Assembly: GCF_016616235.1 (NCBI RefSeq)
Contig: NZ_CP067100.1
Span: 6,817,001 to 6,881,000 of the forward strand
Length of the DNA: 64,000 nt
Direction: 5' to 3'
Source: Bradyrhizobium diazoefficiens
GTDB taxonomy: Bacteria; Pseudomonadota; Alphaproteobacteria; Rhizobiales; Xanthobacteraceae
Part shown: piece by piece, positions 1-64,000 of the stretch
Layout of the letters: each line of letters begins with the position of its first letter
Numbering within the stretch: the stretch's first letter is position 1
The notes under the pieces: generated by a model
What the model saw: the letters and a program-made list of their open reading frames with translations, nothing else
Told to the model about the DNA's origin: nothing
Database searches by the model: none
Program-made: the position numbers and the translations under genes

Positions 1-157
1 ACTCGTCAACGGGCCCTAGCCAGCAAAATGGCGCGGGCGCATATTGCGCTGTCGGCATGCTTGAGATCTGCGACTGCTGTCCGAGTCCGCGCACGAGTGC
101 CGTTGGGTCAACTCAGCAAACGTGCGGTATGAGTGAGCGTAGATCGGTCAAGGGACG

Positions 158-346
158 ATGACAGAGCGGGAATTATCGCTTTTGGAGAAGCAAGCTGCGG
201 ATGCTCTTCGTCGCGCACGGCGACTGCCCGCTGGTGCGAGCCGAAACGATCTTCGTCAGCTCGCTAGGGCGCTTCTTTGGCTGCATCGAAATGGCATGGA
301 AGCTCTGGAGCAGGAGCGATCAAACATGAAACATGCACCAAGATGA
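158..346 (+). CDS. small hypothetical protein
   Basis: A 62-residue ORF, rich in Arg, Ala and Leu, with a largely helical look and no membrane segment or recognisable domain. A purine-rich AAGGGA lies just upstream of the ATG. The next gene, the chemotaxis receptor, converges on it from the other strand. I do not recognise the family; short ORFs of this kind are common in rhizobial islands. Whether it is expressed cannot be told from the sequence. Confidence 0.45.
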   Translation: MTERELSLLEKQAADALRRARRLPAGASRNDLRQLARALLWLHRNGMEALEQERSNMKHAPR

Positions 347-523
347 GAGGAGCTACGGGTCATCCCCTGTGCAGGCGGGTACTCGAAGGATAGGAGGTGC
401 GACGGCTTGGGTCATGCACGTGAAGCCGCTTTCGTCCGCTCCATTGCCTTAAAGCAGCTGGAGTAGTCTTCGAAAACGCATCGATGTTCCGGCTCCGGCG
501 GCTCGTGACGTTGAGATACCAGC

Positions 524-2518
524 TTAAGCCGCTTGGACCCTCCCGAGGAAGCTGCCGAGCTCGCGCCTCAGCCGACCGCTTTCCCCTGACAGAAGTTCGG
601 CAGACCTCAGCACCTGCATCGAAGCCCCTCCTGTCTCCTTTGCGCCGTTTGTCACTTCAATGGCGCTCGCCGCCACCTGGCTGGTTCTGGCCGCCGCTTC
701 CTGCAAATTGGACGCGATATTCTTGCTCGTTGCTCCCTGCTCCGCGATGGAGTTGACCACGGTCACGGCGATTTCCGAAATGCGACCAACAATGACGCTG
801 ATATCGGCAATTGCGCCGACCGAGTCAGTCGTTGCCGTCTGAATGCCATGAATGTGCTCGCTGATCTCGGCGGTCGCATGCGCCGTTTGCGTTGCGAGAG
901 ACTTCACTTCGTCAGCGACAACGGCGAAACCTTTGCCGAGATCGCCGGCGCGCACAGCTTCAATTGTCGCGTTCAGCGCGAGCAAATTGGTCTGCCGCGC
1001 AATCGCGGCGATCAGCTGGACCACGCTGCCGATCCGGTCCGCCGCAGCCGCCAAACCGGCCATGCGCTGATCGCTGAGTTCGGCCCTGCGAACCGCTTCG
1101 CGCGCGATATCGGCGGCCTCTTCGACCTGCCGGCCAATGTTGGCGATCGTTGCTGCCATTTCTCCCGTCGCTGTCGCGACGAGCTGAACATTGGCAGACG
1201 CTTGCTCCGATGAGCTGGCGACTTCGACCGAGAGTTGCCGGCCGTGATCGGCGGTGCAGGTAAGGCTCCGGGCGGAGGCTTCAAGGTCTGAGGAGGCAGA
1301 GGAGACCGTATCGATAACCTTGCCCACTGCGGTTTCGAATTCGCCGGCGAGCCGAGCGATATCGGCCTGCCGCTGCTCGGCGGCGGTACGATCCTGTTCG
1401 GCCTTTGCATCGATTTCGGCTTGCGCTTTCTCGCGCGCTTTCAGCTTGAACAGTTCGACCGCTGCGGCCATCTCGCCAAGTTCATCGTTACGGCCAAGGC
1501 CTGGCAGAACGACGTCGAACCGGCCCTCGCCGAGCTGGCGCATGGCCGCCGTCATCCAAGCGACTGTCTTTGCAACGCGCCGTCCGAACAGCAACGCAAG
1601 CAGGCCAACGAGCAACGTTGCCAACCCGATCAGCCAGATCAACTTCCGCTGAATTTGTTCAGCTTGCATTTCCGCAGCCCGCGAGTGCATGTCAGCAGCG
1701 GCCATGATCTTTGCCAGCGCCGGCCTGATGCGGTCGTAGATTTGCCCGAGATCCTCGGCCTGATCGCTCAGCGCCTGCTGCGTCACCATGAACGACACAA
1801 AGCTCGACTTATATGCGCGGATCAGTTCGAGGAGCTGGGATCTCGTTTCCGCAGGTAGGCTCGCCTGAGCAAGCGCGGTTTCGAATTCCGCTTCCCGGTC
1901 AGCCAGTTGATCGCCATCCTTGTCTTCGCCACGAAGCATGAAGTCTTTCTCGTGCTGGCGCATCGTCAGCATCAAGATCGTCAGGCGTGGCTGGTTCAGG
2001 TCGGCTAGACGTTGCTCGTTGGCATGCACGGCCTTACGCAGCTTGCCCTGAAATCCATCGTCTTCGTTGAAGCCGAGATTGCGTTGCGCCGACACCACGT
2101 TTCGAAAGCGGGTCGCATAGAGATTGATCACGGACCGCAACGCGGTCGCTTCCTTGCGTGGGTCGTCGTCGGGCAGGGCCGACACAAATGCCTCGACCCG
2201 GCTCAGGTCTGCGAGCTGCTCCTCATGACTCTTCGCATGCTTCGCGATTGCCATTTCGCTCGGCTTGCGCAGGAAGTCGCTCGTGACTTGTCGTGACTCC
2301 AGGAAGCTTTGTGACAAGGATGCGACATGATCTTTGAACCTGCTGCTGTCATTCGCATCCCTCTGGACCAGGCTCGCGTAGTTCAGGGCGGCGGCGCAGA
2401 GCACACCTGTGACAACAACTCCCGAAATCCCGAGCAGTGCCATTTGGCCGCGCAACCCAATGCGGAAGGCCCGGCAACTCCGCAAGTGCCCGATAAGTCT
2501 ACTCGCTACTCCGGTCAT
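524..2518 (-). CDS. methyl-accepting chemotaxis protein
   Basis: A 664-residue membrane chemoreceptor. A transmembrane helix lies at about residues 27-47 and a second at about 295-312. Between them is a roughly 240-residue helical periplasmic domain of the HBM-like type. A HAMP linker follows (around [17 protein letters not shown]), then a cytoplasmic signalling domain with the conserved hairpin tip: [16 protein letters not shown], then [15 protein letters not shown]. This tip contacts CheA/CheW. No C-terminal NWETF-type CheR-binding pentapeptide is present. The ligand cannot be predicted. It stands alone, with no che genes beside it, so it would feed a chemotaxis system encoded elsewhere. 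Several plus-strand ORFs inside it are shadows. Confidence 0.95.
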
Positions 2519-3333
2519 TGTACCCCGTGATGAGTTTTAAGCCCCTGGTGCGCGCTGGTTGTCGCGGGTCCCACGGGCGTGATCAGTATCGAGCAGAACG
2601 GGAGCTGGCCTGCTCTGCTCGCCGATGAGTGGCTTGCTAAGTTAGATTGATTTCGGAATTCTGAATTCGCGTTTATTGGCGCAACTTTCCTTCAGCCAAG
2701 AAGCACGCAGCCGTTCGCGTTACAAATCTCTGCATGATCGTTTTGCATCGGAGAACATGGAGACGTTGCGGTTTCGCCCATTGGACAGCCGACCGCGATG
2801 TTCAGAGAACCAAACTGGCTATCCTTCACGCCTGCCGCCACATGGTGGGCGCTTGGGAAAATGCTTCGCGCCCGATTTGTTTCAGGTCGTCGAGCGTCGT
2901 CTCACCTCTACTGGCGATTTTGGGCGCGCCGTGTCCATGCCGAACCGGCTGGTCCGCCGCGATGGACCAGTGCGCGGATCGGATGACCTCATTCCCGAGC
3001 CGCATCAAATTGCACTGCAGCCAGACCATTTGCAGCTTCTCGCGCTTGTTGCACCGAAACAATGTCTCAGCGTACGCGCCCATACGGAGTCGATAGAAAT
3101 GGCTGGCCATGTCCTGCTCCTATGCCGTGCCAACAAACTGAGACGGATTTGACCACGTTATTCTTGCCACCCCGCCCAACGGTCGGCTCGTGAAACAGGG
3201 CTACGCTTTAGCCCTGCATCGTAAGAGCATCTTGATATTGATTAACGCAATTTATGCCGACAGGGCGCTTAAATTCCGCGTTCACGCAACTTTGCCGACG
3301 GATTTCACCGCACTGAATCCGCTCGAGCTGGTG
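2519..3333. other. intergenic stretch, 815 bp
   Basis: The stretch lies between the divergent-facing end of the chemoreceptor and the end of panC. It has several overlapping short ORFs on both strands. The best is a 94-codon minus-strand ORF at 2826-3110, with no recognisable domain and a plus-strand competitor of 158 codons. I cannot support a gene. A weak hairpin near 3196-3216 is listed separately. Confidence 0.5.
3196..3216 (-). terminator. weak hairpin downstream of panC
   Basis: The inverted repeat CAGGGCT / AGCCCTG has a 7-nt loop. On the minus strand it is followed by GTTTCA, so the U-tract is poor. It sits about 120 bp past the panC stop, where the bio-pan transcript should end. It could be a weak terminator or chance. 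Confidence 0.35.
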
Positions 3334-4200
3334 CTAGGAAGTCGGTAACGCCAGTATCATATTGTCGATCAGCCGGGTCGAGCCGACGTAGGCTGCGGCA
3401 CACAGGGCCGCCGGGTGGCTCAGCGGACTTTCGGCGGCCTTGAGCGTATCATGGTCGACAAGCTCAAGGTATTGCAGCCGATCGACCTCGTTCAAATGCC
3501 CTTTGGCGATTGCAAGCAGCCTTTCGACGTCGCGTTCTCCTGAGCGGAACTTGTCCGCGGCGGCGAACAGTCCACGGCTGATGGCACCAGCCCGCCGACG
3601 TTCGTCCTCGCTGAGATAGCGGTTGCGACTGCTCATCGCGAGCCCATCCGCCTCCCGGACCGTTGGCACGGTCACGATCTCGATCGGAAGATCGAGATCA
3701 CGTACCATGTGACGCACGACCGCGCATTGCTGAAAATCCTTCTGTCCGAAGAACGCGATATCCGGCTGCACCACGTTGAACAGTTTGCAGACGACCGTCG
3801 CGACACCGCGAAAGTGCCCGGGCCTGAACGCTCCGCACAGCGGCTTTGCCAGGTCCCCCGGCTCGACGGAGGTCTCAAATTGTGCCGGATAGACTTCGCT
3901 GGCATCCGGCGCAAAGACGATGGCAACATCCGCATCGCGGCACAGTTTCTCATCGCGCGTGAAGTCGCGCGGATAGGTGCTGAGATCCTCGTTTGGCCCG
4001 AACTGAGTGGGGTTCACGAAGATACTGAGGACGGTGAGGTCAGATTGCGCCCGGCTGGCTTCGACCAGCGCCAAGTGACCTTCGTGCAAATAGCCCATGG
4101 TCGGCACGAATCCGACGCGTTGACCGGTCCTGCGGGCGTTTGAAAGAGCGCGACGAAGTTCGGCGACTGTCGTGATTGTCTGCATTTGTTGGCTGTACAT
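3334..4200 (-). CDS. panC: pantothenate synthetase
   Basis: PanC joins pantoate and beta-alanine with ATP, the last step of pantothenate (vitamin B5) synthesis, in the cytoplasm. The family signatures are clear: VGFVPTMGYLHEGHLALV (ATP-binding HIGH-type region), FVNPTQFGPNEDLSTYPR, FRPGHFRGVATVV, FGQKDFQQ and MSSRNRYLS. The open frame extends upstream into panB, but the family begins near MQTITTVAEL. I chose the ATG at 4200, 4 bp past the panB stop; the ATG at 4185 is the other candidate. The length, about 285 residues, is normal. It is the last gene of the vitamin operon and directly follows panB, as is usual. Confidence 0.95.
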   Translation of the reverse strand: MYSQQMQTITTVAELRRALSNARRTGQRVGFVPTMGYLHEGHLALVEASRAQSDLTVLSIFVNPTQFGPNEDLSTYPRDFTRDEKLCRDADVAIVFAPDASEVYPAQFETSVEPGDLAKPLCGAFRPGHFRGVATVVCKLFNVVQPDIAFFGQKDFQQCAVVRHMVRDLDLPIEIVTVPTVREADGLAMSSRNRYLSEDERRRAGAISRGLFAAADKFRSGERDVERLLAIAKGHLNEVDRLQYLELVDHDTLKAAESPLSHPAALCAAAYVGSTRLIDNMILALPTS

Positions 4201-4204
4201 CAGG

Positions 4205-5068
4205 TTAGCTGGGGGCCCAGGTTGCGATCGTCTCTGCAAGGCCCTCTGGAAGCAGATAGGACTCCTTCGGTCCCGGGAATGCGCCGCTGCGGACATCTGC
4301 GGCCCAGCGCGACAGCGCCTCCTGCAGCAGCTGAAAACCATCTGCATAGGCGCGAACGAATTTCGGCCGATGACCTTCAGTCAATCCCAGCACATCATGG
4401 AATACGAGCACCTGGCCCGAGCAATTGGGACCCGCGCCAATTCCAATGGTCGGTATCGTCAGGAATTCGGTCGCGCGCGCGGCGAGCTCCGCCGGAACGC
4501 CCTCCAGGACCAGAGCGAAGCATCCAGCCTCCTGCAGACGGTGGGCGTCATCGAGCAGGCGCAGAGCGTCATCGGCTTTCCGGCCCTGCACTTTGAATCC
4601 CCCCATGACATTGACACTCTGCGGAGTGAGACCGAGATGACCCATCACGGGAATTTCGCAATCGACCAGAGCGCGGACCATTTCGACGCGCTTCGCGCCC
4701 CCCTCGAGCTTAACCGCTGCCGCGCCACGCTGCAGAAAGCCCCCGGCGTTGCGTATCGTCTCCTCAATGCCGAGATGAAAGCTGAGAAATGGCATATCGG
4801 CAACGAGCAAGGCACGACCTCTTGTGCGCGCAACGGCATCCAGATGATGGTTCATCATGGCCATACTAACCGGCAGCGTGTTGTCGAATCCGAGGCAGAC
4901 ATTGCCAACACTGTCTCCGATCAGGATGACATCGACAGTGGAATCGGCGATGCGCGCGGTGACCGCGTCGTAAGCCGTGGTCATTACAATACGGCGCCCC
5001 TCCTCCTTGCACCGCTGCAGAACTGGAATCGTGACACGTTCAACAGGCTGCTCTGAAATGTGGCTCAT
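4205..5068 (-). CDS. panB: 3-methyl-2-oxobutanoate hydroxymethyltransferase
   Basis: PanB adds a hydroxymethyl group from methylene-tetrahydrofolate to ketoisovalerate, giving ketopantoate. It shows the expected motifs: TAYDAVTARIAD, ILIGDSVGNVCLGFDNTLPV, a catalytic-region MGHLGLTPQS, KLEGG and TIGIGAGPNCSGQVLV. The start is set at MSHISEQP, giving 287 residues, normal for the family; the longer frame to 5098 adds residues without homology. It lies between the bioZ-less gap after bioA and panC, with panC starting 4 bp downstream, so the two are probably co-translated. Confidence 0.95.
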   Translation of the reverse strand: MSHISEQPVERVTIPVLQRCKEEGRRIVMTTAYDAVTARIADSTVDVILIGDSVGNVCLGFDNTLPVSMAMMNHHLDAVARTRGRALLVADMPFLSFHLGIEETIRNAGGFLQRGAAAVKLEGGAKRVEMVRALVDCEIPVMGHLGLTPQSVNVMGGFKVQGRKADDALRLLDDAHRLQEAGCFALVLEGVPAELAARATEFLTIPTIGIGAGPNCSGQVLVFHDVLGLTEGHRPKFVRAYADGFQLLQEALSRWAADVRSGAFPGPKESYLLPEGLAETIATWAPS

Positions 5069-5462
5069 CTTAGATCCCGACCGCTCCACTGCCCGCATCC
5101 CGGACTCGGGGTACCTACGGAAGCTGAGACAAGACTGTCAATGGCGGAGGCCAAACGGAACGGCACGTTTCCAAAACCAGCGGCGGACAGATAGAAACAT
5201 CTGATGATTGCGCAATCATCAAAAGGAAAACTTTGCAGCCACCATGTCGTCACGCCGACCAGCTTTGCAGGCGCCGGGCACCGCCACGCCGGCAAGCTAC
5301 CGCTCTCCGCACATCTTGTGAGTTTGCGCCGGGGTACAGCGTCGGGGACATCTGCGACAGCGGCTCGGGTCCTTGCCAAAGCCTGCGACTGGTTCAGGTT
5401 CGGCCAGCATATTCACTTTACGGCCGCAGCTGGGTTCCGTTAGACGCGCTCGAGCCGCACCC
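5069..5462 (-). other. gap between bioA and panB; possible bioZ trace
   Basis: In rhizobial bioBFDAZ operons, bioZ (a FabH-like 3-oxopimeloyl-ACP synthase) follows bioA. Here bioA is followed by 394 bp with no intact gene. A minus-strand string near 5400 reads MLAEPEPVAGFGKDPSR. It vaguely recalls the AGFG start of FabH-like proteins, and after it the frame breaks up. The resemblance is too short to call a pseudogene with confidence. Either bioZ was lost here or it was never present. Confidence 0.3.
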
Positions 5463-6728
5463 TCAACCCAGCGCATCGGCAGCATCCCTGATACCGGCAT
5501 AGATTTGATCAAGATCTGCCGCCGTGACGCAATAAGGCGGCATCACGTAGATCGTGTTACCGAGTGGGCGCAGCAAGAGATTTCGGCTCTCGAAGAAGGC
5601 CAGAAGCTTCGGACCGATGCCTGCCAGATAGCCCGGATCGCTGGTTTTCAGATCGAGCGCTGTAATGGTGCCGGTCCGCCGGACGTTTGCAAAGCGCGGG
5701 TCGGCACGGAATGGCTCGATTGCATGCTCTTGCATCGTGGCGACAGACGCGACGCGCTGGCGTGCTTCCTGATCTTGCCAGATATCCAGATTCGCTTTTG
5801 CGGCAGCGCAGGCCACTGGATTCGCGGTATATGAACTCGAATGAAAGAACGTGCGGGTACGATCTTTTGAGTAATGCGCGTCGAATATCTCCGCGCGGCA
5901 GAGCGTCACTGCCAGTGGGAGCGCCCCGCCGGTGAGGCCTTTCGAATAGCAGGCGATATCTGGACTGACATTGGCCTGCTCGCAGGCGAATAGCGTTCCG
6001 GTCCGGCCCCAGCCCGTCATCACCTCATCGGCGATGAACAGGACGTCAGAGGCCTCGCAGATCCGCTTCATGTCCCTTAGCACCCAAGCGGGGTACATCA
6101 GCATCCCGCCCGCCCCCAAAATCAGAGGCTCCACAATAAAGGCTGCGGGACTTTCGTTTCGGCATGCCGACTCGAGCGCATCGAGGGTTGCCTGCTCACG
6201 GCCTTCCGCAGGGAACGGAATTGCGGTCACGTCAAACAGCAAGGGCCCGTATGCGTCATTGAACACGCCCCTAGCCCCCACCGACATCGCCCCAATTGTA
6301 TCGCCGTGATAGGAATGTTGCATCACGACAATGCGTGTCCGCGGCTCGCCGACATTATTCCAATAGCCGATCGCCATTTTTAACGAGACTTCCACGCTCA
6401 TGGAGCCGCTGTCCGAGAAGAAGACATGGTCAAGCCCACGGGGTGTGAGCTTCAAGAGTTGCGCCGCAACCTCCTCAGCCGGATCGTGGGTATAGCCGGC
6501 AAAGATGATCTGGTTGAGCTTGCCCGCCTGTTCCTGAATCGCCCTGACGATGTGCGGGTGGCAATGACCGTGGGTCACGACCCACCAGGATGAGATTGCA
6601 TCGATGATGCGGCGGTCGTCCGCGGTGTAGAGATAAGCACCATCGCCACGCAGAACCTTTGTCATCTCGCCCTGAAGCGCGTGTTGCGTGTACGGATGCC
6701 AGATCGCGGGTCTCTTCTCTGACGTCAT
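5463..6728 (-). CDS. bioA: adenosylmethionine-8-amino-7-oxononanoate aminotransferase
   Basis: BioA is a PLP enzyme that converts KAPA to DAPA with SAM as amino donor, the third step of the biotin ring pathway. The 421-residue sequence has the BioA start (IWHPYTQHA), SSWWVVTHGHCHP, SDSGSMSVEVSLKMA, HSYHGDT, IADEVMTGWGRTG with the PLP-contacting Asp, and the Schiff-base lysine in CYSKGLTGG. It is intact. Its ATG overlaps the stop of a decayed bioD 3' fragment in an ATGA, exactly as it would overlap a real bioD. This shows that the gene arrived with the tail of another bioD. Confidence 0.96.
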   Translation of the reverse strand: MTSEKRPAIWHPYTQHALQGEMTKVLRGDGAYLYTADDRRIIDAISSWWVVTHGHCHPHIVRAIQEQAGKLNQIIFAGYTHDPAEEVAAQLLKLTPRGLDHVFFSDSGSMSVEVSLKMAIGYWNNVGEPRTRIVVMQHSYHGDTIGAMSVGARGVFNDAYGPLLFDVTAIPFPAEGREQATLDALESACRNESPAAFIVEPLILGAGGMLMYPAWVLRDMKRICEASDVLFIADEVMTGWGRTGTLFACEQANVSPDIACYSKGLTGGALPLAVTLCRAEIFDAHYSKDRTRTFFHSSSYTANPVACAAAKANLDIWQDQEARQRVASVATMQEHAIEPFRADPRFANVRRTGTITALDLKTSDPGYLAGIGPKLLAFFESRNLLLRPLGNTIYVMPPYCVTAADLDQIYAGIRDAADALG

Positions 6729-6906
6729 GGCTTGAACTCACCAGCACGGAATGAGGCCTTGAACGCGGCCTGCGGCGTGTTTGCAGCAAGAGGAAACGGC
6801 CAGGGCATTCGCCCTAGCCAGCGGACAGCCGATCGTCCTCGCAACTCGTGCTCATTGTTTCCTCCCAGGATGAAGGCATTAGCCTGGTCGACGCAGAAGC
6901 GGCGCA
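6661..6906. repeat. direct repeat copy A of the bioD/bioA junction
   Basis: About 245 bp covering the last ~60 codons of a bioD-like gene and the first ~20 codons of the intact bioA. It aligns by eye with 7259-7505, including GCGCGTGTTGC, GCCAGATC, CAGCACG and GGGCA-TTCGCCCTA blocks. I estimate roughly three quarters identity, so the copies are old or come from different strains. Confidence 0.85.
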
Positions 6907-6907
6907 T
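6725..6907 (-). pseudogene. bioD 3' fragment
   Basis: Read on the minus strand this gives VRWLGRMPWPFPLA, then PQAAFKASFRAGEFK and a stop. The intact bioD ends VRWLGRLPWLAPLT and LQIAFKASFRADTFK. Only the C-terminal ~55-60 residues survive; the P-loop and the rest of dethiobiotin synthetase are missing, so it cannot be active. Its stop overlaps the bioA start in ATGA. It marks one end of a duplicated junction. Confidence 0.85.
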
Positions 6908-6948
6908 TGTTGCCCCTTTTACCTGCTTCGCAGATATGCCTTGCGATG

Positions 6949-7263
6949 CTAGCGCTGATAGTCCACATCCATCTGGCTGCCGCGAACCCATGCTCGCTTG
7001 CATCGTCGAAACACCGGCCTTGCCGCCGAAGTGAAGATCAAAAAGAACTCATCCAGCGTTGGCGGAATATTCTCAAGCAGAGCGCCATACTCGCCCGTGT
7101 TCAGAACGAGGCAGTTACCTGCGAAACAGCCGTCAACGGACATGTATCTTGCTTCGAGCGGCGGATTGAAGGGGACGCGACGAGCTTCACCATTTGCAGG
7201 GTCTATGACCATGAGCCGAGACTCAAACGAGCATTTTTGAACCCATAACGTTGGTGATGTCAT
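6949..7263 (-). CDS. hypothetical ORF between duplicated bio junctions
   Basis: A 104-codon ORF lies between the truncated bioA start and the bioD fragment. Its first ~18 codons read the decayed bioA DNA in another frame, so a real product would more likely begin at MVIDPANGEARRVPFNPP (about 7212). I do not recognise a domain. It may be a genuine small gene carried in with the rearrangement, or a chance frame. Confidence 0.35.
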   Translation of the reverse strand: MTSPTLWVQKCSFESRLMVIDPANGEARRVPFNPPLEARYMSVDGCFAGNCLVLNTGEYGALLENIPPTLDEFFLIFTSAARPVFRRCKRAWVRGSQMDVDYQR

Positions 7264-7321
7264 CCAGAAGCGCGTGTTGCATGAACCGACGCCAGATCTG
7301 GGTTTTCTTGTTCGGCATCAT
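7238..7321 (-). pseudogene. truncated bioA 5' end
   Basis: Directly after the intact bioD, overlapping its stop in ATGA, the minus strand reads a 28-codon stretch including KTQIWRRFMQHALLDDITNV. It aligns with the start of the intact BioA (RPAIWHPYTQHALQGEMTKV). The similarity then stops. It appears to be the remains of the bioA that originally followed this bioD. Confidence 0.75.
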
Positions 7322-7505
7322 GACTTGAACGTATCAGCACGAAACGACGCCTTGAATGCGATCTGCAGCGTGTCTGGCGTGAGGGGAGCAAGCCAGGGCA
7401 ATCGCCCTAACCAACGCACGCGGCCAATCTCGCAAACCGCGCTCTCAGCCTCAGCATTCCGCTCCCCAATGAATGCAATCCCGAGGATGTCGATATGGCG
7501 CCTCC
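7259..7505. repeat. direct repeat copy B of the bioD/bioA junction
   Basis: Partner of copy A at 6661-6906. It holds the true 3' end of the intact bioD and the first codons of the truncated bioA. The ~350 bp between the two copies is not duplicated. Confidence 0.85.
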
Positions 7506-7950
7506 GCAGAGCTTCTATCGACAGCAGCGAGTGATTAATGGTGCCCAGCGCCGTCCGAGCGCAGAGCACTGCTGGAAGGCGCCATCGCTCAAAAACGTCA
7601 GCATAAACTGTGCCGAGACTCAGCGGCACCATCAGCCCGCCGGCGCCCTCGATAACCAACGGTCGCCCGCCGGTGTCTGGCACAGCGAGCGAGTCCGCAT
7701 CGATGCGAACACCGTCAATTTCCGCGGAGTGATAGGGCGAAGCCGGCGTTCGAAGGCGGTGAACCTCCGGCACGATGCGATCGCCTGAAAGACTACCCAG
7801 CCGCGCGACGACTTCGGTGTCGGTTTCTCCTTCGAGGCCCGCCTGAATCGGTTTCCAATAGTTCGCGCCGAGGAGATTAGCGAGCCCTGCGGAAAAGACC
7901 GTCTTTCCGATCCCGGTATCTGTGCCTGTCACGACGATCTGCTGTCTCAT
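7318..7950 (-). CDS. bioD: dethiobiotin synthetase
   Basis: BioD closes the ureido ring of DAPA with CO2 and ATP to give dethiobiotin. The P-loop reads VTGTDTGIGKTVFSAGL. The substrate-binding lysine lies in WKPIQAG, and EGAGGLMVPL and a C-terminal GRLPWL motif are present. At 210 residues it has normal length. Its start overlaps the bioF stop in ATGA, indicating translational coupling. Downstream lies a truncated bioA and only then the intact one. Confidence 0.94.
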   Translation of the reverse strand: MRQQIVVTGTDTGIGKTVFSAGLANLLGANYWKPIQAGLEGETDTEVVARLGSLSGDRIVPEVHRLRTPASPYHSAEIDGVRIDADSLAVPDTGGRPLVIEGAGGLMVPLSLGTVYADVFERWRLPAVLCARTALGTINHSLLSIEALRRRHIDILGIAFIGERNAEAESAVCEIGRVRWLGRLPWLAPLTPDTLQIAFKASFRADTFKS

Positions 7951-9101
7951 CGGGCTTCACCTCTCGTCTCCTCGAACAGCGCATCGAGCATTGCACGCAC
8001 GTCCTCCTCCCCGATGTTGAGGGTCAGTGAAATTCGCAAGCGGGCCGTACCCACGGGAACGGTTGGCGGTCGGATTCCGCGGATATCGAAGCCGCGAGCC
8101 TGCAATCGCGATGCGAGCCGCATCGCACGCCCATTGTCGCCGACGATATAGGGCACGATCTGCGAGGCCGAAGGACTTCGCCCGCCGCGCATGCCGATCT
8201 CCCGATGCGTGAACGCGACCAGCTTGGCCAAACGCTGCTGCCGCTCGGGTTCCTGCTGCAGGATAAGCAGGGCCTCCCGCACGGCAACGGCCATCAATGG
8301 TGAGGGTGCTGTGGCGAAGATAAACGGGCGACAGCGATTGACCATGAAGTCGCGCATGTCCGTTGAGGCAGTGACAAGCGCGCCTGCGGCGCCCAGCGCC
8401 TTGCCGCAGGTATGAACAACCAGCAGATTTCCTTGCCCCTCATAGGAGGCGGCAAGTCCTCGTCCCAGCTCCCCGTAGACGCCTGTGGCGTGGGCCTCAT
8501 CGACCATCAGGAACCCGTCGTGCCGGCCGGCGATAGCGACGAGGTCTTCGAGCGGCGCGAAGTCGCCATCCATGCTATAGAGACTTTCAACCACGATCCA
8601 GACGCGGCCCATTCCGCCCTGGGTACGCCAGTCGCGGATTGTGTTTTCGACCGACTGAGGATCGTTGTGGGCGCTTATGCGAAAGTCAGCCCGGCTAGCT
8701 CGCGCACCTTCATGGATGCTCGCGTGCACGAGAGCATCGAGAACGAGTAGATCGCCGCGCTGCGGCAATGTTGTCAGAAGAGCGAAATTTGCGACATAAC
8801 CGCCGCCAAAGAAGAGCGCCGTCTCCGCCCCAAAAAACTGAGCCGCTTCTGCTTCGAGACGTTCGTGCTCCTCGCAATTGCCGCGCAGAAGCCGCGACCC
8901 ACCGGCTCCGATCGGGGTGCCGGCCTCGAGCGCCGCAAAAACTGCCTTTTTCATGCGCGGTGCGCTCGCAAGCGCAAGATAGTCGTTCGATACAAAATCG
9001 ATGCCTTCGCGCGGCCTAAGGCGGCGCAGCCGGTCATCCTCTTTCAGGGCATGCAACGCCGCGACATAATCGGCGACCTTGGCCGTATGGATCGAGCTCA
9101 T
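7947..9101 (-). CDS. bioF: 8-amino-7-oxononanoate synthase
   Basis: BioF is a PLP enzyme of the alpha-oxoamine synthase family. It condenses pimeloyl-CoA or -ACP with alanine to make KAPA. Visible motifs are FVSNDYLALA, GAGGSRLLRGNCEEHERLE, FFGGGYVANFALL, the conserved DEAHATGVYG and the PLP lysine in HTCGKALGAAG. It is 384 residues, full length. An 81-bp gap separates it from panD upstream, and it overlaps bioD by 4 bp. The alanine dehydrogenase at 20 kb is not obviously connected to it. Confidence 0.95.
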   Translation of the reverse strand: MSSIHTAKVADYVAALHALKEDDRLRRLRPREGIDFVSNDYLALASAPRMKKAVFAALEAGTPIGAGGSRLLRGNCEEHERLEAEAAQFFGAETALFFGGGYVANFALLTTLPQRGDLLVLDALVHASIHEGARASRADFRISAHNDPQSVENTIRDWRTQGGMGRVWIVVESLYSMDGDFAPLEDLVAIAGRHDGFLMVDEAHATGVYGELGRGLAASYEGQGNLLVVHTCGKALGAAGALVTASTDMRDFMVNRCRPFIFATAPSPLMAVAVREALLILQQEPERQQRLAKLVAFTHREIGMRGGRSPSASQIVPYIVGDNGRAMRLASRLQARGFDIRGIRPPTVPVGTARLRISLTLNIGEEDVRAMLDALFEETRGEAR

Positions 9102-9182
9102 TCACCCCTCCCAGGGTCGCCATCAATCATGCAAATTCAATTGGCCGCCAGGACAATGGCTCCAGCATCGGCCTGTCGGCTT

Positions 9183-9536
9183 TCAACCCGGTAGGATGCG
9201 GTTCTCCCGGTCAACCCGCACAACGCGTGGCCTGAACGCTTTTGCTTCCATCTCATCAAAGACGGCATACGCAACGATGATGACCTTATCGCCAGGCATC
9301 GCTAGTCGCGCGGCCGCACCATTGAGGCCTATCATGCCGGACCCCTTGGGTGCCTCGATCACATAGGTGGCAAAGCGTGCGCCGGTGTCGATGTTAAAGA
9401 TTTCGACGCGCTCGTTGATCAGGAGTCCCGCAGCGTCCAACAGCAACCGATCAATCGAAATCGAGCCTTCATAGTGCAGATCGGCTTCAGTGACCGACGC
9501 GCGATGGATTTTGCCTTTCATCAACGTAATCTGCAT
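9183..9536 (-). CDS. panD: aspartate 1-decarboxylase precursor
   Basis: PanD makes beta-alanine for pantothenate. It is a pyruvoyl enzyme, and the self-cleavage site is visible as YEGSISID, where the Gly-Ser bond is cut and the Ser becomes the pyruvoyl group. [16 protein letters not shown] near the start and [19 protein letters not shown] are typical. It has 117 residues, normal length. It starts 7 bp after the bioB stop and precedes bioF, so beta-alanine supply is wired into the biotin operon. Together with panB and panC at the end of the operon, the branch from ketoisovalerate and aspartate to pantothenate lacks only ketopantoate reductase (PanE). Confidence 0.95.
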
Positions 9537-9543
9537 TTTTTAC

Positions 9544-10581
9544 CTACATTGAAGTTTGCGCGCAGCGCTCGCGACCCTGTTTCGCTGAAGACAGCCCGGA
9601 CGTGATGCCGAGCCGGTGCAGCAAATTCGTGTCGCGATCGGCATTCGGATTCTTCGTCGTCAACAGCACGTCGCCGAGGAAGATTGAATTTGCGCCAGCC
9701 AAAAAGCACAGCGCCTGCAGTTCATCGCTCATGTATTGACGTCCAGCGGACAACCGCACCACGCTCTTCGGCATCATGATGCGGGTCGTCGCGACCAGAC
9801 GCACCACCGCGATCGGATCGGGACGCTCTGCAGTGTCATTGACCGGCACGCCCTTTACCTGGTTCCACAGGTTGATTGGCACGCTTTCCGGATGGCTGGG
9901 GAGATTGGCGAGCAGGATGAGCATGGCGAGGCGATCCTCGACGAGCTCACCCATACCGATAATGCCGCCACAGCAGACCTTGATGCCCGCCTCGCGCACA
10001 TGTGCCAGCGTGTCGATCCGGTCCTGTAAGGTGCGCGTGGTGATGATCTTGCCGTAGAACCGCGCGGAGGTATCGACGTTGTGATTATAGAAGTCGAGAC
10101 CGGCCTCTGAGAGCTGTGCCGCCTGCTTCGGCATCAGCATCCCGAGCGTGACGCAGGTCTCCATGCCGAGACCCTTGACCGCACTGACCATCTCGCAGAC
10201 CTGATCAAGATCGCGGTCTTTTGGACTGCGCCACGCCGCGGCCATGCAGAAGCGGGTCGCTCCCGCATCCTTGGCACGCTGCGCGGTCGCGACCACATCG
10301 GCGCGATTCATCAGGCGGGTGGCTTTCAGCCCAGTGTCGTAGTGCGCGCTCTGCGAGCAGTAGCCGCAGTCCTCCGGACAGCCGCCGGTCTTGATGCTGA
10401 GCAGGCTTGCGGTTTCAACGTAGTTTGGATCGAAGTTGGCGCGATGAACGCTCTGCGCCTGAAGCATCAACTCGGCAAACGGCAGTCCATAGAGTGCTTC
10501 AGCCTCGGCGCGGTTCCAGCTTCTGCAGGCCTGCGCGCTGTTGTTTCCGTCGTTTCGCTTCACGTCCATAGCAGCAACCAT
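9544..10581 (-). CDS. bioB: biotin synthase
   Basis: A radical SAM enzyme that inserts sulfur into dethiobiotin. The 4Fe-4S site is [13 protein letters not shown] (CxxxCxxC). YYNHNVD-type (here [10 protein letters not shown]), GGIIGMGE and SAGRQYMS motifs match BioB. It is 345 residues. The ATG at 10581 has GGGAG upstream; an alternative ATG lies at 10569. It is the first gene of the bio-pan operon, and its promoter region carries two BioR-box-like sites, so repression by BioR when biotin is plentiful is expected. Confidence 0.96.
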
Positions 10582-10607
10582 AAGAGCCGCGCTCCCATCC
10601 GCGGTTA

Positions 10608-10638
10608 ATCATAGATAATGCGAGCGATTATCTATGAT
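10608..10638. promoter_or_regulatory. paired BioR-box-like operator of bioB
   Basis: A perfect inverted repeat, ATCATAGATAAT / ATTATCTATGAT, with a 7-bp spacer. It holds two half-boxes, ATAGATAA and TTATCTAT, close to the TTATCTATAA-type sites described for alphaproteobacterial BioR. It lies 27-57 bp upstream of the bioB start, between bioB and the divergent GntR gene. Confidence 0.85.
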
Positions 10639-10693
10639 AACGAGTCTCGACCAATGCTAGAGGATGTCCTAAGTGAACGCATTCGTTTTTCTG

Positions 10694-10707
10694 GTAGATA
10701 ATCTATG
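10694..10707. promoter_or_regulatory. BioR-box-like site at the bioR start
   Basis: GTAGATAATCTATG contains the same TAGATAA/ATCTA core as the bioB operator. It overlaps the first possible start codon of the GntR gene. This position fits autoregulation by occlusion of the ribosome site or promoter. Confidence 0.7.
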
Positions 10708-11340
10708 GTGATGAACGAGAACACGACGGTTGCCGGCCGCATCGCCGACTCGATCGGTGAGCGCATTATCACCGGCGCGCTGCAGCCAGACGCTCCGCTC
10801 CGGCAGGATCATGTCGCGCGGCAATTCAATTCCAGTCACGTTCCTGTCCGCGAGGCCTTTCGGCAGCTGGAAGCCCAACACCTCGTCGTAGCTCGGCCCC
10901 GTCGCGGCGTGCGGGTTGCTCCTCTCGACACCAAGTCGGTGAAGGAGATCGCCGAGATGCGCGCCGCACTCGAGGTGGTCGCATTGCGCAATGCCGTTCC
11001 AAAGCTGACGTCGGCCCATTTGGCACGGATCGAGCTCGCTCTCATTGAAGGAGACAATGCCGAGACAATCGAGGATTTTGAAATGGCCAACCGCGCCTTT
11101 CACCGCGCGCTGGTTTCGCCCTGTGCGATGCCGCGCCTCCTCGCCAACCTCGATGGACTGCAGCTTGCAAATTCGCGCTTGGTGTTCGCAATGGCGCGAA
11201 GTGCCGGCTGGCGACCGCGGTCCAACCAGGATCACCGGCTGATTCTGCAGGCATTGCGATCCCGCAACGTCGATCAAGCCTGCAACCTGCTCGCGCGTCA
11301 CATTCAAACCATTGAGCGCCTTGCCCTTCCCGCCTCCTGA
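10705..11340 (+). CDS. bioR: GntR-family biotin regulator
   Basis: A 211-residue FadR/FCD-type GntR protein. The N-terminal winged helix runs from RIADSIGERIITGALQPDA through VARQFNSSHVPVREAFRQLE to RPRRGVRVAPL. The C-terminal helical effector domain (about residues 75-205) has the conserved MRAALEVVALR, the FHRALV region and the HRLILQAL region. Translation may start at the ATG at 10711. The divergent placement against bioB and the BioR-like palindromes on both sides support BioR, the repressor of biotin genes in Agrobacterium and Brucella. It could regulate other genes too. Confidence 0.85.
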   Translation: MVMNENTTVAGRIADSIGERIITGALQPDAPLRQDHVARQFNSSHVPVREAFRQLEAQHLVVARPRRGVRVAPLDTKSVKEIAEMRAALEVVALRNAVPKLTSAHLARIELALIEGDNAETIEDFEMANRAFHRALVSPCAMPRLLANLDGLQLANSRLVFAMARSAGWRPRSNQDHRLILQALRSRNVDQACNLLARHIQTIERLALPAS

Positions 11341-11494
11341 CTGGAACAGCCTTCCGGTCCGTCTACGAAGTTGTCTACGTTGACGCCGATCGTCATCATC
11401 ACCACGCGATGAAGACGCGATCGCGTCCGGCGTAAGCATCGCGCACCCGCCATCGTCGACCCCTAGAGGGAGAGACCCGCTGACGCGCCTCACC

Positions 11495-11929
11495 TCAGTT
11501 TGTCATCTTCGGGAGATGAATTTGCCGGCCGAGGGCCTGCTCGACGAGATCAAAGGTGTCGACGAGCACACGCATGCTGATGAGCCGGCCGGCCTTGAAC
11601 TGGGCGAACTGCGCCACGCGCAGCGAGATGGACTTGTCGGATTGGCGCACCGTCAGGGAACAGCGCAGCATGGAGGCTGCGGAATCGACGCCGAGCATGG
11701 TGGTGTCGCGTTCGAAACGGCGAATCTGGACATTGTCAGAGATCTCCCGGATGACGTCGAGCACGGCGCGCTTGCCGTACCGAGTGCCGAGAAATGGAAA
11801 CATGTCGATCGGACCGTAGATCGTCCAGTCGACCTCCTCGTCGAGGAGGGCCTCGATGTCCTCAAGATGCCGGTCGTTGATCGCGCAATGCAACGTTCGC
11901 GAGAAGCGCCAGAAGCTATGCTCCGCCAT
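11495..11929 (-). CDS. SnoaL/NTF2-like protein
   Basis: A 144-residue protein with the alpha+beta-barrel pattern of the NTF2/SnoaL-like group: an N-terminal helix (RTLHCAINDRHLEDIEALL), EEVDWTIYGP, MFPFLGTRYGKRAVLDVI, and strands ending RLISMRVLVDTFDLVEQAL. Members are small isomerases, hydrolases or binding proteins, and no specific activity can be assigned. The start was chosen at MAEHSFWRF because the frame upstream has no family resemblance. It converges with bioR. Confidence 0.6.
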   Translation of the reverse strand: MAEHSFWRFSRTLHCAINDRHLEDIEALLDEEVDWTIYGPIDMFPFLGTRYGKRAVLDVIREISDNVQIRRFERDTTMLGVDSAASMLRCSLTVRQSDKSISLRVAQFAQFKAGRLISMRVLVDTFDLVEQALGRQIHLPKMTN

Positions 11930-12009
11930 TTCGGTTGTTCCTGACACCAGCTTGCAATAACGGAGCTGCTTCTCTGTCGTCTGTATCGACCTATGAAGCT
12001 CGGCGGATC

Positions 12010-12402
12010 TCATTGCGATGGGCTGGGGCCACCTCCGTAGCGTCGCCACAGGGGCGAGCCAAACGTCCATGTTCCCGCGCGGACAGTGTTGGACAGCTCT
12101 ACGGCCATGAGCTCCCCCATCCGCAAGGCTGCAAGTGACATCGAATACCAGTAGGATGGTGCAAACGACGTCATGAATTCGAGCGGCAAAGCGTGAAGCG
12201 TCGGGGCATCCACTTCGGCACATGACGTTTTGAGCCAAGGCATCAACAGGCTCCTGGCTTCGTAGCGTAGGTAGCAATCGTAACCACAGTACGGCCTCTG
12301 CGTCGACACGTCCCGCAGGTACCCGGTGCCGAGAACTTTCGCGCATGCGGTGCAGATCGCCCTGTTAAGCGGGGCCCTGTGATTGACCAATACGAACTTC
12401 AT
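12010..12402 (-). CDS. small cysteine-rich hypothetical protein
   Basis: A 130-residue protein. Two cysteine pairs near the N-terminus, ICTACAKVLGTGYLRD and RPYCGYDCYL, look like a treble-clef zinc site. A more hydrophobic C-terminal half (SMSLAALRMGELMAVEL) follows. I do not recognise a named family. The neighbouring short gene at 12548-12733 has a similar Cys pattern and orientation, so the two may be related. A regulatory or nucleic-acid-binding role would be guesswork. Confidence 0.6.
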   Translation of the reverse strand: MKFVLVNHRAPLNRAICTACAKVLGTGYLRDVSTQRPYCGYDCYLRYEARSLLMPWLKTSCAEVDAPTLHALPLEFMTSFAPSYWYSMSLAALRMGELMAVELSNTVRAGTWTFGSPLWRRYGGGPSPSQ

Positions 12403-12547
12403 AATGGAGATCCACGCCTTCCCTGCGGTCGGTGCGCAGTTCGCGAGATTGTCGCGCGCTAGTCGACGTCAATGATTTCGGCGCCGCAGTAAACGTGCGG
12501 CACTCCGGGCCGCAGCAGGAGGCGCGTTCTCAGCCGCCGCTGACCGC

Positions 12548-12733
12548 TCAGGCGGCGGGTAATCGCCGTAACCAATTGCTGTCCGCTTCGCAACGGGACT
12601 TGAAGTGCTCAACGCACCTCTTTGAGCAGAGGGCGGTTCGCGAAGAGTAGTAACGAATAAGGCCAAACTTTCCGGCGCAAATGGCGCACCGTTTGACGGT
12701 GTTGCGCTGAAGTTTTTGATGGTCTTTGGACAT
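12548..12733 (-). CDS. short CxxC zinc-finger-like protein
   Basis: A 61-residue protein from MSKDHQKLQRN with RCAICAGKFGLIRYY, then ALCSKRCVEHFKSR, a compact four-cysteine zinc-binding pattern. The longer open frame to 12934 runs through a GC-rich pentamer repeat and is unlikely to be coding. The pattern resembles the Cys-rich ORF just downstream (12010-12402). No function can be assigned. Confidence 0.6.
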   Translation of the reverse strand: MSKDHQKLQRNTVKRCAICAGKFGLIRYYSSRTALCSKRCVEHFKSRCEADSNWLRRLPAA

Positions 12734-12800
12734 GTCAGTCTCCAATTCCTGCATCTCCCATTGCGCGTTGGAGGGCTCAGGCTTGCGACGCGTGGCGGGG

Positions 12801-12825
12801 CGGGACGGGACGGGACGGGACGGGA
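12801..12825. repeat. five tandem CGGGA units
   Basis: Five perfect copies of the pentamer CGGGA, flanked by degenerate units (CGGGG before, CGCGA after). It lies about 70 bp upstream of the short zinc-finger gene start. Copy-number change by slippage is plausible. Confidence 0.9.
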
Positions 12826-13683
12826 CGCGACGTAGCTCAATCCCGCGTCGCGCTTCGGTATCCATTTCCGCTTGCACTCGTTGCTTTGACCTTGACCTGC
12901 GCCCCTTCTGATTGGGCACCGTGGATAAGCGCAAAGTTTATCTCTTTGTTTTAGAATAAATTCGTCAATCTCCTTCCCGCCGGCGCATACGTCATGCGAT
13001 GTTTCTGTATTTGGCGCAGAAATTCATCGTCGAAATCGACTATTGGGTTGGGCATCAGGGCCGTACTGCAGACGATCGGTTGACATCCGACCAGCTGAGG
13101 CCGGTCGTAAGCTGTTTCTGGAACCTCTAGAGTGGCTGCGCGCGACGGCTTATCGAGGACGACGTCTCGAGCGTGTCGCCCAGGCCGCGGCCGCCCCGAT
13201 CGCGATTGGTCTCGACAAAGCTGGAGCGCTCACGTGCCGCGCCATCAACCGCCTCAAAAGACCATGTGGGTTGCACCTCATGAGCGGCTATTGCGTCCCG
13301 GAGAATCGGGTTGTGCTCGTGACTACCGCGAAGCGCATGGACGAAGGATGAATTCACGCTGCAGCTTCGTCCACGCAGACCCCAACAAGAGGAACTGCAA
13401 GGCTGATGGCGTGTGTGGGCTGGCTTGAGACGGCTTCACCCTGACACCGAGGCAAGCATGACCGCGTGAGTGCCGGCGACTCACGTCGTGGGATCTGGAG
13501 CGCGCGCGCTGGCCGCTGGGCCTGGACTGCGGTCACGTGCCGCAAATGGAGCCCGCTTGACCACGGGCAGAAGCTCCCGCAGTGAAACCATGGCGGCGAT
13601 TGCGACGCGCTGCGGTAATGTTGCAGCGGGCTCAATGCCAAGATAATTATGCGCCGACTTGCGATATCAACACAGGGCCATTC
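12826..13683. other. intergenic stretch without a supported gene
   Basis: Short overlapping ORFs on both strands (the longest about 100 codons on plus and 179 on minus) have no recognisable motifs and compete with each other. I see no RNA gene or insertion-sequence signature. The 3' end leads into the Dabb gene. Confidence 0.5.
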
Positions 13684-14043
13684 ATGATTCGTCACATCGT
13701 TTTGTTTACCGCCAAGGATAAGGCCCGGATCGACGAAATGATCGAAGGCCTGTCGGTTCTCACCACAATCCCACATGCACGCCTGCTGGAGGTTGGTCGC
13801 AATCGCAAGACCGACCAGTTCGGCAACGATATCGACGTTGTGGTCTACGGTGAGTTCGACAACGAGAGGGAACTCGCAGCCTACAAGGCTCATGAGCTAT
13901 ACCAGGAATCGATTAGCCGGGTGCGACCGCTCCGTGAGCTGCGGTTTGCCGCCGATTACACCGTATCAACGGATGCGCGCTTCGCCTCAACGGCAGCAAC
14001 AGGTCAGGTCGCTCGGCGCCTCGAGCCGACTGGCGGCGGCTAA
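13684..14043 (+). CDS. Dabb (stress-response A/B barrel) domain protein
   Basis: The start MIRHIVLFTAKD and the pattern IDEMIEGLSVLTTIPH, NDIDVVVYGEFDNERELAAY, HELYQESISRVRPL and FAADY are typical of Dabb proteins, small dimeric ferredoxin-like barrels of about 100 residues. Some are enzymes of polyketide or aromatic metabolism; many have no known role. The last ~20 residues (after ADYTVS) are unrelated and may be a C-terminal extension. It reads towards pabB, 100 bp ahead, and may share its transcript. Confidence 0.8.
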   Translation: MIRHIVLFTAKDKARIDEMIEGLSVLTTIPHARLLEVGRNRKTDQFGNDIDVVVYGEFDNERELAAYKAHELYQESISRVRPLRELRFAADYTVSTDARFASTAATGQVARRLEPTGGG

Positions 14044-14142
14044 CCTGACAATCGGCCTCGATGGTCTTCGGGTCCCAGACGAGCGCCTCTCGGTTGAGTC
14101 GGGATCACAATCTGAGCACATCTCACAGCACGCAAGTCATCG

Positions 14143-15552
14143 GTGATTGACAACCCAGTGCATGTCCGCGAGCTGCAGTGGATCGAGCCCGTCACGGCGA
14201 TGCGACGTCTGGCGCATCGACCGCAGCTGACGTTTCTCGATAGCGCGGCAACGCATGAATTGCTCGGCCGTTATTCATATCTGAGCTGCGACCCGTTCGG
14301 TACCTTTATGGTCGCGGACGGACAGGCGAGTTGGAACGGAGAGGCTCTTGAGGGCGACCCGTGGGAAGCTCTTCGTGCCCTTCTCGCCAACTATTCGCAA
14401 GAGCATCGCCCCGATCTCCCCCCGTTCCAGGGAGGCGCGGCCGGCTTCCTTGCTTACGATCTAAACAGGACGTTAGAGCACTTGCCGACGTCCGTAATTC
14501 CCGGCCAGGGATTGCCCCAATCGCTCCTGCATTTCTATGACGTAGTCGTGAGCTACGACCACCGGCACAAAAAATGCTGGATCGTTTCGACCGGATGGCC
14601 GGAGCAGGATCCTATACGCCGCGCAGAGCGTGCACACCGCCGAGCTGACGAATTTGCATCTCTCCTTGCCCGCGCAGAGACGCCGCGGGATGCATCCTCC
14701 GGCAGCGTGGGCGTGTGGCATTCGAACTTCAGCCGCGATGACTATATTGCTGCGGTCAATCGCGTCATCGGCTTGATTCTGGCCGGAGACGTCTTCCAAG
14801 CCAACATTGCGCAGCGCTTCAGCGCCAGGGTATCGACTTCCTTCGACCCTCTCACCTTTTACTGCCAACTACGATCATCAAACCCCGCGCCCTTTGGAGC
14901 GCTCCTGCGCTATGGCAAGCTGACCGTCGCATCGAGCTCACCGGAGCGTTTCCTAAAGCTTGGCGGAGGTCGGGTCGAGACGCGCCCCATCAAGGGCACG
15001 ATCGCGCGTTCCGCTGACTGGAAGGAAGACAGATGTCGAGCTGAAATCCTCATTACGTCTGAAAAGGACCGCGCCGAGAACGTTATGATCGTCGACCTCC
15101 TGCGCAATGATCTGTCTCGCGTTTGCACTGCGCCTTCGGTCGAGGTTCCGGCATTGTGCAACCTCGAATCATATGCCTCGGTGCACCACCTCGTGTCGGT
15201 CGTTACGGGTGAACTTGCAGGCGACCAGGACGCCGTTACCTTACTTCGCGCTTGCTTTCCCGGCGGCTCCATTACCGGAGCACCAAAGGTGCGCTCGATG
15301 GAAATTATAGCGGAAATCGAGCGTGTGGCACGCGAGCTCTATTGCGGAGCGATCGGCTTCATCGGCTTTAACGGCCGCATGGATACAAACATTGCGATTC
15401 GCACTGTAACGATCGATGGCGATGCGGCTGTCTTTCATGCAGGCAGCGGCATAACGGCGATGTCGGATCCAGAGGCCGAATACGAGGAGACGCTCGCCAA
15501 GGCGGAGCGCATCTTCGATGCGTTTCGTGCCGAACGAACGGGTGCATTTTGA
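14143..15552 (+). CDS. pabB: aminodeoxychorismate synthase component I
   Basis: A 469-residue chorismate-binding enzyme. The N-terminal domain resembles TrpE/PabB (LLGRYSYLSCDPFG, GGAAGFLAYDLNR). The C-terminal catalytic domain has FQANIAQRFSA, FGALLRYG, SSSPERFL, TSEKDRAENVMIVDLLRNDL and GSITGAPKVRSMEII. The motif TRPIKGT carries the lysine typical of PabB, where TrpE has PIAGT. This favours 4-amino-4-deoxychorismate (folate branch) over anthranilate. It overlaps pabA by 4 bp. No pabC lyase follows in the window. Confidence 0.9.
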   Translation: MIDNPVHVRELQWIEPVTAMRRLAHRPQLTFLDSAATHELLGRYSYLSCDPFGTFMVADGQASWNGEALEGDPWEALRALLANYSQEHRPDLPPFQGGAAGFLAYDLNRTLEHLPTSVIPGQGLPQSLLHFYDVVVSYDHRHKKCWIVSTGWPEQDPIRRAERAHRRADEFASLLARAETPRDASSGSVGVWHSNFSRDDYIAAVNRVIGLILAGDVFQANIAQRFSARVSTSFDPLTFYCQLRSSNPAPFGALLRYGKLTVASSSPERFLKLGGGRVETRPIKGTIARSADWKEDRCRAEILITSEKDRAENVMIVDLLRNDLSRVCTAPSVEVPALCNLESYASVHHLVSVVTGELAGDQDAVTLLRACFPGGSITGAPKVRSMEIIAEIERVARELYCGAIGFIGFNGRMDTNIAIRTVTIDGDAAVFHAGSGITAMSDPEAEYEETLAKAERIFDAFRAERTGAF

Positions 15553-16160
15553 TTGTCATCATCGACAATTACGACTCCTTCGTCTTCAACATTGCCCGCT
15601 ATTTCCGCAACCTTGGTGAGGAGGCGGAGGTGGTCCGGAACGACGCGATCAGCGTCACTGACCTTGTTGGCCTGAAGCCGCGCGCAGTGGTCATCTCGCC
15701 CGGTCCCTGCACTCCCCTTGAGGCCGGCATATCCACCGCCGTCGTTCGCGAGCTTTCAGGTCGCGTACCACTTCTCGGCATTTGCCTCGGACACCAGTGT
15801 ATTGGGAGTGTTTTCGGCGGAGGCGTGGCGCGTGCACGTCGCCCTATGCACGGTCGGCCCTCGTATGTCACGCATGATGGCCGAGGGCTGTTCGAGGAGC
15901 TCCCATCCCCCCTTCGCGTCGGGCGCTACCATTCTCTTGTTGTTGAGTTCGATGAGGCTTGCGCGCCGCATCTCACAGTGACAGCGCGTTCGGACGAAGG
16001 CGAGGTCATGGCACTCGCGCATCGATATCAACCAACGTTTGGTCTGCAGTTCCACCCGGAATCGATACTCACTGAACAAGGCCACGTGCTGCTTATGAAC
16101 TTCCTACGCCTGACGGAGGCTTCCTGGGCGAGCATCGAGCCGGCTGTCGAATTGCTATGA
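15549..16160 (+). CDS. pabA: aminodeoxychorismate synthase glutamine amidotransferase
   Basis: A class I glutamine amidotransferase of 203 residues supplying ammonia to PabB. The family start is IIDNYDSFVFNIARYF, the oxyanion region is VISPGPCTP, the nucleophile Cys lies in LLGICLGHQCIG, and the His-Glu pair in FGLQFHPESILTEQG. The start codon is TTG at 15549, overlapping the pabB stop as TTGA, so it is probably coupled to pabB translation. It could also serve a TrpE, but the context says PabA. Confidence 0.88.
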   Translation: MIVIIDNYDSFVFNIARYFRNLGEEAEVVRNDAISVTDLVGLKPRAVVISPGPCTPLEAGISTAVVRELSGRVPLLGICLGHQCIGSVFGGGVARARRPMHGRPSYVTHDGRGLFEELPSPLRVGRYHSLVVEFDEACAPHLTVTARSDEGEVMALAHRYQPTFGLQFHPESILTEQGHVLLMNFLRLTEASWASIEPAVELL

Positions 16161-16449
16161 GGGCCTCGGTCGCGAGTCGATCTCGCCGCAACCGATGACG
16201 CTCGGGCGCGAAGTAGTACACATCTTCAGGCCTGATGCCGATGCACGGTGGGGTGCAGCAAAGATTCGTGCGGGACGCTACTCAGGGCTGTGACCAGCTT
16301 GGCACGAAGCGAGTTAGTGCGCCATCCATGAACCATCAGAACGGCTCGGCAAACGTCTTATTTGCCTGTGTCTGTACCGGCATCCATTAAGGCGATGGTG
16401 ATCTCGCGCCATCGTGAGAGCCCGATGAAGGCGTACACCGACGGGAGTG
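16161..16449. other. short intergenic stretch
   Basis: This lies between pabA and the truncated transposase. No gene, terminator or repeat is clear. Confidence 0.4.
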
Positions 16450-17032
16450 ACGGTCTAGCGCCTCGCTCGGCTCCTGTCGGTCGGCCGTGCCAAGTTGGCT
16501 CAGATAGCGCGCGACGCTCTCCTCCAACTGAGCACGCCGCCGCTCCACCTTCGCGCGCGTAAAGTTCCTGTCCTGGTTGTTCACGACCTTGAACTTGCTC
16601 CCATCGCTGGCGACGCTCGCCGTCGTGAAAAGGCCCGTCCTGTGGCTAAGCTCGACAAAGCGCGCACAGACCTTACGCAGGCCCAGGCTGTTGTCTTTGC
16701 GGAAGTCCGCGATCGTCTTGTGATCGGGAGCAAGCCGACCCAGCAGCCACATGACGTGAATGTTGCGTTCGGCCTCTCGTTCCAGCCGCGGGCTTGACTG
16801 CACCCGGTTCAGATAGCCGTAGATGTAAAGCTTCAGGAGAACCGAGGGTGATACGACGGCCGGCCAGTTGCCGCCGGCGCAACTCCGCCGAAGCACCTCT
16901 CGGCCAGATCAAGCGCATCGGCAAACTCGTCGATAGCGTGAATAGGGTTGTTCTCGTCAGTGAAATCATCGAAGCATTCAGGCAGCAGCTTCCGTTGCCC
17001 ACGATCCGCCCCTCAACGAAACGCCTCATCAA
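16450..17032 (-). pseudogene. truncated, frameshifted IS1182-type transposase
   Basis: The fragment can be read in pieces. FTDENNPIHAIDEFADAL comes from the start. VLLKLYIYGYLNRVQSSPRL, APDHKTIADFRKDNS and DGSKFKVVNNQDRNFTRAK follow, then RRAQLEESVARYLSQL. These are conserved N-terminal and middle segments of IS1182/DUF772-family transposases. The frame changes at least once near 16900, and the C-terminal half with the last catalytic Glu is missing, so it is dead. It lies beside the AIPR defence gene. Confidence 0.85.
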
Positions 17033-17092
17033 TTCCCCCTCAGAATGAGGGGAGAATCATAACAGCGGCACTCTGTTTTCACACAGCCAGGG

Positions 17093-19120
17093 TCACAAGC
17101 GGTCATTTTTCATTTTTTCATTGTCCGGGTTGTCGGATGCGAGGGATGCAGCCGTAGTTTCATCTGTGATGGGAGATCCGGCCCCATCGTACAAGATGCC
17201 GTTCACTTGCTTCTTACGGCGTCCAGAATCCACCAGTTGTGTAATCGCTCGTTGAACCCTATAGCCGGACACCTCCAGCTTAGCGGCCACTTCAAGGTGA
17301 ATGTTCTTGAACCACGGCTGGGTAGGCAATAAAGTGTCTACTTGATCGACAAATTCATGCGATAGCCGGGAAGTGTCATTCCGCTGTGCTTCTCTGAAGC
17401 TCCAGCTCGACTCATCGTGTTTTAGAGCCTCGATGCCCGGCAGCGAATGCAGAGCTCCGAACTCTTTGCAAACATCCTTGCAGAACGCTGCACTCGGCTC
17501 CTGACGAAGCGAGCTTAATCGTCGTTGCTCGACAAAGCGGAAGCATACGTCCATCAGGCCGTTATCGATTTTGTCCAGATCGATTTTTTTGCAGAACTCA
17601 GATGCAGAGAAACTGAACCGACCAATTATCTTGGAGACGTACAACAATGCGATGAGCCCGCGCCAACTTCTTAGCGCGCGTTCGCCCCAGCCTTCTCGCG
17701 CCCCGAGCATCTCACGTTCGGCAGCTTTCAAAACTAGCACGAGACGAGGCCACATTTCGATTGGCGCGCTCTCCGAAAAAACCTGTTCGTAGCGTTCTTG
17801 ATTTCGCATGAAGCGTGATTTAAGCCGTGCCGCTCGTGCAGGCTGCTTCATGATGATCGCCACGTATCCTGCGGCAACGTACATTGGAGTTACAAATCTC
17901 TCCGGCGGCTTTCCGATGTTCCTGTAGTAGTTTTTGCGACGCTCATAGTAGAAGTCGTGGCGTTCGAGAATTTGTTCAATGTCTCTTTGAATCTTGTCCG
18001 TCGCGTGCAGGGCGGCCTGTTCGATGGCGCTTTGATTATTCGTCGCGCGGATGATTTGATCGCGCAACTGCTCCTCGCCGGAGACGATTATCTTTATAGA
18101 CACGGTCCTGTCAGCTGATCGGCTCGAGCCAGAGCGAAAGTGTCGATATATCGACTCGGTCGTCTGCAGACCGTTAACAACCTGGATGTCTTGCATCATC
18201 ATGTTCTTGCCCCCACGTATGACCGCATTGGTGGCGAGGATGGTCACCCCATTGTTCAGCCAGAGAAAGTCAGGTCCATTCTCGTCGTCGAGCGAGGCCG
18301 CGATGTCGAGGTTGACCTTGTTCTCTCCCAAATAGTCGCGGACATTGGAATCGAACAAATACCGTCTGAGATTACCCTGCGCATCACAGATGAAATTGTA
18401 GTAATCGATAAGCTTGGCAATCAAGATATAACCACCGGCCGGCCCCGCCAGATGATCTTGAAATGGCAGCTCTAATGTGAATTGTTTGACTTGTCGGTAT
18501 CGCTCTATCAGTTCAGTCGAACCCATGAACGTGAAGGTTGCGACGGTGTCGCTGAAGAAGCTGGCCGCGAGGTGACGTATTTGCTCCGCGCGAGCGCTGA
18601 CACTTTCGCCGATCTTGCCGGTGTCACCTCGCGAACCATATACAAAATTGAGAGTGATTTTGGGATTCGTTATTGCGAGCTTCTCATAGGTGCGAGCCAA
18701 CAAGCTGCGCGCCTTCAATAGCTCGGCCGAATATTTACCCTTGAAGTTTGTTGCACCAATCGAAAGATCGAACAGCTCCTGGATGGTCGCCAGCATGTTG
18801 TTCAAGGTCTGCTCTTTGAATGTATCGTGATGCTTGCAGCTAATCACGACGACATCGACTTGCGCGTTGGACCGGGGCCACGCTGCGGTCGTATCGGAGA
18901 CCAGATGGCCATTGACGAAAATGAAAAAGCCGTCGATGCCGCCATCATGCTGGCCGTCCACCCAGCCCGCTTCCAGCTCTTCGTCTGATAAGTCGTATTG
19001 CTTCAGGATTTGCTCAAAGCTGAAATACTCAAAAACCTCGCCTACATCGTTCGAGGGCTTCTTGTCTGCCAATCTCTGGGCGATGATGCCGTCAATGAGG
19101 ATGCTATCGTTCTTTGCCAT
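17093..19120 (-). CDS. AIPR-family abortive-infection phage-resistance protein
   Basis: A 675-residue protein with the AIPR domain signature at about residues 255-420 (RYLFDSNVRDYLGENKVNLD, DFLWLNNGVTILA, QVVNGLQTTESIY, IRATNNQSAIE). The N-terminal part (DGQHDGGIDGFFIFVNG, then VDVVVISCKHHDTF) looks like a PD-(D/E)xK-type nuclease fold, with Asp63 and Lys96 as candidate catalytic residues. Family members were described as abortive phage-infection proteins. The C-terminal ~100 residues resemble a winged helix (FKNIHLEVAAKLEVSGYRV). The start was set at MAKNDSIL. It appears complete, with no partner gene, next to an integrase/att remnant, a usual site for defence cargo. Confidence 0.85.
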   Translation of the reverse strand: MAKNDSILIDGIIAQRLADKKPSNDVGEVFEYFSFEQILKQYDLSDEELEAGWVDGQHDGGIDGFFIFVNGHLVSDTTAAWPRSNAQVDVVVISCKHHDTFKEQTLNNMLATIQELFDLSIGATNFKGKYSAELLKARSLLARTYEKLAITNPKITLNFVYGSRGDTGKIGESVSARAEQIRHLAASFFSDTVATFTFMGSTELIERYRQVKQFTLELPFQDHLAGPAGGYILIAKLIDYYNFICDAQGNLRRYLFDSNVRDYLGENKVNLDIAASLDDENGPDFLWLNNGVTILATNAVIRGGKNMMMQDIQVVNGLQTTESIYRHFRSGSSRSADRTVSIKIIVSGEEQLRDQIIRATNNQSAIEQAALHATDKIQRDIEQILERHDFYYERRKNYYRNIGKPPERFVTPMYVAAGYVAIIMKQPARAARLKSRFMRNQERYEQVFSESAPIEMWPRLVLVLKAAEREMLGAREGWGERALRSWRGLIALLYVSKIIGRFSFSASEFCKKIDLDKIDNGLMDVCFRFVEQRRLSSLRQEPSAAFCKDVCKEFGALHSLPGIEALKHDESSWSFREAQRNDTSRLSHEFVDQVDTLLPTQPWFKNIHLEVAAKLEVSGYRVQRAITQLVDSGRRKKQVNGILYDGAGSPITDETTAASLASDNPDNEKMKNDRL

Positions 19121-19514
19121 GGGTTCCGCAGTATGGTGGTGTTGTAGCAATCAACCGCGACTCGTGGTTGAAAGCAATAGCCAACGTCCGCATGGGGTCA
19201 CAACCTGCCCTATTGACGGCCCGTCCACCTATGTCCGCTATCTGCATAAGCGGGGCGCGTTCGTGGCGCTGCTACCGAACAAGATTAGTGCGGCCAATCC
19301 GGCCTCAGTGTGGTGGCCGGTAGGGGGGTGAGGAATAGGACGTTAGGAGAGTCTTATGACGGACAAGGATCAAGCTTGCCTATCTGCGATCACTCCACAG
19401 CGTGCTTGCAGCAACTCTTCCCGATAGAGCCAATGTGGTTGCGGAAATGGCCAAACTGCGCGGAATGGCGCCAGCGACCGTCGCATTCGCGAAAATCGCT
19501 TATCTGTCACTTCG
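19121..19514. other. stretch between the defence gene and the integrase remnant
   Basis: Plus-strand codons give small open pieces (for example YVRYLHKRGAFVALLPNKIS near 19230 and MAKLRGMAPATVAFAKIAY near 19450) that look like broken coding sequence, but I cannot name their family. Confidence 0.35.
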
Positions 19515-19826
19515 TCATTCGCCAATTGAACATCCACATGCAAAGTGTGCCCGGGATTGGTGCAGATGTAAGCCAGTCGGCGGTCGCCATAATTGTGCGA
19601 GCACCCCGTCTTCGATCTTCCTGCCGCGCTTCTTAGGCGTTACTTCCTTGCGGTAGCGCGTAATAAAGTCGGCCAATCTGATGGTCTTGAGAACGGCGCT
19701 ATCGGCCGGCAATTCGGAGCGGTCCGCCCGAATCTCCATTTCCTGGCCCAAGCGTCCGCATCCTTCCTTCGAAGGAAGGATTTTCACATGGCGCCTGGGC
19801 CTGTCCGCCTGACTTGAATCTACCAT
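19515..19826 (-). pseudogene. truncated tyrosine-recombinase (integrase) N-terminus
   Basis: Starting about 95 bp from the tRNA fragment, the minus strand encodes an N-terminal segment ending VLKTIRLADFITRYRKEVTPKKRG. It matches the SAM-like core-binding domain of phage/ICE integrases (ADxIxRYRxEVTPxKRG). The similarity stops after about 75 codons, and the catalytic domain (R..HxxR..Y) is absent. Its position next to a tRNA 3' end is the normal int-att layout. Confidence 0.75.
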
Positions 19827-19920
19827 TTCTTGCCTCGTTGCCTGATCGTGGCCAGGTTTTTTCTCGCTGTGACACGGTGAGGGCCTAAGTCGCTGATGCC
19901 TTCTATTCCGGCTTTCCAGA

Positions 19921-19966
19921 TGGCGCACCCGACACGATTCGAACGTGTGACCTTTGCCTTCGGAGG
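19921..19966 (-). other. tRNA-Arg(CCG) 3' fragment, probable attachment-site remnant
   Basis: On the minus strand, 46 nt run from the anticodon arm (CCTCCGAAGG) through the T-arm GTTCGAATC to the GCGCCA 3' end. This is the 3' half of a tRNA-Arg with CCG anticodon. The 5' half (D-arm and acceptor 5' strand) is missing, so it is not a functional tRNA. Such 3' fragments are left where an element integrates into a tRNA gene. Confidence 0.8.
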
Positions 19967-20009
19967 ACATGTCACACCGTCTTGCGCAGACTTGTGCCAT
20001 TCCGCCCTC

Positions 20010-20038
20010 AAAAAAGGGCCACTCCCGAAGGAGTGGCC
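20010..20038 (-). terminator. Rho-independent terminator after ald
   Basis: A perfect 9-bp stem, GGCCACTCC / GGAGTGGCC, has a 4-nt loop. On the minus strand it is followed by CCCTTTTTT. It lies about 40 bp past the ald stop. Confidence 0.9.
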
Positions 20039-20079
20039 AAAGTCAGGGAGGAAAACGCCCCCTAAGGAGCCTCTGGGGA

Positions 20080-21192
20080 TCAGGCCGCGGCCTGTTCGAT
20101 CGGTGAGAAGGGCAGCCCGAGACTCTCGGCCACGGCCTTATAAGTTAGCCGGCCCCGATAGACATTCAGGCCTGCGCGCAGATGCGGATTCTCAAGCACG
20201 GCTGCAAATCCCTTGTTGGCGAGAGCCAAACCAAAGGGCAGCGTGGCATTGTTTAATGCCTGGCTTGAGGTGAGCGGGACAGCTCCGGGCATATTGGCGA
20301 CGCAGTAATGAATGACGCCATCCACCTCGTAGGTTGGATCCGCATGCGTCGTCGGACGCGAGGTCTCGAAGCATCCGCCCTGATCGATAGCTACGTCCAC
20401 GATGACGGAGCCCTTGCGCATCGAGCTCAACATGCCGCGACTGACCAGCTTCGGCGCGCTGGCGCCGGGAACGAGCACCGCACCGATGACAACGTCCGCT
20501 GCAAAGACTTCCTCCTCAACGGCGTCTATGGTCGAGAACCTAGTGCGAACGCGCCCCTCGAATAGTTCGTCCAGTTCGCGAAGCCGGGGAATCGAACGAT
20601 CGAGGATCGTGACCTCGGCACCCAGTCCCACTGCCATCCGTGCGGCATGTGCACCAACAACCCCGCCTCCGATCACAACGATACGGGCCGGCTGCACACC
20701 GGGCACACCGCCGATCAATAGCCCCCGCCCACCTGAGTAGCGCCTCAGCGCCGCGCCCGCTGCTTCGATCGCAAGTCTGCCCGCAACCTCGCTCATTGGC
20801 GCAAGCAGCGGAAGCCCGCCAGCCGGACCAGTCACGGTCTCGTAGGCAATGGCGGTACATCCGGACTTTATGAGGCCCTTAGCCTGCTCCGGGTCCGGCG
20901 CCAAATGCAGATATGTGAAGAGAATCTGGTTCTCTCGCAGCTGGGTCCATTCCGAAGGCTGGGGCTCCTTGACCTTTACGATCATCTCGCTCGACGCAAA
21001 GACCTCCCGAGCGGAGTCCAAGATCGTTGCGCCAGCCTTGCGATACTGATCGTCTGTTGCGCCGATGCCAGCGCCAGCCGCCGTCTCGATCAGCACGCTA
21101 TGGCCTGCAGCCACGTACTCGCGGACAGCCCCAGGGGTCAGGCCCACGCGGTATTCGTGCGTCTTGATCTCCTTGGGAACACCGACTTTCAT
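20080..21192 (-). CDS. ald: alanine dehydrogenase
   Basis: A 370-residue NAD-dependent enzyme that interconverts pyruvate plus ammonium and L-alanine. The family start [20 protein letters not shown] contains the substrate-binding Arg. KVKEPQPSE (Lys) and [10 protein letters not shown] (His) supply active-site residues. [20 protein letters not shown] is the Rossmann motif and [16 protein letters not shown] carries the Asp. In rhizobia the enzyme shapes alanine release by bacteroids. It is monocistronic with a strong terminator. No Lrp-type aldR gene is seen beside it. Confidence 0.95.
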
Positions 21193-21640
21193 TTGAATCT
21201 CCTCTTTGACGGCCCCTTCTAGTGGGAATCGCGGTGCAAACTTGCGAAAGTGGAGCCAAGTCGCGCGGAAATTCCGCGATTCTTTGCGCGATCGCGCAGG
21301 ATTTCAAAGAAGCAAACGAGACGGACACGGCGACCGCCGATGCGCCGCTGCAAGCGGCGGATTACTGGAGCACATTCTCGTGGCGAGCGAAAACCATTTG
21401 CCACTGCGATCGCGCGGCTATAGGACGCTGCATCAAAACAATCACAAGATGTCGAGCACGACTTGACCCGAGCCGACTTGATCTCATCATTGGAGGCAGG
21501 CGATCAGATTTCGCCGCGTTCGCGCATGATCCTGAAAGACGTCACAGGACTTGTCCGTGCGCGACGAAGTGACTTGAACCCGCCATGTGAATTTGTTGAT
21601 CGAGGCGAAAGTCATTCGAGTGTCTACAGCGAGAAGGACA
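21193..21640. other. intergenic stretch between ald and traR
   Basis: This holds the divergent promoters of ald and the LuxR-family gene. Short ORFs on both strands have no recognisable motifs. An imperfect repeat rich in CGCGAT (21277-21300) lies about 90-110 bp upstream of ald and might be a regulator site, but I cannot assign it. Confidence 0.4.
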
Positions 21641-22363
21641 ATGCGCTACATTTTTCAGGCTTTCGTCGATCAACTCATCGAAAGTAATGACGTTGATGAC
21701 CTTAGGCTCGGAATGGCCGAAACTGCCGCCGCGCTTGAGCTGTCTTCTTTCGCCTACCTCGGTTTGCCTTCCAGACCAGGTGCGCAGCCGCTTCTGATTT
21801 CGACTTATCCATCAAGCTGGACCTCGCATTACGTCCAGCAGCGGTATCATCGGTTCGATCCTGTGATTATGCAATCTGTTCGCCGGGACAAGGCCTTTGA
21901 GTGGGGCCTTGGTCTCGGACCAGAAGCACATTCGGAGCCTGCGCGTCAGCTTTTCGAGGAGGCCGCCCGATTTGGGATTCGCTGCGGCTTCACCGTTCCG
22001 ATTCATGAGAGCGGCGTCGCGGTTGCCGCGATCACATTTGCTGCCAGTGAACGAGATGCGTCCTTTGGACGTTCCGTACGCCGGCATGCTCGAATACTTC
22101 CCTTTATAGCAACGACTTTCCATGCACACGCGCAACGTAAGCTGCGCGACCGCGATCAGATTGATGGTGTCACGTTTTCTCGGCGGCAAATCCAATGTCT
22201 GGATTGGGCCGCTCAGGGCAAGTCGTCCTGGGAAATTGGCCGGATCATGGGCATCTCTCACCATACGGTCGCGTTTCACCTGGACAACGCCAAGGCCAAG
22301 CTGGGCGTTCGATCGACGACCCAAGCGGTCGCGCGTTATATTGCGGCTGGTCGAAAACTCTAG
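21641..22363 (+). CDS. traR: LuxR-family quorum-sensing regulator (TraR type)
   Basis: The N-terminal autoinducer domain (about residues 10-160) shows W-x3-Y-x3-Y-x3-DPV in WTSHYVQQRYHRFDPVIMQ and FEWG, the pocket residues of acyl-homoserine-lactone receptors. The C-terminal domain is a LuxR helix-turn-helix (FSRRQIQCLDWAAQGKSSWE, then GISHHTVAFHLDNAKAKLGV). I chose the ATG at 21641 (MRYIFQAFVDQL) rather than 21587. Its partner synthase lies 2.2 kb downstream, with an effector gene between them. In Mesorhizobium ICEs TraR activates traI and excision/transfer genes, and QseM proteins counteract it. Confidence 0.9.
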   Translation: MRYIFQAFVDQLIESNDVDDLRLGMAETAAALELSSFAYLGLPSRPGAQPLLISTYPSSWTSHYVQQRYHRFDPVIMQSVRRDKAFEWGLGLGPEAHSEPARQLFEEAARFGIRCGFTVPIHESGVAVAAITFAASERDASFGRSVRRHARILPFIATTFHAHAQRKLRDRDQIDGVTFSRRQIQCLDWAAQGKSSWEIGRIMGISHHTVAFHLDNAKAKLGVRSTTQAVARYIAAGRKL

Positions 22364-23062
22364 CTACCGCTTTGGCCGATTGTTGGATTGGGCGCTTCAG
22401 GAGGCTTCCCCAATCGATTTTCCAATGATGCTTTTGGAGGACTGGCCATAGTGGAATGGAGACGAATTCTGACGCTGACTCAAGCTCTTGGGATGGCTTG
22501 GGTCATAAGACCCGGCAATTGTGATCGCAAGAGCGTTCAGCCGATTGCAGAATGCTTTGCTACAGGCAACTGGGATCTGTTGCTGGCCTCGGCTCAACCA
22601 ACGATGCCTTCCGTACGTCACGCCATCGCTGGTCTCAGCGTTCCGGCATCGTCTTAGCGGCGTCCATACTCAGAAAACAAATCCTGGAGGCGAACCTGGC
22701 GCAAATCCATTCTGCGACCTACTTGGCGCGCCCTGATTCCTTTGGACCCGAGGTGATTCAGCACACACCAGCAGAGGACAGGAAGATCTCAGTAGCGGGC
22801 CGCAATTCTAGGTCGCGGGCAAGATCGCGCCGACCCGTTCTGCTCCTTCTAACAAGGCAGCGTTCCCGCCTAAATTGAGCGCGCGTGGCCGTAGCGAGGT
22901 CTTCCCTATGGAGAGACCCAGGGCACATCGTGCGGCGGATGAGCAGCCGCGCTCGAGGCGCGCACTGCCGTCTCCGCGTATGGTTTGCGAGCTCTTCGAG
23001 GATCGAAAAACAGAGGAGATCGATCAGTTTCTCAATCCGCGGCGGTTTCGATCGCTCTCCGA
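22364..23062. other. intergenic stretch between traR and nopP
   Basis: About 700 bp without a supported gene. Small overlapping ORFs are present on both strands, none with a domain. No convincing tRNA, repeat or terminator was seen. It may be decayed DNA from the insertion that brought nopP. Confidence 0.45.
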
Positions 23063-23884
23063 TCACATGTAGTCATCTTCATACTCGTACCCCGAGCTTG
23101 CTACAGTGGCATCATCGCGCTCGCCGTCCTCCGCTTTAGCCAGATAGAGTTCAGGCTTGTTTGCGCGCTGCCACTCACCTGCGCTGTTCGTTGTCCACTT
23201 GTCGGGATGCTGCGTAGGATCAAGGACCATGTTGCAGTCGTCGACCTCGACGAAGCCCAGCTTCGCCGCGCGGGCTTTCGATTCTTCACTGAGTGGAAAC
23301 CATTTGAGCAACGGTTCTTCGCCCTCGCCCGCATCCCGCCGAAGTTGATGCTCGAGCAGAATGTCCCCTGCGTTCTCAACCAGGGGGTGGGCAAGCTGCA
23401 GATCGACGACGGAGGTGATGTGAGTTCGCCCGGGAAACAAGTCCCTCCACCTGTCGTCGTGGAGCTCGGTCATACTGAATCCGCCTTCCGTTCGTAGCAG
23501 CGCGGCAGTTGTGTCTCCAAGTTTGTAGCTGTAGTACCGCGCGTCCTCCGAATCTCTCGTCGTGCCGTAGTCCTTTGCAGCCTCTCTGACGTTTTCAGCC
23601 CGCTTGGACACGAAACGCGAGTACTCTTGAGGATTCCTGGCGATCCGCCTTATTTCCTCATCATTTTGGAAGACCTTTGCTTCTCTCCGAAATGTCGCCT
23701 TGTCGATCGCCACAATCGGAGGTTCGCTCACAAGGGAATAAGACTGCGCTGCAGAAGAGGAGTTGGACGCCGATGCGCCCAGGTCCATTTTCGCGAACCT
23801 GTCCGCGAAATCTTCTGAATCCGATTGATCCTCGTAGGATGTCCACGAGTGTGTTGCGTCATATCCAGCAGTTCGACCGTACAT
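23063..23884 (-). CDS. nopP: type III secreted effector NopP
   Basis: A 273-residue protein that I recognise as the rhizobial NopP family. It has the start MYGRTAGYD, a Ser-rich N-terminal secretion region, and the core PPIVAIDKATFRREAKVFQ, IRRIARNPQEYSRFVSKRAE and VVDLQLAHPLVENAGDILLE. It ends with an acidic tail, YEYEDDYM. NopP is delivered into legume cells by the symbiotic T3SS; it is phosphorylated there, and in soybean its alleles decide Rj2 compatibility. The enzymatic activity is unknown. No T3SS structural gene lies in the window. A tts-box-like sequence is upstream. It sits on the opposite strand between traR and traI. Confidence 0.85.
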   Translation of the reverse strand: MYGRTAGYDATHSWTSYEDQSDSEDFADRFAKMDLGASASNSSSAAQSYSLVSEPPIVAIDKATFRREAKVFQNDEEIRRIARNPQEYSRFVSKRAENVREAAKDYGTTRDSEDARYYSYKLGDTTAALLRTEGGFSMTELHDDRWRDLFPGRTHITSVVDLQLAHPLVENAGDILLEHQLRRDAGEGEEPLLKWFPLSEESKARAAKLGFVEVDDCNMVLDPTQHPDKWTTNSAGEWQRANKPELYLAKAEDGERDDATVASSGYEYEDDYM

Positions 23885-24493
23885 GAGGATTCGCCCTCCT
23901 AAAGGCGCAGAGAGTCTTGTGTTGATTCAGGCTGATTGGGCCCCACAGAAGTCGATAATCAGGCTTTCTGACCGCAAGCTGACGGGGATGGGTCCTGGAA
24001 CTGCAGCGAGAATATCAGCTGGTTGACGTGCTGGAGACAATCGAACTCAGCTCCGGGATACAACGCGTGATTATTCACACTCGAAGAATTGGTTTTGAAG
24101 AGTCGGGCGATCAGTGACCAAACGGCAATCGCTTCGCGCATGACGGATCGGGAGACCTGTCCGAAATAGCCGTTCTGTTGCCGAGTTGGACGAGCAAAAA
24201 GACCCTCGGATGTAAACCGATGGAGTAAGGCAACCTCAGCTGACGGCTTTTCATCTTGGCATATCCTCGGAACCGGAATACCAGCACCACGGTGCGCTCA
24301 TCGTGGACGGCCATGCGCCTCCGGCGCCTTAGGCCATCCGAACGTGGTCTCACGACTCCACCCGAACGGATCCAGCAGATGCTTCAATCGGCAGAAGAAC
24401 TGGAACAGGCGATGATCGCCGCTACGAGCTCGAACGGGTGGCGCTATGCAGCCAAAAGGTTCTGACCTAGCCAGTCGGATCTCGTTATCACAC
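23885..24493. other. intergenic stretch between nopP and the traI promoter
   Basis: It contains the candidate tts box (23948-23983). The rest has two weak ORFs (80 codons on minus at 24111-24353, 69 on plus at 24256-24465) with no motifs, so I do not call them. Confidence 0.4.
23948..23983 (-). promoter_or_regulatory. tts-box-like sequence upstream of nopP
   Basis: On the minus strand the sequence begins GTCAGCTT, has AGAAAGC a few bases later and ends near ATCGACTTC. This resembles the TtsI box (GTCAGCTT-TCG-AAAGCT and a downstream AGCTA-like element), but spacing is off by about 3 nt. It lies 65-100 bp before the nopP start, where a tts box is expected. Confidence 0.45.
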
Positions 24494-24511
24494 CCTCCTT
24501 AACTGAGGAGG
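24494..24511. promoter_or_regulatory. candidate lux/tra box of traI
   Basis: CCTCCTTAACTGAGGAGG is an 18-bp inverted repeat (arms CCTCC/GGAGG with partial symmetry inside). It is centred about 68 bp upstream of the traI ATG. Size and position fit a LuxR-type binding site. Confidence 0.5.
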
Positions 24512-24569
24512 CTGCACATCCCCAGCAATTCGCCTTCAATGCCCGCCCTGCGGCTTTGGAGGCACGATT

Positions 24570-25199
24570 ATGATGCAGATCATTACACAGGAATTCTATG
24601 GAGCCTTTGCTGAAGACCTTTGTGAGATGCACAAACTTAGATACCGGGTTTTCAAAGAACGACTCGCATGGGACGTTCAGACCAGCGGAGACATGGAGAT
24701 CGACGAATTCGACGCACTCGGTCCCGTCTACCTGATTCAGCGATCGAGCAATTACAGCGTTCAGGGGTGCGTGCGACTGCTTCCATCGACTGGACCAACC
24801 ATGTTGCGTGATACGTTTCCTGTACTGCTCGATGGGCAGCTCTTCGAAGCGAATCCTTCAGTCTGGGAAAGCAGCCGCTTCGCGCTGGATGTTGACGCTG
24901 AAGCGCGGGGAACGATGCGCGGGCTGACCAGCGCGACCTATGAGCTCTTCGCCGGCATGATCGAATTCGGCCTTTCGAGGCAGCTCACCGAAATCATCAC
25001 GGTGACCGACGCCCGGATGGAGCGCATCTTGCGTCGCGCCGGGTGGCCTCTGCGGCGGGTCGGCCAGGCAAGGACATTGGGAAACACCCAAGCAGTTGCT
25101 GGCTATCTCGAAATTTCAGCGGCCGCACTATCCCGGGTCCGCGACACCGGAACACTCCGCTCACCTGTGCTCTGGGAGCCGGCGCTGAAAGCTGCGTAG
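24570..25199 (+). CDS. traI: acyl-homoserine-lactone synthase (LuxI/TraI type)
   Basis: A 209-residue autoinducer synthase. It makes an N-acyl-homoserine lactone from SAM and an acyl-ACP. Invariant residues are visible: Arg in KLRYRVFKERL, Trp in LAWDVQ, Glu-Asp in EIDEFD, Arg in VQGCVRLLPS and the Glu-Arg of VWESSRFALD. GGAGG lies 8 bp before the first of two adjacent ATGs. A lux-box-like palindrome lies upstream. In ICEMlSymR7A the homologous traI1 is followed by the fseA frames; here a LysR gene follows and fseA is 27 kb away. Confidence 0.93.
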   Translation: MMQIITQEFYGAFAEDLCEMHKLRYRVFKERLAWDVQTSGDMEIDEFDALGPVYLIQRSSNYSVQGCVRLLPSTGPTMLRDTFPVLLDGQLFEANPSVWESSRFALDVDAEARGTMRGLTSATYELFAGMIEFGLSRQLTEIITVTDARMERILRRAGWPLRRVGQARTLGNTQAVAGYLEISAAALSRVRDTGTLRSPVLWEPALKAA

Positions 25200-25209
25200 A
25201 GGGTACCGT

Positions 25210-26199
25210 ATGTCAGCCCGCTCAACCTCCCAACCATTAGCGATCGCTATTTCAAGAGACATGTCTCACCCTGCCCAATCGACCAATATCAGTCTACATC
25301 ACTTGCGAGCCGCGGTTGCTGCGGCCGACTGCGGAAGCTTTCGACAGGCGGCCGAATTCCTGTCCGTGCAGCATTCAGTGCTCAGTCGCTCGATCAGTCA
25401 ATTTGAGCACCTGGTCGGAGTGGCTCTTTTTGACCGTTCGACTGGCGGGGTCGTGCCAACGCGGGCCGGTCGAACGATCCTGCAGATGTCGCGAATGATC
25501 CTTGAGCAGCTCGACACGCTGGTCGCAACGGGACGTTCGAGCGGCCGCGGCGAGGCGGGCCACCTTTCCGTGGGTTTCTGCACCTCGATATCTGCGGGCA
25601 ATCTTCGTGCCACTCTCGCCGAATTCAGGAAGCGAGCTCCCATGGTCGCGCTCACCACGGCCGAACAGTCGCGCACGCGCCTGATGGATTCTGTTCGCAT
25701 TGGCACGACCGATGTCGCCGTTGTGCCTGGAGGACGTACGCTGGCCGGTCAGAAGAGTCTGCCGGTTTGGAGCGAACGCATTCTCGTTGTGCTTCCAAAG
25801 GATCATGCTCTGCTCACCCGCACCGTTATCTACTGGACCGATCTTTTCAACGAGACGGTCCTTCTAAGTCAACGCGATCCGGGAAGCGATATGGAAGAGC
25901 TGCTGGTTTCAAAGCTGGTTGCCAATGAGAGGCGACCAAAGATCGAGCGGCATGATGTCAGCCGAGGTATCATCAAGAGTCTCGTCAGCCTGGGGCTTGG
26001 AATAAGTCTGGTGCTCGAAGCTGACGTCGGAGCCAACTTCACCGGCGTGGTCTATCGCGAAATCCAGGACGGCTCTGGACCAAGCCGTATGGGCTTCAAC
26101 GCGTACTGGCGAAAGGACAATGAGAACCCGGCGCTTATGCGCTTCCTGGATCTCCTGGCCGAACGTTATCCCTCGCCGCCTTCAACGGCAGAGGGGTGA
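25210..26199 (+). CDS. LysR-family regulator next to the trb operon
   Basis: A 329-residue LysR protein. The N-terminal winged HTH (LHHLRAAVAAADCGSFRQAA, SVQHSVLSRSISQFEHLVGV, LFDRSTGGVVPTRAGRTIL) is followed by a periplasmic-binding-protein-like effector domain (GHLSVGFCTSISAGNLRATL, then DVAVVPGG). It begins 11 bp after traI, possibly in one transcript. Its 3' end overlaps the 3' end of the convergent DUF2274 gene by 34 bp. LysR genes in this position are common at trb clusters. Its effector is unknown. An alternative start is MSHPAQSTN at 25261. Confidence 0.9.
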   Translation: MSARSTSQPLAIAISRDMSHPAQSTNISLHHLRAAVAAADCGSFRQAAEFLSVQHSVLSRSISQFEHLVGVALFDRSTGGVVPTRAGRTILQMSRMILEQLDTLVATGRSSGRGEAGHLSVGFCTSISAGNLRATLAEFRKRAPMVALTTAEQSRTRLMDSVRIGTTDVAVVPGGRTLAGQKSLPVWSERILVVLPKDHALLTRTVIYWTDLFNETVLLSQRDPGSDMEELLVSKLVANERRPKIERHDVSRGIIKSLVSLGLGISLVLEADVGANFTGVVYREIQDGSGPSRMGFNAYWRKDNENPALMRFLDLLAERYPSPPSTAEG

Positions 26200-26417
26200 C
26201 TTGAACGCCTGAGCTTTCTGAAACCGCGATCGGTGCCCATGAACCGTGCCAGCATCGGCGCAATCAGCTTGGTGGGATCCACTGACTGGTTCGATTCACG
26301 CGAGAGGGTCTCGGCATAGGCGACAAGATCTCGATGCACGGACGCCGGCAGATCAACACTGATCTTGACGGGTTTTTCATCTGGGATCGCTCCGATTTTG
26401 AGTTTTGGCATGTGCAT
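26166..26417 (-). CDS. DUF2274 protein of the trb operon
   Basis: A small protein from MPKLKIGAIPDEKPVKISVD, then LPASVHRDLVAYAETL and ADPTKLI-type (here SVDPTKLIAPMLARFM), ending in a basic segment. This is the DUF2274 family, regularly found right after trbI. The ATG at 26417 overlaps the trbI stop; an ATG at 26411 is the other option. The fold resembles a ribbon-helix-helix protein, so a DNA-binding role is possible but unproven. Confidence 0.85.
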   Translation of the reverse strand: MHMPKLKIGAIPDEKPVKISVDLPASVHRDLVAYAETLSRESNQSVDPTKLIAPMLARFMGTDRGFRKLRRSSHPSAVEGGEG

Positions 26418-27631
26418 CACCCTTTATATGGCTCCAGAACGAGATCACGGTTGATATTGACGCGGATCGGAAACCCGGGCCGGACAGTGAGTGTGGGCTG
26501 GATGTTGAGACTGCGCCGAACCACTTGCTGTCCGGTTTGGTTGAGCGAATCCGCCGCGCCATGCCGCAACGCCTGAATGATCGCACTATCGTTGCCGTTG
26601 GTATCGGAGCCAGCTCCCAATTCTGTGCCGACGGCCAGGAAGGTCGAAAGTGCCGCCGCCTTGAAGAGTTCACCCCAGTGGTTGTCGACCTCGTCTTCAA
26701 GCCCTGCATACCCTGATGGGTCCGCGCCGGGTTGCCGCTCGAGGACGATGGAGCGCCCGTTCGGCATGATCAGCCGGGTCCAGACCAGCAACACACGTGA
26801 CTGGCCGAAGCTGATCTGGCTGTCATAGATACCGATGAGACGCGCGCCCTGCGGGATCAGCAGAAAGCGGCCCGTCGGCGTGTCATACACGTGCTCCGTG
26901 ACTTGAGCCGTGATTTGTCCCGGCAGATCGGAGCGGATCCCCGTGATCAAGGCTCCGGGAATGACCGTTCCTGCCTGCACCACATAGGGTGAAGCAGCTT
27001 TCGTAATCCGATCCGGACTCGTGGTCCGCCTGTCCACAGCAGCATTCACGAATGCAAGCTTGCGGTCCTGCGCATTCTGCCCAGATCCCTCCTCGCCGCT
27101 GAACGCTGGCGCAGCCACGTTCGCGCGATCGACTGCTTGACCGGTGCCAACCGGATTTGAGGCCTCTCGCGCATTCATGGTGGCAAACAAACGGCTGATG
27201 CGCGCCGCCTCTGCCTCCTGGTTCTCTCGCTGCCGCTCCTGATCGGGCGAACCTTGCGCGGTACCGGCTGGCTGCCCTTGAGCAGAGAGGATCGGGCGGC
27301 CAAGATCGCCTGGAAGCGGCGGGCCCAACTGCGGCACCTGGCGTGGCACCTTCGCGTAATCCTGCGGAAGCGCAGTGATACTCTCCGCAAGGTTGTGATG
27401 ATCCGTGCTGTAGAGCTCTTCTGGCCTGGGACCGCGTGGCTGGTTTTTCTGCAGTGCCCAGAAGGTCGCCCCAGCCACAAGGAATACTGCGAGGGAGCTT
27501 CCGGTCAACAGGACCTTGCGCGAAAGGCGGGTCACGCGCGGGTATTCCGGCCGGAGCCGAAACAGCTCTGCCTGATCCTGAGACGTCCGCTGCGTGCCGG
27601 CCGGTTGTTCTTCATCCTGACGGTCGGTCAT
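26417..27631 (-). CDS. trbI: conjugal transfer protein TrbI (VirB10-like)
   Basis: A 404-residue protein with a cytoplasmic N-terminus, one transmembrane helix (VLLTGSSLAVFLVAGATFWA), a Pro/Gln-rich periplasmic linker and the VirB10 beta-barrel domain (YVVQAGTVIPGALITGIRSD, GARLIGIYDSQISFGQ, RLIMPNGRSIVLERQPG, HWGELFKAAALST). It spans both membranes and couples energy to the T4SS outer-membrane core with TrbG. It overlaps the trbG stop by 4 bp. Confidence 0.95.
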   Translation of the reverse strand: MTDRQDEEQPAGTQRTSQDQAELFRLRPEYPRVTRLSRKVLLTGSSLAVFLVAGATFWALQKNQPRGPRPEELYSTDHHNLAESITALPQDYAKVPRQVPQLGPPLPGDLGRPILSAQGQPAGTAQGSPDQERQRENQEAEAARISRLFATMNAREASNPVGTGQAVDRANVAAPAFSGEEGSGQNAQDRKLAFVNAAVDRRTTSPDRITKAASPYVVQAGTVIPGALITGIRSDLPGQITAQVTEHVYDTPTGRFLLIPQGARLIGIYDSQISFGQSRVLLVWTRLIMPNGRSIVLERQPGADPSGYAGLEDEVDNHWGELFKAAALSTFLAVGTELGAGSDTNGNDSAIIQALRHGAADSLNQTGQQVVRRSLNIQPTLTVRPGFPIRVNINRDLVLEPYKG

Positions 27632-28623
27632 GTCGAGCTCCCGTCGGTCCGAATAATTCTGACCTTCTGCTGGTGCTCTCCGCCCAGGCGAAGTTCGGCG
27701 GCTGCGAACAGCCGATCGACAATCAGCAGATTGCCATAGGCCCGATAGTTGACGATCTCGGTCTTGCCGTCAGGGCCGAGGGCAAACAGGGGAGGCATTT
27801 CGCCCTGTACGATGCCTTGTGGAAATTCGATGTAGACCTTGCGACCATCATCATAGGCCGCAATGGGACGCCACGGAGCGTTGTCACCTTCGATACGGTA
27901 ACGGAACCGGCGCTGCGCGATGTCGGGCAAAGCAGGTGTCAAAGGTGCTGATTGCCTTTTGCCCTGCCGATCTTGCGGGTAGTACCACGCAACCAAGGGC
28001 ATGTAGGGCTTTTCGCGTGAGCGAAGCTCAATGAGATAGGTGCGCCGATCCGTGTTGATGACGAGGTTCGTTTCGATCGAGGCGCGCGTCGGCTTCACCA
28101 AGACATGGACGCGGCGGGTGTCCCCGCTTCCGTTCTCGGTATCACCGACGACCCAGCGCACCGTGTCACCGGCCGCAATCGGGCCGGACCCGACCAGCTG
28201 CTCGCCCTCTTCCAGCGCGATGTCCGTGATTTGACCCGGCGCTGCGTAGACCTGGTACAGGGCACCGGGACTGAAGCTGTAGATCTGCGCGGCGTTGAAA
28301 TACCCGCGTTTGCGTGGCTGGACGCGAGCTGCGCTATTGGCCGCTTCGACCCTCTCGACCGGCTCGGCTTCCTCCTTTGCCCCCGATTTGCCGCCGAGCG
28401 CCGGGTTCCAGGCGGGCGGGACGTGAAGTGGCCGGCTCCGATCATCGACATCGGCCGGTAGCGGCGGCAGTGGCGGCACGTCGGAGTCATAGGTGATCTG
28501 GGGCGGAATATAGGTCGAGCAGGCGGCAAGGATGCACGCGAGCACCGCGAGCACTGAAACGGCCGCCCTACCCGATGACCCTGGAGAGATGCCGGTCGCC
28601 ACTTGAGAGGATTGCGGCTTCAT
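27628..28623 (-). CDS. trbG: conjugal transfer protein TrbG (VirB9-like)
   Basis: A 331-residue secreted protein. The N-terminal signal/lipobox-like region reads VSVLAVLACILAACSTYIPP, so it may be a lipoprotein cut before Cys. A linker follows, then the VirB9 domain (GALYQVYAAPGQITDIALEE, TRRVHVLVKPTRASIETNLV, RTYLIELRS, YRIEGDNAPWRPIAAYDDG, YIEFPQGI). It is part of the outer-membrane core complex. Four-base overlaps with trbF and trbI show a tightly coupled operon. Confidence 0.95.
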   Translation of the reverse strand: MKPQSSQVATGISPGSSGRAAVSVLAVLACILAACSTYIPPQITYDSDVPPLPPLPADVDDRSRPLHVPPAWNPALGGKSGAKEEAEPVERVEAANSAARVQPRKRGYFNAAQIYSFSPGALYQVYAAPGQITDIALEEGEQLVGSGPIAAGDTVRWVVGDTENGSGDTRRVHVLVKPTRASIETNLVINTDRRTYLIELRSREKPYMPLVAWYYPQDRQGKRQSAPLTPALPDIAQRRFRYRIEGDNAPWRPIAAYDDGRKVYIEFPQGIVQGEMPPLFALGPDGKTEIVNYRAYGNLLIVDRLFAAAELRLGGEHQQKVRIIRTDGSST

Positions 28624-29303
28624 TGCCCGAGCTCCTTCGACCAGCTGATTGCATTGACGTAGACGCCGAGAGGATTCTTCCGCAACCGATCGGCATCGCG
28701 AGGGGGTTGAATGACGATCGTCAGAATGGCGGTCCAGCGCTCGGTTGAACCAAGCGATCCGTTCTCGTAGCCGCGCTCGACCCAGGCGACACGGAAGCTT
28801 TCCGTTGAGGCGCGGATCACGCTCGAGACCTCGACTGAGACTTGCGTCTTCCCGAGCCTTGCGAAGGGATCATTGCTCCTGGCGTATTCGTTGAGCGCAG
28901 CGGCCCCGCGGTCAGTGGTGAAGTCGTACGCCCTCAGCCAGTTCTGGCGCAGGACAATGCCGTCTGCAGGCAGACCGCGGACGTCCTCGATAAAGCGAGC
29001 CAAGTGATAGGCAATCTGCGCATCACTGGGTTCGAAATCGGTTGTCGCGGGAGCCACTCTTTGCGCCTGGCCGAGACGATCGACTTCGACGACCCACGGC
29101 GTGATCGTTCCTTGCGTGGATTGCCAGACCAGCCCTGCCGCGAGGCCACACGAGAGCGTCAGGCAGCTGAATGCCATCAGCCGCCAATTTTTGGCCTGCA
29201 CACGTGCCGAACCGATGCGCTCGTCCCACGCTTGCGCCGCCTTCTGGTAGGGCGTCACCGGCGCGGGCGTTCGCCCGTAGTGAACCGAAGACCTCTTGAA
29301 CAT
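28620..29303 (-). CDS. trbF: conjugal transfer protein TrbF (VirB8-like)
   Basis: The start at MFKRSSVHYGRTPAPVTPYQ is the family's usual N-terminus; the frame extends upstream to 29438 without homology. QAWDERIGSARVQAKNWRLM leads into a transmembrane helix (AFSCLTLSCGLAAGLVW). The periplasmic NTF2-like VirB8 domain follows (ITPWVVEVDRLGQAQRV, QIAYHLARFIEDVRGL). It is an inner-membrane assembly factor of the T4SS. About 484 bp, longer than usual, separate it from trbL. Confidence 0.94.
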   Translation of the reverse strand: MFKRSSVHYGRTPAPVTPYQKAAQAWDERIGSARVQAKNWRLMAFSCLTLSCGLAAGLVWQSTQGTITPWVVEVDRLGQAQRVAPATTDFEPSDAQIAYHLARFIEDVRGLPADGIVLRQNWLRAYDFTTDRGAAALNEYARSNDPFARLGKTQVSVEVSSVIRASTESFRVAWVERGYENGSLGSTERWTAILTIVIQPPRDADRLRKNPLGVYVNAISWSKELGQ

Positions 29304-29379
29304 CAGTGATTTCCCCAAGGAACGGAATTGCGAGTTGCGTTTTGCTCGATGGCCAAGCGACGGGTGCGGAGGGGCGCGA

Positions 29380-29787
29380 TCACGTCGCTTGCTCGACGCG
29401 CACGACGTGTCTGAACACGCAAAGGCAGCGCGAGACACGGCAGGCCCTGCACTGCCGTCGGCGAACGCTTGAGCACAAACCGCGGAGGTCAGGCAGCAAA
29501 TGCCCGAGCGGCAGCGTAACGAGGGCGTCCCGCCGATCCTGCATGGTCGGCATCTCGAACACTTGTTGCCTCTCGTGCAGTGGCGCTCTCATTGATGTGG
29601 ACTGCTCATGCATGGCCTGCCAGAGAAGCGCGGGCGTAAGGCTCAACGAGAGTGCTTGAGAAGCCAGCACCAGAGCTTGCCACGCCGGGCCATGCCAGGC
29701 GCGCCGCCCAGGGCGCGCGCTTGAACTTGGCTGGTCAGTCCTGTGGTCGTGTTCGTGCGGCTTCTCAGCAAACGGGCACTTTGACAT
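29380..29787 (-). CDS. hypothetical ORF between trbL and trbF
   Basis: A 135-codon ORF starting directly at the trbL stop (MSKCPFAEKPHEHDHRTDQP). Its composition is rich in Arg, Ser and Cys, with one moderately hydrophobic stretch (ALVLASQALSLSLTPALLW). I know no standard trb gene at this position, and no domain is visible. It could be a small accessory gene or decayed DNA inserted into the operon. Confidence 0.35.
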   Translation of the reverse strand: MSKCPFAEKPHEHDHRTDQPSSSARPGRRAWHGPAWQALVLASQALSLSLTPALLWQAMHEQSTSMRAPLHERQQVFEMPTMQDRRDALVTLPLGHLLPDLRGLCSSVRRRQCRACRVSRCLCVFRHVVRVEQAT

Positions 29788-31017
29788 CTAGCGCCCTCCG
29801 TCGGACAGATCGATCGAGCTGCCACTTCCCCCATGGTCTCCCGACCGAACGGCATGACTTGCCGCCGAAACTCCATGGCTGATTGTCTGCGCGCGCTTCA
29901 TGCGCCGCGCCCAATCCGGCGGACCTTCCCCCGAACTGGCAGAGGTCGTGCCGGTCGACTGGCTGCCGCGATGGATCGCCGTGGAGGCTCTGCGGAGCGG
30001 ACTGACAGAAGCGGAAGCAGCAGCCTCGGCAACACCACCGATGCCGCCGCTCCGGTAGGCGGCCGCCGCGCCGCTTGCGATCGCGCTGCCGCCCCGCGCC
30101 GCACCTGCGATCGCTCCGCCGGCGAGGCCGACACCGCCGGCAGCCAGACCGGCTCCTGCTGCAGCCATCCCGCCGGCCGCAAATCCGGTACCGACCGCGC
30201 TGCCCGCTCCGAGCTGGGGACCACCGGATACCAGTCCGTTCGCGATTCCGGGTCCAAAGATTCCAAGACCCAAAAGCGACAATGCGGCCAAAACCAGAGT
30301 CATGGCATCTTCGATCGTCGGCTGACCGCCATGGAAGCCGGAGGTGAACTGGGAAAACAAGGTCGAGCCGATACCGACGATCACGGCCAGCACGAGCACC
30401 TTGATGCCGGACGACACGACATTGCCGAGGACGCGTTCGGCCGCAAACGCCGTCTTGCCGAACAGGCCGAACGGAAGCAGCACGAAACCTGCCAGGGTCG
30501 TCAGCTTGAACTCGATCAGGGTGACGAAAAGCTGGATTGCCAGAACGAAGAAGGCGAGCAGGACGACGGCCCAGGCGAACAGCAGGACAACGATCTGGAC
30601 AAAGTTCTCAAAAAAACTGATGTAACCCATCAGGTTTGAGATCGAATCCAGGATCGGCCGGCCGGCATCGAGTCCGACTTGTGCGATTTTTCCAGGGTGA
30701 ACGAAATCGCCTGCCGAAAGGCCTGTTCCTGAGGCCTTCAATCCGAGACCGGCGAAGCTTTCGAAGACGATACGGGCGAGATGATTCCAATTACCGATCA
30801 GGTAGGCGAAGACAGCGACGAACAGGGTTTTCTTGACGAGCCGCGCGACGATGTCCTCATCCGTGCCCCAGCTCCAGAACAGGGCGGCCAGGGTGATGTC
30901 GATCGCAGCCAGCGTTGTCGCAAGATAACCCACCTCGCCGCCAAGAAGCCCAAAGCCATTGTCGATGTAGCGGGTGAAGGTCTCGAGGAACTGATCGATA
31001 ATTCCCGTGCCCGTCAT
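29788..31017 (-). CDS. trbL: conjugal transfer protein TrbL (VirB6-like)
   Basis: A 409-residue polytopic inner-membrane protein. The family start is MTGTGIIDQFLETFTRYIDN with FGLLGGEVGYLATTLAAID. Five or more hydrophobic helices lie between residues 30 and 265. A Gly/Ala-rich region (AGGMAAAGAGLAAGG) and a hydrophilic, Ser-rich C-terminal tail follow. It is part of the T4SS inner-membrane channel. It overlaps the trbK stop by 4 bp. Confidence 0.94.
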   Translation of the reverse strand: MTGTGIIDQFLETFTRYIDNGFGLLGGEVGYLATTLAAIDITLAALFWSWGTDEDIVARLVKKTLFVAVFAYLIGNWNHLARIVFESFAGLGLKASGTGLSAGDFVHPGKIAQVGLDAGRPILDSISNLMGYISFFENFVQIVVLLFAWAVVLLAFFVLAIQLFVTLIEFKLTTLAGFVLLPFGLFGKTAFAAERVLGNVVSSGIKVLVLAVIVGIGSTLFSQFTSGFHGGQPTIEDAMTLVLAALSLLGLGIFGPGIANGLVSGGPQLGAGSAVGTGFAAGGMAAAGAGLAAGGVGLAGGAIAGAARGGSAIASGAAAAYRSGGIGGVAEAAASASVSPLRRASTAIHRGSQSTGTTSASSGEGPPDWARRMKRAQTISHGVSAASHAVRSGDHGGSGSSIDLSDGGR

Positions 31018-31400
31018 TGATTACCTCCCTCAGGCGACGCGACGGAGGGATCGCCTTGGGGCATTCGGCTCTGATCTTTCGGCGCTGACAGCACCGGGGA
31101 GCCGGCTCGATCGTTGGCTGCGGGACTAATCGAGCTCACGCCTGGACGGAAGAACCGGCGCCGGTTCTCCGCCCAGATCCTCTGGCAATCCCGATACGCC
31201 GGAGAATGCTCTGACGTCACGGTACGGCAGCGGGTGAGATCGGATTCCATGGGCCGGGTGGCCGTTATGCTCGATGGCGTCGAACCGATGACTTTGTCCG
31301 GGCCGCGTAGCTGGATCGTGCATGCGACGATGAGTGCCGCTCCGCCAATCACCGTGACAGCGAGCGACACTGCCTGGAATGCCTTTTGATCGCTCATCAA
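31014..31400 (-). CDS. trbK: TrbK-type entry-exclusion lipoprotein candidate
   Basis: A 128-residue protein with one N-terminal hydrophobic segment (AVSLAVTVIGGAALIVACTI; the Cys could be a lipidation site). The conserved pattern CRTVTSEHSPAYRDCQRIWA then NRRRFF is the 'alternative TrbK' signature. By position between trbJ and trbL it is probably the entry-exclusion protein that blocks conjugation into cells already carrying the element. Confidence 0.85.
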   Translation of the reverse strand: MMSDQKAFQAVSLAVTVIGGAALIVACTIQLRGPDKVIGSTPSSITATRPMESDLTRCRTVTSEHSPAYRDCQRIWAENRRRFFRPGVSSISPAANDRAGSPVLSAPKDQSRMPQGDPSVASPEGGNQ

Positions 31401-32128
31401 TGAAACATCTGCACGCTGGAGGATTGATAACCCTGGCCGCTCGTCAGAAAGCGCCGAAGCTGCTCGCGCGCTTGGTCCTGAGCCGCGGCGCGCCGGGCGG
31501 ATTCGAGCGATTGAGCTCTGCCCTGCGCCGCCACGGTCGCGGTCAAGTCGGCGAGCTGCGCTGCCTGTAGTGCCAGGATCTGGTTGCCGGCTTGCGTGGC
31601 CTGCAGGGCCCCGCTTGCACCCTGGCTTGAGCTCACCAGTGCTGAGGTCTGAACACGGTTTGTGTCGAGATTTCCGACAACGCCGGCTTGCACACGAAGC
31701 GCGTCCTGAAACGCCGCGACCGAATTCTGCCAGCGCGATTGCGCACCTGCGATTAACGCTGAATCGGATTGGCTGCTGGTTGCCGGTCCGTAGCTCGTGG
31801 CAAAGGCCCGATCGATCTGCTGCACGTCATAGGCGATGCGCTGGGCCTGGTTGAGAAGCTGCTGGGTGCGCTGAATGGAGCTCTGGAGCTGCTGCAGCGA
31901 GGTATATGGCAGGCTTGCGAGGTTCTTCGCCTGGTTGATCAACATTTGCGCCTCGTTCTGCAACGAGGTGATCTGATTGTTGATCTGCTGCAGCTCTCGT
32001 GCTGCGGTCAGGACATTCTGGACGTAGTTGTTGGGATCAAAGACGATCCATTGCGCCCCGCTGGGCGCGGTTGCCAGCAGCGAGACAGCAACGATGCTGA
32101 TCGCCAGAGCGAGACGACGAGGGCTCAT
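31397..32128 (-). CDS. trbJ: conjugal transfer protein TrbJ (VirB5-like)
   Basis: It starts at MSPRRLALAISIVAVSLLAT with a signal peptide ending near APSGA-Q, then the family motif WIVFDPNNYVQNVLTAAREL and long helices rich in Gln (SLQNEAQMLINQAKNLASLP). It is a minor pilus or periplasmic component. The frame upstream of 32128 belongs to trbE and was not included. Its start overlaps the trbE stop in ATGA. Confidence 0.93.
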   Translation of the reverse strand: MSPRRLALAISIVAVSLLATAPSGAQWIVFDPNNYVQNVLTAARELQQINNQITSLQNEAQMLINQAKNLASLPYTSLQQLQSSIQRTQQLLNQAQRIAYDVQQIDRAFATSYGPATSSQSDSALIAGAQSRWQNSVAAFQDALRVQAGVVGNLDTNRVQTSALVSSSQGASGALQATQAGNQILALQAAQLADLTATVAAQGRAQSLESARRAAAQDQAREQLRRFLTSGQGYQSSSVQMFH

Positions 32129-34566
32129 TGCGATTTCTCCAGATTGCCAAGATTGGGAATAAGGTCCACGGCCCAACCGGCTCCGCGGTGCTGGAGCCAA
32201 GCAGGCACAAAGGCCTCGCGCCCGTGCTCTGTGACCAATCGATCGATCGCGGCCTGGTCCGTCTTGGAGGATGCAGCCGCAAAGGCGAGCGCGACTTCAC
32301 CGAGCCCGAGCTCGAACATGCGGTTGCCGCGGCGGGACTGGCAGTAATAGTCCCGTTTCGGCGTCGCGCGGCTCAAGAGCTCGATCTGGCGATCGTTGAG
32401 CCCAAAGCGGCGGTAGATCGCGGTGATCTGAGGCTCGATCGCCCGCTCATTCGGCAGAAGCAATCGAGTCGGGCAGCTCTCAATGATGGCAGGAGCGATG
32501 TCAGATCCATCGATGTCCGACAAAGACTGTGTGGCGAACACCACAGACGCGTTCTTCTTGCGCAGCGTCTTCAACCATTCGCGCAGCTGGCCGGCAAAAT
32601 CCGCATCATCAAGCGCAAGCCAGCCTTCGTCGACGATCATGAGCGTCGGCCTGCCGTCGAGGCGGTCGCCAATGCGGTGGAACAGATAGGCCAGCACCGC
32701 GGGTGCCGCGCCCGTTCCAATCAGTCCTTCGGTTTCGAACGCCTGAACCGACGCCTCGCCAATTCGCTCGAATTCTGCATCGAGCAGCCGGCCATAGGGT
32801 CCACCGAGGCAATAGGGTTGCAAAGCGCGTTTCAGGGTCGTCGACTGGAGCAGAACGGACAGCCCTGTCAGGGTCCGCTCCGGCAGGCGCGCTGAAGCAA
32901 GGGAGGTCAGCGCCGACCATAGATGATCCTTTGCCTCCGGCGTGATTTCGATCTTCTCGCGGGCAAGGATCGAGGCGACCCAGTCCGTGGCCCAGGCCCG
33001 TTCCGCCGTATCGTCGATCCAGGCCAATGGCTGCAACGCGACCGGCTCGGACGCATCTTGCGACAGCGCGCCGCCGAGGTCGTGCCAATCGCCACCCATC
33101 GCGAGGGCTGCCGCTCGGATTGAGCCTCCAAAATCAAAGGCGAACACCTGAGACTGGGGATACCGGCGGAACTGGAGCGCCATCAGCGCCAGCAGGACCG
33201 ACTTGCCGGCCCCGGTCGGACCAACCACAAGCGTGTGTCCGACGTCCCCGACATGAAGCGCGAAACGGAAGGGAGTTGACCCTTCTGTCTTGCCAAAAAG
33301 CAGGGGCGGAGCCTTGAAATGATGATCTCGCGCCTCGCCGGACCAGACGGCCGACAGCGGAATCATGTGCGCAAGGTTGAGGGTCGAAATGGGCGGTTGC
33401 CGGATGTTGGCGTAGACGTGTCCAGGCAGGCTGCCGAGCCACGCTTCGACGGCATTCACCGTCTCGATCATGCAGGTGAAGTCGCGCCCCTGAATGACCT
33501 TCTCGACGAGCCGCAATCTCTCGTCGGCCGAGCGCGCATCTCGTCCCCAAACGGTAACGCTCGCCGTCACGAACGCCTCTCCGATCTGGTCCGAACCTAG
33601 CTCCAGGAGCGCCGCGTCCGCATCCATCGCCTTGTTGTGGGCGTCGGTATCGAGAAGCGAGGAGGCCTCGTTGGTCATCACCTCCTTCAGGATCGCAGCA
33701 ATCGACTTCCGCTTGGCGAACCACTGGCGCCGGATTTTCGTCAGGAGCTTTGTCGCATCCGTCTTGTCGAGCATGATCGCCCGGGTCGACCAGCGGTACG
33801 GGAAAGCGAGACGATTGAGGTCATCGAGAATTCCGGGCGTGGTCGCTGTCGGAAACCCGACGATGGTCAGAACGCGCAGATGTGCCGCGCCCAACATCGG
33901 CTCGAGACCACCGGTCAAGGGCTGGTCGGCGAGCAATGCGTCGAGATACATGGGAATCTCGGGCACACGAACCCGATGCCGTTTGATTGAGATCGTCGAA
34001 TGCAGGTAGGTCAGCGTCGCCTCGTCGCCGAGCCAGGCGCATTCGGGCATAAAGCCCTCGATAAGCTGCAGCACGCGGTCGGTTCGGTCGGCAAAGCCGC
34101 TGAGAACTTCGCGCGCGTCGGCACTTGGCGTGCGACTGCCGCCTTCATAAAGAAGCCGCTCCGCCCTCGCCGCATCCTCCGCCGGCGGCAGGTAGACGAA
34201 AGTCAGGTAATAGCTCGAGTCGTAATGGGCGCCCTCTTCTTCAAACTGCGCGCGGCGCTCGGCATCAACCAGCGCCGATGCAACGTCCGGAAATGTGTCC
34301 GGCGGATACGCTCCTGCGGAATGGCGCTGCGCCTCCACGAAGACGGCCCAGCCGGATCCCAGGCGGCGCAGAGCGTTGTTGAGACGACCGGCCACGGCCA
34401 CGAGTTCGGCCGGGACCGCGCTGTCCAGATCCGGTCCGCGGAATCTGGCCGTTCGCTGAAACGAGCCGTCCTTGTTCAGGATGATGCCCGCGTCGACCAG
34501 AGCCGCCCACGGCAGGAAATCGGCAAGCCGCGTGCTCGATCGGCGGTATTCCGCGAGATTCATCAT
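32125..34566 (-). CDS. trbE: conjugal transfer ATPase TrbE (VirB4-like)
   Basis: An 813-residue T4SS ATPase. The N-terminal VirB4 domain begins MMNLAEYRRSSTRLADFLPW. Walker A is VGPTGAGKSVLLAL (about residue 450). Walker B is LMIVDEGWLALDD, followed by KTLRKKNASVVFATQSLSDI and PTRLLLPNERA. It powers pilus assembly and substrate transfer at the inner membrane. Length and motifs indicate an intact enzyme. Confidence 0.97.
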   Translation of the reverse strand: MMNLAEYRRSSTRLADFLPWAALVDAGIILNKDGSFQRTARFRGPDLDSAVPAELVAVAGRLNNALRRLGSGWAVFVEAQRHSAGAYPPDTFPDVASALVDAERRAQFEEEGAHYDSSYYLTFVYLPPAEDAARAERLLYEGGSRTPSADAREVLSGFADRTDRVLQLIEGFMPECAWLGDEATLTYLHSTISIKRHRVRVPEIPMYLDALLADQPLTGGLEPMLGAAHLRVLTIVGFPTATTPGILDDLNRLAFPYRWSTRAIMLDKTDATKLLTKIRRQWFAKRKSIAAILKEVMTNEASSLLDTDAHNKAMDADAALLELGSDQIGEAFVTASVTVWGRDARSADERLRLVEKVIQGRDFTCMIETVNAVEAWLGSLPGHVYANIRQPPISTLNLAHMIPLSAVWSGEARDHHFKAPPLLFGKTEGSTPFRFALHVGDVGHTLVVGPTGAGKSVLLALMALQFRRYPQSQVFAFDFGGSIRAAALAMGGDWHDLGGALSQDASEPVALQPLAWIDDTAERAWATDWVASILAREKIEITPEAKDHLWSALTSLASARLPERTLTGLSVLLQSTTLKRALQPYCLGGPYGRLLDAEFERIGEASVQAFETEGLIGTGAAPAVLAYLFHRIGDRLDGRPTLMIVDEGWLALDDADFAGQLREWLKTLRKKNASVVFATQSLSDIDGSDIAPAIIESCPTRLLLPNERAIEPQITAIYRRFGLNDRQIELLSRATPKRDYYCQSRRGNRMFELGLGEVALAFAAASSKTDQAAIDRLVTEHGREAFVPAWLQHRGAGWAVDLIPNLGNLEKSQ

Positions 34567-34575
34567 GGGGGAGCT

Positions 34576-34842
34576 CTAGATGTTGAGATGGGCTGGGACG
34601 CGCAGGTGACGGCGCACCACTTCGACGAATGTGGGGTCTCGCTTGGCAGCCCAGACAGCTGCCGCGTGACCAATGGCCCAGAGCAGGAGACCGGCGATCC
34701 ACAAGCGCAGTCCGAGCCCAAGGGCTGCGGCGAGCGTGCCGTTAACGATGGCGACCGACCGGGGTGCTCCGCCCATCAGGATCGGCTCCGTCAGCGCCCG
34801 ATGCACCGGCGCGATAAATCCTGCGACAGGCTCGTCCATCAC
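34576..34842 (-). CDS. trbD: conjugal transfer protein TrbD (VirB3-like)
   Basis: A short 88-residue inner-membrane protein. AGFIAPVHRALTEPILMGGA is the VirB3/TrbD N-terminal motif. Two hydrophobic segments (VAIVNGTLAAALGLGLRLW and IAGLLLWAIGHAAAVWA) follow, then a basic C-terminus. It overlaps trbC by 4 bp and precedes trbE. Confidence 0.93.
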   Translation of the reverse strand: MMDEPVAGFIAPVHRALTEPILMGGAPRSVAIVNGTLAAALGLGLRLWIAGLLLWAIGHAAAVWAAKRDPTFVEVVRRHLRVPAHLNI

Positions 34843-35180
34843 ACCACCACCCCGCCGCCGAATGAGAAAAACGACAAGAAGAAGCTCGAGGCTGCAAACG
34901 CAATCGAAAGCCCGAACACGATCTGAATCAGCCTGCGAAAGCCGCCCGAGCTATCGCCGAATGCGAGCGTCAGGCCCGTGACGACGATGATGATGACTGC
35001 GATGATTTTGGCGACCGGTCCTTCAACCGACTGCAGGATCTGATTGAGCGGCTGCTCCCAGGGCATGTTGGAGCCGGCGGCCCAGGCGGGCGGACTCATG
35101 AACAGGACCGCACCGAGTAGCGCGATGGAAACGCTCCAATACGGCACTCGGTTTCGATGGCTCATGTTTCGGTTGCTCAT
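34839..35180 (-). CDS. trbC: conjugal transfer pilin TrbC (VirB2-like)
   Basis: A 113-residue pilin precursor starting [10 protein letters not shown]. The signal peptide ends near PPAWAAGSNMPWE, and the MPWEQPLNQILQSVEGPVAK region and two hydrophobic helices (IIAVIIIVVTGLTLAFG; IVFGLSIAFAASSFFLSFF) are typical. TraF-type peptidase (49.4 kb) would process it. Upstream frame extension overlaps trbB and is not part of it. Confidence 0.93.
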   Translation of the reverse strand: MSNRNMSHRNRVPYWSVSIALLGAVLFMSPPAWAAGSNMPWEQPLNQILQSVEGPVAKIIAVIIIVVTGLTLAFGDSSGGFRRLIQIVFGLSIAFAASSFFLSFFSFGGGVVV

Positions 35181-36145
35181 GTGAAGTCTCCTGCTGGTGA
35201 AAGGCTGTAATCCCCCGCCGCTCCGAGGCCGTTGACGCGCGCGAGTGCGGCAAGCCGGCGCTCGGCACCGCGCCCGGACAGGACCGCAACGACGTTGATG
35301 GTTTCGGCGATCAGGGCGCGCGGCACGGTCATCACGGCTTCCTGGATAAGCTGCTCGAGCCGGCGTAGAGCGCCGAGTGCAGTGCCCGCATGGATGGTGC
35401 CGATCCCGCCGGGGTGACCGGTGCCCCACGCCTTGAGCAGATCAAGAGCCTCAGCGCCCCGCACCTCGCCAATGGGAATGCGGTCCGGACGCAGCCGAAG
35501 TGAGGAGCGCACGAGATCCGAGAGCGAGACCACGCCATCCTTGGTACGCAGCGCGACCAGATTCGGCGCTTTGCATTGCAACTCGCGGGTGTCCTCGATC
35601 AGCACGACCCGGTCACTGGTCTTCGCGACCTCAGCAAGCAATGCATTTGTGAGCGTGGTCTTGCCCGTTGATGTACCGCCAGCGACCAGGATGTTTTTGC
35701 GCGAGGCCACGGCCTGGCGCAGTGCCGTGGCGTGATCGGCCGTCATGATGCCTACCCTGGCATAGTCGTCGAGCGTGAAGACCGCGACGGCGGGCTTGCG
35801 AATGGCGAATGCTGGTGCCGTGACGACAGGCGGCAACAGGCCTTCAAACCGCTCTCCGGTCTCGGGTAGTTCGGCAGAAATACGGGGCGCGGCGGCGTGG
35901 ACCTCGGCCCCGACATGATGCGCCACCAGGCGAATGATGCGCTCGCCATCGGCGGCCGATAATTGTTCACCTGTGTCAGTCAATCCGCTGGAGAGCCGGT
36001 CGACCCACAATCGGCCGTCAGGGTTCAGCATCACCTCGACGATCGCATCGTCTTCGAGGTAGCGCGCGATAGCGAGCCCCAGCGCGCTGCGGAGCATCCG
36101 CGCGCCGCGCGAGATCGCCTCCGACTGAAGAGAATGGATTGCCAC
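35177..36145 (-). CDS. trbB: conjugal transfer ATPase TrbB (VirB11-like)
   Basis: A 322-residue hexameric secretion ATPase. Walker A is [17 protein letters not shown]. The Asp box is [16 protein letters not shown], Walker B lies in [20 protein letters not shown], and the His box is [20 protein letters not shown]. It is a cytoplasmic energiser of pilus biogenesis and the first gene of the trb operon, coupled to trbC by a 4-bp overlap. Confidence 0.97.
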
Positions 36146-36297
36146 TGCTTGCCCCCACCGATCGAGGGCTAAAACAGCGCCCTCGGATGGGGATCATTAG
36201 AAAAACCACCAATGACCTTCCTGCAACCAGGCGATCATCTCCATCGTAGTCTGGCGTAGAAAGAGAAAGGCCGGAGCAGCCAGCAAGGCCGGCGCAA

Positions 36298-36726
36298 TCA
36301 GTTGCTGGACTCCTCGGGCGCTTCACGAACGATATCGTCCGGAATCTCCCGCAAGAAGCTTTGGCCCTTTTGCAGCCGGCGGCCCAATGTCTCGACGAAG
36401 CCTTCAAAGCGCTCACGTCCTTTGATCTGAGCGGCGGCCTGGGCTTCGTTCGGCAAGGGAGGCGTGATCGTCAGCCAAAACCGAACAAACAGAGCCAACG
36501 TCTCGGCCGTCAGCCCGACATCCCGCTCAAGCCGCTGCACTTGCCGGGACAACCGGTCGAGACGGCGGGCGAACGCCGCCTCTTTGCGATCGACTCCATC
36601 CGGCGACAGAAACGAGATGACGGCCGCCTCGACGATGGCCGATCGCGAGATGTTTTTGCGATCGGCAAGGTCGGAGATCTGCTTCAGAAGCTCCGGCGGG
36701 AAATACACGTTCATGCGGTTGCGCAT
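36298..36726 (-). CDS. CopG-type ribbon-helix-helix protein
   Basis: A 142-residue protein. Residues 1-40 (RMNVYFPPELLKQISDLADR, then ISRSAIVEAAV) form a ribbon-helix-helix DNA-binding motif. The remainder is helical (FARRLDRLSRQVQRLERDVG). It is regularly placed between traG and trbB in this type of element and is likely a relaxosome accessory or local regulator. It is 7 bp downstream of traG. Confidence 0.88.
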   Translation of the reverse strand: MRNRMNVYFPPELLKQISDLADRKNISRSAIVEAAVISFLSPDGVDRKEAAFARRLDRLSRQVQRLERDVGLTAETLALFVRFWLTITPPLPNEAQAAAQIKGRERFEGFVETLGRRLQKGQSFLREIPDDIVREAPEESSN

Positions 36727-36732
36727 GGGACC

Positions 36733-38715
36733 TCAGAGATCAATGCCGTCGTTCGGGTCAAGCGCCGCCTGGCGGGCCACGCCCCGCATCTGCTGGCGAA
36801 GAAGCCGGGCTTGACGCACGGCGTCATCGTCGTCGTCTAGCACGGCGAACTCTTCTGCCGGCGTCACATCGGTTGTCTCTTTGACGATCGCGACGTGGTC
36901 AGGAAGCTCGGGTTCGCGGCGCAGACCGCTGTTGGCGGCATCGGTTTCGGCCCCTCCGGTCTGGACCGTTGAATCATTCCGCACGGGGAGCTTGAGGTTT
37001 GACCAACTATCTTCGCGGGAAGACCGCCCCAGTCTGGCCGGCTCTGGCGGTGAGAGAATGCGCTCGGCAAAGCGCCTGTCGTCGTAGTAGCGCACCTTCT
37101 TGGCTCGGATTGGCGCCGTCCCGGCCACCATCACGATTTCGTCGGCGGGAGGAAGCTGCATCACCTCGCCGGGTGTGAGCAAGGCGCGTGCGGTCTCCTG
37201 CCGCGAGACCATCAGATGGCCAAGCCACGGGTTCAGCCGATGACCGGCATAGTTCTTCATGGCTCGCATCTCGGTCGCAGTCCCAAGCGCGTCCGAAACG
37301 CGTCTTGCGGTCCGCTCGTCGTTTGTTGCGAAGCTCACGCGGACATGGCAATTGTCCAAAATCGCATTGTTGGGCCCGTACGCCTTCTCGATCTGGTTCA
37401 ACGACTGCGCGATCAGGAAGGCCTTGATCCCGTATCCGGCCATGAACGCGAGCGCCGACTCGAAAAAATCCAGACGCCCCAGAGCCGGGAACTCGTCCAG
37501 CATCATCAGGACACGGTGGCGGCGGTTCTTGGCTTGGAGATCTTCGGTGATGCGACGGCCGATTTGATTGAGCACGAGACGTATGAGCGGCTTCGTCCGG
37601 GAGATGTCGGACGGAGGCACGACAAGATAGAGCGTCGTCGGGCGAGCATCGGCAATCAGGTCCGAGATCCGCCAGTCGCATCGGCTCGTGACCTGCGCCA
37701 CCACCGGATCCCGATAGAGTCCAAGAAACGACATCGCGGTCGAGAGCACGCCAGAACGCTCGTTTTCCGACTTGTTCAACAGTTCTCGCGCGGTTGAGGC
37801 GACAACCGGATGTGGGCCCTGCTCACCAAGGTGCGAGCTTGTCATCATTGCCTTCAGCGTGACCTCGATCGGGCGCTTCGGGTCCGACAAAAAGGCCGCG
37901 ACCCCGGCGAGCGTCTTGTCGGGTTCTGCATAGAGGACGTGCAGGATGGCACCAACAAGCAGCGAGTGGCTGGTCTTCTCCCAGTGATTCCGCTTGTCGA
38001 GCGACCCTTCCGGATCGACCAGCACGTCCGCAACATTCTGGACGTCCCGAACCTCCCATTCGCCGCGGCGTACCTCGAGAAAGGGGTTGTAGGCAGACGA
38101 TTTTGGATTGGTCGGATCGAACAGCAACACCCGGCCATGTCGGGACCGAAACCCGGCCGTGAGCTGCCAGTTCTCGCCCTTGATGTCGTGCACGATGGCC
38201 GAGTCTGGCCACGTCAGGAGGGAAGGAACAACAAGGCCAACGCCCTTGCCGGACCGGGTCGGCGCAAAGCAGAGCACATGCTCCGGTCCGTTGTGGCGCA
38301 GGTAATCCTGCGCCAACCTGCCAAGCACGACCCCGTCCCCACCCAAAAGTCCGGCCGCCTGCACCTCCCGCGCATCGGCCCACCGCGCCGAGCCGTAGGT
38401 CTGGACATTCTTGGCCTCGCGCGCCCGCCACACCGACATGCCGATCGCGACCGCGATTGAAACGAAGGTCCCCGAGGCCACGATGAATGCACCCTCGACA
38501 AAGACCTGAGGGGCATAGGCGTCGTAGACGAACCACCACCAGAAGAAGACGGGCGGGTAATAGATCTTGATGCCCGACAGCTCGAACCATGGCCGTCCTA
38601 GCTCCGGCTGATAGGCGAGCCGCCAGGCCGTCCACTCGGTCGCTCCCCAGATCGCCAGCAAGACGATCAGGCCGACGACAATCACCTGTCCCCACAGGAT
38701 TTTGGTTCCGGACAT
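36733..38715 (-). CDS. traG: coupling protein TraG (VirD4-like)
   Basis: A 660-residue type IV coupling protein from MSGTKILWGQVIVVGLIVLL. Two or more N-terminal membrane helices are present. Walker A is FAPTRSGKGVGLVVPSLL, and VHDIKGENWQLTAGFR and VLMMLDEFPALGRLDF (Walker B) follow. It links the relaxosome to the Trb channel. The open frame continues upstream to 38829, but those 38 codons come from a relaxase-gene fragment (see 38771-38893), so I place the start at 38715. Confidence 0.96.
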   Translation of the reverse strand: MSGTKILWGQVIVVGLIVLLAIWGATEWTAWRLAYQPELGRPWFELSGIKIYYPPVFFWWWFVYDAYAPQVFVEGAFIVASGTFVSIAVAIGMSVWRAREAKNVQTYGSARWADAREVQAAGLLGGDGVVLGRLAQDYLRHNGPEHVLCFAPTRSGKGVGLVVPSLLTWPDSAIVHDIKGENWQLTAGFRSRHGRVLLFDPTNPKSSAYNPFLEVRRGEWEVRDVQNVADVLVDPEGSLDKRNHWEKTSHSLLVGAILHVLYAEPDKTLAGVAAFLSDPKRPIEVTLKAMMTSSHLGEQGPHPVVASTARELLNKSENERSGVLSTAMSFLGLYRDPVVAQVTSRCDWRISDLIADARPTTLYLVVPPSDISRTKPLIRLVLNQIGRRITEDLQAKNRRHRVLMMLDEFPALGRLDFFESALAFMAGYGIKAFLIAQSLNQIEKAYGPNNAILDNCHVRVSFATNDERTARRVSDALGTATEMRAMKNYAGHRLNPWLGHLMVSRQETARALLTPGEVMQLPPADEIVMVAGTAPIRAKKVRYYDDRRFAERILSPPEPARLGRSSREDSWSNLKLPVRNDSTVQTGGAETDAANSGLRREPELPDHVAIVKETTDVTPAEEFAVLDDDDDAVRQARLLRQQMRGVARQAALDPNDGIDL

Positions 38716-38770
38716 CCCGAGCACCTTTCGAAAATTGACGATCGGAGTTCGACGATTCTGCCGGCGGAAG

Positions 38771-38893
38771 GGGCAGGTTCGAACGCCCTCGATTCCACGG
38801 AAGCGAAGCTGTTGCGCGCGACTGTCCATCGCGTCGATCAGGGCGTACGCCTCGCCAGCGTCATGTAGTCCAAGATCGACTCCTCGCCCAACG
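38771..38893 (-). pseudogene. fragment of a second rlxS relaxase gene
   Basis: The minus strand reads DSRAQQLRFRGIEGV. The intact relaxase at 42.4 kb has DGRAHHVRFRGIEAF at 43.03 kb. The DNA matches over about 120 bp (for example GGCAGGTTCGAACGC and GGCGTA-GCCTCGCC). It directly abuts traG, the usual neighbour of rlxS. It is evidence of a rearrangement that separated traG from the relaxase gene. Confidence 0.8.
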
Positions 38894-39748
38894 ATGCTGT
38901 TTCTTCCTGTGCCGCGAGGATGCCTCTTCTGGGGGGCAGGGGAAAAGGCGCGGGCACAGCCGTTGCGGTAAGGCGATCGAGGCCTTTGGTCGTCCCTCGC
39001 CTCTGATCAGCCCATTCGAGTAGGGACGCGAGCCATCAACGAACTGACCGAGAGAATCATTGCCAGCGACGCCTACGCGACACAAGGACGCAACTCCATC
39101 GATCGGACATATGGTGACGGAAGAGCATCATTGATGAGGAAAGCGCAGGTTGGCAAACGGGAGCGACCCCAATCGCATTCCGGCGCACGGGATCGGGCTT
39201 TGTGTTCGCCCGCGGGTGGGAGCACTCTGCGGTATCCTTAAGATCACAAGATCAATCATTATCTCACGCTCAGTCCAATGCTGGAGCGTACGATCACCGT
39301 GATCCCGGCTTCGATCGGGTATACTGAATGAAATGCTGATACGCTGTTCGAACGCGTGAAGCACCTCGCTGCTCTTCAGGAAGCCAAGCAATGAATCACA
39401 AGAGATTCATCCATTGCAAGGTTTTCGATCGAGAGCGTGGAATTGTGAAGCGCACTTGTGAGCAATTGAAAGCTAGGGAAGTGCGGGGAGCATCTCTCAC
39501 ATAAATGCGCTTACGCGGCGGCGACGCGCCTGCACTAGCTTCCCATGCTGGCGCTGATGCGCCGCGGGGGGCCTATCATTGAATCACGAGCCGTTTCGTC
39601 GTCTTTATCCGGCCGCAAATCCGACGGAGTCGGATCAAGTCAGTTCTGTTCATGCAGCCATCGTCGAGTCGAGTACCCCGCGCAAGGTGGGGTACGTAAA
39701 CAACCAGAGCAGGGTCGAGCCTCGCCGGCGTCTCCCAAAGAGCCCGCT
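38894..39748. other. stretch between the rlxS fragment and nopM
   Basis: About 850 bp without a supported gene. ORFs on both strands are short and motif-free. I saw no insertion-sequence ends or terminator. It is probably flanking DNA carried in with nopM. Confidence 0.45.
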
Positions 39749-41596
39749 TCACAGCGCGAGGCCGCGGTCTGCGAGCACCTGATGCATGAGCGCGCCCTTG
39801 ATCTCGCAGGCGATTTCCTTGCTGATCTGGGCGCCGAGCATCCGCTCGGCATCGGCGTCGCCGGTCAAGCCATTCTCGGCAAGCCGTTGCGCCAGGCGGC
39901 TGTCGAACTCCGTGCCCATCGCATCGAGGAGCCGCTCCTGCATTGCTGCATAGGCCTGGGGCGCGATGCGGCTCACCACCGTCTCCCAGGGTTGCCAGCG
40001 GGTCGCCAGATAGTCCGCGAATCCCGTCGCCTCCTGGTTTCGCACCGAAGTCTCGGCCGCGGCAATGTCGCGCTCGGTGACGTGGGAGACGGCGAAATAG
40101 CGCATGTCCGGAGCGATGTGCCGCAGCTGAAGCGGCTCGCGCAGCTTGACCTGATAGGCGAGATAGACCTCGATCTCGTCGACGAAGCGGAGCGATCTGA
40201 CCTTGTCGCGGGCAATCTCCTGCAACGCGTCCAGGCGGAACATGACGCGGCCCTGCTGCAGCAGCTTGTCGAGCCGCTCATCATAGGCCCCGTCCTCCAC
40301 GTCAGCATTCAGGCGTGCGGTCTGCATGTCGTTCCAGGTCAAAGTGATGCGATCCTCGCAGCTCTCACTCGCTCCGATGGCCAGCTGAAAGTACTGCTCG
40401 CGCAACCGCGGCCTGGTCGCCGTTTGCCGCAGATCCTCTGCTACCGTCTGCCGGAACACGTCATTGCCATAGCTCACAGTGTCCCGCAGCCGGTCGAGGA
40501 AGCGTGAGTATTCCTGGGCACCCGGCTCAGCAGCGAAGCTCTGCCACGCGGCCACGGCGGCCGGTTCATCGTCAAGCCAGTCCGCGACGGCCTCGGCCAG
40601 GGGCCGCGCCTGACCGTGCGCCACTCCTTGGCCCATAGAGAAGTAGACCTGGGGGCCGTCATAGTCCGCAGCATTGATGACTGCGGCCAGATTGGTCCGG
40701 ACCCGATCGGGCAGCGGATTCTCGTCCAGATCAATGGTGCCCTCAGAGCGGAACTGTGTCAGCAGTGTCTCAGGCAGGCTGGTCAGCTGGTTGTGGTCGG
40801 CGTAGAGAGTCACAAGTCCAGCCGGGAAGGTGTTGGGCAGACTGGTCAGCTCGTTAGCGCTGACGCTAAGGAAACTGAGCTCGCTTGGGAGGCGGGCGGG
40901 CAGCGCGGTTAGCCGATTGCGGGCAGCATCGAGCTGCCGGAGTCCAGCCGGGAGGGTCTCGGGCAAACTACTCAGCCGGTTGCTGCGGGCGTTGAGTTCT
41001 TCAAGCGTCGCCGGAAGGTTATCGGGCAGGCTGTCCAGCTGATTGTCATCGACGTTCAGGCGCCGAATCCCGGCCGGGAGGTCGGGCAAGCTGCTAAGAC
41101 GGTTGTCGCTGGCGTCGAGCTCCCGAAGCGTTGGCGGAAGTGAGTTGGGCAAACTGGTCAGCCGGTTGCCGTTGGCATTGAGCTCTCGAAGCGTCGCCGG
41201 AAGGTTATCGGGCAGACTGTCCAGCCGATTGAATCCGACGTGTAGACCCCGGAGACAGAGTCCGGTGGGGAGCACAGCGGGCAAGCTAGTCAAAGACAGC
41301 ACCGAAATCTCCAGCGACTGCGGCACCCCCGCATTGGCTGTCGCCTCCTGCAAAGCTCTCATTCGTCTGACTGCCTCTTGCCGGTCTTCGTGTTCGCGCT
41401 GGCCCGCTTCGGCAGCCCAGCCCTCCAGGAGTTGGTCCGACGACGGCTCTCCGGCATCAGAGGCCCGCGCTCTGGTCAATGCTCCGACCCACTCCGCTGC
41501 GGTCCGAGCGAGACCGCACAGGCAACCTTGCCGGTGGGGGCGCTCGGAAGCTTCGGGAGTGATGCCAATGTCCCGTTGGGTCCGCCCTGCGTCCAT
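39749..41596 (-). CDS. nopM: type III effector NopM (NEL-type E3 ubiquitin ligase)
   Basis: About 615 residues. After an N-terminal secretion region come nine or so ~20-residue leucine-rich repeats of the LPxxLPxxLxxLxxxxN type (residues 100-285). The C-terminal novel E3 ligase domain has the catalytic Cys in ASESCEDRITLTWNDM (Cys413 from the ATG). This is the IpaH/SspH/NopM architecture: the enzyme ubiquitinates plant proteins after delivery by the T3SS. A TTG 7 codons upstream is possible, but the ATG at 41596 has GAGG upstream. It lies between traG and rlxS, and no catalytic residue is lost. Confidence 0.93.
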   Translation of the reverse strand: MDAGRTQRDIGITPEASERPHRQGCLCGLARTAAEWVGALTRARASDAGEPSSDQLLEGWAAEAGQREHEDRQEAVRRMRALQEATANAGVPQSLEISVLSLTSLPAVLPTGLCLRGLHVGFNRLDSLPDNLPATLRELNANGNRLTSLPNSLPPTLRELDASDNRLSSLPDLPAGIRRLNVDDNQLDSLPDNLPATLEELNARSNRLSSLPETLPAGLRQLDAARNRLTALPARLPSELSFLSVSANELTSLPNTFPAGLVTLYADHNQLTSLPETLLTQFRSEGTIDLDENPLPDRVRTNLAAVINAADYDGPQVYFSMGQGVAHGQARPLAEAVADWLDDEPAAVAAWQSFAAEPGAQEYSRFLDRLRDTVSYGNDVFRQTVAEDLRQTATRPRLREQYFQLAIGASESCEDRITLTWNDMQTARLNADVEDGAYDERLDKLLQQGRVMFRLDALQEIARDKVRSLRFVDEIEVYLAYQVKLREPLQLRHIAPDMRYFAVSHVTERDIAAAETSVRNQEATGFADYLATRWQPWETVVSRIAPQAYAAMQERLLDAMGTEFDSRLAQRLAENGLTGDADAERMLGAQISKEIACEIKGALMHQVLADRGLAL

Positions 41597-42423
41597 TAAT
41601 GTCGCCTCTTTCGCCAAATCAGGAAAATGCGCCGGAACAGCCGATAGCTGTCAGCGTGGAGGGTGATTATCGTCGAATGGTGTTGCGGGTGATCAAGAAG
41701 CGGCTTGCCACCAGATGCCGAACACGATGCACATTCGTTCGGCGGGCAGTTGCAGCCAGGCACAGTACGCCCGCACGGGGTCGCTGACTCGTTTGGTATT
41801 GTAAAGGAATCCATTCCATTATCCGCCACCAGATCAAGGAGAGATCAAGCAAACCGCGTTAGTATGAACAGATGCGTGCTGACTTATGAGGCTTGGCTGT
41901 CGATAAGCTGACGAGGCTCGGAAAAATTCCTTGGCCGAACAGCCACGCTTATGTCGAGGGATTCGTGGATGGAAGCTGCCGCGATGGGGGGTGCCCCCAG
42001 TGCACATTGAGGAAGCAATGGCTCGTTGCCGAGAGCTGCGGCGGGCCATGATTGGTGTCTATAGCGGCGCGACGCAACGCGCGCGAAACGCGTCGTTGAG
42101 ACGCTTCGCTAACATTTGATGCCACCACGGAGTCGCCCCCTGATCAACGCGGACGTGGATGCATGGAGCGACCTCACGTCATCACCTCAGTCGCCGGTGA
42201 AGCGCCGTAGATTGTGCTCGCTTCATCAACACGGAATCGTTGGCTTGCGGATGGGGTCGAGCGTTCCAGGCGGTAACGCTCCTCCAGCAGACGAAGCTGC
42301 ATTTTTCGAACAGGCTCAAAGGGCGCCGCGTTGAAACCATAGGAGATCACCAGCCAGGCTGGTCCGTGATCTTGAGATGGCGTGCAAACCGCAATCAGCC
42401 TCGCGGTGGCGGCGACAAGATCG
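41597..42423. other. stretch between nopM and rlxS
   Basis: It holds the nopM promoter region and small motif-free ORFs. The best is a plus-strand piece from 42018, MARCRELRRAMIGVYSGATQ, which might be a tiny gene or a fragment; I cannot name it. No terminator was found for rlxS, which ends at 42424. Confidence 0.4.
41620..41658 (-). promoter_or_regulatory. weak tts-box-like sequence upstream of nopM
   Basis: The minus strand reads GCTGACAGCTATCGGCTG about 40-60 bp before the nopM ATG. It shares CAGCT and TCG with the TtsI-box core but differs elsewhere. I regard it as a candidate because an effector gene needs one. Confidence 0.3.
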
Positions 42424-44205
42424 CTACAGGCCGAGGTCGCGCTTCCGGCCGAAGCTCCATTCGATCCCGCCGCCCTCCTTCATGGTGCCGGCAACGTGCT
42501 GGCCCAACCTTTTCTCGAGCTCGCGCGACCAGGGCACCAGCTGAAATCCGAGCCCGTCGTCGATCATGGCAAAACGCCCCGAGGCGAGCGTCAAGCGCTG
42601 ACGATACGTCCCCGCCACGTGCTCGCCGGTGGCGCCCTTCACGTGAGGCAGGCCGGTCGCCGCCGAGATTCTTGCTGCCACCTCGTCCAGCTCGTGTCGA
42701 CGCAACGTATTCAGGAGATCACGCTGGAAGGTGATGCGCTGGCCCTGCCGTACCGCCAGACCCTCCCGTACCGCCAGACCCTCCCGTACCAGATGCTCGG
42801 TGCGAGCTTCGAGAGCGTCGCGCGTCTGGCGACCAAAGCCGCCCATGGCGAGCGGCATGGGGTTGGATTCAACAAGCCGGTGGTCGAGCCAGGTGGCGCC
42901 TTTCGCGGTGACCTGCTCACCAAGATCGAGATCCGAACGGGTCGCAAGGACCAATGTCGGGCGCGGATCATCGGCTGGACCGAAGCGCCGGACCTCGACA
43001 ATACCGCCGACGGATGGCGCAGGTTCGAACGCTTCGATCCCGCGGAAGCGGACATGATGCGCGCGCCCGTCTGTTCCGTCGATCACGGCGTAGGCCTCGC
43101 CGGTCAGCTCGTCATGCAATCCTCGATCGACCAGGCGCCCGATGATCTGGGAGCTTGGCTGTCCACCTTCGATGACGTAGTCGGACACGCCGCGCGCCTC
43201 CCCACGCTCGGTAAAGGCGCGATGCATAGTCTTGATGATGTCGCCGCGCATGCCGAGGTCGCGGAGATGACGTTCCGCCTCGAGCCCGACCATCCACTCC
43301 CCTGGCGCAGCTGACGCAGCAAGGCCCATCTTCTCCAGATGCTGAAGGCGGCCGACCATCAGGCGCCGGATTTCGGGATCGGAGCTGCGCGGATTCTCAG
43401 GGCGAAGATCGACATAGCCGGTTTCGTCGGCTGACAGCCGAATCTCCCGATCGAGCCGCGTCCACCGCTCTGCGGTGACTTCCCTCTCCAGTGCACTTCG
43501 AATCTCATGCTCCGGTTTCGGACCCAGCTCGATAGCAGCCAGCTCTTCGGCGCGTGAGCGCAGACCCCGACTGATGTAGTCGCGCGAGATCACGAGATCG
43601 GCTCCTTCCTTATCGACGCCCCGAACGAGAAGATGGACGTGAGGATTGTCCGTGTTCCAGTGATCGACGGCCACCCAATCGAGCTGCGTGCCAAGATCGG
43701 TCTCCATCTGTTTGGCGAGGTCGCGGGTGAAGGCCCTGAGGTCGGTCATGTCGCCGGCGTCCTCGGGCGAGACGATGAACCGGAAATGATGACGGTCGTC
43801 GTGGCACCGTTCCGCGAAGGCCGCGCCATCAGCACGATCGCTGGCGGCATCGAACATCTCGGCTCGCTCGCCGCTCCGCGTCACGCCGTCGCGCTTCAGG
43901 TATGAAAGATGCGCGGTCAGCGCCGCCGAGCGGAATGAACGTCCCTTGTGACGTACGACGCGCGCCTTCACCACGACGCGCCGTGTCGGGCTGAACAGCC
44001 GGCTGCGGCCAAAAGCGAGCCGGCCGCGGCCAAACGTCGAGCGCCCATAGCCCGCGGAAGAACGCCTGCCACCAACGTGAGCCGAGGAGTGTCCGGCTTT
44101 CTTCGCGGCCCGCAGCAATTGATTGATGAAGCTCTTCGGCTTGGGAGCCCGGGTGCTGCGTATGCGCCCGGGCCGAATCCGCAGATCGCTGTCGCCATTG
44201 CTCAC
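42424..44205 (-). CDS. rlxS: RlxS-type relaxase (DUF3363, VirD2-like)
   Basis: A 593-residue conjugative relaxase. The basic N-terminus (residues 1-90) precedes the MOB core: RFIVSPEDAGDMTDLRAFTR, then the metal-binding HxH in VAVDHWNTDNPHVHLLVRG. A DUF3363-type C-terminal half follows (RHVRFRGIE-like AHHVRFRGIEAFEP, WLDHRLVE). It nicks oriT and pilots the strand to TraG. An 18-bp tandem duplication gives REGLAVREGLAVRQG in the C-terminal half, keeping frame. Part of its sequence is duplicated next to traG. Confidence 0.93.
   Translation of the reverse strand: MSNGDSDLRIRPGRIRSTRAPKPKSFINQLLRAAKKAGHSSAHVGGRRSSAGYGRSTFGRGRLAFGRSRLFSPTRRVVVKARVVRHKGRSFRSAALTAHLSYLKRDGVTRSGERAEMFDAASDRADGAAFAERCHDDRHHFRFIVSPEDAGDMTDLRAFTRDLAKQMETDLGTQLDWVAVDHWNTDNPHVHLLVRGVDKEGADLVISRDYISRGLRSRAEELAAIELGPKPEHEIRSALEREVTAERWTRLDREIRLSADETGYVDLRPENPRSSDPEIRRLMVGRLQHLEKMGLAASAAPGEWMVGLEAERHLRDLGMRGDIIKTMHRAFTERGEARGVSDYVIEGGQPSSQIIGRLVDRGLHDELTGEAYAVIDGTDGRAHHVRFRGIEAFEPAPSVGGIVEVRRFGPADDPRPTLVLATRSDLDLGEQVTAKGATWLDHRLVESNPMPLAMGGFGRQTRDALEARTEHLVREGLAVREGLAVRQGQRITFQRDLLNTLRRHELDEVAARISAATGLPHVKGATGEHVAGTYRQRLTLASGRFAMIDDGLGFQLVPWSRELEKRLGQHVAGTMKEGGGIEWSFGRKRDLGL
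42743..42790. repeat. 18-bp tandem duplication inside rlxS
   Basis: The unit CCCTCCCGTACCGCCAGA occurs as two near-identical copies plus a partial third. In protein it adds the six residues REGLAV. It preserves the frame. Confidence 0.85.
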
Positions 44206-44466
44206 TGCCAGGCCTCCGAGCCATCGAAAGCAGCCACAGTGCCGACATTGTTATTGATTGCATTCATGAAAACGCACGGCGCGGCACGCGCCCCGACCGA
44301 CCGGCACGCCAGGACCCAAGCCATGCCAATGGCTTGCGGTTCGACCGGCGAGCCCCTTTTATCTCGCCGTCCTGCCGTCGTTGTCGTAAGCGTCCGAATC
44401 CTGCACATCTTTCCGATATTTTGTTCTCGTTCCATTTCAGGTTCTCTGCTGCGTGGAGAATCTCCG

Positions 44467-45372
44467 ATGGCGCCTCGCCGTTCCTGGGCAAAAGCGAACA
44501 ATCCGTATTGGTCGACACACGTTGCGACCTGGTATCGCGGCCATCAGGACGCGGAGGAATATTGCCGCCGGCGCAAGCTTTCGATCACGACATTCGAACG
44601 GTGGATGCGCCATCTGGTGAGCGCGGAGGATCTGCGCAAACGCGTGGAATACTTGCGGAAATTGCGCAGCAAAGAGCTTGAACGGCAGGGCAAGAAAGGT
44701 CCGTCGAAGCGACGCAAAAGGCCGCCGCGCTATCGCTACAGCGTGCGCACGGACAGCAAACCGATTGCCCTTCGGGCGTTCTGGGGCATGCATGTCGAGG
44801 CGATGAACTGGAGCGGCATGGGACATGCCGAGTACGCCGCGGCACTCGGTCTTTCGCCTCACGCGTTGCGCATTTGGCGCGATCGGCTGGAAGAATCCGG
44901 CGGCGAAATGGACTGGCGATCGTTGCTTCATCCGAGTGCCCGGGCTCAATTAAGCAGCGCTGCTAATTGCGCACGGCGCAAATACCGCTTGACACCGCAG
45001 GCGGTGGATGGGCGGTCGAGCCGGCGCCGCTTCAGCGACGAGCAGAAGCGGGCGATGGTGCAGGAGACGGAGAAGCCGGGGGTTGCCGTGGCGGAGGTCT
45101 GCCGCCGCCATGGCATCGCCACCAGCCTGCTCTTCCGCTGGCGGGTCGAGTTCGGTTTGACCGCTCGCAAGGCACCGCAACTCGCAACGGTGACGCTCGC
45201 CGATGGCGCGGCGAATGAGCCGGCGGCACTCACGGCCTTGCGCGATCTCGTCAAGCCGCCGGACGGGATGACGGCGATCGCACTGGATGACGGACGGCGC
45301 GTCTTTGCGCAAGCGGGCAGCAGTCCGGCGGAGGTGAAGCGGCAGTTCGCCGAGAGGGAGAAGGCATCATGA
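44467..45372 (+). CDS. tnpA: IS66 accessory protein TnpA (long form)
   Basis: About 301 residues from MAPRRSWAKANNPYWSTHVA. The N-terminal part resembles helix-turn-helix transposase accessory proteins (WRGHQDAEEYCRRRKLSITT-like; FWGMHVEAMNWSGMGHAEYA; LSPHALRIWRDRLEESG). The C-terminal part is the usual TnpA/OrfA (RRRFSDEQKRAMVQETE, CRRHGIATSLLFRWRVEFG). It overlaps tnpB in ATGA. The upstream frame extension to 43948 is not part of the gene. Confidence 0.88.
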   Translation: MAPRRSWAKANNPYWSTHVATWYRGHQDAEEYCRRRKLSITTFERWMRHLVSAEDLRKRVEYLRKLRSKELERQGKKGPSKRRKRPPRYRYSVRTDSKPIALRAFWGMHVEAMNWSGMGHAEYAAALGLSPHALRIWRDRLEESGGEMDWRSLLHPSARAQLSSAANCARRKYRLTPQAVDGRSSRRRFSDEQKRAMVQETEKPGVAVAEVCRRHGIATSLLFRWRVEFGLTARKAPQLATVTLADGAANEPAALTALRDLVKPPDGMTAIALDDGRRVFAQAGSSPAEVKRQFAEREKAS

Positions 45373-45722
45373 TCGCAGTTCCGGCAGGTGTGAAGGTGCA
45401 TCTCGCGCTTGGCCATACCGACATGCGCAAGGGTCTCGACGGACTTGCGACGTTGATCCAGGAACACCTCAAGAAGGATCCCTTCTCGGGCCATCTGTTC
45501 GTCTTCCGCGGGAAGAATGCCTCGCTCCTGAAGATTCTGTTTTGGGATGGTACTGGGCTGTGTCTGTTCACCAAACGTATCGACCGTGCGACGTTCATGT
45601 GGCCACGCGCGGCGGAGCCTGGCGGCACAGTGACGCTGACACCGGCACAACTCGCGATGTTGATCGAGGGCATCGACTGGCGCGCACCCGAGCGTTTCTG
45701 GCGCCCGCTTCTTGCAGGCTGA
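45369..45722 (+). CDS. tnpB: IS66 TnpB
   Basis: 117 residues. It has HTDMRKGLDGLATLIQEHLK, DPFSGHLFVFRGKNASLLKI and FWDGTGLCLFTKRIDRATF, the conserved IS66 Orf2 motifs. It is needed for transposition, but its exact role is unknown. It is complete and in the normal order. Confidence 0.96.
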   Translation: MIAVPAGVKVHLALGHTDMRKGLDGLATLIQEHLKKDPFSGHLFVFRGKNASLLKILFWDGTGLCLFTKRIDRATFMWPRAAEPGGTVTLTPAQLAMLIEGIDWRAPERFWRPLLAG

Positions 45723-45791
45723 ATCGCAAAAACCAGCGTAAAATAAGACGAAGTTGCTTCTTCGAATCAGCGTGTTCGAGTAGATTCGGAC

Positions 45792-47318
45792 ATGCAGCTC
45801 GATCTCAATAATCTCCCGACAGATACAGAGCTTCTGCATCGCTTGGTTCGCGATATCGCGGCTAAGATCGGGAATCGCGACAGCGAGATCGAGCGTCTGA
45901 AATCGATCATCAAGAAGTTGCAGCGCGCGCAGTTCGGCCGCCGTTCCGAGCGCCTCGATCCCGACCAGCTTGCGCTCGGGCTTGAAGATCTCGACGGCGA
46001 TCTCGCGCGCGAAGAGGGCCGTTCTCGGGTCGAGAAGCAACACACTGAACGATCTTCCCATCGCAAGCCGCTGCCCGATCATCTGCCGCGCGAGGATGTG
46101 CGGCTCGATATCGACAACGCGACCTGCGTCTGCTGCGGGGGCGCGCTGCATATCATCGGTGAAAGCGTCAGCGAGATGCTGGACTGGATACCAGCGCAGC
46201 TGCGCGTCATCCGCACCAGCCGTCCCAAGTACGCCTGCCGGACCTGCGAGACGGTCGTGCAAGCGCCAGCTCCAGACCGACTGATTGCCGGCGGCGTGGC
46301 GACGCCGGCGCTGCTTGCCCAGGTGCTGGTCAGCAAATATTGCGATCACACGCCGCTGTATCGGCAGTCGCAGATCTTCGCCCGCCACGGCATCGATCTG
46401 CCTCGTTCGACGCTCGCTGGATGGGTTGGCGGCGCCTGCTGGTGGCTCGAGGTGTTGCACGAACGCCTGGCCAGCAACGTGTTCGCGTCGGACCATCTCT
46501 TTGCCGATGACACGACGGTGCCGGTCCTCGATCCAGGCCGCGGACGCACCAAGACAGGACGGCTGTGGGTCTACGCCCGCGAGCAACGCCCCTGGGGTGG
46601 ACCGGAGCCGCCGGCTGCGGTCTATTTGTTCGCGCCGGACCGCAAAGCCGAGCGTCCGGCCTCGCATCTTGAGCACTTCAGCGGCGTTCTGCATGTCGAC
46701 GGCTATCCCGGCTTCGAGAAGCTGGCCGCGCGCAAGGATGTTATCCTCGCTGGCTGCTGGGCACATGCAAGGCGCTATTTTTATGATGTGCTGATCAACA
46801 CAGGATCTCCTATTGCCCAAGACGGGCTGCGTCGGATCGGCGAACTTTACGCAATCGAAAAGGAAATCCGCGGCCAGTCGCCACCCTTTCGGCTGGCGGC
46901 ACGGCGGCAACGATCGAAACGGATTGTCGATGATCTGCGGATATGGCTCGATCGACAATTTGCGCTTGTGCCTGAGCGTTCCACGATCGCGGATGCCATA
47001 CGCTACACCGTCGCCCGTTGGCCAGCCCTTACCCGCTTCCTCGACGATGGCCGCGTAGAACTTGATACGAACCCGGTCGAACGGGCGATCCGACCGGTTG
47101 TTCTCGGAAGAAAAAATCATCTCTTCGCGGGCAGCGACGGCGGAGGTCATCGATGGGCAGTTCTCTGTTCCTTGATTGAGACCTGCAAACTTAACGACGT
47201 CGAGCCCTACGCCTATCTCCATGACGTGCTGTCCCGCATGGTCGATGGCCATCCGATCAACCGCCTCGATGAATTGCTGCCGTGGGCGTGGAAAGCCAGA
47301 GATTCTGTCAAGAGCTGA
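45792..47318 (+). CDS. tnpC: IS66 transposase TnpC
   Basis: 508 residues. An N-terminal leucine-zipper-like helix (IGNRDSEIERLKSIIKKLQR) and the RAQFGRRSERLDPDQLAL motif come first. A zinc-finger-like segment (DNATCVCCGGALHIIGESVS; KYACRTCETVVQAP) follows. The DDE core is next, with FADDTTVPVL (first Asp), HVDGYPGFEKLA (second), AGCWAHARRYFY and ELDTNPVERAIRPVVLGRKN (Glu). It appears full length and functional. Confidence 0.96.
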   Translation: MQLDLNNLPTDTELLHRLVRDIAAKIGNRDSEIERLKSIIKKLQRAQFGRRSERLDPDQLALGLEDLDGDLAREEGRSRVEKQHTERSSHRKPLPDHLPREDVRLDIDNATCVCCGGALHIIGESVSEMLDWIPAQLRVIRTSRPKYACRTCETVVQAPAPDRLIAGGVATPALLAQVLVSKYCDHTPLYRQSQIFARHGIDLPRSTLAGWVGGACWWLEVLHERLASNVFASDHLFADDTTVPVLDPGRGRTKTGRLWVYAREQRPWGGPEPPAAVYLFAPDRKAERPASHLEHFSGVLHVDGYPGFEKLAARKDVILAGCWAHARRYFYDVLINTGSPIAQDGLRRIGELYAIEKEIRGQSPPFRLAARRQRSKRIVDDLRIWLDRQFALVPERSTIADAIRYTVARWPALTRFLDDGRVELDTNPVERAIRPVVLGRKNHLFAGSDGGGHRWAVLCSLIETCKLNDVEPYAYLHDVLSRMVDGHPINRLDELLPWAWKARDSVKS

Positions 47319-47344
47319 CCGAAGTGCAGCGGCCGGACGCTTAC

Positions 47345-47729
47345 TCGTGTTCTCCCGGTCGCTGCTTCCAAGCCAACAGACTCTCGGTACTCGCGGCGAT
47401 TTGCGACAAAATGCAGTTCGGGTCATTGAGGTAGATCCTCGAATAGCGCCGGCCCGAACACGTCGGCTGGTGGCCGATTGATTGCGAAAGAGCCGCCGCG
47501 GCTTGGCAGTTGACCTGCGAAGCCCCCACTGTTTCCGAGCGTTTGCGATAGCGATCGTTACCCGAAGGGCCGAGACACCCGTAGGGTGGCTCGGTGAGGA
47601 GCGAAGCGACGAGGAGAGCGCGGGCCGAAGGCATCGCCCATATGGCATCTGCCCGTCATTATCGCACTCCTTCGCGAACTCTTGCCCGCGTGAGCGAGGG
47701 TCCTTTAGTAGCAAACCCTGGTCCACGCT
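47345..47729. other. stretch right of the IS66 element
   Basis: No supported gene. It contains the short inverted sequence CACCCGTAGGGTG near 47580, a small hairpin-like element. The remainder leads into a second, decayed IS66 tnpA. Confidence 0.4.
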
Positions 47730-48040
47730 GAGACGTTGAAGACACGTGCGGAATTGCGTCGTGAGGAACGTCGGGAGCGGCTCCGCAAGAAGCGGACTCC
47801 AGTGTCGAAGGACCTCTGCTGCAGAGCCGTTCAAGCGTTCTGGGCGATGCACGTTGAAGCGACAAGTCGTGCGGTCTGAGCATGCAAGCCTATGCCCGCG
47901 CACATGGCATATCGCAGCACACCCTGAGGCGATGGCGCGATTTGATCGACGCCAACGAGGTCGAAATCGACTGGCGGACGCACCTTCATCCGGGTGCCCG
48001 CCCGCTAGTGCTAAGACTAGTGCTAAGGACGGCGCAGCTG
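47730..48040 (+). pseudogene. decayed IS66-type tnpA
   Basis: Pieces in changing frames match the TnpA of the intact element: AFWAMHVEA, MQAYARAHGISQHTLRRWRD and EIDWRTHLHPGARP, against FWGMHVEA, YAAALGLSPHALRIWRD and EMDWRSLLHPSARA. At least two frame changes are present, and the C-terminal part is missing. Confidence 0.8.
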
Positions 48041-48057
48041 AATCCCGCTTGACAGCG

Positions 48058-48366
48058 ATGACGAGCGGGCAATTGCAACTGTCGTCGTTTGTAACGATAC
48101 TGCATGGCGGTCCAAAATTGCGATGTGATGGGGTTATAGAGGTGACGCAGTCTTCCCGAAACGGAGCGGACGCCAAGCTGTTCGCCGAGGCCATTGCGGC
48201 GCTTCGTGAGTTGGTCTCGCGTGCGCAAGACGCCACAGACGAGTCGTTCGACGACGGCCATTCGGTCGATACTTGGAAGAGCGAGGAATTCCGCGCCGCG
48301 ATAGAGCGCGCCGAAGCAGTGATCGCGAAGGCGGAAGCGGCCATAGCTGAGCGCCGCAAAGAGTAG
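48058..48366 (+). CDS. hypothetical small helical protein
   Basis: Up to 103 codons. The second half (LFAEAIAALRELVSRAQDAT; IERAEAVIAKAEAAIAERRK) is strongly helical and could form a coiled coil. A GTG at 48142 is an alternative start. No domain recognised. It follows the decayed tnpA, so it may be unrelated host-element DNA. Confidence 0.35.
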   Translation: MTSGQLQLSSFVTILHGGPKLRCDGVIEVTQSSRNGADAKLFAEAIAALRELVSRAQDATDESFDDGHSVDTWKSEEFRAAIERAEAVIAKAEAAIAERRKE

Positions 48367-48528
48367 AAGCTCGCCGACTCGGCCCATTGCCTCCCGGGGC
48401 CGCTAGGCTCGTCAAGGCCCGACGTCATGTGCAGCCCACGGACGCATACGTCGTGCCTTCCCCCTGCCCTCGCCCTACCGTCCATTCTTCTCCAGGGTAC
48501 GCCAATGTATGAGAGCTAACGCGTTCGC

Positions 48529-49401
48529 TCATCGCCGAACTTCCGCATCAGATCTCGTGACGAACAGCCCCATCGCCGTGGGCGCAATGGCCGAAATGGC
48601 GTGGCCGAAGACTGCGATCGGTCCGCGATCTGGCACACGGCGGGGCGGCGACGAGGCGAAGTTTTCTGAGGTTTCGGAGAGCACGGCAAAGAGCGTCGCT
48701 GCCGACGGCCGCAAGTTGGCGATGGCCCTGGAAACCGACATGTCGCCGCCGATCCTTGGCGCGAGCTTGTCCAAGTAGGCGAGAGTTTCAATCGGCAATG
48801 GCCGGCCAGCGAGATGCTCTTCGTAGCGAGCAGGTCCGGCATTGTAGGCCGCCAGGAAACCCGGCGAACCGTAACGGTCGTGCAGCTCGCGCAGATACCC
48901 CGAACCAGCAAGAATGTTGTCGTGAGGATCGTAGGGATCATTGCCAAGACCGTATCGCAGACGTAGTTCGGCCCACGTTTCCGGCATGATCTGCATCAGC
49001 CCCATGGCACCTTTCGGGGACTTGGCCCGCACACCTCCAGCGCTTTCGAGCTCCAAGACTGCGCGTATCCAGTACGCCGGTACGCCGAAGCGACGCGAGG
49101 CCTCGTCAATGAACTCCGCAAACCGGTCGTGAGTACGAAATCCCGCCATGTGCTCTGCGGATCGTGTCGCGGCGGAGGCAGCGGCGTCACCCACCGTCAG
49201 CGCCAAGAACCACACGACAACAACGCAAATGCCGGTCCCGACCGAACGCCAGCATGCCGCCGTGTTCGTGCTCCTCCCGGGTAAGGTCGCGTGGCGCCGG
49301 CCCATCGGCCGCCCGCGGACAACGTCCGGGGCAGGCTTTGGACCGGCCCTGCGCGCGACGGTTCCGCGATGGTTGGCCGGGACGGAGGAATGATGCAACA
49401 T
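48529..49401 (-). CDS. lytic transglycosylase (VirB1/TrbN-like)
   Basis: A soluble lytic transglycosylase domain with the catalytic Glu in RAVLELESAGG, then AMGLMQIMPETWAELR, DPYDPHDNILAGSGYL and FLAAYNAGPARYEEH. A hydrophobic signal segment (GTGICVVVVWFLALTVG) precedes it. It opens the peptidoglycan layer for the conjugation channel. The start is uncertain: ATG at 49401 or 49305 (MGRRHATLPG). It overlaps nothing and follows traF. Confidence 0.9.
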   Translation of the reverse strand: MLHHSSVPANHRGTVARRAGPKPAPDVVRGRPMGRRHATLPGRSTNTAACWRSVGTGICVVVVWFLALTVGDAAASAATRSAEHMAGFRTHDRFAEFIDEASRRFGVPAYWIRAVLELESAGGVRAKSPKGAMGLMQIMPETWAELRLRYGLGNDPYDPHDNILAGSGYLRELHDRYGSPGFLAAYNAGPARYEEHLAGRPLPIETLAYLDKLAPRIGGDMSVSRAIANLRPSAATLFAVLSETSENFASSPPRRVPDRGPIAVFGHAISAIAPTAMGLFVTRSDAEVRR

Positions 49402-49447
49402 TCGGCCGAACAGCGGAATGGAAGATCGGAGTCCTAACACGTGCACG

Positions 49448-49960
49448 TCAGTCCTCCCAGGTCCACACGGGGAGCGCTCGCCCAAGGACGGCGGATGCCG
49501 GCAGAAAGCCGAAATATCTTCCGTCCAGCGAGTCGGCGGACTGCCAGTTCATGACAAAGAGTTCGTCCTCGCCAACGACGCGGCACCCTTGCCATTTCGG
49601 CAGGGGACGGCCGCGGCCATCGCGATCTCGTGCCTCGCCCATTTCGATCGCGTCGACGGTCACTGCGAGCCCGGTTCTGCAGACGGTCTGCCCCGGAAGC
49701 GCCAGGACGCGTTTGAGCATCGGTATCCCGGCCGGCAGATAGCCGCCCACGTCGAGGAAGGTTGCAAGCGGCTCCGGCGGCTGAATGGCGAGCAATTCGG
49801 TCACGAACAGCTTTTCCGCAGGCTGCAAACGATACAGCCCGATCGGCACGCTCTCAGATGCATTCCAGACGAAGAGTGGTGTCAGGTCGAGAACCGTCGG
49901 TGCGAGAAGGGCAGCAGCGCTGGCGAACATCATTGCCAAGGTCTTCCACGGACTTGTCAT
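49448..49960 (-). CDS. traF: conjugative transfer signal peptidase TraF
   Basis: An S26-family peptidase of about 170 residues from MTSPWKTLAMMFASAAALLA (membrane anchor). The catalytic Ser lies in WNASESVPIGLYRL and the Lys in GIPMLKRVLALPGQ; GELFVMNW-type (EDELFVMNWQSADSLDGRYF) is box E. In this system TraF processes the TrbC pilin. Its ATG overlaps the stop of the DUF2840 gene. Confidence 0.92.
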   Translation of the reverse strand: MTSPWKTLAMMFASAAALLAPTVLDLTPLFVWNASESVPIGLYRLQPAEKLFVTELLAIQPPEPLATFLDVGGYLPAGIPMLKRVLALPGQTVCRTGLAVTVDAIEMGEARDRDGRGRPLPKWQGCRVVGEDELFVMNWQSADSLDGRYFGFLPASAVLGRALPVWTWED

Positions 49961-50421
49961 CGCATGGTCCTTTGCCGCTGAAGCCACGCCTGGTGTCTCG
50001 CTTTCGTATATGGACGCGGGTTTTCGTTGACGGACAAACGGTTATGAACGTGATGCCAATGATCCGGCGCGACGTCGGCAGGATCGATGCCGAGTGCCTC
50101 AACGGCATCGGTCATTTGCAGCACTCGCTCGACCTTCGGCCAGCCGGACAGACGCAGCAGAATCTCTCCGCCGGGTGTCACATAAGGGACGGTCGAGCAG
50201 CGCTGTCCAGGCGCGACCGCGCGCAGGATGTCGATCCGGGAAATGACCGTTCCAAAGTCATTGGACGTCCAGCGAACGAAACCAAAGATGCTGCCTGGCG
50301 CGAATGACAGGACGCGCCGGTGGCGATCAAGCTTCCGTTCCTTGACGATGCGACCGAACCGAATGCGGTTTTCGATGCGCTTCTCGAGCCACAGCACTTC
50401 CACTTCGGTGAGATCGCTCAT
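49957..50421 (-). CDS. DUF2840 protein
   Basis: 154 residues starting MSDLTEVEVLWLEKRIENRI. The family pattern continues with SIFGFVRWTSNDFGTVISRI, then VPYVTPGGEILLRLSGWPKV and HWHHVHNRLSV. It is found directly before traF in related ICEs; its function is unknown. A parA gene usually precedes it, but here only ~290 bp of non-coding DNA with iteron-like repeats does. Confidence 0.88.
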   Translation of the reverse strand: MSDLTEVEVLWLEKRIENRIRFGRIVKERKLDRHRRVLSFAPGSIFGFVRWTSNDFGTVISRIDILRAVAPGQRCSTVPYVTPGGEILLRLSGWPKVERVLQMTDAVEALGIDPADVAPDHWHHVHNRLSVNENPRPYTKARHQAWLQRQRTMR

Positions 50422-50640
50422 GCCGCCGCTCCTGGAGACCGGAATGAGGAGCCGTAAGCTTGGGCGACGGTGAAGCGCCTGTACGGCTTCTGCCGACAAG
50501 GAGGATTGACGGCCTGCGGTTGCCAGTAGCCTCCGATGCGGTTTCCAGCTCGGTCCGTTAGAAGAAATCCGAGGGATTTCTGGTTAGTAAAGTTAGAGCA
50601 GCCGGAAATCGCGAAGAAACAAGCTCTTAAGCGCGATTCC

Positions 50641-50705
50641 GGTCCCCGATAGCACGAGGATCGGGTCCCCGATAGCACGAGGGTTGCGGTCCCCGATAGC
50701 ACGAG
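50641..50705. repeat. three iteron-like direct repeats near repA
   Basis: The 18-mer GGTCCCCGATAGCACGAG occurs at 50641, 50664 and 50688, identical in all three. The spacings of 23 and 24 bp put the copies on the same helix face. They start 5 bp beyond the repA stop. Such phased repeats next to a RepA-like gene suggest binding sites of the replication initiator. Confidence 0.85.
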
Positions 50706-50710
50706 CTGAT

Positions 50711-51592
50711 TCACAGGTTGTCCTCCGAATTTGAGACGAGACCGCGCCGGCGCAGGCGTGCCGTTAAGGGATCGGCAGGCCTCGGCGCGAAGTTCAGCCG
50801 CTGGGTGCCGTTCGGATCGCGCGTGAGCGCGAGCTGATAGCCGGGCAATGTCTGGCGCTGGACAATCTGACGTACGTCGTACGCAAAGTGCTTGAGCGGA
50901 GAGAGGATGCCGGACTTGGCATGCAGGTGCACAAGGTCAAAGCTCCAGCCGCCGTCCTGACGACCACCGTGCTTGCGCACGAGCCGGTAGAGCCAGCGCT
51001 CAAGTCCGCCCGTCAGATCGAAATACGCGCGATCGATCGTGAGCACGAGCGCGTCATCGATGACGCCAGCGTAGAACCAATCCGGCAGGATTAGCTCGAG
51101 GCCAAATGGACGACCATTTGCATCGGCCGTCTCCTTCCACTCGTTGATCCAGGAGAAGCGATGCCGCCGCCGTTCTGCCGGCTGTCGGATCGACGTCAGC
51201 ACGGTCGTTGACTGAAGTCTGTCGAGACCAGCTTTCAGCCGATCATAATCACGCGCGCTGGTGCCGCGGCCAACAAACGTCAAGATTTCGTAAGGCGTTG
51301 CAGCCATCAGCCGCGACGTCTTGGAGCCGGCGTCACGGGCTTCGACGATCTGCGAAGCGGCCCAGATCAAAACGTCTGCATCCCAGATAGTCGCCATGCC
51401 ATGTTCCGGCACGGCTTCGACACGAATTGCGATCGCACCGGCACGGAAATCGATCGGTACGATCCGCTTCGTCTTTGCCAGCGAAAAGAACGGATAAGCC
51501 ATCAGATCCTGCGCGTCGCGGGGCGCAAGATCACCGGGCAATGCCCGAAAGAGCTCAAGCTGCTCTCGCTCGGAATGGTGCTTGCGTCGCAT
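50711..51592 (-). CDS. repA: replication initiator protein RepA-like
   Basis: About 293 residues from MRRKHHSEREQLELFRALPG. The family (replication initiator protein A) pattern continues with LMAYPFFSLAKTKRIVPIDF, TPYEILTFVGRGTSARDYDR, RFSWINEWKE, GLELILPDWFY, GLERWLYRLVRKHGGRQ and SPLKHFAYDVRQIV. The upstream frame to 51637 is less likely. It may allow the excised element to replicate as a circle. It stands between the iterons and rdfS. Confidence 0.88.
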   Translation of the reverse strand: MRRKHHSEREQLELFRALPGDLAPRDAQDLMAYPFFSLAKTKRIVPIDFRAGAIAIRVEAVPEHGMATIWDADVLIWAASQIVEARDAGSKTSRLMAATPYEILTFVGRGTSARDYDRLKAGLDRLQSTTVLTSIRQPAERRRHRFSWINEWKETADANGRPFGLELILPDWFYAGVIDDALVLTIDRAYFDLTGGLERWLYRLVRKHGGRQDGGWSFDLVHLHAKSGILSPLKHFAYDVRQIVQRQTLPGYQLALTRDPNGTQRLNFAPRPADPLTARLRRRGLVSNSEDNL

Positions 51593-51614
51593 GGTCGTTG
51601 CTCTAACGCGGCCT

Positions 51615-51896
51615 TCAGCGACGTTCCTGGCCCGCATACGGGCGCAGCGCGGGATGCTTCTTGGCCGGCAGCACGGTCCCCTTCCCGGGATCGGAGGTCG
51701 ACGTCTTGGCGCCCCGGTCGGCCCACGCCTTCAGGTCATCGACGGCGTAGACGACACGCCCGCCAATCTTCCGATACGTCGGTCCAGTACCGTACGTGCG
51801 GTGCTTCTCGAGGGTGCGACCGGACAGGCCAAGATAGCGCGCGGCCTCAGGTGTACGCAGGAAGCGCGGGGGAAGACCGGCCATCGGATCGGGCAT
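51615..51896 (-). CDS. rdfS: excisionase / recombination directionality factor RdfS
   Basis: About 93 residues from MPDPMAGLPPRFL. The MerR/AlpA-type winged HTH is FLRTPEAARYLGLSGRTLEK, then GTGPTYRKIGGRVVYAVDDL and KAWADRG. In ICEMlSymR7A, RdfS directs the integrase to excise the element and its transcription is switched on by FseA. Here fseA is directly upstream, in the same orientation. The integrase itself is not in this window except as a remnant. Confidence 0.85.
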   Translation of the reverse strand: MPDPMAGLPPRFLRTPEAARYLGLSGRTLEKHRTYGTGPTYRKIGGRVVYAVDDLKAWADRGAKTSTSDPGKGTVLPAKKHPALRPYAGQERR

Positions 51897-52028
51897 TTGA
51901 GAACTCCAGGAGGACAACGCACCGCGGGTGGCGGCATCGGCGTGTGTGCGGTCATCATGGAGAAGCACGATCTCGGAGGGGGATGCCGAATATTGAGGGG
52001 GTGATTTTCGGCACCCCCTGGGACGGCG

Positions 52029-52800
52029 CTACTCGTCCCTGCGCTTGGGTCCCAGAAGTTTGCGATAGCCCCCGCGAACGAACGCCAGACCGCTTTTTAC
52101 GAGGCGGATGATTCGGCTGCGCAGATGGTCTGTTTTCCAGGCACGCTCGGGGATGCGCTTTTCGCCGAACAGAGCCTCTGCGATGCTGCGATAGGTCGCG
52201 CCGGCGAAATGCGCGGCGACTGCGCGAAGAGCCGCGCACAAGCGTTCGCGCCGCTGTTTCGAGATGCGGTGGAAGGCAGGTCCTGGCGCGCGCCCATTCA
52301 TCGCGCGCCATAACCGCGTGGCCGCGTGCGCCCGCGCCTCGAAACTGCTATTGAGCGGTAACTCGGCTGCATAGCGGGCGCCTGACGTCAGCGGCTGTTT
52401 CGACCAGATGCGATGCTCCACCGAGCCGATGTGCAGCACCGCATGCCAACCGTCGGCGGCGCGGCATACCTCTCCGGCAGCAAAGTCTAGCAGCGGCTGA
52501 GATGCTGATTTGTGAGAATCGGGCGGCGCGGTTGTCAGGGGGACAACGGACGCTAGAACCTCAGGTGTCCAAAAAATGACCTGATCTTTGGAGGACTTTT
52601 GCGGGTCATGGGCGAAAGCAGATACCCCACCTCCTCCTGAATTCCTCGCTCACTTCGCCATCTGGGCTATTCGCAATCATCGCTTCGTAGTCGCGTTGAT
52701 AGTCCACGTTCATACGAAGCCCTTCCCAGGCGATGTGAGTGATCTCAGCATTCTCCAGGCTCTTGAACGAATCTGGCGATCGCCAGTCGAATTCAGGCAT
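52029..52800 (-). CDS. fseA: excision activator FseA, two frames joined by presumed +1 frameshift
   Basis: Frame 1 starts at MPEFDWRSPDSFKSLENA and ends RRWGICFRP-TGA at 52606 (64 codons, the first-frame Msi172-like domain). Moving +1, the frame is open from before that stop: HDPQKSSKDQVIFWTPEVLA, through HAVLHIGSVEHRIWS, to a DUF2285 helix-turn-helix domain (YRSIAEALFGEKRIPERAWK) ending at 52029. In ICEMlSymR7A two such ORFs are fused by programmed +1 ribosomal frameshifting to make FseA, the activator of rdfS; it is held off by QseM. The fused product would be about 256 residues. No ATG is needed for frame 2. Confidence 0.85.
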
Positions 52801-52832
52801 TGCTTCCGTCCCATTGCACGCAGCCAACAAGG

Positions 52833-52845
52833 ATTGCGGCGCAAT
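52833..52845. promoter_or_regulatory. short palindrome before fseA
   Basis: ATTGCGGCGCAAT is a perfect 13-bp inverted repeat about 33 bp upstream of the fseA start. It could be an operator, but it is short enough to occur by chance. Confidence 0.3.
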
Positions 52846-52965
52846 AGTTATGAACGAAGCGGTTGTAGGAAGCCTCTAGTTTGGCACCACGTGGTGCATG
52901 AGAATGACCGCCGGTTAGCCGGAGAAAATAGCTTTGGCTGCAAGTCTCCCGTCAGCGATTTTCGT

Positions 52966-53238
52966 CTATTTTGAGCCGGCACCGCGTAAGAGGCGCCCCT
53001 GCTCGGTCACCCATTTGGCGCGCGCAAGATGACTCTGGTAAGCGTTCAGCGCACGGTCCGGCTCTCGCTCCGGGTCGATATGGAGGACGATACGAGCCAC
53101 CTCCCGCCAGTCCGCTCCCTGACCCTCCGCCTGCAGAAGGCGAATGTACGTGACAACATGCTGTTCGTCATAGGCGGTCAGCGCCAGCTCGTTCGGCGCG
53201 ACATCCGCGACGTCAGGATCTAGCTGCGGTTTTGTCAT
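52966..53238 (-). CDS. qseM: quorum-sensing antiactivator QseM, copy 1
   Basis: About 90 residues from MTKPQLDPDVADVAPNELAL. It is a stand-alone DUF2285-type helical domain (YDEQHVVTYIRLLQAEGQGA, DWREVARIVLHIDPEREPDR, AYQSHLARAKWVTEQG). In ICEMlSymR7A QseM binds TraR and FseA and keeps transfer off in most cells. The gene sits 165 bp upstream of fseA in the same orientation and is divergent from an XRE regulator (qseC). A nearly identical copy lies at 56.8 kb. Confidence 0.85.
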   Translation of the reverse strand: MTKPQLDPDVADVAPNELALTAYDEQHVVTYIRLLQAEGQGADWREVARIVLHIDPEREPDRALNAYQSHLARAKWVTEQGRLLRGAGSK

Positions 53239-53348
53239 GACCACCCCAATAAACAGCGAACGATTCTAATCTCCCTAGCAGCAGAGATTGTCCCGACGTC
53301 TCATTTTAGCCCCATTGGGACTTAGCCGACCAGCGAGCCGCTCGAAAT

Positions 53349-53380
53349 ACATACTATAGGAGATAAACCTCATAGTATGT
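53349..53380. promoter_or_regulatory. inverted repeat between qseM and qseC (candidate operator)
   Basis: ACATACTAT and ATAGTATGT are perfect 9-bp inverted arms separated by 14 bp, lying 20-51 bp before qseC and on the divergent promoter of qseM. This is where QseC should bind to set the qseM/qseC switch. Confidence 0.75.
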
Positions 53381-53399
53381 AAAGACGCAACTTGCGCTG

Positions 53400-53651
53400 A
53401 TGGACATGCGCAAGCTGGTCGGCCGGAATTTCGCAAGACTGCGGAAGCAGAAGCGCTTCACGCAGGAGAAATTCGCCGAAATGTCCGGCTTCACTCAGCA
53501 ATATATCAGTGACCTGGAGCGCGGCCGTCGTAACCCAACTGTCGTAACCCTTTTTGAGCTCGCCAGCACGTTAGGCGTCAGCCACGTTGAATTGGTAGTT
53601 CCTGACGAAGACGCGCGAAGCGACCGATCAAAGCCGTCTAAACGGAAATGA
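53400..53651 (+). CDS. qseC: XRE-family regulator QseC-like, copy 1
   Basis: 83 residues. A canonical XRE/Cro helix-turn-helix (FARLRKQKRFTQEKFAEMSG, FTQQYISDLERGRRNPTVVT, LFELASTLGVSHVELV) is followed by a basic tail. It is divergent from qseM with a palindromic operator between them, matching the qseM/qseC arrangement of ICEMlSymR7A, where QseC controls both promoters. An ATG two codons in is an alternative start. Confidence 0.8.
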   Translation: MDMRKLVGRNFARLRKQKRFTQEKFAEMSGFTQQYISDLERGRRNPTVVTLFELASTLGVSHVELVVPDEDARSDRSKPSKRK

Positions 53652-54118
53652 TCGGGTCGGCGAAATCATTTTAAGTCATCGTAACCCATGACTCTCGCGA
53701 CAGCCGGGCTGGAGGCCCGACGAGCGCGCCGGACGTGGATACGCGTCGCCGCCGCCGATCCGGCTCGCGGGATTGGCAGCGATGCATAGGGCCTTGGAAG
53801 CGAGGCCGCGCGAACGTTCCCGACCGCGCCACTTACGTCATCAAATGGGCCGTTCCATCAAGCGCTTGCTTTGCCCTCCAGTTCGAGGCAACGCATCTTG
53901 ATGAGCCCTGCCGCGGGCAAATGCGGTAATGGCCTGCAAGAAATCAAAGATGCTTTCCGGCTTGCGATGTTCTTTGCCCAAAACGGTTTCGATGATGTTC
54001 GACTGTCAGACGTCAGATCGCCATCGCGATAGACCTGCATCAGTTTCGGAGAAACGCTTAGCCGTCCCCACACGGAGGTACCGACCCCTGCTGGGATAAG
54101 GAAATTTGGAGTCTTCGT
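53652..54118. other. intergenic stretch between qseC and hipBA
   Basis: No supported gene. Short motif-free ORFs only; a 95-codon minus-strand frame (53858-54145) runs into the hipB operator and is unlikely to be real. Confidence 0.45.
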
Positions 54119-54143
54119 GCTACATATTCGCGAGATATGTAGC
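54119..54143. promoter_or_regulatory. palindromic operator of the hipBA remnant
   Basis: GCTACATAT and ATATGTAGC flank a CGCG centre: a 25-bp palindrome with only one mismatched pair. It overlaps the start of the hipB-like gene. HipB proteins autoregulate through such sites. Confidence 0.7.
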
Positions 54144-54481
54144 ATGAAGGGCGCAAATGCCTACTCTCCCACAATCCCCCTGCCGCCGTTCGGCGGGCCC
54201 TGCGCAAGCTCGGCGCAGACATCCATGACGCCCGGCGGCATCGGCGGCTGCCGATGGCCGTCGTCGCCGAGCGCGCCTTCACGTCCCGCTCGACGCTGCA
54301 GAGAGTCGAAGCCGGCGACACCAACGTCAGCATCGGCATCTATGCCGGCGTTCTCCAGGCGCTCGGCCTGATCAAGGTCGCCGACATCAGCAACGACAGC
54401 GTCGGCCAAGCGCTCGCCAGCGCCGAACTGCCCAGGCACGTCCATCTCAAACACAAGACCGGAGCCTCACGCGATGGCTGA
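54142..54481 (+). pseudogene. HipB-like antitoxin with frameshift
   Basis: The ATG at 54142 reads MKGANAYSPTIP. In the next frame the sequence continues as PAAVRRALRKLGADIHDARR and AERAFTSRSTLQRVEAGDTN, then GIYAGVLQALGL, a HipB-type XRE domain. The change of frame falls in the run of five C's at 54176-54180. It is either a mutation or a sequencing error. Its stop overlaps the hipA start. Confidence 0.75.
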
Positions 54482-55240
54482 CTTCGAGGTGCATATCGAT
54501 CTCGGCGGCCGCACGCGCCGCATCGGACTGGCGAGGAGCAACCGTGCTCGAGGCCAGGTGACCATCCTCTTCGAGTACGATGGCGCATGGCTTGATGACT
54601 CGGACCGGTTCTCCCTGGAACCCGCCCTCGCCCTGACGCGCGGCGCCTTTGCTCCCTGCCGGACTGGCGACTTTCGGCTCCATTGGCGACTCCGCGCCTG
54701 ACACCTGGGGTCGCCGTTTCGTGCAGCGCACCGAACGCCGCCTCGCCGACCGCGAAGGCCGCGCCGTTTGCACGCTTGCAGAAAGTGACTATTTGCTCGG
54801 CGTCGCCGACGAAACGCGACTTGGCGCACTTCGCTTCCGCTGGGTCGGCGACGAAACTTTCCAGGCGCCGGCCCGCGCCGGGGTGCCGGCCCTCATCGAG
54901 CTCGGGCAGCTGCTCCAGATCACCGAGCGCATTCTCCGCGACGAGGAAACGGACGAAGATTCTCCAGCTCATCTTCGGGCCCGGCTCCTCCCCGGTGGCG
55001 GGCGGCCGAAGACCTCGGTCATCGACCAACACGGCAGTCTCTCGATCGCCAAGTTTCCAAAGGAAACCCGCTACTACAGTATTGAGACCTCGGAGGAGAT
55101 TGCGCTGCGGCTCGCCAGCAAGGCTGGCCTCGCCCTCCCGCAACACGAACTGATCGAGGTCGCCGGCAAGGCCGTCATGCTGTCGCGCCGCTTCGATCGT
55201 AATGACGCCGTTCGCGTCCCGTTCCTGTCCGCCATGGGGT
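54474..55240 (+). pseudogene. HipA-like toxin kinase, frameshifted and truncated
   Basis: Frame 1 gives MADFEVHIDLGGRTRRIGLA and ends around RGAFAP. The next frame continues PAGLATFGSIGDSAPDTWGR, ESDYLLGVADETRLGALRF, GGGRPKTSVIDQHGSLSIAK, FPKE and EVAGKAVMLSRRFDR. This is the N-terminal ~240 residues of HipA, a Ser/Thr kinase that phosphorylates GltX. A frameshift sits near 54650. The gene is cut at 55240, before the catalytic and Mg-binding Asp motifs, at the edge of an inverted-repeat-bounded segment. It is inactive. Confidence 0.85.
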
Positions 55241-55395
55241 ACTGTCCGTATTTAACCCTTAGTGTCCTAAGCTGAATTTCGCCGCGGCCCGATTTGGATT
55301 CAGTCGATGGGCTGCCCATCCGAATAAACCTCCGTATACCCTAAGTTCCGCGCCATCCCGTGCTAAAGGTGCCTCTCTGATTTCACGGGTGGCAT

Positions 55396-55593
55396 ATGAA
55401 AAAGGGTGACGTAACGTGTTCGGAGTGCGGGGCTGGCTTCCGGCGCCTAGAGCTTGAACTTCCGACGCAGCGCGGCACCGAGGGCGAGTATCATTGCTCG
55501 GCATGTGGCGAGCTCTTGGAGAGGTTCGATGGAAGCACGATGATTGCTTACCGTCTGACGATTCAGCCATCAATTAAGGGCATTCGAGATTAA
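55396..55593 (+). CDS. small zinc-ribbon protein
   Basis: 65 residues. Two CxxC knuckles, VTCSECGAGFRRLEL and YHCSACGELLERF, form a zinc ribbon; the C-terminus reads AYRLTIQPS. Short proteins of this type are frequent in Bradyrhizobium genomes and have no known function. A clear terminator follows 0-20 bp after the stop, which supports it as a real monocistronic gene. Confidence 0.75.
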   Translation: MKKGDVTCSECGAGFRRLELELPTQRGTEGEYHCSACGELLERFDGSTMIAYRLTIQPSIKGIRD

Positions 55594-55616
55594 GGCCGTC
55601 TCAGTGGGCGGCCTCT
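55593..55616 (+). terminator. terminator after the zinc-ribbon gene
   Basis: AGGCCG / CGGCCT stem with a 10-nt loop, followed by CTTTCATTTC, starting at the stop codon of the zinc-ribbon gene. Confidence 0.7.
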
Positions 55617-55998
55617 TTCATTTCTGATCGTCGCTCCACGGCATCTTGCTAGCAGCTTCCAAGAGACCACTATCGACTGGTTCAGGCCGTACTTGAGAGG
55701 TAGGAGCATCCTTATAAATCAGCCGAAAGCTGCCTCTAGCAGCTGTAGCCATGGCTTGCGCTCCGCAACTGGCCAGATCTCGCCCGACTTAGGGAGGCGC
55801 GCCAATACTCCTGCGATGATGGGAAAAATTGGCGGCTGCTTGCCACCCCCTCCGTTGGGTACTGAGACGGAAAAACTTGTCTACGTCGTCAATCCAAACT
55901 CGCTGGAAAGGGCTGCGTTGGGGGGCTACGGAGCCAGTTGGAGTACCGAGGGAGGATGTTTTGGAGGGGGTGGCGAGAGGCCGCCAACTGAGGGCGCC

Positions 55999-56246
55999 TT
56001 ACTGCAAGCGCTCGATATCGAACTGGAATCGAGCCCGCATCACGGGGCCGTTCTCGTCCCGAGCCTCAATTACCAAGCCGCGCGCCGCTCCGAACGAGCG
56101 GCTCGTTCGGATGGTGTCTCGTGCCAAATCCGCAAGCGCGCGGGCGGCCTCGTTTTGCAGGGCGACCAGATCGGGAAGGTCACCCCCCCCTCTTCATCCG
56201 GGGCCAGATAGTCGCCGTCTCTCAGGTCGAAATAATAGCGTGTCAT
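55999..56246 (-). pseudogene. DUF6894-like protein with a poly-G frameshift
   Basis: Starting from MTRYYFDLRDGDYLAPDEEG, the expected continuation (DLPDLVALQNEAARALADLA, then RDENGPVMRARFQFDIERLQ) is in a different frame. The change falls at a run of eight G's (plus 56183-56190, C's). The family is a small protein common in Bradyrhizobium, of unknown function. It is either inactivated, phase-variable by slippage, or an assembly error. Confidence 0.75.
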
Positions 56247-56478
56247 GCCGACTAAGCGCCGACTTTACTTGGTGTTTCTAACGAATTAGGACACTGCGAT
56301 CCTCAACTGAGGATAAAATACGGACATCCATAGCAATCAATTTTTGAATTCTCGCGCAGTATGGGCACTGTCCTAGTTTCCTCCGCGAGTGTCTCGCCGC
56401 GGGGCATTGAACCTTGGCACGACACCTGCAGACACACCGGTATCGGGATTTTACAATCTCCCTCCCGGGGCTGGAAGC

Positions 56479-56514
56479 CGCCGCTCGCGCACCATTTAAG
56501 CGGGCGGCGTTTTT
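56479..56514 (+). terminator. strong plus-strand terminator
   Basis: A 10-bp stem CGCCGCTCGC / GCGGGCGGCG (one G-U) is followed by TTTTT. No plus-strand gene ends immediately upstream, so it may belong to a lost gene or a small RNA. Confidence 0.75.
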
Positions 56515-56591
56515 GCTTCTCCGCCCGTAAATTTCCCAGCGTCCTAATTCCCCTCTGCGGCGTAACGAAATGCGGGCACAGGATCTGATCT

Positions 56592-56634
56592 AAAAAAGAG
56601 GCCCCAGCTCGCAAGGGGGCGAGGAGCCGGGGCC
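56592..56634 (-). terminator. terminator downstream of qseM copy 2
   Basis: On the minus strand: GGCCCCGGCTC / GAGCTGGGGCC stem (11 bp, one G-U) followed by TCTTTTTT. It lies about 155 bp past the qseM-2 stop. Confidence 0.85.
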
Positions 56635-56720
56635 GATCGGGGTTGCCCTTGGGGAAGGGCACCGGGAAAACTTGGCAAGTCCAGGAATGTTCCTGCGTTC
56701 CTGTCCTAGTTTCAAATTGC

Positions 56721-56745
56721 GGGTGTCCTAATTAGGACAGCACCC
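56721..56745. repeat. palindrome with TGTCCTAATTAGGACA core
   Basis: A perfect 16-bp palindrome TGTCCTAATTAGGACA extends to GGGTG / CACCC on the outside with one extra base. The same TGTCCTA half-site recurs at 55263, 56286 (inverted), 56371 and 56702. It could be a recombinase crossover site or regulator site. Confidence 0.7.
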
Positions 56746-56788
56746 GCCATGTGTGGTCGGGAAAGGCGGGATGGTCGCTCTCTCCGGC

Positions 56789-57064
56789 TTACGATCTCAA
56801 TCCGGTGCCTCGTAAGAGGCGTCCCTGCTCGGTCACCCATTTGGCGCGCGCAAGATGACTCTGGTATGCGTTCCGCGCACGGTCCGGCTCCCGCTCCGGA
56901 TCGATATGCAAGACGATTCGAGCTACTTCCCGCCAGTCCGCCCCCTCACCCTGCGCCTGCAGAAGGCGAATGTACGTGACGACATGCTGTTCGTCATAGG
57001 CTGTCAGCGCTGTCTCGTTCGGCGCCACATCTGCGACATCGGGATCTACTGGCGGTTCTTTCAT
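56789..57064 (-). CDS. qseM: quorum-sensing antiactivator QseM, copy 2
   Basis: 91 residues from MKEPPVDPDVADVAPNETAL. It differs from copy 1 at only a handful of positions between DPDVADVAPNE and LLRG; the two ends are different. The DUF2285-type helical domain is intact. It is divergent from another XRE gene. Downstream there is a strong terminator and no fseA, unlike copy 1. Confidence 0.85.
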   Translation of the reverse strand: MKEPPVDPDVADVAPNETALTAYDEQHVVTYIRLLQAQGEGADWREVARIVLHIDPEREPDRARNAYQSHLARAKWVTEQGRLLRGTGLRS

Positions 57065-57174
57065 ATGTGTGTACAGCAGCCGTTGGAGCCTATGCCTGTC
57101 TCATCGAGCAATCTAACGAAATAGGCCGGTTATAGCCAGTGGTTTGATGGCCCGCCCAATGGCTGCTTTTGCGC

Positions 57175-57465
57175 ATGAAAGCTCGTGCGCTTGTTGCCTG
57201 GAATGTCCGCCGGATACGCGTTGATCGCGGCATTCCGCAAGAGCAATTGGCATACGATGCCGGGATCGATCGCTCATACATGGGCGGCCTTGAGCGACAA
57301 TCGGAGAACCCGACGATTGATCTGCTCGATCGACTGGCCGAAACGCTAGATGTTGAACTATCAGAGTTCTTTGTTCAGCCACCCAAAGGAGCCGCGCCCC
57401 CCAAGACGCTACCTAAGGGTCGAAAGCCGGTCCGAACGAAGCGCAAGAAGCGGGAGAGGGCTTAG
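57175..57465 (+). CDS. XRE-family regulator facing qseM copy 2
   Basis: 96 residues from MKARALVAWNVRRIRVDRGI. XRE helix-turn-helix (PQEQLAYDAGIDRSYMGGLE, NPTIDLLDRLAETLDVELSE) with a very basic C-terminal tail (KGRKPVRTKRKKRERA). It occupies the qseC position but is only distantly similar to QseC copy 1, so it probably recognises a different operator. No ACATACTAT-type repeat is present upstream; an imperfect GCAGCCGTTGG / CCAATGGCTGC pair (57076, 57156) spans the promoter region. Confidence 0.8.
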   Translation: MKARALVAWNVRRIRVDRGIPQEQLAYDAGIDRSYMGGLERQSENPTIDLLDRLAETLDVELSEFFVQPPKGAAPPKTLPKGRKPVRTKRKKRERA

Positions 57466-57928
57466 GCCCAGGACATCAGATATCCAATCGCCCCGGGACA
57501 ACAGAGACGCTGTCCCCGCTCAACACGAGAACGATGATCTGATCCGGAAGGCTACGTTCTACTCCATTGCTTCAGTTGCGCAGTGCAGCGACATGTCTGA
57601 AGTCCGGATCGCAGTTGGAGACATCATTCTCGAGCGGACGTTCGAGTTCGGTCTGAGAGGCGACGTTATCAGTCAACATCCGCGCTGTGGTGTTCAGCTC
57701 ACCGACGTTTATGTCCGGAACCAGACACTGAGCCACGAGCATTCTGTCGACGCGGCACGAATCACATGATCTTTGCTCAGTTCAAGCAAGGCTCGCACAA
57801 CATCTTTGCTGGCACGTCGGTTGCTATAACACGGCCAAGTATTCGTACGATCGGGGCGATCGAACACTCATCGGCCGAGGAATTCATTGATCTGGTCCTA
57901 TCGTCACAACGGAAAGCTTTGAGAAGCC
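57466..57928. other. stretch before the aldolase gene
   Basis: Two overlapping plus-strand frames (57593-57769 starting MSEVRIAVGDIILERTFEFG, and 57766 onward starting MIFAQFKQGSHNIFAGTSVA) meet in ATGA. They might be small genes, but I recognise neither and see no clear ribosome sites. Confidence 0.35.
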
Positions 57929-58702
57929 ATGACAAGAGACGCGCCGTTGTCCGCCGTCAGAGACGTAGTGCAGGAGAGGCGGATCGACCTGGCCGCAGCC
58001 TATCGGCTGGTACACCGGCTCGGTCTCGATGACGGCATCTACACCCACATTTCGGTCAGCCTTCCCGACGCTCATGATCGGTTTTTGATCAATCCGTTCG
58101 GTCTGCGCTTCGAAGAGGTGACCGCCTCCAATCTTGTCACGGTCGATATGGACGGCAACATTGTCGACGACCCCCTCCGGCTCGGCATCAATCCGGCCGG
58201 CTTCACCATTCACAGCGCGATCCACTCAGCGCGCAAAGATGCGATTTGCGTGCTGCACACCCACACGATCGCGGGCGTTGCAGTCTCATCGCTGAAAGAG
58301 GGTCTGCTGCCGCTCAATCAATGGTCATTGCAGTTCACCGAACGTGTCGCCTATCATGATTACGAAGGAGTCGCGCTCGATCTCGATGAGCGCGCTCGTC
58401 TGATCGCCGATCTCGGCGACAAGTTGGTGATGGTGTTGCGCAACCACGGCATGGTGACCTGCGGACGCTCGGTCGCCGAGGCCTTCAAATTGATGCACAA
58501 TCTCGAGCGGTCCTGCCGCGCGCAGCTGGCGATCCAGGCTACGCGCGCCGAAATTGCGCCTGTCACCGAAGGAGTCGCCCGTCACACCGCCCAGCAATAC
58601 GCCAATCTTTACGACAGCATCGAAGTGCAGGGAATGGCTGATATCGAATGGGCTGCGTTCAGACGGATGCTGGAGCGGACTGATCCTGACTTCATGAACT
58701 AG
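57929..58702 (+). CDS. class II aldolase/adducin family protein
   Basis: 257 residues. Zn-binding histidines typical of the fold are seen in VLHTHTIAG and LVMVLRNHGMVTCG. Further features are an N-terminal LAAAYRLVHRLGLDDGIYTH, FLINPFGLRFEEVTASNLV and AGFTIHSAIHSAR (HxxxH region). Members cleave or epimerise sugar phosphates or decarboxylate hydroxy acids; the substrate is not predictable. It may be linked to the acyl-CoA-dehydrogenase-like gene 310 bp downstream in the same direction. Confidence 0.85.
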   Translation: MTRDAPLSAVRDVVQERRIDLAAAYRLVHRLGLDDGIYTHISVSLPDAHDRFLINPFGLRFEEVTASNLVTVDMDGNIVDDPLRLGINPAGFTIHSAIHSARKDAICVLHTHTIAGVAVSSLKEGLLPLNQWSLQFTERVAYHDYEGVALDLDERARLIADLGDKLVMVLRNHGMVTCGRSVAEAFKLMHNLERSCRAQLAIQATRAEIAPVTEGVARHTAQQYANLYDSIEVQGMADIEWAAFRRMLERTDPDFMN

Positions 58703-59014
58703 CACCAATCGAGGAAGCGGAATGCATACATAGGCCTAGGTGGGGATCTGACGAAATTCGATTTAGGCCGGATCGTTGACCGGTTAATGTTGCCCACGGT
58801 CAAATCGAGCGCGGCGTGCCATTCCGTGGGTTCCGAAGAAACCAAGGAATCTGGCTCCCTAATTGTCTTCATGAGGCCGCACCTAGACTGCGCTGAGGAT
58901 GCGTGAAGGCGTGATGCGCACGGCTCGGCTCGTTAACGGCTTGGCGAAGAATTTAATGCTCGGCAGCAATGCGAAAGGTTTTCTCGAAAAGCGTCTAGCA
59001 GGCGGAGTGCCGTT
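58703..59014. other. intergenic stretch
   Basis: No gene or strong structure seen. It ends with GCGGAG, a plausible ribosome site for the next start. Confidence 0.5.
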
Positions 59015-60187
59015 ATGAGCGGCCAGGAAAAAGAGCCGGATAAGCGTGCGCCGAGAAGCACGTCAGGCGGGATAACTCTGTCGAGCCTGCTTGCCGAGAT
59101 CCGGGCGCGCCGGTCTGAGTTCGTCACCGCGCAGAAGATCCCAGACGACATCATACACGGCTTTAAGCGGCTTGGCGTCTATCGAGCAATGGTCGCCAAG
59201 TGTTTCGGCGGCGAGGAGCGAACGCCGGCGGCGTTTTGCCGCATGATCGAGCGCATTTCCGCGGCGGACGGCTCCGCAGGTTGGGTGGCGAGCTTCGGCG
59301 GTGCCGCTTGCTATCTCGCCGCGCTCCCCATTGAAACGCTTGGCAAGATCTATGCGAATGGACCCGACGTGGTCTACGCAGGCGGGCTTTTCCCGCTGCA
59401 GCCGGCCCGGCGCAGCACCGACGGCTTCATCGTCAACGGGGTGTAGCCGTTCGGCAGCGGCTCGCCCACAGCGGACCTGATCGGGGTCGGCATCACGGTG
59501 GAAGGCGGCGCAAGCGAGGGCCTTCCGCGTGTTGCCGTGATGCCGGCCGACAAAGTGACAATCCGCTCCAATTGGGACGTGATCGGACTGCAGGGCACCG
59601 GCAGCCACGAACTCGTCGTCAGGGATGTCGTCGTGCCCGAGGAATGGACCCTGATTCGCGGCGGCCCGGCGTCGCTCGATGCAGCGATCTACCGCTATCC
59701 GTCCGTGGCGTTCGCCGCGCAGGTGCTTGCGATCGTCGGCATCGGCATTGCTCGCTCCGCGCTGGACGATGTCATTGTCATCGCCATGGCCGGCAGCGGC
59801 CCTTGGATCACTGGCGCACCCGCAATGGCCGAGCGCGGCTACATCCAGCTGGAGATCGCCAGAGCCGAGGCCGTGCTGCGCTCCGCCCGTTCCTTCTTCT
59901 ATGAGGCCACCGAAGAGCTGTGGAACCAAGCGCTCAATGGCCCGGCAAATCCGACCACGGTGATGCTGATGCGGCTCGCTGCGACGAATGCCGCACGACG
60001 CAGCGCCGAAGTCGCCAAGATCGCCTGCGGTCTCGCCGGAGCCAGATCAGTCTACGCCACGCACAATCTAGCGCGGGCGATGTGCGACAGCTTTGTGGTA
60101 GCGCAGCACGCCTTTTTCAGCGAGGGAACGCTGCAGAGCGCGGGCCGGCTCCTGCTCGGGCTTCCCGCGCAACCAGGTTTTCCATGA
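59015..60187 (+). pseudogene. acyl-CoA-dehydrogenase-like flavoprotein interrupted by one TAG
   Basis: One continuous frame of about 390 codons with a single stop at 59444: FIVNGV-TAG-PFGSGSPTADL. Relatives have a tryptophan here (NGxWPFGSG), so TGG to TAG is the simplest explanation. N-terminal part: IPDDIIHGFKRLGVYRAMVA, SAADGSAGWVASFGGAACYL. C-terminal part: WDVIGLQGTGSHELVVRDVV, and the Acyl-CoA_dh_2-type helical domain (AVLRSARSFFYEATEELW). Such proteins are flavin-dependent monooxygenases or dehydrogenases. It is either inactivated or made by stop readthrough. Confidence 0.85.
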
Positions 60188-60369
60188 AGCTAATTTACGG
60201 CCCTTTCGCACGACCTCTGCAATGGGAACGTTGCGAGATGGCTAGGGCAGCCGAGGCAACTCCAGTTGTCCATCCCCTCACTCGAGTGCCTCGATTGGCG
60301 GATCTGCTTTGTAGCGCCATCTGCAGCGCTAGAGGATTACGCCGCCTGCCAACCCTTATTTGTCTTTGG
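60188..60369. other. short convergent spacer
   Basis: This lies between the flavoprotein gene and the convergent acetyltransferase. No terminator is clear. Confidence 0.4.
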
Positions 60370-60864
60370 TCATCCAGAAGGATCATCCTGGCCCGTGAGC
60401 CGCTTGTCGTAAAAGATCACCGCATATCCGTGTCGCATCCCTTGCTTGCGTCGAACGTAGCCAGAGCTCTCATAAAGTCTTTGCGCCCCGACTTGGATCG
60501 TTGTCGTGTCGAGCACGATCGACTTGAATTGCAGCACAACGGCTCGCGCCTCCAATGCGCCGAGTATCCTTTTTCCAAGTCCCCGTCGTTGAAGCGCGGG
60601 ATCGACCCGCATACGCTTCAACTCTGCGACTTCATCATCAACAGGTCTCAGCCCACCCATGGCAACGAGACGGGAACCAATATGCGCCACTATGAAGTCA
60701 CCGCCTGATGCAATGTAGACCTCCCCGATGTTGCGTAAATCATCCGCCCACCCACCTTCCGGGCCACACACACCAACATCCTCCGATGCGGTTCTATGCA
60801 GATGCCATACGTCATCCGTGTCGGCTGACACGAAGCGACGAACGACCACTTCGTCCTGGAACAT
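60370..60864 (-). CDS. GNAT-family N-acetyltransferase
   Basis: 164 residues. The acetyl-CoA-binding motif A is AELKRMRVDPALQRRGLGKR, followed by ILGALEARAVVLQFKSIVLD, TTTIQVGAQRLYESSGYVR and AVIFYDKRL. A GGAAGG ribosome site precedes the ATG. The substrate is unknown. It is the last gene of a minus-strand cluster with a PrnB/IDO-like protein and a HemN-like radical SAM enzyme, starting 80 bp after the former, so it may modify or detoxify the same product. Confidence 0.9.
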   Translation of the reverse strand: MFQDEVVVRRFVSADTDDVWHLHRTASEDVGVCGPEGGWADDLRNIGEVYIASGGDFIVAHIGSRLVAMGGLRPVDDEVAELKRMRVDPALQRRGLGKRILGALEARAVVLQFKSIVLDTTTIQVGAQRLYESSGYVRRKQGMRHGYAVIFYDKRLTGQDDPSG

Positions 60865-60944
60865 TGACCAATCACCTTCCGAATAGCACGGAGGCCCTTA
60901 ACTGCGGCACCCTCTGCGTCTGCCAGGACAATACAACGTCCGGC

Positions 60945-62135
60945 TTACGGACGCGCCGGAGTCAACAACCGCTGAGAAAGGACAGCCTCGACAGTTTCCG
61001 ACGCCTCAATGCCGACAAGTGATCGGCCGGGCCCAACCGTGTATTTTAAAGCCGCACCACGGTGCATCCGGGTAAAACGATCCCACGCACAAACGCAAGA
61101 CGCGCGCAACTCTCCGATTTCCCCGTGAGCCTGCTCCGTCACGGACGAAATGGTTGCCGAGGCAGGAAAGTTCATTTTCCCTTCTAGCCAACCTGGCTGG
61201 AGCCAGGTGCTCTCCTTGTCTGGCGACAGCCAACGGAATACCTCGCGAATGTATTCCTGCGGGTAATATTTGGACAGCCGATATACGTCCTTATAAAATT
61301 GGCGCTTTTCGCGGAATAGCTCTTCGCCGATCAGCAGCACCGAGACTGCCACAACGCGGGCTGAGAAACGGCCGCTTGGGCCAAGTGTATTTTTGTAAGG
61401 ATTTTTTTCGTAGAACACGCGAAACTGGCCAAACAGGTCCGGCGACATATGTTGATCAAAACGCGTCAGTACACGATTTGCCGACTCAACGTGCTCTAGA
61501 CATCGCGAAAGACATTGAGCTGCATCCGCATCGGCAACATCACGCAACTCAACTAGCGCCTCAATTGCCGACTGCAATTCGGTCTCGATCAGTTGATGGC
61601 CCAAGCAAAAATCGCGCTCCTCGACCCCGGCCGCGCCAAGGCAATAGACGCGAGGGTCGCTTTGCACCGGATTGGTAAGGATCATATCTTCATAGGAGAG
61701 GACGCCAATGCTGGGCTGCCGTTCACAAGTCAAGCGCGCCAGACGACTCAATGCCACACCTAGGGTCTGTTCGGCGTCCCAGGGATGGAGGCCGGCAAAC
61801 GCGGACAGCTGATAAGCAGAATTGACGAGATACTGGACGTCTGTCTTGGCGACCTCGAAATCGGACTGCGGTAAACTGAGCAGCAGCGCATCATAGTCCA
61901 TCTCCGCCGTCATTGCGTTTATGGTACGACCAAGGGCCTTAACCGCTTCGCTCGGTCGTTCACTGCATTTGATCTCCGCAATACGGTGGGGCAGTTGATC
62001 GACGACAAAATCACTGAACAATCCAAGCGGGCGTTTTCGCTGCTTGCGATCGATCGTATCGGTCAGATGAGAAAATATGTCCCGCGAAGCCAGGAGCGGC
62101 GGTTCTGGGGCAGCAAACGAACCAGTATCGATCAT
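60945..62135 (-). CDS. PrnB/IDO-like protein (candidate heme-dependent oxygenase)
   Basis: 396 residues, all-helical in look. The segment FRVFYEKNPYKNTLGPSGRF followed by SARVVAVSVLLIGEELF resembles the GxSGxxS core of indoleamine-dioxygenase-like and PrnB proteins, which open or rearrange indole rings. HPWDAEQTLGVALSRLAR and FCLGHQLIETELQSAIEALV are other conserved-looking blocks. By eye the proximal heme-His segment (MPxxHRxFL in IDO) would align with YYPQEYIREVF, which has no His. The assignment is therefore tentative. It lies 20 bp after the radical SAM gene and 80 bp before the GNAT gene. Confidence 0.5.
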   Translation of the reverse strand: MIDTGSFAAPEPPLLASRDIFSHLTDTIDRKQRKRPLGLFSDFVVDQLPHRIAEIKCSERPSEAVKALGRTINAMTAEMDYDALLLSLPQSDFEVAKTDVQYLVNSAYQLSAFAGLHPWDAEQTLGVALSRLARLTCERQPSIGVLSYEDMILTNPVQSDPRVYCLGAAGVEERDFCLGHQLIETELQSAIEALVELRDVADADAAQCLSRCLEHVESANRVLTRFDQHMSPDLFGQFRVFYEKNPYKNTLGPSGRFSARVVAVSVLLIGEELFREKRQFYKDVYRLSKYYPQEYIREVFRWLSPDKESTWLQPGWLEGKMNFPASATISSVTEQAHGEIGELRASCVCAWDRFTRMHRGAALKYTVGPGRSLVGIEASETVEAVLSQRLLTPARP

Positions 62136-62155
62136 AGCCGAGGATACCTACGACT

Positions 62156-63925
62156 TCATTGAAAAACAGCCTTCATCTCGGCGCTTGACCCGTATCTTGC
62201 AGCCGGCGAGTAATCGTGCTTTTCGAGAGGATCGGTTCGCTTGTCCTTTATCCTGCTGTCATTGTACGCGACCTGCTCCAGCACACTGGCCGAGAAAAAC
62301 CGCAACGACACTGCGCCCGAATTGACAATGCCCGAAGCAGTTAGCGAAAGCAGGCCATCATTTGAAATGCAGATGAGTCCTGCTTCATTCAAGATTCTAA
62401 GCTCGTGAGCAAAGTATTCCTCGAGGGCTACCCCAAATTCCTGCTTGAAGCGGGAGAGCAACACGCCGCTGCTGCGCAAGGCGAAGATCACCGTTCTGCG
62501 CATGAGATCGTCTCGCGACAGGACGGCACCCTTCCACACCGGTTTCTCGCCGGCCTCAACCCTGTCCAAGTAGCGATCTAAATCGACCTCGTTGTAGAAC
62601 TGGCACTCACTCATATAACCAAATCCGCTCACCCCGAACGGGACCAGGTTATTGTCGTTCCAGGAATCGTATTTGCGGGCCTGTTGAACGGAGTGCGGCT
62701 GCGACCTCCTGGTCCAATAGAAAATCGGCCCATGGCGATAGCCGAGGCTCGTCAGGATGTGCTCCGCCATGAAATGCATGATGATGCGCTCCTTAGCCCC
62801 GGCGAATTGATATCGACCGTTGGCCAGATGGCGGGCTATGGGGTCCGTTGATTTGAACATCAATGGGAATACGTTGAACTTCTCTATTCCCATGCCCACA
62901 AGGCCGATGAGGGAGTCGTACCAGCTTCTGAGCGTTTGCTGCGGCAGCCCGTACATGAGATCAAGCGACAGATTCTCGACCCGCATGTCGTTCAGCAATT
63001 TTACGGTCTGCATCACCTCATCGACACCGTGCCCGCGGTTTAGGATGCGCAGGATACTTGGATCTAGAGTTTGAACTCCGAGAACCAGGCGATTTACGCC
63101 GCCTCCCAGCAAGCTCGATACGCGATCTGCCGCATCCACGTGCTTCCCAAGAGAGGGATGCAATTCGAAACTCACTTCGGACTTGGATAGATCAAAGTGC
63201 TGCCTCATCATGCCAAACAGCGTTTTGATTTGATCGTTCGTCAAAAGTGAAGGGGTGCCGCCTCCAATGAAAGCCGTCTCAACGGTTCTGCCGGCAAGCG
63301 CATTGTCCGACCAACTCATCTCCTTCTCGAGAGCCGCTAGATAGTGTTCGATGCGCCCGGGAGGCGGATTGATCTCCTTGCCGAAGTGGCAGAAGGTGCA
63401 ATTTTGATGACAGAAGGGAATGTGGAAATACAGATCGATTGACGACGCAATCCGATTCAACAACTTTTCGGGATTGAGGTCCCCCATCGCCTTAAGAGGC
63501 GGATATGTACCGACGAGATAGTCGTTAAACGTGTCGAGGTGCAGATTTCGTGACCTCAACATGTCAATGTTGATGTCGTACGACCGGTCGATCGCGAACT
63601 CCAGGGCTTCGGAATAGCTTGGCGCGAGCACTTTTTGGACTCCTTGAGCGTTTGCGTGCAGCCAGGGCACGATACCGGCTGAGTTCGTTCGATGACGACA
63701 ATCAGACGTCGCAGCCGAGGCGAACATTGTTCGTTTGTTGCGAAGCGGCACCCAAGAATGCTTCAAGCACGGCGCTGAAGGATTCCTCCAAAAACGATGC
63801 GCGAGCTCCCGGATGTGACGAAAGCGCAATCGCTGGGCGAACTCGGGCCGGTCCAGCGGGCTCGCGCACATCTTCTGTCCGGCCCCCCTCACCCCCGGGG
63901 AGCCATCGAAGTTCGAAACGGACAT
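62156..63925 (-). CDS. HemN-like radical SAM protein
   Basis: Up to 589 residues. The 4Fe-4S motif is DLYFHIPFCHQNCTFCHFGK (Cys172, 176, 179). ETAFIGGGTPSLLTNDQIKT, NRLVLGVQTLDPSILRILNR, LSLDLMYGLPQQTL and a HemN-type C-terminal domain follow (FGVSGFGYMSECQFYNEVDL). The family includes coproporphyrinogen oxidase, heme chaperones, anaerobilin synthase and radical SAM methylases or cyclopropanases. An extra ~150-residue N-terminal region precedes the core. The start is uncertain (63925, or 63727 at MFASAATSD). It heads a three-gene minus-strand cluster. Confidence 0.85.
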   Translation of the reverse strand: MSVSNFDGSPGVRGAGQKMCASPLDRPEFAQRLRFRHIRELAHRFWRNPSAPCLKHSWVPLRNKRTMFASAATSDCRHRTNSAGIVPWLHANAQGVQKVLAPSYSEALEFAIDRSYDINIDMLRSRNLHLDTFNDYLVGTYPPLKAMGDLNPEKLLNRIASSIDLYFHIPFCHQNCTFCHFGKEINPPPGRIEHYLAALEKEMSWSDNALAGRTVETAFIGGGTPSLLTNDQIKTLFGMMRQHFDLSKSEVSFELHPSLGKHVDAADRVSSLLGGGVNRLVLGVQTLDPSILRILNRGHGVDEVMQTVKLLNDMRVENLSLDLMYGLPQQTLRSWYDSLIGLVGMGIEKFNVFPLMFKSTDPIARHLANGRYQFAGAKERIIMHFMAEHILTSLGYRHGPIFYWTRRSQPHSVQQARKYDSWNDNNLVPFGVSGFGYMSECQFYNEVDLDRYLDRVEAGEKPVWKGAVLSRDDLMRRTVIFALRSSGVLLSRFKQEFGVALEEYFAHELRILNEAGLICISNDGLLSLTASGIVNSGAVSLRFFSASVLEQVAYNDSRIKDKRTDPLEKHDYSPAARYGSSAEMKAVFQ

Positions 63926-64000
63926 CGAGCTTCATCTGGTTTCCTCTTAATCGCGGCCGACATTGGCGCGCCGCTGCATGCTTGCGCTGCGCGACACGGC

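What the first reader, a model, noticed from the sequence alone, without database searches (positions are those of the whole stretch)
60370..63925. Radical SAM (HemN-like) - PrnB/IDO-like - GNAT cluster: possible undescribed biosynthetic pathway
Three minus-strand genes, with 20-bp and 80-bp gaps, look like one operon. A HemN-like enzyme with an unusual N-terminal extension, a protein resembling indole-oxidising heme enzymes and an acetyltransferase would be an odd combination for primary metabolism. HemN relatives are known to do methylation and cyclopropanation in natural-product pathways, and PrnB-like proteins rearrange tryptophan derivatives. A tryptophan- or heme-derived small molecule made in the nodule is a reasonable guess, but the PrnB assignment is weak.
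Basis: partly seen in the sequence, partly recalled or inferred. Interest (0 to 1): 0.75.

Follow-up and report, generated by a model that had tools for sequence, protein, structure and literature searches.

The report
Rhizobial heme-oxygenase / radical-SAM / acetyltransferase operon
Three adjacent genes, carried as a unit by many root-nodule bacteria and in the surveyed genus found only in strains that also carry the nodulation gene nodA, appear to encode a small enzyme pathway (a tryptophan-dioxygenase-like protein, a HemN-like radical enzyme and an acetyltransferase) whose product is unknown.

Summary
The order HemN-IDO-GNAT recurs across rhizobial genera in varied surroundings. IDO and GNAT are fused in one lineage; HemN is lost or broken in several. 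In 195 genomes of the genus, all 39 carriers have nodA (39 of 108 nodA+, 0 of 87 nodA-). All three genes show purifying selection. The genome has its own hemN and TDO. Most likely: an undescribed symbiosis-linked small-molecule pathway on a tryptophan-like substrate. Heme binding, substrate and product are inferred.

The parts
62156..63631 (-). HemN-like radical SAM protein, 491 aa from GTG 63631; CX3CX2C iron-sulphur motif at residues 74/78/81 followed by His-Phe; HemN_C domain
   Evidence: Pfam Radical_SAM 2.3e-20 and HemN_C 1.3e-11 (on the longer ORF); best PDB E. coli HemN E 2.8e-41, NocN 1.4e-18; start from the Shine-Dalgarno site and relatives
   Evidence: 17 of 24 upstream regions have an in-frame stop close by; the window and two close relatives do not; annotated homologues begin at the shorter start
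63640..63645 (-). Shine-Dalgarno-like AAGGAG 8 nt before the GTG
   Evidence: sequence; similar sites in most relatives
60945..62135 (-). IDO-like protein, 396 aa; predicted IDO fold; candidate proximal heme ligand His358, distal-pocket His180, Tyr148 and carboxylate-binding Arg239
60370..60864 (-). GNAT acetyltransferase, 164 aa; fused to the IDO-like protein in R. tropici CIAT 899 and Mesorhizobium sp. M0115
   Evidence: Pfam Acetyltransf_1 1.1e-13; fusion

Best explanation
An operon for a short small-molecule pathway carried by many legume symbionts. Its core is a heme enzyme of the IDO fold that oxidises the aromatic ring of a carboxylate-bearing, tryptophan-like substrate (tryptophan, a derivative, or an indole acid), followed by a GNAT that acetylates an amine of the product. 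Where the third gene is present, a HemN-like radical SAM enzyme that binds two SAM molecules adds a one-carbon unit to an sp2 carbon of the substrate or intermediate. Supported by sequence and prediction: gene order, IDO fold, conserved active-site positions, two-SAM residues, purifying selection, co-occurrence with nodA. Inferred: heme binding, oxygenase chemistry, substrate, order of steps, product, and timing in the nodule.
Against: No biochemical evidence. Fold identity is by prediction at about 10-18% sequence identity; no Foldseek match is below E 0.001; the model is weak in parts (143-146 and 154-157 below pLDDT 50). Pfam IDO is not reached and a PF01231 search of the whole genome does not find the gene. 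H180 is Gln in one distant member, P0048. A radical SAM enzyme is oxygen-sensitive while IDO uses O2. HemN is missing or broken in several lineages. In the four annotated loci viewed the flanks differ and I saw no shared precursor or export gene. The IDO-like gene is partial or interrupted in 8 of 39 carrier genomes. GNATs are too generic to predict the substrate.
Confidence: 0.55

Rival explanations
1. A detoxifying or hormone-tuning pair: the IDO-like enzyme and GNAT inactivate a plant or microbial indole compound (for example auxin or a tryptophan-derived defence molecule) rather than build a product; HemN-like is an accessory.
For: IDO-GNAT is the stable core while HemN comes and goes; among three HemN-less Mesorhizobium loci (L023-L025) both genes are uninterrupted with dN/dS 0.22-0.32 (three pairs, dS 0.004-0.098); the carboxylate-binding Arg position is kept.
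Against: Only 39 of 108 nodA+ genomes carry it, few for a general hormone function. The auxin-degrading iad pathway reported for Bradyrhizobium starts with a Rieske enzyme (PMC12633357, passages).
Confidence: 0.2
2. A heme-centred function: the HemN-like protein modifies or opens a porphyrin (as HutW/ChuW) or inserts heme, and the IDO-like protein is a heme carrier or heme-handling protein.
For: HemN-like proteins include HutW and HemW, and this one gives matches to both below their cut-offs; an IDO-like protein would bind heme.
Against: Scores are far below cut-off for HutW (168 of 400 bits), HemW (147 of 205) and HemN (187 of 325); no feature named as a heme transporter in the four annotated loci viewed; the H180 and R239 positions suit a small carboxylate substrate.
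Confidence: 0.1
3. A spare coproporphyrinogen oxidase (hemN copy) next to two unrelated genes.
For: Database names are 'coproporphyrinogen-III oxidase family protein'; E. coli HemN is the best solved match.
Against: Below the hemN cut-off; the position of HemN Cys71 is Phe83, shared by all 18 members aligned; a HemN above cut-off lies about 34 kb away; constant gene order and the IDO-GNAT fusion argue against unrelated genes.
Confidence: 0.05

Closest known systems
Indoleamine 2,3-dioxygenase (PF01231; human IDO1, Shewanella SO4414)
   Same: predicted fold over nearly the whole length; positions of Y126, residue 167, R231 and H346 are matched
   Different: about 10-18% identity; below the Pfam cut-off; residue at position 167 is His, as in the three bacterial IDOs aligned here, not Ser; occurs in an operon with HemN-like and GNAT
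PrnB (PF08933; pyrrolnitrin biosynthesis)
   Same: a heme enzyme of the same superfamily as IDO by literature (PMC11791213, abstract and passages)
   Different: no significant profile match (hhalign E 0.03, probability 1.7%); no PF08933 hit
Class C radical SAM methylases (NosN/NocN, TbtI, C10P; CoeI of coelulatin)
   Same: HemN-like; CX3CX2C; residues contacting both SAMs largely kept; CoeI is 493 aa and methylates an anthraquinone carbon in vitro (PMC9714029, passages)
   Different: NocN matches only residues 65-243; methyl transfer untested; CoeI sequence not held and not compared, and its authors suspect the methylated product is a by-product
HemN, HemW, HutW/ChuW
   Same: Radical_SAM plus HemN_C architecture
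   Different: all below NCBIfam cut-offs; Phe instead of HemN Cys71

Membership tests
IDO (Pfam PF01231) | score above the curated cut-off of 26 bits | tested here: not met
   12.9 bits, E 0.048; 12 of 17 members of A4 give a hit at E up to 1, best E 0.0016; not found by the whole-genome search
IDO fold / heme-dependent aromatic oxygenase superfamily | IDO-type helical fold | tested here: met
IDO fold / heme-dependent aromatic oxygenase superfamily | proximal histidine ligand | tested here: met
   His358 aligns with IDO1 His346 and with the bacterial IDO histidine; present in 16 of 17 members, the 17th a fragment ending before it
IDO fold / heme-dependent aromatic oxygenase superfamily | heme bound and aromatic oxygenation catalysed | not testable with these tools
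   needs purified protein
PrnB (PF08933) | profile match to PrnB | tested here: not met
   no PF08933 hit at E up to 1; none in the whole genome in a search that found 6 of 398 genomes; hhalign E 0.03
PrnB (PF08933) | PrnB structure among best fold matches | tested here: inconclusive
   not in the 50 rows shown, which IDO fills
Coproporphyrinogen III oxidase HemN (TIGR00538) | score above 324.95 bits | tested here: not met
   187.4 bits
Coproporphyrinogen III oxidase HemN (TIGR00538) | CX3CX2CXC with fourth cysteine (motif recalled) | tested here: not met
   HemN Cys71 aligns with Phe83
Heme chaperone HemW (TIGR00539) | score above 205.4 bits | tested here: not met
   146.7 bits
HutW/ChuW (TIGR04107) | score above 400 bits | tested here: not met
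   167.6 bits
Class C radical SAM methylase | HemN-like with residues for two SAM molecules | tested here: met
   NocN Tyr34, Gly100, Thr101, Arg153, Gly157, Arg171, Asp196 matched; Tyr96 and Cys133 differ; Ser225 lies outside the alignment. HemN also binds two SAMs, so this does not discriminate
Class C radical SAM methylase | one-carbon transfer to an sp2 carbon | not testable with these tools
   needs assay
GNAT acetyltransferase (PF00583) | score above cut-off | tested here: met
   51.9 bits, cut-off 20.7

The most novel reading that the evidence does not exclude
Legume symbionts of several genera share a hitherto undescribed, horizontally moving pathway that makes a specific oxidised, N-acetylated and (where HemN is intact) C-methylated tryptophan- or indole-derived molecule acting in nodulation, with an IDO-fold oxygenase new to rhizobia and a new radical-SAM/IDO pairing.
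Probability: 0.35. Interest if true: 0.85.

Novelty: new variant of a known kind. Interest (0 to 1): 0.6.

Why it matters
The trio, or its IDO-GNAT core, is carried by many rhizobia, including plasmids of R. tropici CIAT 899 and R. gallicum, yet named records mostly call the middle protein 'hypothetical' and the first a coproporphyrinogen oxidase. If it is a pathway, it links symbiosis to an IDO-type oxygenase, a chemistry best known from immune regulation and antibiotic biosynthesis, and offers a defined three-gene deletion to test. Even if the product guess is wrong, it corrects two annotations and defines an IDO-like family that reaches from rhizobia to candidate-phylum bacteria.

Tried and rejected
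PrnB membership: rejected by profile comparison and absent PF08933 hits, an earlier PF08933 search of 21 genomes, rang nowhere, controls included, and is not used. The single middle protein against PDB found nothing meaningful; only profiles did. NifA/sigma-54-like, nod-box-like and FNR/FixK-like patterns upstream of hemN: none in the window's own lineage; FixK-like boxes and chance-level UAS matches in some relatives. Rows for short loci L031-L048 are an indexing artefact and ignored. A search for conserved upstream ORFs was too noisy to use. Genome context of the actinobacterial HemN-like relatives could not be reached: plasmids gave rhizobial copies and, in the 40 rows listed of 397 records, otherwise matches near 25-30%; 398 genomes of the phylum (E up to 1e-50) gave 4 matches, the two outside the genus at 33%. 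With profile A1, 2 of 347 genomes of the order had a match, both of this genus; most sampled genera are not rhizobia. Literature: searches found no paper describing this cluster in the held open-access library; most subscription papers are not held, and the superfamily survey (PMC8639356) is not held.

Full report
What is there. One search confirms three minus-strand ORFs with gaps of 20 and 80 bp. The window is part of a complete 7.67-Mb genome (window = 6817001-6881000), of the genus Bradyrhizobium by the names of its closest named relatives. At 63631 a GTG follows AAGGAG by 8 nt. Most relatives have a start with such a site at the same place, and 17 of 24 distinct upstream regions carry an in-frame stop within about 40 codons of it. 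Against this, the window and its two closest relatives (L051, L052) keep the long frame open. Public annotations give 1476 bp in R. gallicum and 1473 bp in Bradyrhizobium sp. 187, so about 491 aa is most likely.

Active site. In the alignment, renumbered (chain index plus 10, fixed by the S167H mutation named in the entry title), Y148, H180, R239 and H358 fall on IDO1 positions 126, 167, 231 and 346. Their roles in IDO1 (pocket, distal pocket, carboxylate binding, proximal heme ligand) are recalled. H180 aligns with a His in the three bacterial IDOs. In A4, R239 is present in 17 of 17; Y148 in 16 (His in P0047); H180 in 16 (Gln in P0048); H358 in 16, P0047 being a fragment that ends before it. 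This predicts a heme enzyme with a carboxylate-bearing substrate. In MarE an arginine holds the substrate carboxylate and His55 the indole nitrogen, a mode its authors call similar to IDO and TDO (PMC11904535, abstract and passages).

The HemN-like protein. It matches HemN (1olt, E 2.8e-41) and the radical SAM part of NocN (1.4e-18), but is below the NCBIfam cut-offs of hemN, HemW, HutW and STM4012. One search lists the best 120 of 1739 hits. After the rhizobial ones come proteins mostly of about 500 aa at 38-47% identity; those with names are Streptomyces, Actinomadura, Amycolatopsis, an Acidimicrobiales MAG and an Archangiaceae MAG. HemW-type proteins near 30% follow. All 18 members aligned share GTYPPLK and CX3CX2C followed by His-Phe. 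Of the NocN SAM-contact residues that I mapped, Y34, G100, T101, R153, G157, R171 and D196 are kept; Y96 and C133 are not. HemN Cys71 is Phe83. CoeI, a 493-aa HemN-like enzyme, methylates an anthraquinone carbon in vitro, though its authors suspect this product to be a by-product (PMC9714029, passages); the similar length is only a lead, since its sequence was not compared.

The unit. One search examined the 27 loci. In all 26 rhizobial ones the GNAT follows the IDO-like gene on the same strand. HemN matching to its C-terminal end precedes it in 18, a remnant in 4 (R. tropici group), none in 3 Mesorhizobium loci, and one locus is cut by its contig end. Of the 39 genomes, the 20 best-scoring were fetched; the 19 other than the window (L030-L048, partly the same genomes as) all hold the three genes, HemN being cut by the end of the stretch. 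The weaker-scoring genomes were not surveyed as a set; two of them that I fetched at length (L058, L059), and pUSDA76 (L063), have no HemN match. In Bradyrhizobium sp. 187 the annotated HemN and IDO-like genes overlap by 4 bp. The IDO-like protein and GNAT are fused in R. tropici CIAT 899 and Mesorhizobium sp. M0115 (P0025). The tree puts M0115 beside R. freirei, whose two genes are identical to those of CIAT 899 over the compared stretches, which suggests one fusion event. The tree also mixes Rhizobium, Mesorhizobium and Ensifer sequences, which suggests transfer between genera. Flanks differ in the four annotated loci viewed, of 19 plasmid records with a match.

Symbiosis link and selection. 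In 195 genomes of the genus, the window's included, 39 have a match to the IDO-like protein and 108 a strong NodA match (E below 1e-60, my cut on the 124 matches; the 16 weaker ones I take for other GNATs). All 39 are among the 108 (Fisher p 2.4e-12; shared ancestry not corrected for). Of the 39, 31 have an uninterrupted match over at least 376 residues and 8 are partial or interrupted. Median pairwise dN/dS (0.05 < dS < 1.2) is 0.204 for GNAT (34 sequences), 0.202 for IDO-like (40) and 0.109 for HemN-like (44) (dropped beforehand: coverage under 90%, duplicates, and two GNAT rows, L015 and L061, flagged for a stop). The genome has a HemN above cut-off at 6914829-6916127 and a TDO above cut-off at 4483309-4484115, so the trio is unlikely to serve primary heme or tryptophan metabolism.

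Mechanism. I propose IDO-type oxidation of a tryptophan-like substrate and acetylation of an amine by the GNAT, with one-carbon transfer by HemN-like in lineages that keep it. IDO-GNAT is the core: in the HemN-less loci L023-L025 both genes are uninterrupted with dN/dS 0.22-0.32 (three close pairs). An oxygen-sensitive radical enzyme beside an oxygenase would suit microaerobic nodules, but expression there is not shown. One bacteroid proteome lists an 'unknown protein' bll8309 among those that decline with nodule senescence (PMC6320959, tables). A genome of 9,105,828 bp (G187; the length I recall for USDA 110) carries the trio near 9.096 Mb, with an apparent frameshift near HemN codon 44. I could not map bll8309 to it.

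Known or new. No paper describing the cluster was found in searches of the open-access library. One source label calls a member 'DUF1864', the former PrnB name (recalled). The enzymes are new variants of known kinds; the combination and its symbiont distribution appear undescribed.

Noticed in passing
L008, L010, L015 (exact), L005, L009, L012 (one mismatch), about 190-700 bp upstream of hemN: FixK/FNR-like palindrome TTGATCYAAATCAA in Bradyrhizobium and Mesorhizobium relatives, absent in the window's lineage; 5 exact matches in 170,680 positions of ten loci, three of them here.
   Followed up: partly
L028 7035-8039: In Ca. Curtissbacteria a protein that looks by eye like tryptophanyl-tRNA synthetase lies about 1.5 kb downstream of a distant, short IDO-like ORF.
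   Followed up: no
G000:C1:6783636-6784947: A hemN-like gene broken into two pieces, about 92 kb from the trio, besides the hemN above cut-off at 6914829.
   Followed up: no
window 59015-60187 (+): Acyl-CoA dehydrogenase-like sequence split over two ORFs of 143 and 229 aa, apparently disrupted, downstream of the trio.
   Followed up: no
L049 12865-13941 (+) and 9842-11354 (-): A 358-aa FtsZ-like ORF and what looks like an AbiEi/AbiEii-type pair just beyond the window (named by eye, no family search).
   Followed up: no
L056 10743-10877: HemN of the genome that I take to be USDA 110 seems frameshifted near codon 44.
   Followed up: no
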